DNA from: an uncultured Phycisphaerae bacterium
GTDB taxonomy: Bacteria > Planctomycetota > Phycisphaerae > UBA1845 > PWPN01
NCBI GenBank assembly: GCA_938005315.1
Contig: CALLOB010000111.1
Span: forward strand, 1 to 35,871
Direction of reading: 5' to 3'
Length of the DNA: 35,871 nucleotides
A program made the translations under genes and the position numbers. A model generated the notes under the pieces. It was not told where the DNA came from. It did no database searches and saw only the letters and a program-made list of their open reading frames with translations. Positions 1 to 35,871 of the stretch are shown here, piece after piece. Within the stretch, counting starts at the first letter, position 1. Every line of letters begins with the position of its first letter.

Positions 1-1194
1 ACGTCCTTCCCGGCGGCCGGCACGAGCAAGGAGGCCGACCATTACCTCTACCTGACCGCGATCGTCAACCGCCTGCGGAACAACCCCTACGTCTTCATGT
101 GGGACGTCAAGAACGAGCCGGACCACCCGGCCAACCTGGGCACGTGGATGGACAACTGGGACGCCTCGCCCAACAAGGCCAGGATCGTCAGCTGGCTGCA
201 GCGGATGTGCAACAAGGTGCGTCAGCTGGACAGCAACCACCCGGTGTCGGCCGGCATCCGCTGGTGGCAGAACGTCGACGATGTCATCCATTTCATCGAC
301 ATCGCCATCTTCCACTCCTACTGGCCCAACATCAACCAGCAGATCACCGACGTCAAGGGCTACATGGGCGCCCATCAGAAGCCCATCCTGGTCGAGGAGT
401 TCGGCTGGCCGAGCCATCCGACGCCCTGCTATCGCGACGGCTACACCATCTGGGACTACACCGAGGCCTACCAGCTCAATGTCTACGCCAGCCACCTGGC
501 GGCCTTCGCCGCCCACAACATCGCCGGCGGCATCCAGTGGACGACCTTCGACGAGAGAGCCTACAGCAACGATCCCAACGACAGCTACGGCTACTATTTC
601 GGCATGTGGCGCTACGATTACACGCTCAAGCCGGCCGGCGAGCACTACCGCGACAACTTTCCGGCGGCCCCCTTCCCGGGCAACCCCCCGGGGGCGGTCC
701 GCGACCTGGCCGGAACGAACATGGGGCTGCGGTTGCGACTGAGCTGGCGGAATCCGACGGATGTGGACTTCCGGGGCACGGTCGTGCGGTACTCGGCACA
801 GGGCTATCCGGCCTCGCCCGGCGACGGCCTGCCGGCCGGGAATGTGGCCGGGCTGCCCAACGGGCTGAGCGTCCTGGACCACATGGCGCCGGCGGCCGGC
901 ATCTATCACTACGCCGCGTTCAGCTACGACGCCACCGGGCTTTTCGGCCCCGCCTGCACTGCCCGGTTCACCGTCACCGTGCCGGGCGACCTGGACGGCG
1001 ACGGCGACGTGGACATGGAGGACTACGGGGGGCTGCAGGTCTGTCTGACCGGCCCGTACATCCCCCAGACGCTGCCCGAGTGCCAGGCGGCCTGCCTGGA
1101 CCTGGACGACGACGTGGACGAGGGGGATGTGGCCCTTTTCCGGCAATGCCTCACCGGAGCCGGATTGGCCCCGGCCCCGACCTGCGGCCGCTGA
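1..1194 (+). CDS. Secreted clan GH-A glycoside hydrolase (GH5-like), 5' partial, dockerin-like C-terminus
   Basis: The gene enters from the left edge in frame 1; 397 residues are visible. The catalytic part has a WDVKNEP segment with the probable acid/base Glu39 (partial numbering), an IFHSYWP segment with His105, and an ILVEEFGWP segment whose Glu133 fits the nucleophile of clan GH-A (GH5-like) beta/alpha barrels. A beta-rich fibronectin-III-like module follows at about 230-320. The C-terminus carries a dockerin-type calcium loop, Asp330 to Asp341 (GDLDGDGDVDMED), and a second, poorer loop (DLDDDVDEGD). Such GD-x-DGDGDVD tails are common on exported planctomycete proteins and may mediate cell-surface or complex attachment; that role is inferred. 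The N-terminus and signal peptide lie outside the window. The exact GH family and substrate cannot be fixed from this fragment. Confidence 0.8.
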   Translation, partial: TSFPAAGTSKEADHYLYLTAIVNRLRNNPYVFMWDVKNEPDHPANLGTWMDNWDASPNKARIVSWLQRMCNKVRQLDSNHPVSAGIRWWQNVDDVIHFIDIAIFHSYWPNINQQITDVKGYMGAHQKPILVEEFGWPSHPTPCYRDGYTIWDYTEAYQLNVYASHLAAFAAHNIAGGIQWTTFDERAYSNDPNDSYGYYFGMWRYDYTLKPAGEHYRDNFPAAPFPGNPPGAVRDLAGTNMGLRLRLSWRNPTDVDFRGTVVRYSAQGYPASPGDGLPAGNVAGLPNGLSVLDHMAPAAGIYHYAAFSYDATGLFGPACTARFTVTVPGDLDGDGDVDMEDYGGLQVCLTGPYIPQTLPECQAACLDLDDDVDEGDVALFRQCLTGAGLAPAPTCGR

Positions 1195-1340
1195 CCCCAC
1201 GCTGCCTTCCCCGGAACAGGTGGTGCATCGCGCGGTGCGACGCCGGCCTGAGTTACGGGCGCCGGTCAGGGGGCGCAGGGACATGAACGTTCCGGCCTGG
1301 ACGCGCGGGGCCGCTGCACGCGCGGGGCATCGGTCGGGCC

Positions 1341-2252
1341 TCAGCGGGCCTGCGCCGGGAGCAGGCCGGCGGGGGGCAGCCCGCGCAGGGCGGGCTTCGC
1401 GGCGTTCTCCCGCTCGTCGAAGACAACGGCCGCCAGGAGCATCCGGCCGTAGCGCGCCCACAACTCCGCGGGGCTGAGCCGGCTGGCCGAGCCCGGCAGC
1501 TCCACGGTGACAATCGGTATGCCCAGCATGTTGCCGGCGTAGGAACCCAGCGATCCGGGCTGGGCACCGAGTTTGCGCAGCGGCAGGTCGCAGTCCGCGG
1601 CCATGGCCGCCGCGAGCCGGTCGGCCGGGCCGTCCCAGTCGATGCAGTTCAGCGGCTGGTGCAGGCTCACGATGCGGGTCGGGCGGTGCTGCTCCAGCAG
1701 GCTGTCCAGAAGGCGGCTCTCCGGCTCCGACAGCGGCCGGGGGCCGTGGCGCGAAACCGCCGCGAAGTTCGAGGCCGGAAAGTTGCGGTTCAGATCGACC
1801 CCCCGGACGTTGAAGCGCCGCCCGGCGACCAGCCCGTCAGGATTGGCCTCCGGCAGGAGAATGATCCGCCGACCATCCAGAAGCTCCGGGTGCCGCACCA
1901 GGTATCCGGCCAGCTCGCGCACCAGCGACGTGCCCGCAGGCTCGCTGCCGTGGATGCCGGCCATGATCAGGATGGTCTCGGGGCCCTGGCCGAAGACCTG
2001 GCAGGAGATCGGGCGGCCCTGGACGGACCGGCCGAGTTCAACCTCTTCGGAGCGTCCGGCCAGGGGCGTGTAGCGCGCCGGCCCCGGTCGGGGGCGCTCC
2101 ACCTCCCGCGCGGGCGGACTCATGTACGACTGCTCGTAGGCCGGACCCCCCGGGCCCCTGCAGCCGCTCAGCACCAGGCACGCCCCCGCCAGTGCGATAC
2201 GACAGCCGACCGCGGTTCTGCCGGCGCCTCCATGCGACCCCCGGTGGAACAT
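1341..2252 (-). CDS. M14-family zinc carboxypeptidase / murein peptide amidase-like lipoprotein
   Basis: This 303-aa protein has a lipoprotein signal peptide ending in LSGC (Cys31). The M14 fold carries zinc ligands His101 and Glu104 (HGSE), a third ligand His198 (SLHQP), the substrate-binding DLNRNFP segment at 153-159, and a likely catalytic Glu251 (VTVELPG). The overall pattern (LPEANPDGL, NVRGVDLNRNFP) resembles murein tripeptide amidase A (MpaA), which releases diaminopimelate from the gamma-D-Glu-mDAP bond. Lipidation suggests it works at the membrane on wall peptides or peptide nutrients, which is inferred. The start was chosen for AAGGAG 7 nt upstream and for the signal peptide; the frame is open further upstream but that part is not protein-like. 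It lies 189 nt downstream of the FecCD permease on the same strand. Confidence 0.85.
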   Translation of the reverse strand: MFHRGSHGGAGRTAVGCRIALAGACLVLSGCRGPGGPAYEQSYMSPPAREVERPRPGPARYTPLAGRSEEVELGRSVQGRPISCQVFGQGPETILIMAGIHGSEPAGTSLVRELAGYLVRHPELLDGRRIILLPEANPDGLVAGRRFNVRGVDLNRNFPASNFAAVSRHGPRPLSEPESRLLDSLLEQHRPTRIVSLHQPLNCIDWDGPADRLAAAMAADCDLPLRKLGAQPGSLGSYAGNMLGIPIVTVELPGSASRLSPAELWARYGRMLLAAVVFDERENAAKPALRGLPPAGLLPAQAR

Positions 2253-2441
2253 CCCGACTCTCCTTGTCGTCCCCGGCGCGGCCCGCGTACCCATGCCAGA
2301 GCTTTCCGGGAACCTCGCCCCGTGGCCGTCGCGACCGTCCATTGTAGCCGATGGCCCTGGAGGCTCCATCATGCCGGCGGGCGGGAACGACCGGCCGCAC
2401 CGGACTCGACGCACCCGCCGTCGGCGCGGCGGTCCGGATGC

Positions 2442-3452
2442 TTATAACATCGGGCGGTCGCCCCGACGGGTCAACAGCAGGTAGAGGAAAAACGAGCCCC
2501 CGATCAGGCTGGTCAGCACCCCCACGGGCAGTTCCCGCGATTCCTGCCGCAGCCACCACATCGCGTTGCGGGCCAGCAGGTCGCACAGCGGCAGAAAGGT
2601 GGCCCCGGCCAGGGCACAGGCCGGCATCAGCCGATGGTGAGCGGCGCCGACCAGGACACGCATGGCGTGCGGCACGATCAGGCCGACAAAACCGATCGGT
2701 CCGCACCGGGCGACCACGCCGGCGGTCATGAGCGAGGCCGCGAAGTAGATCAGTCGTCGGGCGGCGACCACGTTGACCCCGCGCCCGGCCGCAACCGTCT
2801 CGCCCATCATCAGCAGGTCCAGGTCGCGGTGCAGCCAGGCCGCCACGCCGGCCGCGGGGACGACCATGATCAGCGACTCCAGCACGCCGTCGAAGCCCAC
2901 GACGTCGTCCAGCGAGCCCATCATCCACATCAGCGCCTGCCGCAGGTTGTGCGTGCGGGCCAGGAACAGCAGCAGCACGATCACCGCCGAGCACACGAAG
3001 CCGATGCTGATGCCCGCCAGCAGCAGCGTGCCGGTGGTGCAGCCGGACCGCAGCCGGGCGATCGTGTAGACCGTCACCATGCAAGCCAGGGCTCCGACCA
3101 GCGCCGCCGGACCGACCACCGGCCAGCCGTGCCACAACCCCCCGCCGAAAACCAGAATCGCCACGCAGGCCCCCAGCGAGGCGCCGCTGGAGACGCCCAG
3201 CGTGTACGGGCAGGCCAGCGGATTGCGAAACAGCGCCTGGAACATCGTCCCGGCCACCGACAGGGTCGCGCCGACCACCATCCCCATGACCAGCCGTGGC
3301 AGCGTCAGCCGGGTGAAGGTCTGCAGGCTGCCGGGATCGCCCCAGCGGATCAGAATCGACTCGCCGCAACTGCCCACGCCCAGCGATGCCGCCGCGGCCG
3401 CCAGGCAGGCGACCACCAGGAGCGGGTAGACGAGCGTGCGGCCCGGGAGCAT
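2442..3452 (-). CDS. FecCD-family ABC transporter permease (iron-siderophore / cobalamin type)
   Basis: This 336-aa hydrophobic protein has the FecCD/BtuC signature: an AGTMFQALFRNPLACP stretch followed by LGVSSGASLGA, and GPIGFVGLIVPH near residue 250. About ten membrane helices are expected, forming the inner-membrane channel for an iron chelate, haem or cobalamin. It sits 7 nt downstream of its ATPase gene, so the two are surely co-transcribed. A weak GGAA-type ribosome site precedes the ATG. No periplasmic substrate-binding protein gene lies beside the pair in this window, so the substrate cannot be inferred from context. Confidence 0.9.
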   Translation of the reverse strand: MLPGRTLVYPLLVVACLAAAAASLGVGSCGESILIRWGDPGSLQTFTRLTLPRLVMGMVVGATLSVAGTMFQALFRNPLACPYTLGVSSGASLGACVAILVFGGGLWHGWPVVGPAALVGALACMVTVYTIARLRSGCTTGTLLLAGISIGFVCSAVIVLLLFLARTHNLRQALMWMMGSLDDVVGFDGVLESLIMVVPAAGVAAWLHRDLDLLMMGETVAAGRGVNVVAARRLIYFAASLMTAGVVARCGPIGFVGLIVPHAMRVLVGAAHHRLMPACALAGATFLPLCDLLARNAMWWLRQESRELPVGVLTSLIGGSFFLYLLLTRRGDRPML

Positions 3453-3459
3453 GGTTTCC

Positions 3460-4227
3460 TCACACGTCCAGATGCACCGACCGCCGCCCGTCCGGGCCGT
3501 GGTGGAGCACGAAGGTCGTCTCGTACAGCGCCCCCAGCACGGCCGGATCGAACAGCTGCTCCACGGCGGCGTCGAATACGACCGCCCCGTCCCGCAAGGC
3601 CACCACCCGCCCCCCGATGGCCGGCGGAAGGTTCAGGTCGTGGCAGACCACCACCAGCGTGCGACCTGCGGCGGCGTAACGGCGCATGATGCCGATCAGG
3701 TCGGCCTGGTGCCGCGGATCCAGGGCCGCGGTGGGTTCGTCCAGGAACATCGCCGGCGTGTCCTGGGCCAGGGCGGCGGCCAGCCAGACCTTCTGGCGTT
3801 CGCCGCCGGAAAGCGTGCCCACCGGCCGGTCCAGCAGGTTCCCCAGGCGACAGGCCTCGACCGCGCGATCGACAGCCTCCCGATCCGCCCTGTCCAGGCC
3901 CGCCAGCGGATGCACGTGGGCGTAACGACCCGACTGAACCACCTCGCGGACGGTGAACCCCAGGTGGCCCTCGTGCACCTGCGGCATGTACGCCACCCGC
4001 CGGCCGACCTCGCGCCGCCCCAGCCGGTCCAGCGGCGCGCCGTCCAGCCGAACTTCCCCCCGTTCGGCCGGCAGCAGCCCCAACAGGGCGGCCATCAGCG
4101 TGGATTTGCCCGCGCCGTTGGGGCCGATGATGCAGACCCGCTCGCCGTCGTCGATTTTTAGATCGACGTCGCGCAGGACCGTCCGCCCGATCCGAACCAC
4201 GGTCAAGCCCCGCGCCTCGATACCCAT
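3460..4227 (-). CDS. ABC transporter ATP-binding protein (FecE/BtuD type)
   Basis: This 255-aa ATPase powers the adjacent FecCD permease. Visible motifs are Walker A GPNGAGKS (35-42), Q-loop Gln83 (YMPQ), signature LSGGE (139-143), Walker B FLDEP (161-165), D-loop ALD and switch His196 (VVVCHDLN). The HDLN and MPQ forms are typical of iron-siderophore/cobalamin importers. There is no convincing ribosome-binding site before the ATG. A TAGAAT hexamer ends 6 nt upstream, which would place a transcript start at or very near the ATG; a leaderless message is possible but no good -35 accompanies it. The C-terminus ends only 7 nt before the permease start. Confidence 0.92.
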   Translation of the reverse strand: MGIEARGLTVVRIGRTVLRDVDLKIDDGERVCIIGPNGAGKSTLMAALLGLLPAERGEVRLDGAPLDRLGRREVGRRVAYMPQVHEGHLGFTVREVVQSGRYAHVHPLAGLDRADREAVDRAVEACRLGNLLDRPVGTLSGGERQKVWLAAALAQDTPAMFLDEPTAALDPRHQADLIGIMRRYAAAGRTLVVVCHDLNLPPAIGGRVVALRDGAVVFDAAVEQLFDPAVLGALYETTFVLHHGPDGRRSVHLDV

Positions 4228-4432
4228 GACCGGATTCTACCGCCCCCGACAACCCGCCGCGACGACCGGTACGCCTCCGCCTGCCGTGTGATCCGGTCGA
4301 ATGCGTCGGGATGGAACCGGTGACGCGTCGGGCGGCCATCCATCGCCCCGCGAACCGGCGGAGTCTCCCCGGCCCACAAGGCACGTTGGAGGCCTTCGCT
4401 GTGTCCAAGCCGGGCGACAGAACGCCCAATTG

Positions 4433-4454
4433 GGGACGCGACGGAGCGCGTCCC
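4433..4454. repeat. REP-like palindrome, copy 1
   Basis: A perfect inverted repeat with 8-bp arms GGGACGCG and CGCGTCCC around the loop ACGGAG, followed by TCC. Copy 3, about 98 nt downstream, has the same arms and a one-base change in the loop. It is immediately preceded by AATTG and the smaller GGGCG/CGCCC hairpin. The shape and intergenic position fit a dispersed repetitive extragenic palindrome. Confidence 0.75.
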
Positions 4455-4480
4455 TCCGAAAACCATGGATCCGCCGGGAG

Positions 4481-4500
4481 GGCCCCGCTCCGTCGGGGCC
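4481..4500. repeat. REP-like palindrome, copy 2 (different arms, same loop)
   Basis: A perfect inverted repeat with arms GGCCCCG and CGGGGCC around the loop CTCCGT, which is the reverse complement of the ACGGAG loop of copy 1. The arms differ from copies 1 and 3, so the loop is conserved while the stem changes, and this copy is inverted relative to the others. Confidence 0.65.
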
Positions 4501-4530
4501 GCAGATCCGAAAACGACCCGGCAAACGGTG

Positions 4531-4552
4531 GGGACGCGACGAAGCGCGTCCC
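4531..4552. repeat. REP-like palindrome, copy 3
   Basis: Arms GGGACGCG and CGCGTCCC are identical to copy 1, with loop ACGAAG (one change from ACGGAG), again followed by TCC. It lies about 30 nt beyond the 3' end of the ThuA gene, so it could also act as a transcript-end hairpin, although no T-run follows. Confidence 0.75.
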
Positions 4553-4581
4553 TCCACGGGACGGAAACCGGAACGCGGCGT

Positions 4582-5625
4582 TCAGCGGCTCTCGCCCGCA
4601 GGCCCGGAAGCTGCGGCCGCGGCCAGTTGCGCGGGTTTGACGCCCTTGCGGTGGCCCGCGAAGCCGAACGGCGAAGGCCGGTATTCTCCGACGATGTCCA
4701 CGCAGGCGCGGCGCGGTATGGCGTCTTCCATGCCCAGGCACCAGTAGGCGGCGTTGACCAGCAGGCGACGCAGGCCTTCGCTTTCCAGATCCGTCGCGGC
4801 GCCCATCGTGGTGGTGAAGACCCGCCCGGACCGCCCCGGCGGCCCCGGATACGTCCTGGTCCAAGCCACGGGCATCATCGGGTCGTTTCTGGCCCCGCCG
4901 ACCGGAGGGTCGCCCGGCTTCATGCCTTCAAGCACCTGCCCCAGCACCAGCACGCGGCTGTCCCCCGGCAGCCGGAGCCGGACGGTGTAGACGTCGGTCG
5001 GCCCCCAGATGTCCTCGCAACCACGCACGACGGGATGATCGGCGGCCTTGGGGTCGATCACCCCGCGCGAGCTCTCCCGGCCGTGGTCGCCGTGATGGCT
5101 GATCCAGGTCTCGCCGAGAACCCGCCGGCCGAATCCGCCCTCCCAGCCCTCCTCGCTGCTGTCGAAGCTGTAGCGGGCGTAAGTCCGGCCCCTGGGAATG
5201 TTGAAAGCGTGCGTGGCGGTCCGCATGCCGATGATCGTCCGGCCGGAAGCCACATAGGCGTCCACGTGCCCCATCTGCTCGTCGGGCAGGTCGCGAAAAC
5301 GCGTTGCGATGATCATCAGGTCGGCCCCGGTGAGGGCCTCCAGGCCCGGAATGTTGTCGCGGACCACCGGGTTGATGGTGCCGTCGGCCGGATCGACCGC
5401 GAACAGCACCGTGCAGCGGAACCCGTGGTGCCGCGCCAGGATCAGACCGAGTTGCGGCAGGGCCTCCTCCGAGCGATACTCCTCGTCACCCGAGACCAGC
5501 ACGATGTGCTTCCCTCGCCCCGGACCGGTCGCGCCGTCATAGACCACCCACGGCTCCGCGGCCGTCGCGGCGGACAACCACCCGCATGCGGCCATGGCCG
5601 CGGCCGAGATCAGCGTTCTGGTCAT
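4582..5625 (-). CDS. Exported ThuA-domain protein
   Basis: This 347-aa protein begins with a Sec signal peptide (MTRTLISAAAMAACGWLSAATAA, probable cleavage before Glu24). The mature part has a ThuA / class-I glutamine-amidotransferase-like fold: IVLVSGDEEYRSEE near residue 41, a DLMIIATRFRDLP stretch, a conserved GRTIIGMRTATHAF segment, and HHGDHGRE further on. ThuA domains are linked to sugar utilisation and are abundant in planctomycetes, but their reaction is generally unknown. The start is set by GGAGG 8 nt upstream and by the signal peptide. The frame stays open about 230 nt further upstream, but that stretch is Arg/Pro-rich noise. It has no close operon partner. Confidence 0.85.
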   Translation of the reverse strand: MTRTLISAAAMAACGWLSAATAAEPWVVYDGATGPGRGKHIVLVSGDEEYRSEEALPQLGLILARHHGFRCTVLFAVDPADGTINPVVRDNIPGLEALTGADLMIIATRFRDLPDEQMGHVDAYVASGRTIIGMRTATHAFNIPRGRTYARYSFDSSEEGWEGGFGRRVLGETWISHHGDHGRESSRGVIDPKAADHPVVRGCEDIWGPTDVYTVRLRLPGDSRVLVLGQVLEGMKPGDPPVGGARNDPMMPVAWTRTYPGPPGRSGRVFTTTMGAATDLESEGLRRLLVNAAYWCLGMEDAIPRRACVDIVGEYRPSPFGFAGHRKGVKPAQLAAAAASGPAGESR

Positions 5626-6048
5626 GACCGGCGCCTCCACTGATTGACTCGCAGGACGCCCGCTTCCCGGGGACGCCCCGACCCGACGGGCTCGGGCCAC
5701 GGCGCCACGGCGGTGTCGCCTTGCCCGCCGGTGCGGCCCTGCCGGCCATCGTTGCGGCGACAGCCGGCCAGCCCCAGGATCCCCGGCAACGCGGTCGGGG
5801 CTCAATGTAGGCCCCCGGCCGACCGCTGTCGAACACCGCCAGTCGCCTCCGGCCGCCATGAGGATCGGCGCCGGCGGCCGTACCGGACGTCCTCCGCGCT
5901 GCAGAAAACCACGGAATCTCCAGGCACACCGGGGTTGACATCAAGTTTGGTTTCTGTTAGGATTATTTCGGGCTCCGGAGGCAGAAGCTTTTCAGGCTGC
6001 CGGTGGCCTGCCGGGTGCTGCCGGCTGAGAGAATCCGGGAGGTGACCT
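5626..6048. other. Divergent intergenic region of 423 nt
   Basis: This region separates the start of the ThuA gene (minus) from the start of the Whirly-like gene (plus). Apart from the strong plus-strand promoter at 5935-5963 and a small GGGGC/GCCCC hairpin near 5800, I see no gene or RNA. The stretch around 5935-5970 is locally AT-rich against the background, as expected for a promoter. No clear minus-strand promoter for the ThuA gene was found. Confidence 0.5.
5935..5963 (+). promoter_or_regulatory. Sigma-70-type promoter for the Whirly-like gene
   Basis: A perfect -35 TTGACA (5935-5940), a 17-nt spacer and a -10 TAGGAT (5958-5963) with an extended TG one base upstream (5955-5956). Transcription would start near 5970, giving a leader of about 80 nt before the GTG at 6049. 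It is the best promoter in the window by sequence. Confidence 0.75.
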
Positions 6049-6549
6049 GTGTTCGACGAACCGCAGCCAATCCCTCAGACACAGAACCGTTTCCGCGAGC
6101 TGAAGTTCTACAAGCCGCGCCCCAACGGGCAGGGGGCGGCCTCGACCTGGAGCTTCGTTCCCGAGAAGGAGGCGGTGTTCCTGAAGGTGGCCGCCCAGAT
6201 TCCCTCCGATGGCGAACACGCCCGCTTTGACTGGGAAAATGGGCTGACCCTCAAGCTGGGGCTGCCGGATCTCGGCGAACTGCTGGCCGTGCTGACCGGC
6301 CGCAAGCCCGGCGCCGGACCCAGACGCGACGATGGGAAGTTCGCCGGGCTGTTTCACCGCAGCCCGCGCGGCGACGCGAGCCTGGCCTTCGTGCGTTCCA
6401 CCGGCGAGGATGGCTTTTACATGAAGATCGGCGTGCGCAAGGACGGCACCGAGCTCAAGACCGCCGCCCACAGCCTGACCGAAGGCGAGAGCTGCGTGCT
6501 GCAGGTCGCGCTGCAGGCGGCCGTGGTCGCCATCACCGGCCTGGCCTGA
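6049..6549 (+). CDS. Conserved small protein, possible Whirly-like single-stranded nucleic-acid-binding fold
   Basis: This 166-aa protein starts at GTG with a strong GGAGGTGA ribosome site about 4 nt upstream. I recognise the layout KFYKPRPNGQGAA..., then beta strands ending FDWENGLTLKLG, LPDLGELLAVLTGRK, GLFHRSPRGDASLAF, GFYMKIGVRKDG, and a C-terminal helix SCVLQVALQAAV. A KFY-x-P plus GxG opening, antiparallel strands and a terminal helix recall Whirly/PUR-type ssDNA- or RNA-binding proteins found in many bacterial genomes without a defined function. That assignment is tentative and rests on pattern only. It has no signal peptide or membrane segment, so it is probably cytoplasmic. A very good promoter and ribosome site suggest high expression. 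It is monocistronic. Confidence 0.75.
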   Translation: MFDEPQPIPQTQNRFRELKFYKPRPNGQGAASTWSFVPEKEAVFLKVAAQIPSDGEHARFDWENGLTLKLGLPDLGELLAVLTGRKPGAGPRRDDGKFAGLFHRSPRGDASLAFVRSTGEDGFYMKIGVRKDGTELKTAAHSLTEGESCVLQVALQAAVVAITGLA

Positions 6550-6838
6550 GCCCGCCGGCTCCGGATGGGCGCGCACCGCGGTCATCGGACCGGGCAGAGG
6601 ACGTGAAAGCGAATGAGCTCTTCTCGGTGCGCGCCTTGCCCCGCGGTGCGGGCAAATTCCCGTTCGTCGACGGTGATGAAGGGAAAAGCGGCATCCGCGC
6701 GGCGTCCGAATCGTTCACGGAACCGACATGAATCCGCTGCTCTTTCGACGGAAACGACGGCCCTCACGGCTTTTGCGCATCGTCCCCGGTCGCTTTCGCG
6801 CGAGCCCTGCCCGCGGCGGGGCGGGCCCGCCCGTCGGT
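6550..6838. other. Convergent intergenic region, no supported gene
   Basis: These 289 nt lie between the Whirly-like gene (plus) and the end of the AI-2E family gene (minus). A minus-strand frame ending at 6582 could encode about 60 residues ending FHVLCPVR. It has no ribosome site or recognisable family, so I do not call it. No terminator with a T-run is visible. Confidence 0.4.
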
Positions 6839-8092
6839 TCACGCCTCGTCCGGCTTCGGCTCGCGGGCGCCCTGCTTTCGGAGGCGGTTCAGCCGGCCAA
6901 GCCGCCGGCGCGGCATCTCGGGCACCTGGGCGATGTTGAGCACGTAATGGGTCACCGGGATGCCCAGGAGCATGCCCCAGACGCCGAAGGTCTCGTGGGC
7001 GACCAGCAGGATGATCAGCACAATCACCGGGTTGAGGTGGAAGCGGGCGGCGTAGATCCGCGGGTTGAAGACGTAGGCTTCCAGCAGGTGCACGATGATG
7101 ATCATTCCCAGGGTCATCAGGGCGTGCTTGAGCCCGTGGGCGTTGAAGGAGATCAGCAGGATCGGCACCGAGGAAATGAACACGCCCAGCACCGGGATCA
7201 TCCCGAACAGAAAAACGATGGTGGTCAGCAGGAACAGCGGCTGAATGCCCAGCAGAAACAGGCCCGCGCAGGTGATGACGGCGTTGAGCAGAGCGATGAG
7301 CAGCTGGCACTGGAAGGCGGTGCCCACCACGGCAGAGAACTCCACCACGCTGGCCGCGGCCTCCTGGAAGAAACGGCCGACGGGGCTCTGTCGCCACTGT
7401 TCGAGCTCGCGGGTGAGGCGGTCATAGTCCAGCACGATCAGGAACGACAACAGCACCGCCAGAAGGAACTGCAGACTGCCGCCGACGACCTGCTGGACCC
7501 AGCGGATCAGCAGATCGGGCAGGGACTGGCGGTCGATCTCCTCGCCTTCGCCGGCGGGCAGGAACCGGAAGAGCATCTCCTGGAGGCGGCGGGTCAGCAG
7601 GTCCAGGTCGATGGCCCGAACGGCAGCATCGCCCGGGGCGTCCTCTCCGGCACCAGGGGCGTCGGCTGAGGCGCGCGGAGCCGGCGCCTCGGGCAATGGG
7701 GTGGACTCGGGGCCGTGGAGGTAATTGGCCAGCGCCGGGGCCATGCCGTAGCGATCGGCCGCCGAGGCGATTTCGCCGGCAACGGTGCGGAGCAGCGCCG
7801 GCACGCTGCGGGAGAACTGCACCCCCTCCTCCATCACCCGGGGCAAAGCCACGGTGATCAGCAGCACGATCAGCGTGAGCACCACCAGGTAGGGCACGAT
7901 GACCGCACTCCAGTACGGCACGCGCGTGGTCGCGGCGATGAAGCCGGCGATCTTGCGCATCACGAACCCGAAAATGAATGTCAGGAACATGACCGCGAAG
8001 AAGTCGCGCAAGAGGTACAGGATGCCGAAGAAGGCGATCCACATCAGCACCCGGCGGTTGATGTTGTAGAATCGCTGGAGGTCGAGTTCCAC
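6839..8092 (-). CDS. AI-2E family transporter (PerM/TqsA/YdiK type membrane protein)
   Basis: This 417-aa multispanning inner-membrane protein has helices at about 14-45 (paired), 61-83, 204-222, 260-285, 288-315 and 325-343, and a final pair at about 355-385. The conserved C-terminal pattern includes GMIPVLGVFISSVPILL and NPRIYAARFHLNPVIVLI, followed by GVWGMLLGIPVT. The family exports varied small molecules; AI-2 export by TqsA is one case, and others act as cation/proton antiporters, so the substrate here is unknown. Between helices 3 and 4 the periplasmic loop (about 85-200) contains an Ala/Pro/Glu-rich low-complexity insert at about 127-158. The GTG start is set by GGAAGGAG five nt upstream; an earlier ATG would add non-conserved residues. 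Confidence 0.88.
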   Translation of the reverse strand: MELDLQRFYNINRRVLMWIAFFGILYLLRDFFAVMFLTFIFGFVMRKIAGFIAATTRVPYWSAVIVPYLVVLTLIVLLITVALPRVMEEGVQFSRSVPALLRTVAGEIASAADRYGMAPALANYLHGPESTPLPEAPAPRASADAPGAGEDAPGDAAVRAIDLDLLTRRLQEMLFRFLPAGEGEEIDRQSLPDLLIRWVQQVVGGSLQFLLAVLLSFLIVLDYDRLTRELEQWRQSPVGRFFQEAAASVVEFSAVVGTAFQCQLLIALLNAVITCAGLFLLGIQPLFLLTTIVFLFGMIPVLGVFISSVPILLISFNAHGLKHALMTLGMIIIVHLLEAYVFNPRIYAARFHLNPVIVLIILLVAHETFGVWGMLLGIPVTHYVLNIAQVPEMPRRRLGRLNRLRKQGAREPKPDEA

Positions 8093-8180
8093 GGCTGCTC
8101 CTTCCTCTTGGCCGCCGGATGATAACCGAAAGCCCTCCGCCCGCCAGCAGCGGCCGGGCGAATCGCTGCCGGCGGACGGC

Positions 8181-8209
8181 TTGACACCCCCGGGACGATC
8201 TTCGATGCT
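8181..8209 (+). promoter_or_regulatory. Probable sigma-70 promoter for pyrD
   Basis: A perfect -35 TTGACA (8181-8186), a 17-nt spacer and a weak -10 GATGCT (8204-8209). Transcription would start near 8216, leaving a short leader carrying AAGGAG at 8217-8222. If correct, it rules out any translation start before that point and supports TTG at 8230. Confidence 0.5.
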
Positions 8210-8229
8210 TGCGGACAAGGAGCAGACCG

Positions 8230-9216
8230 TTGATTCCCCGCCCGGACATGAGCGTCTCGATCGGCCGGCTCACGCTGCGCAACCCGGTGATCACCCTCTC
8301 GGGCACCTGCGGATACGGCGACGAGTACGCGCCCTTCGCCGACCTGTCGGCCCTGGGGGCGTTCACCACCAAGAGCGTGACCCTTGAGGAGCGCAAAGGG
8401 AACCCTCCGCCCCGCATCGTGGAGACCCCGGCGGGCATGTTGAACGCCATCGGCCTGGCCAACGTCGGGCTCGAGCGCTTCGTGACCGAGAAACTGCCGG
8501 TGCTGGCCGGACTCGGGGTCCCGGCGATCGTCAATGTCGCCGGGCACTGCATCGAGGACTATCTGGCGGTCTGCGCGCGGCTGGATCCGCTCGAGGCGGT
8601 GGCCGGCCTGGAGCTCAACGTCAGCTGCCCGAACGTGGCGGACGGGCTGGTGTTCGGCAGCGACCCGGCGGCCCTGGGCAACCTGGTGCGGAAGGTGCGC
8701 GAAGTGGTGCGAAGGTCGGTCCTGGTGGTCAAGCTCTCGCCGAACGTCACCGACATCACCGCCACGGCCCGGGCCGCGATCGACGCCGGCGCCGATGCGC
8801 TGTCGCTGGTGAACACCTTCGTCGGGATGGCGATCGACGTGGAGAAGTGCCGGCCGGTGCTGGCTAACGTCACCGGCGGGCTCAGCGGCCCGGCGATCAG
8901 GCCGCTGGCCCTGCACATGCTGCACCGGGTTTACCGGGAGGTGGCGGGTCCGGCCGGCGTGCCGCTGATCGGCATGGGGGGGATCACGGACTGGCAGGAC
9001 GCGGTGGCCTTCATGCTCGCCGGGGCGACGGCCGTGGGAATCGGAACGGTGCTGTTCGTGGATCCCGGCGTGCCGGTCCGTGTCCTGGAGGGCATGGAGG
9101 ACTACCTGCGGCGCCACGGGCTGGCTTCGGCGAGGGAATTGACCGGCCGGCTGAACGCCTTGAACCGCGGGCCGGCGCCGGGATGCAACACCGCCGGCCG
9201 TGGAGTCCGGCCATGA
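8230..9216 (+). CDS. pyrD: Dihydroorotate dehydrogenase, class 1 (catalytic subunit)
   Basis: This 328-aa FMN enzyme oxidises dihydroorotate to orotate in pyrimidine synthesis. It is class 1: the catalytic base is a cysteine (Cys133 in ELNVSCPN) rather than the serine of the membrane-bound class 2. Other matches are the FMN-binding Lys48 (FTTKSVT), Asn130, Lys168 (VVKLSPN), the PAGMLNAIGLAN segment and the phosphate-binding GMGGI (248-252). Class 1B enzymes usually pair with an iron-sulfur flavoprotein, PyrK, which is not in this window. I chose TTG at 8230 because AAGGAG lies 7 nt upstream; ATG at 8248 is the alternative and lacks a ribosome site. Its stop overlaps the start of the next gene (ATGA), so the lipoprotein gene is translationally coupled. 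Confidence 0.92.
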   Translation: MIPRPDMSVSIGRLTLRNPVITLSGTCGYGDEYAPFADLSALGAFTTKSVTLEERKGNPPPRIVETPAGMLNAIGLANVGLERFVTEKLPVLAGLGVPAIVNVAGHCIEDYLAVCARLDPLEAVAGLELNVSCPNVADGLVFGSDPAALGNLVRKVREVVRRSVLVVKLSPNVTDITATARAAIDAGADALSLVNTFVGMAIDVEKCRPVLANVTGGLSGPAIRPLALHMLHRVYREVAGPAGVPLIGMGGITDWQDAVAFMLAGATAVGIGTVLFVDPGVPVRVLEGMEDYLRRHGLASARELTGRLNALNRGPAPGCNTAGRGVRP

Positions 9217-10214
9217 CTGCCGCGGCCCGGCCGGTGATCCTGGCGGCCTGCTGGACCGCCCTGACGGCTTGCGCCCCCGCGAGCCAGGATGAGCCCTGCC
9301 CGCTGGACCTGCGTGCGGTTCCCCTGAGGCAGGCCCTCACGGACCTCTGCTCGAGGCTAGGGGTCGCGTATCTGCTGGATCCTGCCGTTCCTTCGGAAGC
9401 CCTGGACAGGCCGGTCCGGATCGCAGCGGTGCACCTGACCGGCCAGGAGGCCCTGCGCTGGGTGGCGCGGGCCGCGGGGCTGGAGGCGGTTTTCGTCGAG
9501 GAGACGCTCCTGGTAACCGTGCCGGAGCGGCTTGGGCGGGTCTGGCATGCCGGGGGATCGGGTGTTTCGCCCGAGGGCGGTCAAGCGTCCGCCGAGCGTG
9601 TTCGACGGGCACGACTGCGACGGGCGGATCTGGTCTGGACGGACACGCCGATTACGCGCGTGGCCCGGGATGTGTCCGCGGCCTTCGGCATCGACCTGGT
9701 GGTGCATCCGGCGGTGCTGGCGGACTCGCCGATGATCAGCCTGGAGTCGGCTGCGACCGATCTGGACGGCCTGATCCACGCACTGCAGGACCGGTTGGGA
9801 TGCGCGGTGGACGTCTTCGACGGCGTGTTGTACGCCCGACCGCGGACCGGTTCGGCGACCCCGCCGAACAAAGGTCTGTCCGGCACCAGCGGCGGCGGGC
9901 CGGTCGATGGCGCGGGAGCGGATGATCCGCTGGAGAGACAGGTCGTGATTGACCGATCTGTTGAGGACTGGCGGCATCTGGCCGAACGGCTGGGAAAGAG
10001 CAGCGGCATACGATTGTCGCTGGCGGGTATTGGGAATGCGCCGTGGCCGGCGCCTGAGGCCTGCGGCAGCGTGAGGGAGATCCTGGAAGCCGGACGCCTT
10101 GCCGGCCTGTGGACCTGGGAGTCGACGAGCGACGGCGGAAAGTTGTCAAACGGGGTCGCGATCACGGTGCGACCGCGCGCGGCGGTCGCGACCCGGACTG
10201 CAGCGTCGGACTGA
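9213..10214 (+). CDS. Lipoprotein with three STN-like (secretin/TonB N-terminal) modules
   Basis: This 333-aa protein starts at an ATG overlapping the pyrD stop, with GGAG 8 nt upstream. A lipoprotein signal ends in LTAC (Cys20). The mature part shows three repeats of the secretin/TonB short N-terminal pattern: LDLRAVPLRQALTDL...VAYLLDP...ALRWVARAAGLEAV (about 30-105), LVWTDTPITRVARDV...IDLVVHP...LIHALQDRLGCAV (about 145-210), and a weaker one from about 245 (VIDRSVEDWRHLAERL...IRLSLAG...). Each has the beta-alpha-beta-beta-alpha order in which a short helix follows a 'm-x-LRDAL'-type strand. No secretin pore domain is present, so it is not a secretin itself. It may be a periplasmic scaffold or a partner of a secretion or envelope complex; this is inference. 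The link to pyrD is unexplained. Confidence 0.7.
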   Translation: MTAAARPVILAACWTALTACAPASQDEPCPLDLRAVPLRQALTDLCSRLGVAYLLDPAVPSEALDRPVRIAAVHLTGQEALRWVARAAGLEAVFVEETLLVTVPERLGRVWHAGGSGVSPEGGQASAERVRRARLRRADLVWTDTPITRVARDVSAAFGIDLVVHPAVLADSPMISLESAATDLDGLIHALQDRLGCAVDVFDGVLYARPRTGSATPPNKGLSGTSGGGPVDGAGADDPLERQVVIDRSVEDWRHLAERLGKSSGIRLSLAGIGNAPWPAPEACGSVREILEAGRLAGLWTWESTSDGGKLSNGVAITVRPRAAVATRTAASD

Positions 10215-10525
10215 CCGCCGGGGAGTGGGGCTGGAGGGGCGGGCGCCACCCGGAGTCATTCCCCGGGACCACGGGCTCCGGCCGGAAATCCCGTCCCATC
10301 GCCGTAATTCTCTTGTGTGGAAAAGACTTACGAATCTTTCGCCGGGGCTTGACGGCCTGCGAATGGGATATAAACTTTCCGCGGACTTGTTGATCCGGCA
10401 TTCCCCGGCCGATCACAGGCTATGTGTTCTGAGGGATGGAGAGCGTGCGGATGTTGGAGAGTGGCCGGTTGTTGCTCGAGAGCGGCCTGATGCGGGGCGT
10501 GCGGCCCGGCTCGGAGGTAAACCTC
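10215..10525. other. 311-nt region upstream of the acidic-protein gene
   Basis: It holds a candidate promoter at 10349-10376 and a leader of roughly 140 nt before the chosen ATG at 10526. In-frame ATGs at 10436 and 10451 could extend the acidic protein by 30 or 25 residues (beginning MESVRMLESG or MLESGRLLLE), so part of this gap may be coding. Nothing else is recognisable. Confidence 0.45.
10349..10376 (+). promoter_or_regulatory. Candidate promoter for the acidic-protein gene
   Basis: TTGACG (10349-10354), a 16-nt spacer and TAAACT (10371-10376), in a local AT-rich patch that contrasts with the surroundings. The -10 matches consensus at four of six positions. Confidence 0.4.
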
Positions 10526-10786
10526 ATGATCTCGATTCTTGACCAAGCCGAGGAGGAACGGCAGCGTTTCCTCGCCCTGGTTTCGCGGCACGAGGCGCTT
10601 GAGCCGGTGCTTGGCGCCCGCGACGACGACGAGGAAGAAGAGGACGAGGAGGAGGAAGAGGACGAGGACGAGGACGAGGACGACTTCGATTACTTCGACG
10701 ACGAGGACGACGAAGACCTCGACGACGTCGATGACGACGAGTTCGACGAACTGGACGACGACGAGGAGGAAGAGGACGAGGATTGA
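10526..10786 (+). CDS. Small extremely acidic protein of unknown function
   Basis: This is an 86-aa protein. Residues 1-32 ([20 protein letters not shown]...) form a likely amphipathic helix. Residues 33-86 are a polyacidic tail in which 47 of 54 residues are Asp or Glu, broken only by seven hydrophobic or aromatic residues (Phe, Tyr, Leu, Val) at spaced positions. The start is set by GGAGG 8 nt before the ATG; longer versions from 10436 or 10451 are possible. The DNA is a purine-rich GAC/GAG/GAA array, prone to slippage, so tail length may vary between strains. Acidic tails of this kind act elsewhere as nucleic-acid mimics, chaperone tails or cation binders; none can be assigned here. It is plausibly real given the clean ribosome site and uninterrupted frame. 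Confidence 0.65.
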
Positions 10787-10983
10787 GGACTGCCGGTCCG
10801 GGTCGCGCCGCCGGCGCGGATGTGCGGGCGTCTTCGCGGAGTTCCCCGGGGCCGGCCGACTGCGGGCACCCGCAGGGCATGGCGGTCCGAGCACGCGTGT
10901 GTTCCAGCGGCTCGGGGGCTGCAGGGCGCACGATGGCCGGACGGACGGCTTGTACGTCAGACGGCCGGTGCAAGGAGACAGCG

Positions 10984-11331
10984 ATGTCTGAATCGCCGGA
11001 GGAATGCGGCGGACTGGAGCGACGGCAGGGCGAGCGTCGATCTTCCGTGGATCGGCGCACCGGCCTGGAGCGGCGGCGTGGTCCCGGGCGGCGTCGCAGC
11101 GACACCCGCCGTGTGGCCGAGGAAGGGGAGATGTCGGACGAGCTCCTGGAGTTCGTCCTGGCGATCGACGACTACAAGCGGGCCAACAAACGGCCTTTTC
11201 CCACCTGGAGTGAAGTCTTCGAAGTCATCCGGTTTCTGGGGTACCGCAAGGTCGCGCCGCGCGCCGAGCACATCGACCGCCCTGCGCCCTGGCGGGAAGG
11301 CGAGTCGGGGGCGTCCCGGCCCGGTGACTGA
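10984..11331 (+). CDS. Small conserved protein with Arg-rich leader, unknown function
   Basis: This 115-aa protein has AAGGAG 6 nt upstream of its ATG. Residues 10-42 form a strongly basic repeat ([22 protein letters not shown]), likely disordered and able to bind nucleic acid or acidic partners. The C-terminal part, [39 protein letters not shown] (51-89 approximately), looks like a compact helical module that I recall in short planctomycete proteins without a function. There is no signal peptide. It lies about 200 nt after the acidic-protein gene on the same strand, so a charge-complementary pair is conceivable but unproven. Confidence 0.7.
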
Positions 11332-11378
11332 ACGCCTCCGTGGCCGGGCCCGGAACCTCTGGCCACCGGCCCGAGGCC

Positions 11379-11407
11379 GCGGCAGCCCCTACCGCTGACG
11401 CTGCCGC
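11379..11407. terminator. Hairpin between convergent genes, possible terminator
   Basis: An 8-bp perfect stem, GCGGCAGC with GCTGCCGC, around a 13-nt loop, placed between the plus-strand gene ending at 11331 and the minus-strand fucosidase ending at 11417. No T-run follows on either strand, so an intrinsic terminator function is only suggested by position. Confidence 0.35.
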
Positions 11408-11416
11408 TGGAAAAAC

Positions 11417-12763
11417 CTATTGCACACCGCCGAGTTTCAGGACCGCGATCCGGACGCCTCCGGGGGTCGGCGGACATCCCGCCGGCATCTCGATCCGCAG
11501 CCCGTCCTCCGCTCGGGTGGCCGAAAGCAGCCCCTGTCGCCCGAGCATGCTGACCGAGAGAGTGCCTGACGGCTGGGGCGTTCTGAGCTCCAGGGCCGAC
11601 TCCGGCGGATTTCGGACGATGGCGTAGACGGCATCCCCCCGGGTGGTGTAGCGGATGTCGTCGCCCTCGGCGGCCTCGCGCCACGGGCTGGTGGCGTAGA
11701 TGGCCTCGCCGTTGACGGCCAGCCACTCCCCGATCTGCAGGAGGCGTTCCTGCTGGATCTCCGGAATGCGTCCGTCGGCGGTCGGGCCGACGTTGAGCAG
11801 GAGGTTGCCGCCGCGGCTGACGGTATCGACCAGCAGCCAGACGATGTCGTCGGCGCGGGCGTAGTCGTCGCGGCTCTCGTTGCGGTTATAGCCGTAGGAA
11901 CTGCCTATTCCCCGGCTTTCCTCCCACTTGTGCCGGGCGCCGACCTCGCCCTGGGCGTACTTGCCGTACTCGGTGGTGTAGTAGCCGCCGTGCCGGGTGC
12001 GGGTCTCCTTTCCCCAGCGGTCGTTGACCACGACCTCCTCGCGGCACGGCGACTCGTTGAACAGCCAGGCCAGGAACTCCTCGCTGCGCCAGGTGGACGA
12101 GGGGTGTTCCCACTCGCCGTCGGCGAAGATCAGAGCGGGCCGGTAGCGGACCACGAGGTCCTTGAGCTGGGGCAGCATGTGCTCGGCCACGTAGCGGTCG
12201 ACGTCGGACCGGTACACGGGGTTGTACCACTCGTAGAGCGAATAGTAGAAGCCCATCTTCAGGCCGGCGGCCCGGACCGCCTCGGCCAGTTCGCCGCAGA
12301 GATCCCGGTGCGGGCCGATATCGACGCTGTTCCAGTTCCAGCTGTCGGGGCTGGGCCACAGGCAGAAACCCTCGTGGTGCTTGCTGGTCAGGGCGACATA
12401 GCGGGCTCCGGCGCGTTTGAACAGCGTCGCCCAGGCGGCCGGATCGAAGAGTTCGGCCTTGAACATCGGGGCGAAGTCCTGGTAGCGGAACTTCGGGCCG
12501 TACGTGGTCTCGTGGAACCTTCGGCAGGGGTGGTCGGGCTGCTCGATCCAGTGCCAGTACCATTCGGCGTACTGATCCTTGGGCGCCCAGGAGGGCACGG
12601 CGTAGACCCCCCAGTGGATGAAGATGCCGAACTTGGCCTCGTCGAACCAGGCCGGAATCGGCCGGCGGTCGAGCGATTCCCAGGACGCGGCGTACTGTCC
12701 CAGGCCCGGGGAGGCCGCCAGCAGCACGGTCGCCGACAGCAGGACGCCGACTGTGTTTTTCAT
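11417..12763 (-). CDS. Exported GH29 alpha-L-fucosidase
   Basis: This 448-aa protein has a Sec signal peptide (MKNTVGVLLSATVLLAASPGLG). GH29 hallmarks are a WFDEAKFGIFIHWGVYAVPSW segment with His50-Trp51, ALTSKHHEGFCLWPS with His129-His130, and LIFADGEWEH, whose Asp215 is the expected retaining nucleophile. The acid/base is more variable in this family and I cannot place it firmly. After the barrel (to about residue 365) there is a C-terminal beta-sandwich with DIRYTTRGDAVYAIVR, typical of the family. It removes terminal alpha-L-fucose from glycans such as algal or mucin polysaccharides, consistent with polysaccharide use by this group. The start is set by GAGGAAGAG and the signal peptide. 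It is transcribed alone. Confidence 0.92.
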   Translation of the reverse strand: MKNTVGVLLSATVLLAASPGLGQYAASWESLDRRPIPAWFDEAKFGIFIHWGVYAVPSWAPKDQYAEWYWHWIEQPDHPCRRFHETTYGPKFRYQDFAPMFKAELFDPAAWATLFKRAGARYVALTSKHHEGFCLWPSPDSWNWNSVDIGPHRDLCGELAEAVRAAGLKMGFYYSLYEWYNPVYRSDVDRYVAEHMLPQLKDLVVRYRPALIFADGEWEHPSSTWRSEEFLAWLFNESPCREEVVVNDRWGKETRTRHGGYYTTEYGKYAQGEVGARHKWEESRGIGSSYGYNRNESRDDYARADDIVWLLVDTVSRGGNLLLNVGPTADGRIPEIQQERLLQIGEWLAVNGEAIYATSPWREAAEGDDIRYTTRGDAVYAIVRNPPESALELRTPQPSGTLSVSMLGRQGLLSATRAEDGLRIEMPAGCPPTPGGVRIAVLKLGGVQ

Positions 12764-12927
12764 GTCTCTTCCTCGCCTTGAAGCGGAACTCGGATCTCGA
12801 TTCGCCGGGTCGCACGGTAACCGCACCGGTGCGCGACCGTCAAGCCGGCTCGGCCTCCGCCCGGCGGGAAGGACCGCCGCGGGCGGGACCCGCGCCGGGA
12901 CTGGTCCGCCCGGGGCTTTCTGCTAGA

Positions 12928-14622
12928 ATGTATCGCTCCGACGAAAACAGGATCGTCTTTCCCCCGGTGTGCGACGTGCAGCAGGAATCCGAGTATCACC
13001 GCTACTGTCCCGGCGAGGAGCGCATCCGCATTTCCGACGCCGTCTGCCGGGGGCGGCGACGCGTGAACTTCCCCAAGTGCAAGGGGTGCCGCTTCAACGA
13101 CGACGAGCAGGCCGGGGCGTCGGGGCCCGGCGAGACCGGCCCGGGGCCCGCGGCCCGGGTGGTGGCGCCGGTGCCCGTGACCGCTCCCGCTGCGGCGACG
13201 GCCGAGCCCGCCGCGGCCCGCGTCGATCGCATCGAGGAGGTGTTCCGGGCCTACGACGTGCGCGGGCTTTATCCGGAGGAACTGAACGCGGACGTCGCCT
13301 GGCGGATCGGGCATGCCACCGCCCAGTTCCTCCGCTCCGTCCTGCGCGGCTACGACCGCAGCCTAGCGGAGAAGTCCACCGTGGTCGTCGGGCGGGACAT
13401 GCGCAAGAGCAGCCCCGAGCTGTGCGCGGCGCTGATCGAGGGCCTGCGGACCGGCGGCTCGCCGGTCGTCGACATCGGCCTGATCGACACGCCGCAGCTG
13501 GCCTTCGCGGTCAATCAGATCACCTGCTGCGGCGGGGTCCAGGTCACCGCCAGCCACAACCCCGCGCGTTACAACGGCTTCAAGTTCTGCGGCCTCAAGG
13601 GCCGGCCGGTCAGTTCCGACACCGGCCTGACCAAGATCAGCCGCATCGCCCGCAACACCCAGCGGCATGTCGGCGGGCAGCTCAGCGGGCTGCGGGAACA
13701 GGACCTCAGCGCCGCCTATAAGGCCCACGTGCTCGGCTTTCTGAGGCCGCCGGAGGGCGGGCGGGGCTCCCGTCGGCCGCTGCGGGTGGTGGTGGACGCC
13801 TCCAACGGCATGGCCGGGCGGTGGTTCCCGATCGTCTTCGGCGACGTGGACTGGCTGGACATCGTGCGGCTGAACTTCGAGCACAACGGCGATTTCATCC
13901 ACGACCCCGATCCGCTGGTCCGGGCGAATCTGAGCCAGCTGATCGACCGCATGGGCCGCTCACGGGCGGACTTCGGCGTCTGTTTCGACGGCGACGCCGA
14001 CCGTTGCGTCTTCCTGGACCACGAGGGGCGGGTGATCGACGGCGACGTGTTGACCGCCCTGCTGGCCCGGCGCTTCCTGGCCGAGGCCCCCGGATCGGTG
14101 GTGGTCTATGACGTCCGCTGTTCGCGCCTGGTAGCCGAGGAGATCCGCCAGGCCGGCGGCATCCCGCGCCGCGAACGCTGCGGCCACGCCTTCATCAAGA
14201 AGGCCATGGCCGACTCGAAGGCGGTGTTCGGCGGCGAGCTCAGCGGGCACTACTACTTCCGCGATCACTTCTACGCCGACTCGGCGATGATCGCCTTCGC
14301 GGAAGTCGCGGGCCTGGTGACCTCCTCGGGCAAGCCCTTGGCGGAGCTGGTCGCCCCGCTGCGACGCTACGCCCGCTCCGGCGAACGCAACTTCCGCAAC
14401 GACGACCACGCCGCCGCTCTCAAACGGCTGGCCCGACGCTACGGCGACGCCCGGATCGACCGCCTCGACGGCCTCACCGTGGAGTACGACGACTGGTGGT
14501 TCAACGTGCGGTCCTCCAACACCGAGCCGATCCTGCGGCTGAATCTGGAGGCCGCCACCCCCGCCATGATGGAGGACAAGCTCGCCGAGCTGATGCCGCT
14601 GCTGGGAGAGCCTCTGACCTGA
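12928..14622 (+). CDS. Phosphomannomutase/phosphoglucomutase with Cys-rich N-terminal module
   Basis: This 564-aa protein is about 100 residues longer than the usual enzyme of 450-460. The alpha-D-phosphohexomutase core starts near residue 105 (EVFRAYDVRGLYPEE). It has the phosphoserine loop TASHNP (Ser209), the metal loop DGDADR (354-359), a sugar-binding GGELSGHYYF segment and the phosphate-binding RSSNTEPILRL near the end. It should interconvert mannose or glucose 6- and 1-phosphates for envelope glycans. The extra N-terminus carries five cysteines: Cys15, Cys27 (YCPGE), Cys40 (SDAVCRGRRR), and Cys51 and Cys54 (FPKCKGCRF). It looks like a zinc-ribbon-like module, followed by an Ala/Pro linker at about 60-100. 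The ATG at 12928 has no good ribosome site; an in-frame GTG at 12967 would keep four of the five cysteines. Confidence 0.88.
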   Translation: MYRSDENRIVFPPVCDVQQESEYHRYCPGEERIRISDAVCRGRRRVNFPKCKGCRFNDDEQAGASGPGETGPGPAARVVAPVPVTAPAAATAEPAAARVDRIEEVFRAYDVRGLYPEELNADVAWRIGHATAQFLRSVLRGYDRSLAEKSTVVVGRDMRKSSPELCAALIEGLRTGGSPVVDIGLIDTPQLAFAVNQITCCGGVQVTASHNPARYNGFKFCGLKGRPVSSDTGLTKISRIARNTQRHVGGQLSGLREQDLSAAYKAHVLGFLRPPEGGRGSRRPLRVVVDASNGMAGRWFPIVFGDVDWLDIVRLNFEHNGDFIHDPDPLVRANLSQLIDRMGRSRADFGVCFDGDADRCVFLDHEGRVIDGDVLTALLARRFLAEAPGSVVVYDVRCSRLVAEEIRQAGGIPRRERCGHAFIKKAMADSKAVFGGELSGHYYFRDHFYADSAMIAFAEVAGLVTSSGKPLAELVAPLRRYARSGERNFRNDDHAAALKRLARRYGDARIDRLDGLTVEYDDWWFNVRSSNTEPILRLNLEAATPAMMEDKLAELMPLLGEPLT

Positions 14623-14688
14623 CCGTGCCGCCGGACGGCGGCGCGGCCGGCGGAACCGGGCTCGCGGCGGCTCCGGCTGCGCAGAACC

Positions 14689-15948
14689 ATGCGTGAGATC
14701 ATCGATCATCGTCGCCTCGACTGCGGCCTGGAGCTGGCGGTGCTGCCCATGCCCCGCCGGCCGCTGGTCGCGCTGGACATCCGGATCTACGCCGGTTTTG
14801 CGTTCGAACCGCCCGCACGGCTGGGGCTGTGCCACGTGCTGGACGAGGCCATCAGCAAGGGCACCGCCCGGTACAACGGGCGCGGGCTCAACGACGCCTT
14901 CGACGCCATCGGCGCCGCCCATTGGACCCATCCCGGACGGGAGCTGATGAGGTTCGCGGGGCTGTGCCTGCCGGAGCACTTCGGGCGCCTCGTCGAACTG
15001 CACGCCGAGATGATCCGCACGCCGGCGTTCCCCGAGGACGCCTGCCGGGTGGCCGTGGAGCTGACCCGGCAGGCCCTGGATGCGCTGGCCGACGACCCCG
15101 GCGAGCTGGCCCGCAAGCTGCTGCACCGCCGCGCGTACGCCCCCCCGCTGAACCGCCACGTGCTTGGCGAGATCGATACCCTCGCGGGCATACGCCGTGA
15201 ACATCTGGTCGATCACTGGCGCAGATGCTTTACCGCCCCGCGGATGCTGGCGGCCGTGGCCGGGGCGGTGGAGGCCTCCTCGGCCGCGGACGTGCTGGAA
15301 CGGGCGTTCGAGGGTTTTGCCGGCGACGACCCGGCCGCTAAAGGTGCGCGTCCGGGCTTCACGCTCGACCTCCGCCCGGGATACGAGCATTACCCCAAGG
15401 ATGCCGAGCAGACCCATGTGATCATGTGCTTCCCCGGGGCCGCGGCCACGGACCCGGACTTTCCGGTCGAGCAGGTGACCCTGGGCGTGCTCGACGGGGG
15501 CATGAGCGGCCGGTTGTTCACCGAGGTGCGCGAAAAGCAGGGGCTGGTCTACTGGGTCGGGGCCTGGAGCGATCAGCCCAGCCGGGGAGGGGCGGTCCAT
15601 CTGGGGGCCTCGACCACGCCGGAGAATCTCGAGCGCACCTGCGCGACGCTGCTGGGCGAGGTGGACCGGCTCGAGCGCGACCTCTCGGAGGCCGAAGTGC
15701 GGCGGGCGATCACCGGCATCGTGGCCCGGGCCCGGACGCGAGGCGACGTGACCCAGGCGCGGGCCTCGCGCCTGGCCGACGACCTATTCTTCTACGGCCG
15801 GCCGATCCCGCTGGAGGAGAAGATCGCGCGGGTGGAGGCGGTGACCGTGGAGGACGTCCGCGCGTACCTGCTGCGCCGCCCGCGGGACGTGCTGGCCGCG
15901 GTGACCGTCGGGCCGGCGGGCTTGAAGAACGGCCTCCCCCGACCCTGA
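14689..15948 (+). CDS. M16B peptidase homologue, zinc-site-less partner subunit
   Basis: This 419-aa protein has the two-lobed M16 (insulinase/processing-peptidase) fold. The position of the zinc motif HxxEH reads HVLDE (49-53, in LCHVLDEAISKGT): the first His remains, Glu is Asp and the second His is Glu, so zinc binding should be lost. Its C-terminal half keeps the Arg-Tyr pair (Arg281 and Tyr288 in VREKQGLVYWV) that in heterodimeric M16B enzymes is contributed by the non-catalytic subunit to hold substrate. The next gene encodes the zinc-binding partner. No clear ribosome site precedes the ATG. It follows the phosphomannomutase gene by 66 nt. No signal peptide is visible in either subunit, so the complex is probably cytoplasmic. 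Confidence 0.88.
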   Translation: MREIIDHRRLDCGLELAVLPMPRRPLVALDIRIYAGFAFEPPARLGLCHVLDEAISKGTARYNGRGLNDAFDAIGAAHWTHPGRELMRFAGLCLPEHFGRLVELHAEMIRTPAFPEDACRVAVELTRQALDALADDPGELARKLLHRRAYAPPLNRHVLGEIDTLAGIRREHLVDHWRRCFTAPRMLAAVAGAVEASSAADVLERAFEGFAGDDPAAKGARPGFTLDLRPGYEHYPKDAEQTHVIMCFPGAAATDPDFPVEQVTLGVLDGGMSGRLFTEVREKQGLVYWVGAWSDQPSRGGAVHLGASTTPENLERTCATLLGEVDRLERDLSEAEVRRAITGIVARARTRGDVTQARASRLADDLFFYGRPIPLEEKIARVEAVTVEDVRAYLLRRPRDVLAAVTVGPAGLKNGLPRP

Positions 15949-16004
15949 CGCGCGGCCAACGCCGGCCGTCACGGACGCGAGGCTCAGGGTCGATCGCGAT
16001 CAAA

Positions 16005-16024
16005 GGCCGGCAGCGACGCCGGCC
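16005..16024. other. Intergenic hairpin 1 between the M16 genes
   Basis: A perfect 7-bp stem, GGCCGGC with GCCGGCC, around AGCGAC. It is followed four bases later by a second hairpin. No T-run is present. Confidence 0.4.
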
Positions 16025-16027
16025 GCT

Positions 16028-16054
16028 GCGGTGCTTCGCGACGCCGGGCACCGC
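16028..16054. other. Intergenic hairpin 2 between the M16 genes
   Basis: A 7-bp stem, GCGGTGC with GCACCGC, around a 13-nt loop, ending about 30 nt before the TTG start of the catalytic M16 subunit. Together with hairpin 1 it may stabilise or process the message, or set the ratio of the two subunits; this is inference from position only. Confidence 0.35.
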
Positions 16055-16087
16055 ATGGCGCCGCGGACCTGACTACGGAGAACCCTC

Positions 16088-17338
16088 TTGCCGGACGAGT
16101 CGACATCCAGCCCGTTCACGCAGCATACGCTGGCCAACGGCCTGCGGGCCGTGGTCGAGGTGATGCCCGACGCGGATTCCGCGGCCTGCGGCTTCCTGGT
16201 GCGCACCGGTTCGCGCGACGATCCGCCGGACATGGCCGGCGCGGCCCATTTCCTCGAGCACATGATGTTCAAGGGCACACCGCGGCGGACATGGGAGCAG
16301 ATCAACATCGCCTTCGACGAGATGGGCTCGTTCTACAACGCCTACACCAGCCGCGACCGGACCTTCTATCACGGCTGGGTGCCCAGGACCGCCCTGGAAC
16401 AGCAGATGGAGCTGCTGGCCGACATGATGCGCTCCACGCTTCCGCCGGAGGAGTTTGAGACGGAGCGGAACGTCGTTCTCGAGGAGATCGCGATGTCGAA
16501 CGACGAACTGAGCTCCTTCGCCTACGACTTCCTCTACGAGCAGGCCTGTCCGGGCTCCAGTCTCGCCTGGCCGGTGCTGGGCTGGGAATCGACCATCGCG
16601 CACATGGACCGCGACCGCATGGCCGCGGACTTCCGCCGGCGCTACGCACCCGGCAACATGGTCTTTCTGGCCGCCGGGGACGTCGATCCGGACGCGGTAC
16701 TCAGGCACCTGGAGTCGCTCACCGGAGACTGGCAGCCGGCCGATCCAGGACCCGGCTCTCCGCCGCCGGCGCTGCGCTCCGGCCGGGCGGCGCGGAAGGT
16801 CGATCGCTTCCACCAGCAGGCGGTGATGCTGGCCTTCGCCTCCGCTCCGGCCGCCCACCCGCTGGCCGAGACCGCCGAAGCCGCCGCCGCGGTGCTCGGG
16901 GGCCACAACTCGCGCTTCTACTGGAACATCGTTCAGAAAGGGCTCTGTACCCGGGCGGGCTGCTTCCACGACGACTATGCCGACTTCGGCCTGACGGTCA
17001 TGTACGCCCTATGCGAGCCGGAGAACTGCGAGGCGGTCCTGGAGGCCATGCGGCGCGAGGCGGAAAACCTGGCGCGCGGCGGCGCGGAGCCGAAAGAGCT
17101 GCAGCGCGTCCGTAACCTGCGCCGCACCTCGCTGGCCAGCGAGTCGGAGGCCCCCTATTACCGCCTCAATCAGCTGGTCGAGGATCTTCATTATCATGGA
17201 GCGCCGCGCACCGGCGCCGCCCGACTGGCGGCGGTCGACGAGGTGAACGACGCCCGGCTGGAGGCCTTCCTGCGCGCTTTCCCGATCACACAGGAGGGTT
17301 TCCTGGTGGGTGTCGGCCCGCGGGCCTGGCCCGAATGA
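16088..17338 (+). CDS. M16B zinc peptidase, catalytic subunit
   Basis: This 416-aa protein has an intact inverted zinc motif HFLEH (His54, Glu57, His58) and a downstream ligand Glu133 in VVLEEIAMSNDE, 74 residues after the second His as expected for family M16. The C-terminal lobe lacks the Arg-Tyr pair: the equivalent stretch is NIVQKGLCTRAGC. It is therefore the complement of the preceding gene product, and the two most likely form an alpha/beta heterodimer like mitochondrial processing peptidase or bacterial M16B pairs, degrading peptides inside a closed chamber. The start is TTG, supported by GGAG about 7-8 nt upstream and by homology beginning near residue 12 (HTLANGLRAVVE). Confidence 0.9.
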   Translation: MPDESTSSPFTQHTLANGLRAVVEVMPDADSAACGFLVRTGSRDDPPDMAGAAHFLEHMMFKGTPRRTWEQINIAFDEMGSFYNAYTSRDRTFYHGWVPRTALEQQMELLADMMRSTLPPEEFETERNVVLEEIAMSNDELSSFAYDFLYEQACPGSSLAWPVLGWESTIAHMDRDRMAADFRRRYAPGNMVFLAAGDVDPDAVLRHLESLTGDWQPADPGPGSPPPALRSGRAARKVDRFHQQAVMLAFASAPAAHPLAETAEAAAAVLGGHNSRFYWNIVQKGLCTRAGCFHDDYADFGLTVMYALCEPENCEAVLEAMRREAENLARGGAEPKELQRVRNLRRTSLASESEAPYYRLNQLVEDLHYHGAPRTGAARLAAVDEVNDARLEAFLRAFPITQEGFLVGVGPRAWPE

Positions 17339-17383
17339 CCTCCGCCGGCCCCCGACGTCGAGCATGAGACGGAAACCAGGCTG

Positions 17384-18229
17384 ATGGACCTTCCCCCCGA
17401 ATCCGGACCGGCTTCGCCGATGGCAGGATCTGCACTCCCGCCGGCGAATTTCACGCCGGCCGGGGAAGCGGCGGTGCCGGTCGCGCCCGTCGCGACGGCC
17501 CGGCCGGTGCAGCGCATGCCGATGCGGATGTCTCCCCCGCGCGCACTGCTGGAGATCGTCCTTGTAGCCCTGGCCGGTGCCGGCGGACTGGTGATCACCG
17601 CGGTCGCAACGACGTTCTGGAGTCCGGCTGACGATCGCTGGATCAACCTGGCGACCAGCGGCGGGGCGGGGCTTTGCGCCCTGGCGGCCTGCTTCCTCCT
17701 GTTGCGTCTGGCCGGCCACGCACCGCGAACCATCGGCTGGCGGTTCGATCGGCCCTCGACGGATGTGGGCATCGGCCTGGCCGCCCTGGTCATGGTCGAT
17801 TCCCTGCTGATCCTCATCATTCTGACGCTGAGCGTCGTCTGGCCGCGGCTGCTGGAGGATCCCTATGCCTCGCAGCGGGCGGTGCGGGAGACCCTGCCGA
17901 CGATGACCTGGCCGCAGATCGTGCTGGTGATGCTCGGCGTGGTGGTCTGGGAGGAGGTCGTGTTCCGCGGCTTCCTGCTGACCCGGCTGCGGGCCCTGAC
18001 CGGCCGCTGGTGGATGGCCGTGCCGCTTTCGGCGGTGCTCTTCGGGCTGGCTCACGGCTACCAGGGGCCGCTGGCCATGGCGATGATCGCGGTGCTGGGC
18101 ATCGTCCTGGCGCTGCTGGCCGTCTGGAGGCGCAGCCTGCTGCCGGGCATGGCCCTGCACCTGGCCAACAACCTGATGTTCATGGCCCTCCTGCGTCTGC
18201 AGGAGAGCATGGAGCACCCGCCGACGTGA
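17384..18229 (+). CDS. CPBP-family intramembrane metalloprotease (CAAX/ABI type)
   Basis: This 281-aa protein starts with about 50 Pro/Ala-rich, probably disordered cytoplasmic residues, followed by six or more membrane helices. CPBP motif 1 is EEVVFRG with Glu190, Glu191 and Arg195; motif 2 is FGLAHG with His224; motif 3 is HLANNL with His259 and Asn263. These glutamates and histidines form the metal or catalytic site of Rce1-like proteases. Bacterial members process or protect against peptides, but substrates are mostly unknown. It lies 45 nt after the catalytic M16 gene and 53 nt before mutS, so a proteolysis-related operon with the M16 pair is plausible. The ribosome site is weak (AGG). 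Confidence 0.85.
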   Translation: MDLPPESGPASPMAGSALPPANFTPAGEAAVPVAPVATARPVQRMPMRMSPPRALLEIVLVALAGAGGLVITAVATTFWSPADDRWINLATSGGAGLCALAACFLLLRLAGHAPRTIGWRFDRPSTDVGIGLAALVMVDSLLILIILTLSVVWPRLLEDPYASQRAVRETLPTMTWPQIVLVMLGVVVWEEVVFRGFLLTRLRALTGRWWMAVPLSAVLFGLAHGYQGPLAMAMIAVLGIVLALLAVWRRSLLPGMALHLANNLMFMALLRLQESMEHPPT

Positions 18230-18282
18230 GCCCGGGCTGAGGCATCGACGCCCGCCGGAGGCTGACGTACATTGACGCGGCA

Positions 18283-20991
18283 ATGGCCGATCCCAACGTC
18301 CCATCCGCCGAGGTCCTGACCCCGGCCATGCGGCAGTACGCCGAGCAGAAGGCCGCGGTGCCCGATGCGCTGCTGCTTTTCCGCATGGGCGACTTCTACG
18401 AGACGTTCTACGAGGACGCCCGCACCGCCGCGGCCGTCCTGGGCATCGCCCTGACCACCCGCGGCAAGGACCGCAGCGGCGAGGCCGTGCCGCTGGCCGG
18501 GATTCCCTGGCATGCCCTGGACAGCTACCTCCGCAAGCTGGTCGCCGCCGGTCACAAGGTGGCCATCAGCGAGCAGGTCGAGGACCCGCGGCTGGCCAGG
18601 GGAGTCGTCCGCCGGGAGATCGTCCGCATCGTCACCCCCGGCACGCTCACCGAGGACGCGCTGCTGGAGCGCCAGGCGGACAACTACCTGGCGGCGGTGT
18701 GTGCGCGGAAAGACGAGGTCGGCCTGGCGTTCGTGGACCTCTCCAGCGGGGCGTTCTTCGCTCAGCGGACTGCGCCGCGGGACCTGCCCGACGAGCTGGT
18801 GCGGCTGGCCCCGGCCGAGCTCCTGCTGCCGGAGACGCGGATCGACGTGGCCGACCCGCTCGCCGCCCGCGTGGAAAGTCTGGCCGGCTCCGGCGGGCCG
18901 CTGGCCGGAACGGCCGTGTCGCGGCGTCCGGCCCACGTCTTCGACCCCTATCAGGCTCATCGGCGGCTCCTGGACCACTTCCGGGTGGCGTCGCTGGAAG
19001 GCTTCGGCTTCTCGGGCATGGACGCCGCGCTGTGCGCGGCCGGAGCGGTGATCGACTACCTGGCCGAGACGCAGAAGACCTCGCTGCGACACATCGTCGC
19101 CCTGCGGCGACGGGATCCCGGGGATTTCGTCGGGCTGGACGAGGCCACCTGGCGGTCGCTGGAGATCGAGCGCACGCTGCGCGGCGGGCAGTCGGTCGGC
19201 TCGCTGCTGTCGGCCGTGGACCGCACCTGCACGGCCATGGGGGCCCGCTGTCTGCGCCGCTGGCTGGCGGCCCCGCTGCGGGACGTGAATGCGATCCGCC
19301 GGCGGCAGGACGCCATCGAGACCCTGGTCGCCGGCCCGCACACCCTGGCGGGCGTGCGCGGGGCGCTGCGGCGGCTGGCGGACATCGAGCGGATCACCGC
19401 CCGACTGGGCGTGGGGCGGGCCTCGCCCAGGGACATGGCGTCGCTGGCCGGCACGCTGCTGGCCGTGGAGGAGGTGGCCCAGTCGCTGGACGCGGCCGCA
19501 GGGCTCGGGATGGGCGGACCGCAGGCGTTGCCTTGCTTCCTGGCCGAGCGCCGTCAGGCGATGGTCGGCCTGTCGGAACTGGGCCGGACGCTGTCGGCCG
19601 CCCTGGCTCCGACGCCGCCGCTTTCGCCGTCGGAGGGCGGGGTGATCGCCGACGGCCACGACGCCGAGCTGGACCGGCTGCGGGCGATCGCCGCCGGCGG
19701 CCAGCAGTGGCTCGCGGACTTCCAGGCCGCCGAAATCCGGCGGACCGGCATCCCCTCGCTGAAGGTCGGCTTCAACCAGGTGTTCGGCTACTACATCGAG
19801 ATCACCAACGCCCACCGCCAGCGCGTGCCGCCGGACTATGTGCGCAAGCAGACCCTCAAGAACGCCGAACGCTACATCACCGACGAGCTCAAGCGTCACG
19901 AGACCGAGGTGCTCACCGCCCGCGAGCAGGCCATCGCCCGCGAGATCGCGCTGTTCGAGCAGCTGCGCAATCTGGCCGCCGAGCATATCCCGGCGCTGCA
20001 GCGGCTCGCGGCCGCGGTGGCGGAGGTCGATGTGGTCGCCGGCCTGGCCGAGCTGGCCGACAAGCGACGCTACGTGCGGCCGGAGTTCGTCAATGCGCCG
20101 GTGCTGGAGATCGCCGACGGGCGTCACCCCGTGCTGGAGCAGTCGCTGGCCGGAAAGTTCGTGCCCAACGACTGCCGGCTGGGGCTGCCGCCGCCGGAGG
20201 AAGTCGCCGGCGACCGCCGGGCTCCCGAGACGCTGATGATCCTCACCGGGCCGAACATGGCCGGCAAAAGCACCTACATCCGGCAGGTGGCGCTGCTGAC
20301 CCTGCTGGCCCATACCGGCAGTTTCGTGCCCGCCGGGACGATGCGACTCGGGCCGGTGGACCGCATCTTCGCCCGCGTCGGAGCGGCCGACGACATCAGC
20401 CGCGGGCAGTCCACCTTCATGGTGGAGATGACCGAGGCGGCCAACATCCTCAACAACGCCACCGGCGACAGCCTGGTGGTGATCGACGAGCTGGGCCGGG
20501 GGACCAGCACCTTCGACGGGCTGGCCCTGGCGTGGGCGATCGCCGAGCGGCTGGTGGAGGGCATCCGCTGCCGGACCCTGTTCGCCACGCACTATCACGA
20601 GATGACCCGCCTGGAGGAGGACATGCCCGGCGCGGTCAACTACAACGTGGCCGTGCGGGAGTGGGAGGACCAGATCGTCTTTCTGCACCGCATCGTGCGC
20701 GGCGGCACCGACCGCAGCTACGGACCGCACGTGGCCAGACTGGCCGGCGTGCCCGACGAGGTCATCGCCCGCAGCAGGCAGCTCCTGGAGGCACTGGAAG
20801 CCGGGCGATCGACACCGCCGCCGGTCGAGCGCTCGCGCGGCGCCGACCGACCGGCCCGGCAGCTGCTGCTGTTCGACGATCCGGCCGAGGAGATCATTCG
20901 CGAACTGGCAGCCATGGATCCCGACCGCACCACACCCGTGGAAGCCCTGGCGGCCATCGACCGTTGGCGCCGCCGGTTGGGACGGCGGTAA
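18283..20991 (+). CDS. mutS: DNA mismatch repair protein MutS
   Basis: This 902-aa protein is the mismatch-recognition ATPase of DNA repair. Domain I has the mismatch-wedging Phe-x-Glu motif, GDFYETFYE with Phe38 and Glu40. Connector, lever and clamp domains follow at about 130-600 (VGFNQVFGYYIEITNAH, YVRKQTLKNAERY). The ATPase has Walker A GPNMAGKST (656-664), an FMVEMTEAANIL segment, Walker B VVIDELGRGTSTFDG and FATHYHEMTRLE. The C-terminal tail ends in ALAAIDRWRRRLGRR. All motifs are intact and the length is slightly above the usual 850-880. There is no good Shine-Dalgarno immediately upstream of the ATG; a GGAGG lies about 22 nt away. Confidence 0.97.
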   Translation: MADPNVPSAEVLTPAMRQYAEQKAAVPDALLLFRMGDFYETFYEDARTAAAVLGIALTTRGKDRSGEAVPLAGIPWHALDSYLRKLVAAGHKVAISEQVEDPRLARGVVRREIVRIVTPGTLTEDALLERQADNYLAAVCARKDEVGLAFVDLSSGAFFAQRTAPRDLPDELVRLAPAELLLPETRIDVADPLAARVESLAGSGGPLAGTAVSRRPAHVFDPYQAHRRLLDHFRVASLEGFGFSGMDAALCAAGAVIDYLAETQKTSLRHIVALRRRDPGDFVGLDEATWRSLEIERTLRGGQSVGSLLSAVDRTCTAMGARCLRRWLAAPLRDVNAIRRRQDAIETLVAGPHTLAGVRGALRRLADIERITARLGVGRASPRDMASLAGTLLAVEEVAQSLDAAAGLGMGGPQALPCFLAERRQAMVGLSELGRTLSAALAPTPPLSPSEGGVIADGHDAELDRLRAIAAGGQQWLADFQAAEIRRTGIPSLKVGFNQVFGYYIEITNAHRQRVPPDYVRKQTLKNAERYITDELKRHETEVLTAREQAIAREIALFEQLRNLAAEHIPALQRLAAAVAEVDVVAGLAELADKRRYVRPEFVNAPVLEIADGRHPVLEQSLAGKFVPNDCRLGLPPPEEVAGDRRAPETLMILTGPNMAGKSTYIRQVALLTLLAHTGSFVPAGTMRLGPVDRIFARVGAADDISRGQSTFMVEMTEAANILNNATGDSLVVIDELGRGTSTFDGLALAWAIAERLVEGIRCRTLFATHYHEMTRLEEDMPGAVNYNVAVREWEDQIVFLHRIVRGGTDRSYGPHVARLAGVPDEVIARSRQLLEALEAGRSTPPPVERSRGADRPARQLLLFDDPAEEIIRELAAMDPDRTTPVEALAAIDRWRRRLGRR

Positions 20992-21083
20992 GAAGGTCCC
21001 GCGGTCCGGCCGGCGCCCTGTCCGGCAGAAGACATGTGCGGCCGCTCCGCAACCCGTCGGCGCGTCAGGCCCCATGCCGGCCC

Positions 21084-23069
21084 CTACGGCCGTCCGAGTT
21101 CGCGGATGCGCTCCATCAGCAGGTCGGTCAGCTCGGCCACCTCCCGCCGTTCGGGCCGTCCGGCCGCGTCGCGTGGCGGACGGATCGGACACCCGAAGCG
21201 GACTTCCGCGCGGTGGCGGCGGAAAAACGTCCTGGCCACGCGGCCGTCGTAGCGAACGCCGGAAATGTGCGCCGGCACGATGGTCGCGCCGGTGCGCAGA
21301 GCCAGCAGGGCCGCGCCCTCTTTGGGCCGCACCTCCTGCCCGGGCCGGGGGATCCCTCCCTCGAGAAACACGCCCACCGCCTCGCCGGCCGACAGGCGGC
21401 GCAGCGCCGTCCGCACCGCGGCCGCGTCGTGGCCGTCGCGACGCACGGGAATGCAGCCGATCATCCCGATCAGATGGCGAAAGATCGGCAGATCCGCGTA
21501 CTCCCTGGCGATCATGAAGCCCAGCACCCGGTGCGGGGTGGAGGCGATCAGCAGCAGGGGATCGATCGGGGAGGCGTGGTTGCAGACCAGCACCACCGGA
21601 CCCTCGCCCGGCACCGTGCAGGGGCCGATGCGGCGCAGACGGAACCAGAATCGGCAGTAGAATTCGTTGAGATTCCACCAGAACCGGCGTTTGCCGCGGA
21701 TCGGCCCGCGGCGCAGGCGCACGACCATCGACGCCACCGCCGCCGCGAGCACGATGCCGGCCACGGCCAGCATGATCCATCCCAGCCAGGCGTCGATGCC
21801 CGGCCAGGGCACCAGCCCCAGCAGTCCGGTGGACAGCAGCAGTCCGCCGATGCTGACCAGGTCGGTCAGCCCGAACACCCGACCGCGCAGCCGGTCGGGC
21901 ACGATGCGTTGCATCATGGCGTTGTAGCTGGTCATCACCCCGGCGCTGAACATGCCCGCGACGACCACGGCAACGGCCCCGATGTGATGAGCCGTGCCGG
22001 CCGAAAGCCATGGGCTGCCCGAGAGGCGGTCCAGGGCCGTGAGGGCGATCACGCCGACGGCCGCCGAGATGCCGGCCAGGGACCAGCTGATGGCGATGTC
22101 GCCGCGGAGGGCGTCGCCCAGCAGGGTCAGCACCAGCGCGCCGGTCAGCAGTCCCAGCCCGAGGAAGCCCTGGAAGATTCCGATGTCGGTGTAGCGGTCG
22201 CGGTCGTAGGCGTGATGCACGAGGGCGGGCATCATGCTGCGGACCGCCGCGCCGCAGCTCCAGACGACCACCGCCACGAGCATCAGCTGGATCACGCGGC
22301 GGTGCCGCCGGACATAGGTGACCGCCTCGATCAGCGCCCCGACCCCCCCGGCGGGCGGCGCCGCCGGGCGCGGCGTGCGGGGGATCATCAGCAGGCAGGC
22401 GGCACTGGCCAGGAACGTTCCGGCGTCCACCATGAACGAGACCCGCGGCGCGAAGTGGTCGGCCAGCTTGCCGCCGATGACCACCGCGACCATGGTGGCG
22501 ATCACGCCCAGCCCGCTGGTCATGGCATTGGCCCGCACGAGCTGGTCCTCGCGGATGAGCGTGGGCAGAAGCGCCGAGCGGGCCGGCGAGAACAGGGCCG
22601 CAAAGACCCCCACAAGCATCAGCGGCACGAACGCCCCGATGTCCCCCAGGCGGCCGAACACCGCCAGCAGTTGAGCGAAGCCCAGCATCAGCCCCGCGCG
22701 GATCAGGTCGGCGGCGATCATGATCCGGCGCCGGGGCAGGCGGTCGGCGAGCATGCCGTTGACCGGCCCGATCAGGAAGAAAGGCAGCATGAACATGAAG
22801 TTCATCAGCGCCTGCAGGCGGGTCATGTTCGGGGACTCCATGGCCCCCATCCACTTGAGCACCGCCATCTCGGAGATGTGGTCACCCATGGCGCTGATGC
22901 CGTAGGCCGCCCACAGCAGCAGGAAGGCGCGGTTGTGAAGCAGCGTGGCGGGCGGCGGCGAACTGTGACGCGTGCGGGACAAGCCGGCGGTCTCCGGTGA
23001 ACCACGCCCGAGGGACGGTCCGGGAGAAGGCGGCGATTTTACGTCGAGATCTGCCGTTTGGCGATGCAT
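21084..23069 (-). CDS. MFS transporter-acyltransferase (PlsC) fusion, LplT/Aas-like
   Basis: This 661-aa protein joins an N-terminal major facilitator domain (about 45-450; twelve helices, with GMLADRLPRRR after helix 2) to a C-terminal glycerolipid acyltransferase domain. The latter has the HX4D catalytic motif NHASPID (His498, Asp503), an FLEGG block (VGVFLEGGIPRP) and a GATIVPAHISG stretch. The arrangement matches lysophospholipid flippase plus 2-acylglycerophosphoethanolamine acyltransferase, which retrieve lysophospholipid from the outer leaflet and re-acylate it. The acyl-ACP synthetase domain of Aas is missing, so acyl donors must come from elsewhere. The first about 40 residues are Pro/Ser-rich. 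The ATG lacks a visible ribosome site, so the start is uncertain. A 92-aa gene ends 24 nt upstream on the same strand. Confidence 0.88.
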   Translation of the reverse strand: MHRQTADLDVKSPPSPGPSLGRGSPETAGLSRTRHSSPPPATLLHNRAFLLLWAAYGISAMGDHISEMAVLKWMGAMESPNMTRLQALMNFMFMLPFFLIGPVNGMLADRLPRRRIMIAADLIRAGLMLGFAQLLAVFGRLGDIGAFVPLMLVGVFAALFSPARSALLPTLIREDQLVRANAMTSGLGVIATMVAVVIGGKLADHFAPRVSFMVDAGTFLASAACLLMIPRTPRPAAPPAGGVGALIEAVTYVRRHRRVIQLMLVAVVVWSCGAAVRSMMPALVHHAYDRDRYTDIGIFQGFLGLGLLTGALVLTLLGDALRGDIAISWSLAGISAAVGVIALTALDRLSGSPWLSAGTAHHIGAVAVVVAGMFSAGVMTSYNAMMQRIVPDRLRGRVFGLTDLVSIGGLLLSTGLLGLVPWPGIDAWLGWIMLAVAGIVLAAAVASMVVRLRRGPIRGKRRFWWNLNEFYCRFWFRLRRIGPCTVPGEGPVVLVCNHASPIDPLLLIASTPHRVLGFMIAREYADLPIFRHLIGMIGCIPVRRDGHDAAAVRTALRRLSAGEAVGVFLEGGIPRPGQEVRPKEGAALLALRTGATIVPAHISGVRYDGRVARTFFRRHRAEVRFGCPIRPPRDAAGRPERREVAELTDLLMERIRELGRP

Positions 23070-23093
23070 CGCCGGGCGGGCCCCGCGGGGCGG

Positions 23094-23372
23094 TCAGCCG
23101 AACATGCCGGCGGGGATGTCGTCGGGGGTGATTCGGGCGAGCACGACCGGGCGGTCCTCGACTGCCATCTGCACCTCGGCGGCCACCTGCTCGCTGCAGG
23201 CGATGACCGCCTGCTCCATGCTGTCAAAGACTTCAGTGGCGACAGGCGGGGATTCGCAGAAGGCCTGCCAGCGGTTCCGGTCGCAGACCAGCTGGATCGG
23301 CACCGGCGTCTGGATCGCCAGGGCGTTGGCCACCTGGTCGACCTCGATGGTGAGATTTACGCGGAAGGCCAT
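23094..23372 (-). CDS. Small protein of unknown function upstream of the MFS-acyltransferase gene
   Basis: This 92-aa soluble protein (MAFRVNLTIEVDQ...) has no signal peptide or membrane segment. Predicted order is a strand, a short helix, strands (PIQLVCDRNRW), a helix (SMEQAVIACSEQVAAEVQ) and a final strand (RPVVLARIT), giving a small alpha/beta fold. I do not recognise the family. The chosen ATG has only a G-rich stretch upstream. It is close enough to the MFS-acyltransferase gene (24 nt) to share a transcript. Confidence 0.55.
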   Translation of the reverse strand: MAFRVNLTIEVDQVANALAIQTPVPIQLVCDRNRWQAFCESPPVATEVFDSMEQAVIACSEQVAAEVQMAVEDRPVVLARITPDDIPAGMFG

Positions 23373-23474
23373 TGTTCGCCCACCCCGGGGATGATGCGGG
23401 TCCTCAGGCCGTACCGATGGCCCGGTCACGCACGGCTGAAGGCTTGATCGGTCAAAAACAGGGACGGATGAACG

Positions 23475-23494
23475 AAAAAACGGCCTGCCGGCCG
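23475..23494 (-). terminator. Intrinsic terminator of the deacetylase-like gene
   Basis: Read on the minus strand, stem CGGCC, loop GGCA and stem GGCCG are followed directly by six T. It lies about 95 nt past the stop codon of the gene at 23590-24477. It is the only hairpin plus T-run that I found in the window. Confidence 0.75.
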
Positions 23495-23589
23495 CATCGA
23501 GGCGGGGAACCGTCGCGAGGCCGGACCGGTGCGGCCTGCCGGAAAGCTCTCGTAAGCGGCGGCGGGCGGTTTCATCCGGCCGGCGCGGC

Positions 23590-24477
23590 TCAGGGTTGCC
23601 CCGCCAGCAGTTGGCCTACCCGGACGAAGCGGTAGCCGCGGGCCGCGAGGGCATCGATCAGCGGTCCGACGTGCGAATGAAACTTGTCGGTCCGGCCGGG
23701 GCCGGAGCCCAGGTGCATCAGCAGCAGGAAGCCGTTCAGGCCATCGGGCCGGGAGGACTCGTACGTCAGAACGGTTTCGGCGATGCCGGCCGAGGAGACG
23801 AAGGCCCGGTGTCCCTCGGGGGCCCAGTCGGCCTGGCAGCGGGTACCGGGCGTGAAACTGATCACCGTCAGCCCCAACTGGCTGCACCAGTCCACGATCT
23901 GCCGGTTATACCACTCATACGGCGGCACGAAGAATCCGAACTTCGCGGGATCGGCGCCGAATCGGTGTAGCTTGCGGAGGTTTTCCAGCAGATCCCGCCG
24001 GAACTCGTCACGCGTCACCAGCGTTCGCGACCGGTCCTCCCAGGGGCAATAGAGCAGGTGGGCATCGGAATGCGGGCCGAGGTCGTGTCCCTCGGCCACC
24101 ATCCGGCGGATGGCCGGGGCGTTCCCGGGGGCGTCCAGAAAGCCGCCGGTCAGGAAGAACGCCGCCGGCACGCCCCGTTCCCGCAGCGCGTCCAGGATGG
24201 TTTCGGCCCCCTCGCCGTAGTCGCCGCCGGTGAAGATCAGCGCCAGCCGCCGGGCATCGCGCGGCCCGCGCATGACGCCGCCGTGGTCCAGCGTGCAGGC
24301 CTCGTGGACAACCGGCCGGTTCAGGCCGGGCGAGCCGGTGTTCCCTGTTGTCTGACAGGCCAGTGCCAGACAGGTCGCGGTGCAGGCCGTGAGCCGGGCC
24401 ATCCGCCCCCGCCGGACAGCGGGCGGAGTGCATTCCGGCCTGCCGGCGCCCCCGCGGCCTGTGGTGTTCACAGCCAT
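23590..24477 (-). CDS. Polysaccharide-deacetylase-like (NodB fold) lipoprotein
   Basis: This 295-aa protein has a lipoprotein signal ending LALAC (Cys41) after a basic stretch RRGRMAR. The NodB-type barrel starts near residue 77. The zinc-binding HS-x-x-H motif is intact (HSDAH, His136 and His140, in [13 protein letters not shown]), and a [10 protein letters not shown] stretch replaces the usual RxPxG block. The first motif, normally TFDDG, reads [10 protein letters not shown], so the two adjacent Asp are absent and Asp86 is displaced. I recall a subfamily of surface deacetylase-like proteins with FTADEY/HSDMHLLY motifs that this matches, so it may be functional on a non-chitin substrate. The start is set by GGAG 7 nt upstream; an internal ATG at 24402 would give a more compact signal peptide. 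Confidence 0.82.
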
Positions 24478-24569
24478 GCACTGTCTCCGGTCGGTTTCCG
24501 GCGGGACCCTCCGGGACGTCGTCGCAGCGCCCGGTCGGAGCCGGCGGTGCATTGTCGCCGCGTGCCGTC

Positions 24570-24598
24570 TCGACATCCACCCTGGCCCGGCGGATAAT
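24570..24598 (+). promoter_or_regulatory. Probable promoter for ltaE
   Basis: TCGACA (24570-24575, five of six consensus), a 17-nt spacer and GATAAT (24593-24598, five of six). Transcription would start near 24605, directly before the GGGAGGAG ribosome site. It lies in the 141-nt divergent gap between the deacetylase and ltaE genes. Confidence 0.6.
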
Positions 24599-24618
24599 CC
24601 GGCCTTCGGGAGGAGACC

Positions 24619-25641
24619 GTGATCGATCTGCGCAGCGACACCGTGACGCGTCCGACCCCCGCCATGCGCAAGGCCATGGCCGAGGCGCCGGTGGGCGACG
24701 ACGTGCTGGGCGACGATCCGACGGTCGCCGCTCTGGAGGAGGCCGTGGCCGAGGTGCTGGGCAAGCCGGCGGCCGTCTACATGCCCTCCGGCACGATGAC
24801 CAACCAGTCGGCCATCCGGGCGCACACCGAGCCGGGCGATGAAATCGTCGTGGAAGCCGAGGCCCACGTCTATTATTACGAGTCCGGCGGGCCTGCGGCC
24901 CTGTCCGGCGTCATGTGCCGGCTGGTCTCCGGCAACCGGGGCGTGTTTACCGCCGCGCAGCTCCGGGCGGCCCTGCGGCCTGCCAATCCGCACTTTCCAC
25001 GCACCCGCCTGGTGTGTGTCGAAAACACGCACAACCGCGGCGGCGGGTCGGTCTGGCCGATCGACACCGTGGCCGAGGTCGCGCAGGTCGCCCGCGAGGC
25101 CGGCCTGCGACTCCACCTGGACGGTGCCCGGCTCTGGAACGCCGCCGTGGTTACCGGCATCCCGGAGCGCGATTACGCCACCTTTTTCGATTCGGTGAGC
25201 GTTTGCTTCTCCAAGGGGCTGGGGGCGCCGGTCGGATCAGCGCTGGCCGGCGAACGCGATTTCATCGCCCGGGCCCGGCGCTTCCGCAAGCAGTTCGGCG
25301 GCGGCATGCGCCAGGCGGGAATCATCGCCGCCGGCGCGCTGCACGCCTTGCGCCACCACCGCCGGCGGCTGGCCGAAGACCACGACCACGCCCGGCGACT
25401 GGCCGAGGCACTGGCGGGCATGTCCGGCATCCGGCTGGACCCCGCCGCGGTGCAGACCAACATTGTGGTCATGCGGGTGACGCGTCGGGCGGCATCCGAG
25501 GTGTCCGCCGCACTTCGCGAGGCCGGCGTGCTGGTCCATGCCACCGGTCCGGACACGCTGCGGGCGGTCACGCACCTGGACGTCGGTTCAGAGGACATCG
25601 ATCGGGCCGTCGAATGCTTCCGGCGGGTGCTGGAAGCATGA
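24619..25641 (+). CDS. ltaE: Low-specificity L-threonine aldolase
   Basis: This 340-aa PLP enzyme of fold type I cleaves L-threonine or L-allo-threonine to glycine and acetaldehyde. It opens with the family's typical [17 protein letters not shown]. The PLP-binding lysine is Lys199 in [25 protein letters not shown] holds the PLP-contacting Asp and Arg; and [10 protein letters not shown] is the cofactor phosphate region. The GTG start has a strong GGGAGGAG 4 nt upstream. The CehA-type gene follows after 54 nt, with a small GCCGGC hairpin between them (25658-25674). Confidence 0.95.
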
Positions 25642-25695
25642 CGGCCGCTCTCTGTCGGCCGGCGCGCGGCCGGCATGGCCACAAGGAGATTCGCG

Positions 25696-27873
25696 ATGGG
25701 CAACCCGGCTGCAGTCTCTCGCACGCTGTTTCTGATCCTCCTTTTCGCCCCGGCCGGCAACGCGGACGCCCAGGACCGGCGGGAGAACCCACGCGACCAC
25801 GCGGTGGAGTTTGCAGGCCTGCTGGCCGGCGAGCACTCCTACCTGCTGGACCCGGCCGACCGGGAGCGCGTCGACGAACTGCTGCGGACGATGCGCGAGG
25901 CCCAGGCCGGTCTGCGCGAGGCGGCCGAGGCGACCCCGAAGGCCCAGGCCGCCGAATCGCTGGCCCGGGCCGGCCGGGAACTGGCCGACCTGCTGGAGCG
26001 CCGCCCGGACGTCCGCCGGCTGTCATTGACGGAGAACGGCCTGGAGCCCCCGGTCCTGGGGCCCATCGGGATGGTGGGGGACACCGGGGCCCTGCTGCTG
26101 CGGATCGACCAGGGCCCCGGGGGGCTGTGGTTTTCCTCCTATGAGCTGGAGCAGGCGGTGCCGGAGTCGCGCAAGAACATCTGGATCGACGTCGCGCCGG
26201 CGGGCGTGACCTGGGTTCTGCTGGGGCTGCACACCTTGCCGGTGGGACGGACCACCATCCGCATCGAGTTCCTCCGGCCCGGCCGGCCCAATGTCGCGGG
26301 CCTGCTGGAGGTCGACGTCCCCCCGAGCGGGCGGCTGCGACTGACGCCGCTGTGGGACGAAACGGGCGCACCGGGCCCGGCCATGATCCGGATCACCTCT
26401 CTGGCCACCGGCCGTGACCGTCCGCCGGCCGACGCGGTGGACATGTCCCCCCAGTTCGACGGCAACGGCCGCAGCTCGCATCGTCGGACGGCCAACGTGC
26501 CCGGGCCGCTGTCGGGCCGGTGGTGGTGCGTGGCCGGTCCGGTGGACATGACCTTGCCGCCGGGCGAATACGAGGTTGTGGTCCGCCGGGGCATCGAGCA
26601 TCTGCCGGTGACCGAGCGTTTCACGGTCCGCTCCGGCGAGCAGACCGTACTGACCTGCCGGCTGAAGCGCTGGATCGACATGCCCGCCCGCGGGTGGTAC
26701 TCGGGCGACGACCACGTCCACGGCCGGATCCTCGGCGACGCCGACGCCGCCCGGCTGATGGCCTGGCTCAAGGCCGAGGACGTCCACGTCGGCAACATCG
26801 TGAAGATGGGCGACATCAGCCGCACGTACTTCGAGCAGCGCGGCTTCGGGCCGGCCTTCCGCGTCCGTGACGGCGACTACGTGCTCGCGCCGGGGCAGGA
26901 GTGCCCGCGGACCCACAATGAACTGGGACATACCCTGGCGCTGAACATCACCGCGATGGTCCGTGACACCGCCCGGTACTACCTCTACGACCTGGTGGCC
27001 GACACGGTCCACGCCCAGGGCGGGCTGTGGGGCTACGCCCACGTCAATTCGGGCATTTTCCATGTGCACCGCGACATGAGCATCAACGTGCCGAAGGACA
27101 AGTGCGATTTCGCGGAGGTGCTGCAGTTCGGGCAGCTGGGCACGGATCTCTGGTACGCCTTCCTGAATCTCGGCTTCAGGATCACCGCCTCGGCCGGCTC
27201 GGACGTGCCCTGGGGCGGCACCATCGGCGAGGTGCGCCTGTACGCCTTCACCGGGGCGGGGTTCGACCCGGACGCGTGGTTCGAGGCCGTGCGCCGCGGA
27301 CGGACTTTCGTGACCAACGGCCCGCTGATCGAGTTCACGGTCAACGACGCCCTGCCCGGCGACGAGATCGCCGTCGAGGACGACGCCCGCTTGCGGGTTC
27401 GCGCCCGGGTGACAGGACGACCGGGGTACTCGCCGCCGGAGATACTCAAGGTGGTGCGCTTCGGCGAGGATCTGCAGACCGCCGCCGCGACCGGGCCCGG
27501 ACAGGACGAGCTGTCGCTGGATTTCGAGGTCCGGGCCGGTCACGGCTGCTGGCTGGCGGCCGTGGCCCGCGGCGCCGACGGCACGCACGCCCACACTACG
27601 CCGGTGTACGTCCGCCGCCGCGGCCTGCGTTCCTGGAAGTACGAGGATGTCCCGGCGCTGCTGGCCGCCCGGCGGGAAAGCCTCGGGCAGATCGAAACGC
27701 TGGTCGCGGCCGCCCGGACCGCCGACCCGCAGGCCCTGGCGGGCCATCAGGAACTCAGGCAGCTGGCCCTGCAGGCCGAACCGCTGCTGGAACGCGTACG
27801 GGCCGCGAGGGCGATTTACGACGAACTGGAGAAGACCGCCGAGCGGGAAAGACCGCTTCGCACGGGCCCCTAG
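25696..27873 (+). CDS. Exported CehA/McbA-family metallohydrolase (PHP-like domain)
   Basis: This 725-aa protein has a signal peptide (MGNPAAVSRTLFLILLFAPAGNADA). A helical and beta-rich N-terminal half (about 30-330) contains a heptad-like segment RVDELLRTMREAQAGL. It is followed by a PHP-type metal-dependent domain that begins GWYSGDDHVHG (His340 and His342). Further metal-site candidates are in GYAHVNSGIFHVH and SAGSDVPWGG; RTFVTNGPLIEFTVN is a usual family segment. Named members hydrolyse carbaryl-type esters, but most are uncharacterised, and the many planctomycete paralogues are probably surface hydrolases of other substrates. The C-terminal about 90 residues are helical (LEKTAERER). 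AAGGAG lies 7 nt before the ATG. It is likely co-transcribed with ltaE. Confidence 0.85.
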   Translation: MGNPAAVSRTLFLILLFAPAGNADAQDRRENPRDHAVEFAGLLAGEHSYLLDPADRERVDELLRTMREAQAGLREAAEATPKAQAAESLARAGRELADLLERRPDVRRLSLTENGLEPPVLGPIGMVGDTGALLLRIDQGPGGLWFSSYELEQAVPESRKNIWIDVAPAGVTWVLLGLHTLPVGRTTIRIEFLRPGRPNVAGLLEVDVPPSGRLRLTPLWDETGAPGPAMIRITSLATGRDRPPADAVDMSPQFDGNGRSSHRRTANVPGPLSGRWWCVAGPVDMTLPPGEYEVVVRRGIEHLPVTERFTVRSGEQTVLTCRLKRWIDMPARGWYSGDDHVHGRILGDADAARLMAWLKAEDVHVGNIVKMGDISRTYFEQRGFGPAFRVRDGDYVLAPGQECPRTHNELGHTLALNITAMVRDTARYYLYDLVADTVHAQGGLWGYAHVNSGIFHVHRDMSINVPKDKCDFAEVLQFGQLGTDLWYAFLNLGFRITASAGSDVPWGGTIGEVRLYAFTGAGFDPDAWFEAVRRGRTFVTNGPLIEFTVNDALPGDEIAVEDDARLRVRARVTGRPGYSPPEILKVVRFGEDLQTAAATGPGQDELSLDFEVRAGHGCWLAAVARGADGTHAHTTPVYVRRRGLRSWKYEDVPALLAARRESLGQIETLVAAARTADPQALAGHQELRQLALQAEPLLERVRAARAIYDELEKTAERERPLRTGP

Positions 27874-27974
27874 CGGGCCCTCGGGGGGCTGATCGAGGCC
27901 GCCAGTGCCGGATCAGGCGAACCGTGAGCCGCCGGCGAAGGGGGAGGAGTCCGACCGGATGCGTCCGGGCGGGA

Positions 27975-28415
27975 TCAGCCGGCCGCGGCCTGTCGGATCC
28001 GCTCGCGCACGTCCTTGAGCGTCATCCCCAGGCCGACCAGGGCCTTCTGGCCGACGCAGCCGGCCTCGGCTAGGATGCCCAGCAGGAGGTGTTCGGTTCC
28101 GACCTCGCCGCTCTTGAGTGCCCGGGCCTCCTCGATGGCCTTGGCGATGACGTTGCGGAAGTGGGGGCTGCCCGGCAGGCGGCCGAACACCCAGGTGTCC
28201 TCCATGCTGGTCTGGATGAGCTTGTCCACCGCCTCGCGCAGGCGGTACTCATCCAGCCCCCGGTCCTTCAGCAGTTGCGCGCCCAGGCCGGTGCCCTCCC
28301 GGGCGATGGCCAGCAGCACGTGCTCGGTGCCGACGTATTCCTGCTCGTATTCGCGTGCGATCTCGTTGGCCAGCTTGACCACGCGATCGACCCTCGCGCT
28401 GAGCTTCTCGTACAT
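27975..28415 (-). CDS. Stand-alone Clp N-terminal domain protein
   Basis: This 146-aa protein is made only of the double Clp_N repeat found at the N-terminus of ClpC/ClpA/ClpB. Repeat one is EYVGTEHVLLAIAREGTG (residues about 26-43); repeat two is GEVGTEHLLLGILAEAG (about 97-113). No AAA+ domain follows: the frame stops after RIRQAAAG. In Clp ATPases this domain binds adaptors and substrates, so a free copy could compete with, or deliver substrates to, ClpC or ClpA; that is inference. GGAGG lies 7 nt before the ATG. It is 72 nt downstream of the tail-anchored gene on the same strand, suggesting one transcript of three genes. Confidence 0.88.
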   Translation of the reverse strand: MYEKLSARVDRVVKLANEIAREYEQEYVGTEHVLLAIAREGTGLGAQLLKDRGLDEYRLREAVDKLIQTSMEDTWVFGRLPGSPHFRNVIAKAIEEARALKSGEVGTEHLLLGILAEAGCVGQKALVGLGMTLKDVRERIRQAAAG

Positions 28416-28487
28416 GACCGGGCCTCCGGACGCGCCCCGGGCGGCCTCGGGCACACCGCCCTCCCGCGGCCTGCGCGAGCCGCCGCT

Positions 28488-29279
28488 TCACCGCGGCCGG
28501 ATCAGACTATAGCCCAGGCTGATCAGGGCCACAAGCACCGAGGCCGCCAGCGTCATCTTGATGATCCGCAACCGGTTGGCGATCTCACGGTCGCGCCACT
28601 CGGCCAGCCGGCGGTCGATCTCGTCGAGCTTGCGGTCGATCCGGGACTCGATCTCGTCGAGTTTTTCCCGGACGTAGTCGTCGGCCGCCCCGCGAAGCTT
28701 GCGGGCGATGCCGCCGACCAGGCCTTCCTCGGCGATCTGCCGCTTGAGCGAGGTCTCGCGATCCTCCGGCAGGAAGCGGTAGCGCTCGTCCTCCTGAACC
28801 CCGCCGTTGACCAGCCGGCTGACCAGCGAACCTATACACCGCCGGCGGAGACGCTCGATGCGATGGCTCAGCGGTTCGGCCGAGCGCATGCGGGCCACGA
28901 TGAGTTCGTCCGGCTCGGTGTCGTGCGCCGGCACGCCGCGCAGCCGGGCCAGAGCCACCACGCCCCGATGGCTCAGGCCGCGGATGTCCATGCTCCGGAT
29001 GCGGGCGATCTCCCGGGCCAGCTCCTCGGGCGTCGCCGAGCGCCGCACCGGGCGGCGGGCCCAGACCACGATGTCCAGCAGGGCCTCCCGGGGCAGCTCG
29101 CGCAGCAGGGCGTGTCGCTCCCGCAGCCGCCGCAGCAGCTCCTCCCGGCCCATGGACGACTTCAGGTGCAGCCCCAGCTCGTTGCCGTAGTGCACCAGCT
29201 CGTCGACCGGCAGATCCTCGAAAACCGTCGGGGACGCCTCCCCGCCGCTCGGCGTCGGGTTGTGTTGGGATTCGGCCAT
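28488..29279 (-). CDS. Tail-anchored protein with three SAP-like modules and a coiled coil
   Basis: This is a 263-aa protein of unrecognised family. After a disordered Pro/Ser/Glu leader, I see three successive helix-turn-helix units of SAP/Rho-N/LETM1-like pattern: DLPVDELVHYGNELGL...GREELLRRLRE (about 22-54), ELPREALLDIVVWARR...TPEELAREIAR (about 60-91), and GLSHRGVVALARLRGV...EPDELIVARMR (about 97-130). A long coiled coil follows (YVREKLDEIESRIDRKLDEIDRR, about 200-230), then one membrane helix (MTLAASVLVALISLGYSLI) and a short RPR end, so it should be C-terminally anchored with the body in the cytoplasm. SAP-like folds bind nucleic acid or, in LETM1, contact ribosomes. The start codon overlaps the stop of the upstream gene (TGATG). 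Confidence 0.75.
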   Translation of the reverse strand: MAESQHNPTPSGGEASPTVFEDLPVDELVHYGNELGLHLKSSMGREELLRRLRERHALLRELPREALLDIVVWARRPVRRSATPEELAREIARIRSMDIRGLSHRGVVALARLRGVPAHDTEPDELIVARMRSAEPLSHRIERLRRRCIGSLVSRLVNGGVQEDERYRFLPEDRETSLKRQIAEEGLVGGIARKLRGAADDYVREKLDEIESRIDRKLDEIDRRLAEWRDREIANRLRIIKMTLAASVLVALISLGYSLIRPR

Positions 29280-29545
29280 CACGGTTCCACCAGGTGGTGC
29301 AGCCAGACCACCGCGCCCAGCAGCAGGGTCAGGATGCCGATCTGCAGCCACTCGCTCCAGAACTGCCGCCACCGCGTCCGCAGGAGCAGCACCGTCGCAT
29401 AGCGGCCCAGCACCTGCGTGTGCCGGTTCGTCTGGAAGTACATCAGCCAGCCCCACAGGCTGCGGAGCGTGCAGGCCACGGCATAGACCGTGCACACCAG
29501 CGTCAGCAGCCGGCGAAACACCACGAACAGATCGAAGTCCGCCAT
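29279..29545 (-). CDS. Small two-helix membrane protein, first gene of the SAP-like/Clp_N unit
   Basis: This 88-aa protein (MADFDLFVVFRRLLTLVC...) has two predicted membrane helices, about 6-28 (LFVVFRRLLTLVCTVYAVAC) and 66-85 (LQIGILTLLLGAVVWLHHLV). Between them lies a basic and aromatic loop (FQTNRHTQVLGRYATVLLLRTRWRQ), which by the positive-inside rule would face the cytoplasm. I do not recognise a family. Its stop overlaps the start of the tail-anchored gene by one base, so the two products are translationally coupled and probably act together. Only a G-rich, poor ribosome site precedes the ATG. Confidence 0.65.
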   Translation of the reverse strand: MADFDLFVVFRRLLTLVCTVYAVACTLRSLWGWLMYFQTNRHTQVLGRYATVLLLRTRWRQFWSEWLQIGILTLLLGAVVWLHHLVEP

Positions 29546-29611
29546 CGCGTCCGCCCCTGCCGGCGCTCCGGCCGCTTTCGCGGCTCCGTCGACGCCGCGC
29601 CGGGCCCCGGC

Positions 29612-29640
29612 TTGCCCGATCCGCCGGCCCCCACCATAAT
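29612..29640 (+). promoter_or_regulatory. Probable promoter for the RHH-zinc-cluster gene
   Basis: TTGCCC (29612-29617), a 17-nt spacer and CATAAT (29635-29640, five of six). It is the only AT-rich patch (accataataac) in the 147-nt divergent gap. The leader to the ATG would be about 45 nt. Confidence 0.5.
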
Positions 29641-29692
29641 AACCCGGTCGGGCCCCGGCGGCCCAGCGATCAGGCAACCTCGGAACCGCTCC

Positions 29693-30016
29693 ATGGCCCG
29701 GCAGAAACAGACCGTCGTTTCCTTCCGCGTCGATCACCACCTGGCCGAAATCCTCAACCACCTGCCCGACAAGTCCGGCTTCATCCGCGACGCGATCCTG
29801 CAGCGCTTCCACGCTGTCTGCCCCTTCTGCCGGGGCCGGGGGGTGATGCCCCAGGTGATCGCCCGCTGGTTCGAGGGTCGGCTGCCGGCGTACGAGTCCG
29901 TCGAGTGCCGGTGCTGCCATTATCTGTACCCGCTGGAGGTGGTGGCCAGGGCACGCCCGCCGCGCGGCCGGCCCTTCATCTGCCCCCACTGCCTCGAACA
30001 CGGGCACTCGCACTGA
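29693..30016 (+). CDS. Ribbon-helix-helix protein with Cys/His cluster, candidate zinc-responsive regulator
   Basis: This 107-aa protein has residues 7-40 (TVVSFRVDHHLAEIL..., KSGFIRDAILQRF) that fit a CopG/NikR-type ribbon-helix-helix DNA-binding domain: a beta strand with alternating contacts, helix A, a turn, and a helix B beginning SGFIRDAI. The C-terminal two thirds hold a metal-binding pattern: Cys43-x2-Cys46, Cys72, Cys74 and Cys75, Cys97-x2-Cys100, and a terminal HGHSH (His103, His105, His107). It stands 92 nt upstream of znuA on the same strand, with a znu promoter between. I infer that it senses zinc and represses znuACB, in a role taken by the Fur-family Zur elsewhere. Similar RHH proteins with CPxC pairs occur in planctomycetes and verrucomicrobia under generic CopG names. 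The ribosome site is weak (GGAA). Confidence 0.75.
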   Translation: MARQKQTVVSFRVDHHLAEILNHLPDKSGFIRDAILQRFHAVCPFCRGRGVMPQVIARWFEGRLPAYESVECRCCHYLYPLEVVARARPPRGRPFICPHCLEHGHSH

Positions 30017-30019
30017 CGG

Positions 30020-30047
30020 TTGACGCTGTATTACGAAGTCCTACAAT
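30020..30047 (+). promoter_or_regulatory. Promoter of the znuACB operon with internal dyad
   Basis: TTGACG (30020-30025), a 16-nt spacer and TACAAT (30042-30047, five of six). A short dyad, TGTA (30027-30030) and TACA (30042-30045) separated by 11 nt, spans the spacer and the -10, so a protein bound there would block RNA polymerase. The dyad is short and may be chance. Confidence 0.65.
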
Positions 30048-30108
30048 AGGGCGTCGGGCCGCGTCGGCCCGGGTCCCGCGGGGCCTATCGACCGGGGAGG
30101 CGACAGAC

Positions 30109-31146
30109 ATGCCCAGGAACCTGAGAATCCTTCGCTTCGGCGGAAGGTCCGCGATCCTCTCGTCGGTGCCGGTACTGGCAGCCGTGGCCTCGGGCTTCCT
30201 GTCCGCCTGCGGCCGTGAACCGGCCGACGACCGCTTCCGGGTGTTATGCACCTTTCTGCCGGTGTATGTCCTGACGCTCAACGTCGTCGGCGACGCGCCC
30301 GGCGTTTCGGTCGAACTGCTGCTGGACGCCAACACCGGCTGCCCCCACAGCCACGCCGCCCGGGCCTCGGACCTCAAGCGGGCCGCCTCCGCCGACCTGA
30401 TCCTGGCCAACGGCCTGGGCATCGAGCCGTTCCTCGACCAGCTGGCCGAGGCCGGCGGCCGGGCGAGGGTGGCTGTGATCACCGGCGACTGCGAACTGCT
30501 CGCGACCAGGGAGCCTGCTTCCGCCGAAACCGCCCCGGCGGCGCCCGAGACGGCCGGTTGCGACCATTCCGGTGACGACCATCACCACGACCATCACCAT
30601 CACCACGAGGCCACCCCGTTCAATCCCCACGTGTGGGTCTCGCCCGAACAGGCCGGAATCATGGTCCGGTCCATCGTGCGCGAGCTGTCGCGCGCCGATC
30701 CGGCCCGGGCCGGCGTCTACCGAGCCAACGGCGAGGCCTGCGTCGCCCGCCTGGAGGGCCTGCGCGACGAGATGAAAGCCGCCGCCGCCGGCTTTCGCTC
30801 GCGCAAGATCGTCACTTTCCACAACGCCTTCGACTACCTCGCCCGCGACCTGGGCCTGGAGATCGTCGCCACGCTGACCGTCAAGCCCGACGAGCCCATC
30901 CCCGCCGGCCGGCTGGCGGACGTGATTCGCCGGGCGAGGGAGGCCGGAGCCGCGGCCGTGTTCCGCGAGCCGGCCTACTCCGACCGTGCGGCCGAGACCG
31001 TGGCCCGCGACGCCGGCCTGCCGTTGTTCGAGCTGAATCCGCTCAACAGCCTGCCCGGGCAGCCCGATGCCGGGGCTTACGAGCGGGTGATGCGCGAGAA
31101 TCTGGACGTTCTTCGCAAGGCTCTGGGAACGGCCGCCCAGCCATGA
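30109..31146 (+). CDS. znuA: Zinc ABC transporter substrate-binding lipoprotein
   Basis: This 345-aa protein has a lipoprotein signal ending LSAC (Cys34). It is a cluster A-I metal-binding protein (ZnuA/TroA fold). Expected zinc ligands are a His of GCPHSHAA (His80 or His82), His174 in NPHVWVSP and His238 in TFHNAFDYLARDLGL, plus a carboxylate in the FREPAYSDRAAE region. Between the first and second ligands is a His-rich charged loop (about 153-166: HSGDDHHHDHHHHHE), a feature of zinc rather than manganese binders, thought to capture or sense zinc. Residues 137-150 are an Ala/Pro/Glu linker. GGAGG lies 8 nt before the ATG, and the last codon region overlaps znuC (ATGA). Confidence 0.92.
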   Translation: MPRNLRILRFGGRSAILSSVPVLAAVASGFLSACGREPADDRFRVLCTFLPVYVLTLNVVGDAPGVSVELLLDANTGCPHSHAARASDLKRAASADLILANGLGIEPFLDQLAEAGGRARVAVITGDCELLATREPASAETAPAAPETAGCDHSGDDHHHDHHHHHEATPFNPHVWVSPEQAGIMVRSIVRELSRADPARAGVYRANGEACVARLEGLRDEMKAAAAGFRSRKIVTFHNAFDYLARDLGLEIVATLTVKPDEPIPAGRLADVIRRAREAGAAAVFREPAYSDRAAETVARDAGLPLFELNPLNSLPGQPDAGAYERVMRENLDVLRKALGTAAQP

Positions 31147-31982
31147 GCCACGCGCCCCCAATCGCGACCGCCCAACAGTCCGCCTTGCGGCTGCACAACG
31201 TCTCCGTGACCCTCTCGGGCGTGCCGGTGCTCACCGGCGTGACCTGCGCCCCGGCCGCGGGGGTCATCAACGCGATCATCGGCCCCAACGGTGCCGGCAA
31301 GACCACGCTGCTGCGGGCGATTCTCGGGCTGGTTCCCCACACCGGCGTCATCGAGATCGGCAGGCGGCCCGACGGAAGACCGCTGAAACTGGGCTACGTG
31401 CCCCAGCGCCTGGACTTCGACCGCGGGATGCCGATCCGCGTGATGGACTTTCTCTGCCTGGGGCTGCAGCGCCGGCCGATCTGGCTGGGGCACACGCGCA
31501 AGGCCAGACTGCTGGCCGCAGAATGCCTCGAGCGCGTCGGGGGGCGGGCCTGGCCCGATCGCCGACTGGGCGTGCTCTCCGGCGGAGAGCTGCAGCGCGT
31601 GCTGCTGGCCGCGGCCCTGACCAGCCGGCCGGATGTTCTTCTGCTGGACGAGCCGGTGGCCGGCGTCGACGTGGCCGGCGAGGAACTCTTCTGCGATCTG
31701 CTGGCGTCGCTGCAGGCCGAGGGGCGCTACACCATGCTGCTGGTCAGCCACGACCTGAGCATCGTCACCCGCCACGCCCGCTACGTGATCTGTCTGAACC
31801 AGGCGGTGCAGTGCCAGGGGCCGGCCGTCGAGACGCTCAACGCCGAGAACCTCAAGGCTCTGTACCGCCACGACGTGGCCCTGTATGCCCACCACGGGGC
31901 CCACGAGGGCCACGCCCACGACTGCGGGGCGCCCGGCTGCGGATCCGAACCGCCGCCGGCCGGCCGGGAGGACCGGTCATGA
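31143..31982 (+). CDS. znuC: Zinc ABC transporter ATP-binding protein with His/Cys-rich C-terminal tail
   Basis: This 279-aa protein has Walker A GPNGAGKT (47-54), Q-loop Gln88 (YVPQ), signature LSGGE (145-149), Walker B LLLDEP (166-171) and switch His203 (VSHD). It drives zinc import through ZnuB. From residue 243 it carries an added tail with eight His and two Cys (HDVALYAHHGAHEGHAHDCGAPGC, read in two parts: HDVALYAHHGAH and EGHAHDCGAPGC), ending in a Pro/Gly/Arg stretch. Cytosolic His-rich tails on ZnuC-type ATPases have been linked to feedback control by zinc; here that role is inferred. Start and stop both overlap neighbouring genes by four bases (ATGA), so the three subunits are coupled. 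Confidence 0.92.
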   Translation: MSHAPPIATAQQSALRLHNVSVTLSGVPVLTGVTCAPAAGVINAIIGPNGAGKTTLLRAILGLVPHTGVIEIGRRPDGRPLKLGYVPQRLDFDRGMPIRVMDFLCLGLQRRPIWLGHTRKARLLAAECLERVGGRAWPDRRLGVLSGGELQRVLLAAALTSRPDVLLLDEPVAGVDVAGEELFCDLLASLQAEGRYTMLLVSHDLSIVTRHARYVICLNQAVQCQGPAVETLNAENLKALYRHDVALYAHHGAHEGHAHDCGAPGCGSEPPPAGREDRS

Positions 31983-32869
31983 CCGCGCTGTGGACGCTGT
32001 GGAACGACGTGCTGCTGCCGGCGGCCGATTCCGGCCTGCAGCGGCTGCTGCCGGAGGCCTGGCGCGACTTCCGTTTCATGCGTTACGCCCTGCTGGAGTG
32101 CCTGTTCCTGGCCCCTGTCTGCGCCATGATGGGTGTCAAGGTCGTGAACTTCCGCATGGCCTTCTTCTCGGATGCCATCTCGCATTCGGCGTTCGCGGGC
32201 ATCGCGGTGGGCTTTCTGCTGGCGGCCCTGCGGCCGGAATTCGACCCGCGAGTGGCGATGATCGTCTTCGGCCTGCTGGTCGGGCTGGGCATCGCCGTGG
32301 TCCGACGCCGCACCGACCTGTCCAACGACACGGTCATCGGCGTGTTCTTCAGCACCGTGGTGGCCTTCGGCATCGCGATCATCACCATCGGAAACCGCAC
32401 CGGCGAGTTCCAGCGCTACCTCTACGGCGATATCCTGACGCTGGATGCCGCCGACCTCGGGATCTCGGCCCTGCTGGCGGTGCTGGTGCTGGCACTGATG
32501 GCCTGCAACTTCAACCGGCTGACGCTCATCGGGCTCAATGACGAGCTGGCCGCCAGCCGGGGCATCCCCGTACGACTGCACGACTACCTGTTCGCCGTGC
32601 TGCTGGCCCTGGTGGTGACCGCCTCGATCCGGACGGCCGGCATCCTGCTGGTCACCGCCATGCTGATCGTGCCGGCCGCCGCGGCCCGCAACCTGGCCCG
32701 CTCCTGCGCCGCGATGTTCTGGTGGGCCATGGTCCTGGGCCTGCTGAGCGCCGTGGCCGGCACGCTGGCCTCGTTCACCGCCTGGTTCGACAACGTCGGC
32801 ACCGGCGCCGCCATCGTCCTGGCCGCCGCCGCGTGCTTCGCGGTCAGCCTGCTGTTCGCCAGGCGGTGA
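31979..32869 (+). CDS. znuB: Zinc ABC transporter permease
   Basis: This 296-aa protein of the ABC-3 permease family has about eight or nine membrane helices starting near residue 38 (ALLECLFLAPVCAMMG). Family features are FFSDAISHSAFAGIAVGF, in which the SHSAFAG stretch is the usual conserved block, GVFFSTVVAFGIAI, LYGDILTLDAADL and the C-terminal TAMLIVPAAAARNLA. It forms the inner-membrane channel for zinc. GGGAGG lies 7 nt upstream of the ATG, which overlaps the znuC stop. It ends the operon; a GGCCGA/TCGGCC hairpin follows at 32910. Confidence 0.92.
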   Translation: MTALWTLWNDVLLPAADSGLQRLLPEAWRDFRFMRYALLECLFLAPVCAMMGVKVVNFRMAFFSDAISHSAFAGIAVGFLLAALRPEFDPRVAMIVFGLLVGLGIAVVRRRTDLSNDTVIGVFFSTVVAFGIAIITIGNRTGEFQRYLYGDILTLDAADLGISALLAVLVLALMACNFNRLTLIGLNDELAASRGIPVRLHDYLFAVLLALVVTASIRTAGILLVTAMLIVPAAAARNLARSCAAMFWWAMVLGLLSAVAGTLASFTAWFDNVGTGAAIVLAAAACFAVSLLFARR

Positions 32870-32909
32870 CCCGGCGAGCGGGGCGTTGCACCCCTCCGCC
32901 GCCCGGTAA

Positions 32910-32928
32910 GGCCGACCGCGGTTCGGCC
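32910..32928. terminator. Hairpin downstream of znuB, possible transcript end
   Basis: A 6-bp stem, GGCCGA with TCGGCC, around a 7-nt loop, 40 nt past the znuB stop and between convergent genes. No T-run follows, so terminator function is only suggested by position. Confidence 0.3.
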
Positions 32929-33023
32929 GCCTCCCCGGGGGCCGATGCGGCGAACCCGTCGGGCGTACTGCACCGCCCCCCTCCCGTTCCCCAGCCGATG
33001 CTCCGGCCCCTCGAGCCGCAGCG

Positions 33024-33719
33024 TCAGGGCCGTGTACCCGTCAGCGGCGTCAGCGTGATGTCGCGGAAATGGATTTCCGTACCCTCGTTCTGGAAGGCGA
33101 TGTATCCCCGGGTTTCGCTGCAGTCCACGGCATGGTTGACCGTCCGGCCGTTGACCCTCACGATGACCTCCGCCCCCCGGCAGGTGATCTCCATGCGGTT
33201 CCACTGGCCGATGGGCTTCTCGACGTCGTCCAGCAGGTTGATGCCCCGTCGGCCCTGCTTGCGGCTCCCGTCGCCGACCAGGCGGTAGGTGCTGGCCATC
33301 TCGAAGAAGTCGCCGGCGTCCCCGGCCTTGAGCTGCACCTCCAGCGACCGCGGCCAGGGACCCTCCATCCGCGGGGTGCTGCAATGGATCATCACGCCGC
33401 TGTTGCCGCCCTGCCCGCCGGGCGCCCAGCGCCACTCGAAGGAAAGCACGTAGTCGGCGTACTCACCCTTGGTGCGCAGGAAACCGATCGGCCGGCCGGC
33501 GCAGATGATCGCCCCGTCCGACACGCGGAAGGCCTCCTCCATGCTGCCGCCCGGCTCGGCGAACCAGGCCTCCCAGCCCGTCAGGTCCGCCCCGTTGAAC
33601 AGCCGCACCGGCCGCACCTGTGCGGACCGCGCGACCGAGGCCACCTCGGGGCCCTGCTCCGCGCAGCCCAGGATCGCCATCGCCGCCAGAACCGCTCCGC
33701 CGGTCAGGATCGCCCGCAT
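33024..33719 (-). CDS. DUF1080 (3-keto-disaccharide hydrolase-like) lipoprotein
   Basis: This 231-aa protein has a lipoprotein signal ending ILGC (Cys19). The mature protein is a concanavalin-like beta sandwich of the DUF1080 family: RLFNGADLTGWEAW at the start, YVLSFEWRWAPGGQGGNSGVMIH, SLEVQLKAGDAGDFF, then WNRMEITCRGAEVIVRVNGRTVN and IAFQNEGTEIHFRDITL at the end. Some relatives hydrolyse 3-keto-glycosides, and the family is greatly expanded in planctomycetes and Bacteroidetes. AAGGAG lies 7 nt before the ATG. The frame is open a further 260 nt upstream, but that stretch is not protein-like. No neighbouring oxidoreductase of the 3-keto pathway is present here. Confidence 0.9.
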   Translation of the reverse strand: MRAILTGGAVLAAMAILGCAEQGPEVASVARSAQVRPVRLFNGADLTGWEAWFAEPGGSMEEAFRVSDGAIICAGRPIGFLRTKGEYADYVLSFEWRWAPGGQGGNSGVMIHCSTPRMEGPWPRSLEVQLKAGDAGDFFEMASTYRLVGDGSRKQGRRGINLLDDVEKPIGQWNRMEITCRGAEVIVRVNGRTVNHAVDCSETRGYIAFQNEGTEIHFRDITLTPLTGTRP

Positions 33720-33976
33720 GCCCGCGCTCCTTCTCGATGAAAGACCCCCCGATCCCTCACCCGTCGAATGCCGCGACACCGTGCCGTCCACGATAACCCC
33801 GCGCCGGGCGTCGGGCCAGCGGCTGGCGGCCCGGACGAGGGTGATCAGGGAACCGTACAGGCCGCCCGTGTCCGCCTTTGCAGGTTGGCGCTTCGGGCCC
33901 GGCTTGCCCGGACGCCGGACGGCCACCCACGTCCCGCCCAGCCTGTGTGCGCTGAAGCCGCCGACCGTGGGAGGGG

Positions 33977-35368
33977 TCAACCGGAAGCGGCGGGCCTTGT
34001 CGTCCCCGCCCTGCCGGCCGGGGCGTCGATGCGCGCCAGCCGGGCCGCGGCCGGATCCCCCCAGCCGGGAGGAATCGCCAGAATCAGGCCGTCGCCGTCG
34101 CGGGCCAGCACCAGCGCCGCTCCCGCCGGGGCCCGGGGAGCGGCCGAGGCGTCCGGCACCCAGCGCACCACGTGCCCGGCCCGCAGGTCGCGTCCGGGAT
34201 CGACCGCCGCCACCGCCGTCCCCGTGGCTGGATCCACGCTTTCGATGATGCCTGCCGGCGGCCAGGGATCCTCTTCGTCCCCGCGCTCGGCCAGCTCACA
34301 TTCCCGCAGCGGCCCGGCTGCCTCGTCCAGGATGCGGACGTCCACGCCGCAGTAATCCACCTTGACCGTCCGGACGGTCAGCTCCGCCACGTCGCGGAAC
34401 ACCGTCGGCTCGGCAGGATCGGCCCGGCGCACCCGGAACCGCTCCCCGACGCGCACACCGTCGTTCTCGCCGGCCGCCAGAAGACAGTAATCGCCCTCGA
34501 TGCGGAAGACCGGGGCCTTCAGCGGCCCACCGGCCTGTTCGCCGACCGCCCGAAGCACCGCCGTGTCGCCCTCGGCGGGGGCTTCAGCGCGGGCGTAGCT
34601 CAGAACCGCCGCCAGGCTCAGAGGTCCGTGCCCGCCGGTCACCACCGCCATGGCCACGTAACGGCCGCCGCGGAACAGGTCGACCTGCCGCCCGGGAACC
34701 AGCCCGTCCGCGGCACTGCCCACCACCGTGAGCTGTTCGCCGTCCGCGCCCGGCTCGACCGCCAGCACCGCGCTGTCGATCCGCCCGCGTCGCCGCAAGG
34801 CTGGCGCCGGCCACAGTTCGACGTCGTCGCCGGCCTCCGAAAGGGCGTTGCTGACCACGGGCTCCAGCGACACCAGGGCCAGTTCAGGTTCGAGCAGGAC
34901 GACCTCACCCAGGGCGATGGGGATGCCGTTGCGCCGGATCAGCACGCGGTCGCCGCGGGCCAGGCCGGCCTCGGCCCCCACGTCCATCCAGCCGCTGCCC
35001 CGCCCCGGCGCGACCCGCGTCATGCGGCCCCGGATCGTGACCCCGTCGGGAAGGAAATCGCGCCGCCGCGCCGGCAGGTCGACGGGCATTACGACGACCA
35101 GCGATCCATCGGCCACCCGGCCGGACCGCAGGCTCAGGACCGCCGTGTCGTCGGTCACCATCTGGACCCGTCCGGCGGCGACCGCCCGGCCGTCCGCGAT
35201 GACCCAGGCGGGCTGTCCGAGCCGCACGCCGGCCGCCCGGCCGCCGGACAGCCTGACCAGACCGTGAGCGGCGGTGGTGTCGGTCGCCCGCAGGGCGATC
35301 AGGTCCTCCGGCGGGGCCGCAGGGGCTGAGCCGGTCAGCAATGCGATGGCGATGATGGCCGCGTTCAC
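33977..35368 (-). CDS. Exported beta-rich repeat protein of unknown function
   Basis: This 463-aa protein begins at GTG with a short signal peptide (VNAAIIAIALLTGSAPA). The rest is a chain of short beta-barrel-like repeats of the type 'GLARGDRVLIRRNGIPIALGEVVLLEPELALVSLEP', seen at least five times: G-x-R-x-GQPAWVI, GLARGDRVLI, GLVPGRQVDLF, GVRVGERFRVR and DLRAGHVVRWV. The pattern is reminiscent of the MreC-type or KOW-like small barrel, but no family is certain. There is no coiled coil or membrane segment beyond the signal. The GTG overlaps the stop of the glycosyltransferase gene (GTGA), so the two are coupled and it may act in envelope assembly. A longer in-frame reading through the glycosyltransferase is rejected as a shadow. 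Confidence 0.7.
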   Translation of the reverse strand: MNAAIIAIALLTGSAPAAPPEDLIALRATDTTAAHGLVRLSGGRAAGVRLGQPAWVIADGRAVAAGRVQMVTDDTAVLSLRSGRVADGSLVVVMPVDLPARRRDFLPDGVTIRGRMTRVAPGRGSGWMDVGAEAGLARGDRVLIRRNGIPIALGEVVLLEPELALVSLEPVVSNALSEAGDDVELWPAPALRRRGRIDSAVLAVEPGADGEQLTVVGSAADGLVPGRQVDLFRGGRYVAMAVVTGGHGPLSLAAVLSYARAEAPAEGDTAVLRAVGEQAGGPLKAPVFRIEGDYCLLAAGENDGVRVGERFRVRRADPAEPTVFRDVAELTVRTVKVDYCGVDVRILDEAAGPLRECELAERGDEEDPWPPAGIIESVDPATGTAVAAVDPGRDLRAGHVVRWVPDASAAPRAPAGAALVLARDGDGLILAIPPGWGDPAAARLARIDAPAGRAGTTRPAASG

Positions 35369-35871
35369 GCCGTTTCCGCCTTGGCCGCCAGGCACTGATC
35401 CACCCGGGCGAGCACTTCCTGCGGCTCCAGCCGCCGCAGACAGGCGTGCTCGTGTGGGCATTGCGACAGCCGCTTGAAATAGCAGGGCGAACAGGGCAGG
35501 TCTCGCCGGAGGACCGCCTCGGGGCGCCGGAAAGGGCCGGTGCGCAGCGGGTTGGTCGGCCCGTACAGCGCCACCAGCGGCTTGCCCAGCGCCGTGGCGA
35601 TGTGCATCGGCCCGGAGTCGTTCATGACCACCAGCCACGAACGGGCCACCAGGGCGACCAGTTCCTGCACCGAGGTGCGACCGGTGAGGTTGACCAGGCC
35701 GTCGGCCCGTCGAGCGACCTCCAGGGCCACCGGCACCTCCGACGGGGTTCCGGCCAGCACCACCGGCCAGCCGTGCCGCCGCGAAATGCCGCGGGCCACC
35801 TCGGCGAAGGACTCGGCCGGCCACTGCTTGGTTTCCCAGCGTGTTCCGGGGCCCAGCAGGGCAAACGGCTG
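35365..35871 (-). CDS. GT9 heptosyltransferase-type glycosyltransferase, N-terminus cut by window edge
   Basis: 168 C-terminal residues are visible, running in frame from the right edge (first residues QPFALLGPGTRWETKQWP). This is the nucleotide-sugar-binding half of family GT9. LLGPGTRWETKQWP is the family's conserved GS/PGxxWxxKxWP block; LVVMNDSGPMHIATALGKPLVALYGPT is the donor-binding segment, with TNPLRTGPF after it. A Cys-rich motif, CSPCYFKRLSQCPHEHACL, is normal for the family near the end. Heptosyltransferases of this type build lipopolysaccharide core, so the product suggests an LPS-like outer membrane, in line with planctomycetes. The start codon lies outside the window. Confidence 0.9.
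   Translation of the reverse strand, partial: QPFALLGPGTRWETKQWPAESFAEVARGISRRHGWPVVLAGTPSEVPVALEVARRADGLVNLTGRTSVQELVALVARSWLVVMNDSGPMHIATALGKPLVALYGPTNPLRTGPFRRPEAVLRRDLPCSPCYFKRLSQCPHEHACLRRLEPQEVLARVDQCLAAKAETA

Follow-up and report, generated by a model that had tools for sequence, protein, structure and literature searches.

The textbook regulator of bacterial zinc uptake is the Fur-family repressor Zur; streptococci are the exception in that they use AdcR, a MarR-family zinc repressor that exemplifies an earlier takeover of zinc-uptake control by another protein family. The regulator analyzed here is encoded in a stretch of 35,871 nucleotides from an uncultured Phycisphaerae bacterium (hereafter the window). 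It appears to do the same job as Zur, placing znuABC, COG0523 genes and further uptake genes under the control of zinc, but it belongs to an unrelated protein family, has a different operator and, together with this operator, also occurs in genomes without a Fur match. From AdcR it differs in that the latter adopts a winged-helix MarR fold and is unrelated in sequence. In NikR, metal allosterically activates the DNA binding of a ribbon-helix-helix (RHH) protein that carries a C-terminal metal domain and recognizes an operator of two half-sites (PMC7949043). The family of the window protein has in common with NikR the RHH domain, a C-terminal metal domain and the two-half-site operator; it differs in that its C-terminus is a short Cys/His domain (65 residues in the window protein) rather than a NikR-type metal domain, in that its half-sites lie 10 bp apart from center to center whereas those of the NikR type are widely spaced, and in that its targets are zinc genes. 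A further RHH protein, omega/ParB of pSM19035, binds as dimers to 7-bp repeats, for which either orientation is possible (PMC9499535). The window family likewise combines an RHH domain with 7-bp sites in either orientation; the omega heptads, however, are contiguous and of other sequence, and omega lacks a metal domain. The likeness to the archaeal RHH regulators aCcr1 and CdrS is limited to the RHH part, and we know of no zinc role for either of them. Against this background, we propose with a probability of about 85% that the window protein is a zinc-dependent RHH repressor of zinc uptake, which would follow a NikR-like logic without being a NikR; that it binds zinc, binds DNA and represses is inferred from sequence.

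The regulator gene occupies positions 29693..30016 of the forward strand and encodes 107 residues (MARQKQTVVSFRVDHHLAEILNHLPDKSGFIRDAILQRFHAVCPFCRGRGVMPQVIARWFEGRLPAYESVECRCCHYLYPLEVVARARPPRGRPFICPHCLEHGHSH), its ATG agreeing with the starts of its homologues. Directly downstream on the same strand follow znuA (30109..31146), encoding a zinc-binding protein with a His-rich loop (Pfam ZnuA, 2.5e-62), znuC (31143..31982), encoding the ABC ATPase (Pfam ABC_tran, 3.8e-21; NCBIfam ZnuC, 2.2e-44, below the curated cut-off), and znuB (31979..32869), encoding the ABC-3 permease (Pfam ABC-3, 5.3e-58), with 4-bp overlaps between adjacent znu genes. Coordinates and Pfam matches thus confirm the initial annotation, which had placed a 107-residue protein 5′ of znuA-znuC-znuB, and the promoter that it had noted in between is borne out as well: In a consensus scan, TTGACG-16-TACAAT at 30020-30047 of the forward strand (−35 hexamer 30020..30025, −10 hexamer 30042..30047) ranked top of three promoter-like sites, where shuffled sequences give 0.1. 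For the RHH gene, the same scan yielded TTGCCC-17-CATAAT at 29612..29640 (forward strand), a site that resembles a promoter only weakly; an ATAATA-type −10 sequence likewise precedes the RHH gene in loci L032 and L035. Since the znuA promoter sits 3′ of the RHH gene, znuABC has a promoter of its own, with a weaker, separate one for the RHH gene. Consequently, the statement that the RHH gene heads the operon is correct as to its position directly upstream, but the gene is not necessarily the first of one transcript.

The protein consists of an N-terminal RHH region (residues ~5-40) and a C-terminal Cys/His domain (residues 43-107), the latter encoded by 29819..30013 of the forward strand and containing all motifs noted initially, that is CPFC (C43-C46), CRCC (C72-C75), CPHC (C97-C100) and HGHSH (103-107). 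Its homologues form one family with two subfamilies, A, which includes the window protein, and B. Across 111 homologues C43, C46, C72, C75 and C97 are invariant; C74, H99, C100, H105 and H107 are additionally invariant in 19 members of subfamily A, and subfamily B has two further invariant histidines. The original designation as an RHH-type protein holds by way of these homologues and not by a direct call: The window protein itself gives no over-threshold Pfam RHH match, and RHH_1 is matched only weakly in subfamily A (4/16 members, best 0.089, the window protein not among them), but all 22 subfamily B members examined match it (best 2e-5, over the curated cut-off), and an hhalign comparison shows the RHH parts of the two subfamilies to be homologous (99.5%, 2.4e-23). 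Judged by the RHH_1 profile, the family is part of the RHH (CopG/Arc/MetJ) superfamily. Among NCBIfam models, aCcr1 and CdrS come closest to the RHH part (aCcr1 best E 3e-7, far below the cut-off), and the subfamily B profile weakly matches E. coli NikR in the RHH part only (residues 9-48, E 0.38). Neither the window protein nor its homologues match the FUR domain (PF01475), the C-terminal metal-binding domain of NikR with its His3Cys nickel site, or any NikR family model. Profile searches against solved structures gave weak matches throughout, to CTCF zinc fingers for subfamily A (0.12) and to anti-TRAP (0.006), NikR (0.38) and a CopG RHH protein (0.92) for subfamily B. In the predicted monomer (pLDDT 83), an N-terminal stretch without assigned structure is followed by helices at residues 15-22 and 27-39; a monomer cannot form the intermolecular ribbon. 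A fold search with this model returned only weak PDB matches, the best being PHD fingers over residues 40-106, which at Z scores of 3.7 and below are too weak for a PHD-finger fold to be claimed. No RHH chain was among the matches listed, which is perhaps unsurprising for the model of a monomer.

Homologues are present in 40 of 61 related genomes, which were searched both by pattern and by region. A single-sequence scan of genome contigs with the window protein gave no match, although the subfamily B alignment did find homologues; tblastn against plasmids likewise gave no match. Because gene calling had missed some genes or put them on the wrong strand, neighborhoods were assigned from tblastn searches for znu, the membrane protein and the GTPase. 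Of the 80 loci compared across about a dozen phyla, 64 have znu genes directly downstream on the same strand, so that the homologues are not mostly next to unrelated genes, the outcome that had been named as refuting a zinc sensor. Among the other 16 loci, four have an unnamed His-rich membrane protein downstream and two a COG0523 GTPase; in another four the contig stops at most 800 bp from the start of the gene. Six spirochaete loci have neither operator nor zinc gene beside the protein. Most subfamily B homologues within the order of the window genome also have znu downstream; subfamily A has znu as its neighbor in just 4 of roughly 17 genomes. In genomes of family f7 the RHH gene lies elsewhere, yet the same operator precedes znuABC.

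This predicted operator has the consensus GTAWTAC-N3-GTAWTAC (perfect duplex sequence: GTATTACAATGTAATAC), i.e., two pseudo-palindromic heptamers at an offset of exactly 10 bp that usually lie inside a promoter. Allowing two mismatches at most, it is found upstream in 70 of the 80 cross-phylum loci, where shuffling leads one to expect 0.1; in these loci it is usually positioned between −35 and −10 and overlaps the −10 element. The offset of exactly 10 bp occurs in 74 heptamer pairs, every other offset in at most 4, and the exact 17-mer occurs 17 times in the 61 genomes, with no occurrence of the reversed control. The heptamers are found in every orientation, with the center bases AA in 26, TA in 17, AT in 17 and TT in 8 cases. 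About half of the genome matches with one mismatch are expected by chance, as estimated from the reversed control, for which reason such sites were counted only beside znuA or the RHH gene or when conserved in several genomes. In the window, the element reads GTATTAC-GAA-GTCCTAC (30028..30044, forward strand); it is placed between the −35 and −10 hexamers, and its second heptamer, which has two mismatches, overlaps the −10 hexamer. Three related genomes likewise have one good heptamer only, and the whole f1 subfamily A group probably keeps just one. A different site for this clade was rejected, as TTGAC-N3-GTAWTAC is retained before znuA in the window, L032, L035, L036 and L133 and before the membrane protein in L034. 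A second match to this pattern in the window's own genome (G000:C25:1791) was discarded because it lies inside a coding frame.

The element could in principle belong to a Fur-family Zur that represses znuABC, with the RHH protein as a hitch-hiking neighbour: The window genome does contain one Fur-family gene, and the perfect GTATTAC-N3-GTAATAC is a palindrome sized for a Fur-family dimer. Its distribution, however, makes this very unlikely. The operator precedes znuA in 34 of 40 genomes with the RHH protein, including znu operons remote from the RHH gene, versus 1 of 21 without it (p = 7e-10), and it shows no association with the presence of a Fur-family protein (p = 0.34). Eight of nine genomes with the RHH protein and without a Fur match carry it at znuA, whereas 13 of 14 with Fur and without the RHH protein do not; moreover, the variable heptamer orientation is unlike one fixed inverted repeat. 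As the genomes are related, the Fisher value overstates their independence, a problem from which the cross-phylum data suffer less. Two genomes have subfamily A and no operator at znuA, and one has a two-mismatch site there without a detected homologue. A genuine Zur with a conserved Zur box had been named as a second potential refutation; despite the one Fur gene, the element before znuA follows the RHH protein and is independent of the presence of Fur.

Granted that the RHH protein controls the importer, it might sense manganese, nickel, iron, cobalt or the redox state instead of zinc, which we regard as improbable. Cluster A-I ABC importers transport zinc or manganese, the known metal-sensing RHH protein NikR responds to nickel, and Cys-rich sites may be redox-sensitive. 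The third metal ligand of ZnuA, on the other hand, is His in all 45 parsed RHH-linked sequences (HNAFDY in the window) and Glu in none. Manganese binders are known to carry Glu at this position. The His-rich loop of the window ZnuA and the CxCC motif of the partner COG0523 GTPase, which scores to the zinc metallochaperone ZigA (6.5e-41, below cut-off), equally speak for zinc. A purely structural zinc, with a constitutive or autoregulatory repressor and zinc entering regulation by another route, appears slightly less plausible still: CPxCxGxG resembles structural zinc knuckles, the DnaJ_CXXCXGXG model matching 20/22 and Anti-TRAP 9/22 subfamily B members, but the family has invariant potential ligands beyond C43, C46, C72 and C75, namely C97 throughout and the subfamily-specific residues described above, and its recognizable targets concern zinc. 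Finally, dual roles in activation and repression are described for some RHH proteins such as AmrZ (PMC3325190). That the regulator is an activator, or an anti-repressor with zinc, nevertheless appears very unlikely, as the operator usually lies between −35 and −10 and over −10, where activators seldom bind. Ligand conservation and target genes are consistent with a zinc-responsive repressor. The earlier proposal of a NikR-like zinc sensor unlike Zur is supported by the znu linkage and by the operator tracking RHH and not Fur, while zinc as the signal remains an inference.

For the zinc-dependent repressor we envisage the following mechanism. At sufficient cell zinc, the regulator would carry zinc in its Cys/His domain, as required for DNA binding, and repress znuABC as well as, in other genomes, further zinc-starvation genes. 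Each dimer would bind one GTAWTAC heptamer, and two dimers 10 bp, i.e., one helical turn, apart between and over −35 and −10 would block RNA polymerase. When zinc drops, the metal site would empty and the regulator release the DNA, whereupon the zinc importer would be made. Binding of the protein to the operator, zinc as ligand and as co-repressor, and the stoichiometry of one dimer per heptamer are inferred; the protein, its family and neighborhood, the operator with its spacing and promoter position, and the link to this protein and not to Fur are read from sequence comparison. Counting against the mechanism are the lack of binding or expression data, the imperfect operator of the window and of the genomes with a single good heptamer, the loci and genomes described above in which protein and operator do not coincide, and the merely weak structural matches of the predicted monomer.

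In the literature searched we found no published RHH or CopG regulator of zinc uptake, which is weak evidence given that most subscription papers were outside its coverage. As the protein lies next to zinc-import genes in the window and across a dozen phyla, nearly always with one and the same operator, it very probably represents a zinc switch, so far undescribed, that serves in place of Zur. We further consider it likely that these putative zinc-sensing RHH repressors act as main zinc-uptake regulator in many lineages where Zur is absent or unused, with a GTAWTAC-N3-GTAWTAC regulon of znuABC, COG0523 GTPases, the unnamed His-rich membrane protein as a possible new transporter of zinc, and an operon for DUF2946-like, pseudopilin and secreted proteins. 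A third, unrelated family with a defined operator would alter how zinc operons are annotated in many uncultured phyla and would explain how zinc import may be controlled in genomes without Fur. With about 90-110 residues and a predicted 17-bp operator, the compact sensor would be immediately testable, and the operator flags unnamed proteins, above all the HHLPFSV membrane protein, as candidate new parts of zinc uptake. The initial annotation had included neither the operator nor the division into two subfamilies, and neither the genes regulated in trans nor the spread across phyla.

The gene for the 107-aa ribbon-helix-helix (RHH) protein (29693–30016, plus strand) is followed on the same strand by znuA (30109–31146), znuC (31143–31982), and znuB (31979–32869), which NCBIfam recognizes as metal ABC transporter genes; the best models are AztC, ZnuC, and AztB, respectively, with all scores below the curated cut-offs. 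The gap that separates the RHH gene from znuA contains the best-scoring promoter-like site of the region, TTGACG-16-TACAAT (30020–30047), and the RHH gene has a weaker promoter-like site of its own (29612–29640). A second ABC-type ATPase gene with weak similarity to ZnuC (1.9e-17) is located at 3460–4227 on the minus strand.

Side-by-side reading of upstream regions revealed a repeated word, GTAWTAC-N3-GTAWTAC, which we consider a probable operator. Across the 61 related genomes, there are 17 exact copies of the 17-mer and none of its reversed control; with up to two mismatches, the word is found in 70 of the 80 upstream regions from the best 80 of at least 273 cross-phylum relatives, versus 0.1 in dinucleotide shuffles. 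A heptamer has its partner at an offset of exactly 10 bp 47 times on one side and 27 times on the other, and no other offset occurs more than four times. Each centre base may be A or T, in every pairing (AA 26, TA 17, AT 17, TT 8), which implies that the heptamer works in either orientation, much like the heptads to which omega/ParB binds (PMC9499535). This geometry would suit two RHH dimers one helical turn apart, each on its own heptamer, binding itself being inferred. In the window, the site reads GTATTAC-GAA-GTCCTAC (30028–30044), with two mismatches in the second heptamer; it lies between the −35 and −10 elements and overlaps the latter, and TTGAC-N3-GTAWTAC is common to this promoter and its sisters at loci L032, L035, L036, L133, and L034. 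This position between the RHH gene and znuA is that of the subfamily A loci of the window's family. At loci of the other subfamily, B, the operator precedes the RHH gene, so that the regulator gene comes first in its operon and probably controls its own expression.

The rival candidate for the protein that acts at this site is a Fur-family repressor such as Zur, and the window's genome (3.76 Mb, 136 contigs) does contain one Fur-family gene, on a different contig. We scored the best site upstream of znuA in the 61 genomes with a cut-off of two mismatches, for which the reversed pattern gives a background of about 0.1% in 560 bp. The operator is present in 34 of 40 genomes with an RHH homologue versus 1 of 21 without (p=6.7e-10) and is not associated with the presence of a Fur-family gene (p=0.34), both p values being indicative only because the genomes are related. 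Among the nine genomes that have an RHH homologue and no Fur match, eight carry the operator, and it occurs in only one of 14 genomes with Fur and without the RHH protein: The operator goes with the RHH protein rather than with Fur. The strongest single argument for a link beyond gene proximity is the trans arrangement in family f7, where the subfamily A gene is not beside znu and the operator stands directly before the distant znuA in 8/9 genomes with the homologue versus 0/5 without. Genome G030 (L120), with no RHH homologue detected and four Fur-family matches, has a two-mismatch site before znuA, possibly reflecting recent loss of the regulator.

A protein search yielded RHH homologues in 40 of the 61 genomes, which split into subfamily A (window; about 107 aa), with the C-terminal end CxHC..H.H.H, and subfamily B (about 90–100 aa), with the pattern CPLCxGTG..Q..HW..H..EC.DCHE..LVC. 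Profile comparison (99.5%, 2.4e-23 over 85 columns) establishes their common descent from sequence. All 22 B members match Pfam RHH_1, the best at 2e-5 and above the curated cut-off; the match in A is weak (4/16 members), and the RHH assignment of the window protein consequently depends on its homology to B. Cysteines 43, 46, 72, 75, and 97 are invariant in 111 aligned sequences. Moreover, all 92 B sequences have histidine at two further positions, corresponding to W59 and Y67, and A keeps C74, H99, C100, H105, and H107 in 19/19. From this we infer that a Cys4 site common to both is likely, along with a second site whose make-up differs between the two. An AlphaFold2 model (47 sequences, pLDDT 83) predicts helices at 15–22 and 27–39, followed by a small mixed domain; its resemblance to known folds is weak, with PHD fingers matching over residues 42–106 at Z 3.7 or less. 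PHD fingers bind two zinc ions, and the predicted resemblance is suggestive only. Short RHH proteins of 55–70 aa (L073:5992–6141, adjoining a Fur-family gene, and L074:6995–7150) keep CPTCxGxG and lack the remaining metal domain.

Within the window's order, znuA, znuC, and znuB come after the RHH gene at almost every B locus, and A homologues adjoin znu in the window, L032, L035, and L036. A profile scan of GTDB contigs gave the at least 273 relatives mentioned; the best 80, nearly all from MAGs, belong by record title to Planctomycetota, Spirochaetota, Syntrophales and other former Deltaproteobacteria, Nitrospinae, Zixibacteria, Glassbacteria, GN15, Gemmatimonadales, Bacillota, Thermoanaerobaculaceae, Lentisphaerae, Hydrogenedentota, and Omnitrophota. 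Among these 80 loci, 64 carry znu genes in the same orientation downstream of the RHH gene. At L201, L214, L215, and L243 the contig ends less than 800 bp from the RHH gene start. Six spirochaete loci (L175, L177, L179, L203, L216, L221) have the full Cys/His pattern but neither operator nor nearby zinc gene and are real exceptions to the linkage.

Several features point to zinc as the signal. In cluster A-I proteins, histidine as the third ligand indicates zinc and glutamate manganese; all 45 parsed RHH-linked ZnuAs have histidine and none glutamate, and the ZnuA of the window contains a His-rich loop. The RHH gene has COG0523 GTPases as alternative partners; these carry a CxCC motif and belong to a class whose link to zinc starvation is established. 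What is directly observed is the components and the fact that they occur together; that the protein binds, which metal it senses, and in which direction it regulates are inferences from sequence alone. On this reading, the zinc-loaded protein would bind both heptamers and thereby cover the promoter, and loss of zinc would release it. This is the regulatory logic of NikR, as the initial annotation had supposed, but the protein is no NikR member: Its C-terminal part is a Cys/His domain instead of the NikR nickel domain. Likewise, it would do the job of Zur, yet is not a Fur protein. It would be an RHH metalloregulator, like NikR, that differs from it in metal domain, operator, and regulon; the family has no named model in Pfam or NCBIfam, and the literature searched, which excluded most subscription journals, holds no description of an RHH regulator of zinc uptake, so that a prior one cannot be ruled out.

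In several genomes, the place of znuABC after the RHH gene or the operator is taken by a His-rich membrane protein of 217–266 aa (L034:8485–9150, L113, L154, L155, L156, L200:5311–5964, L206, L218, L220); L200, L206, L218, and L220 account for four of the 16 cross-phylum loci without znu. It carries the motifs EL.HH.PF, HP.H.L.SA, and PCC..DIVFPLL, has no relative in Pfam, NCBIfam, or the PDB, and is a candidate for a new zinc transporter. A second operator-linked operon, present in eight genomes of the window's order (L097, L101, L102, L103, L105, L110, L111, L112), encodes small DUF2946-like His/CxxC proteins (about 90–120 aa, HH.H..CxxC..RAPP); in most cases, genes for an N-methylated pseudopilin and for secreted proteins with the motif HAGDxxVGR come next. 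A one-mismatch operator stands before the gene of a DUF58-like membrane protein of about 400 aa in the window's own genome (L094:3574) and in G013 (L096:3626), from two different families; N-terminal pieces tested gave no clear Pfam match, and a gene for a membrane protein of about 760 aa follows. Two further loci without znu, L232 and L238 (Spirochaetaceae), have operator, RHH gene, and COG0523 GTPase gene consecutively, and at L232 another COG0523 gene follows about 2 kb further on.
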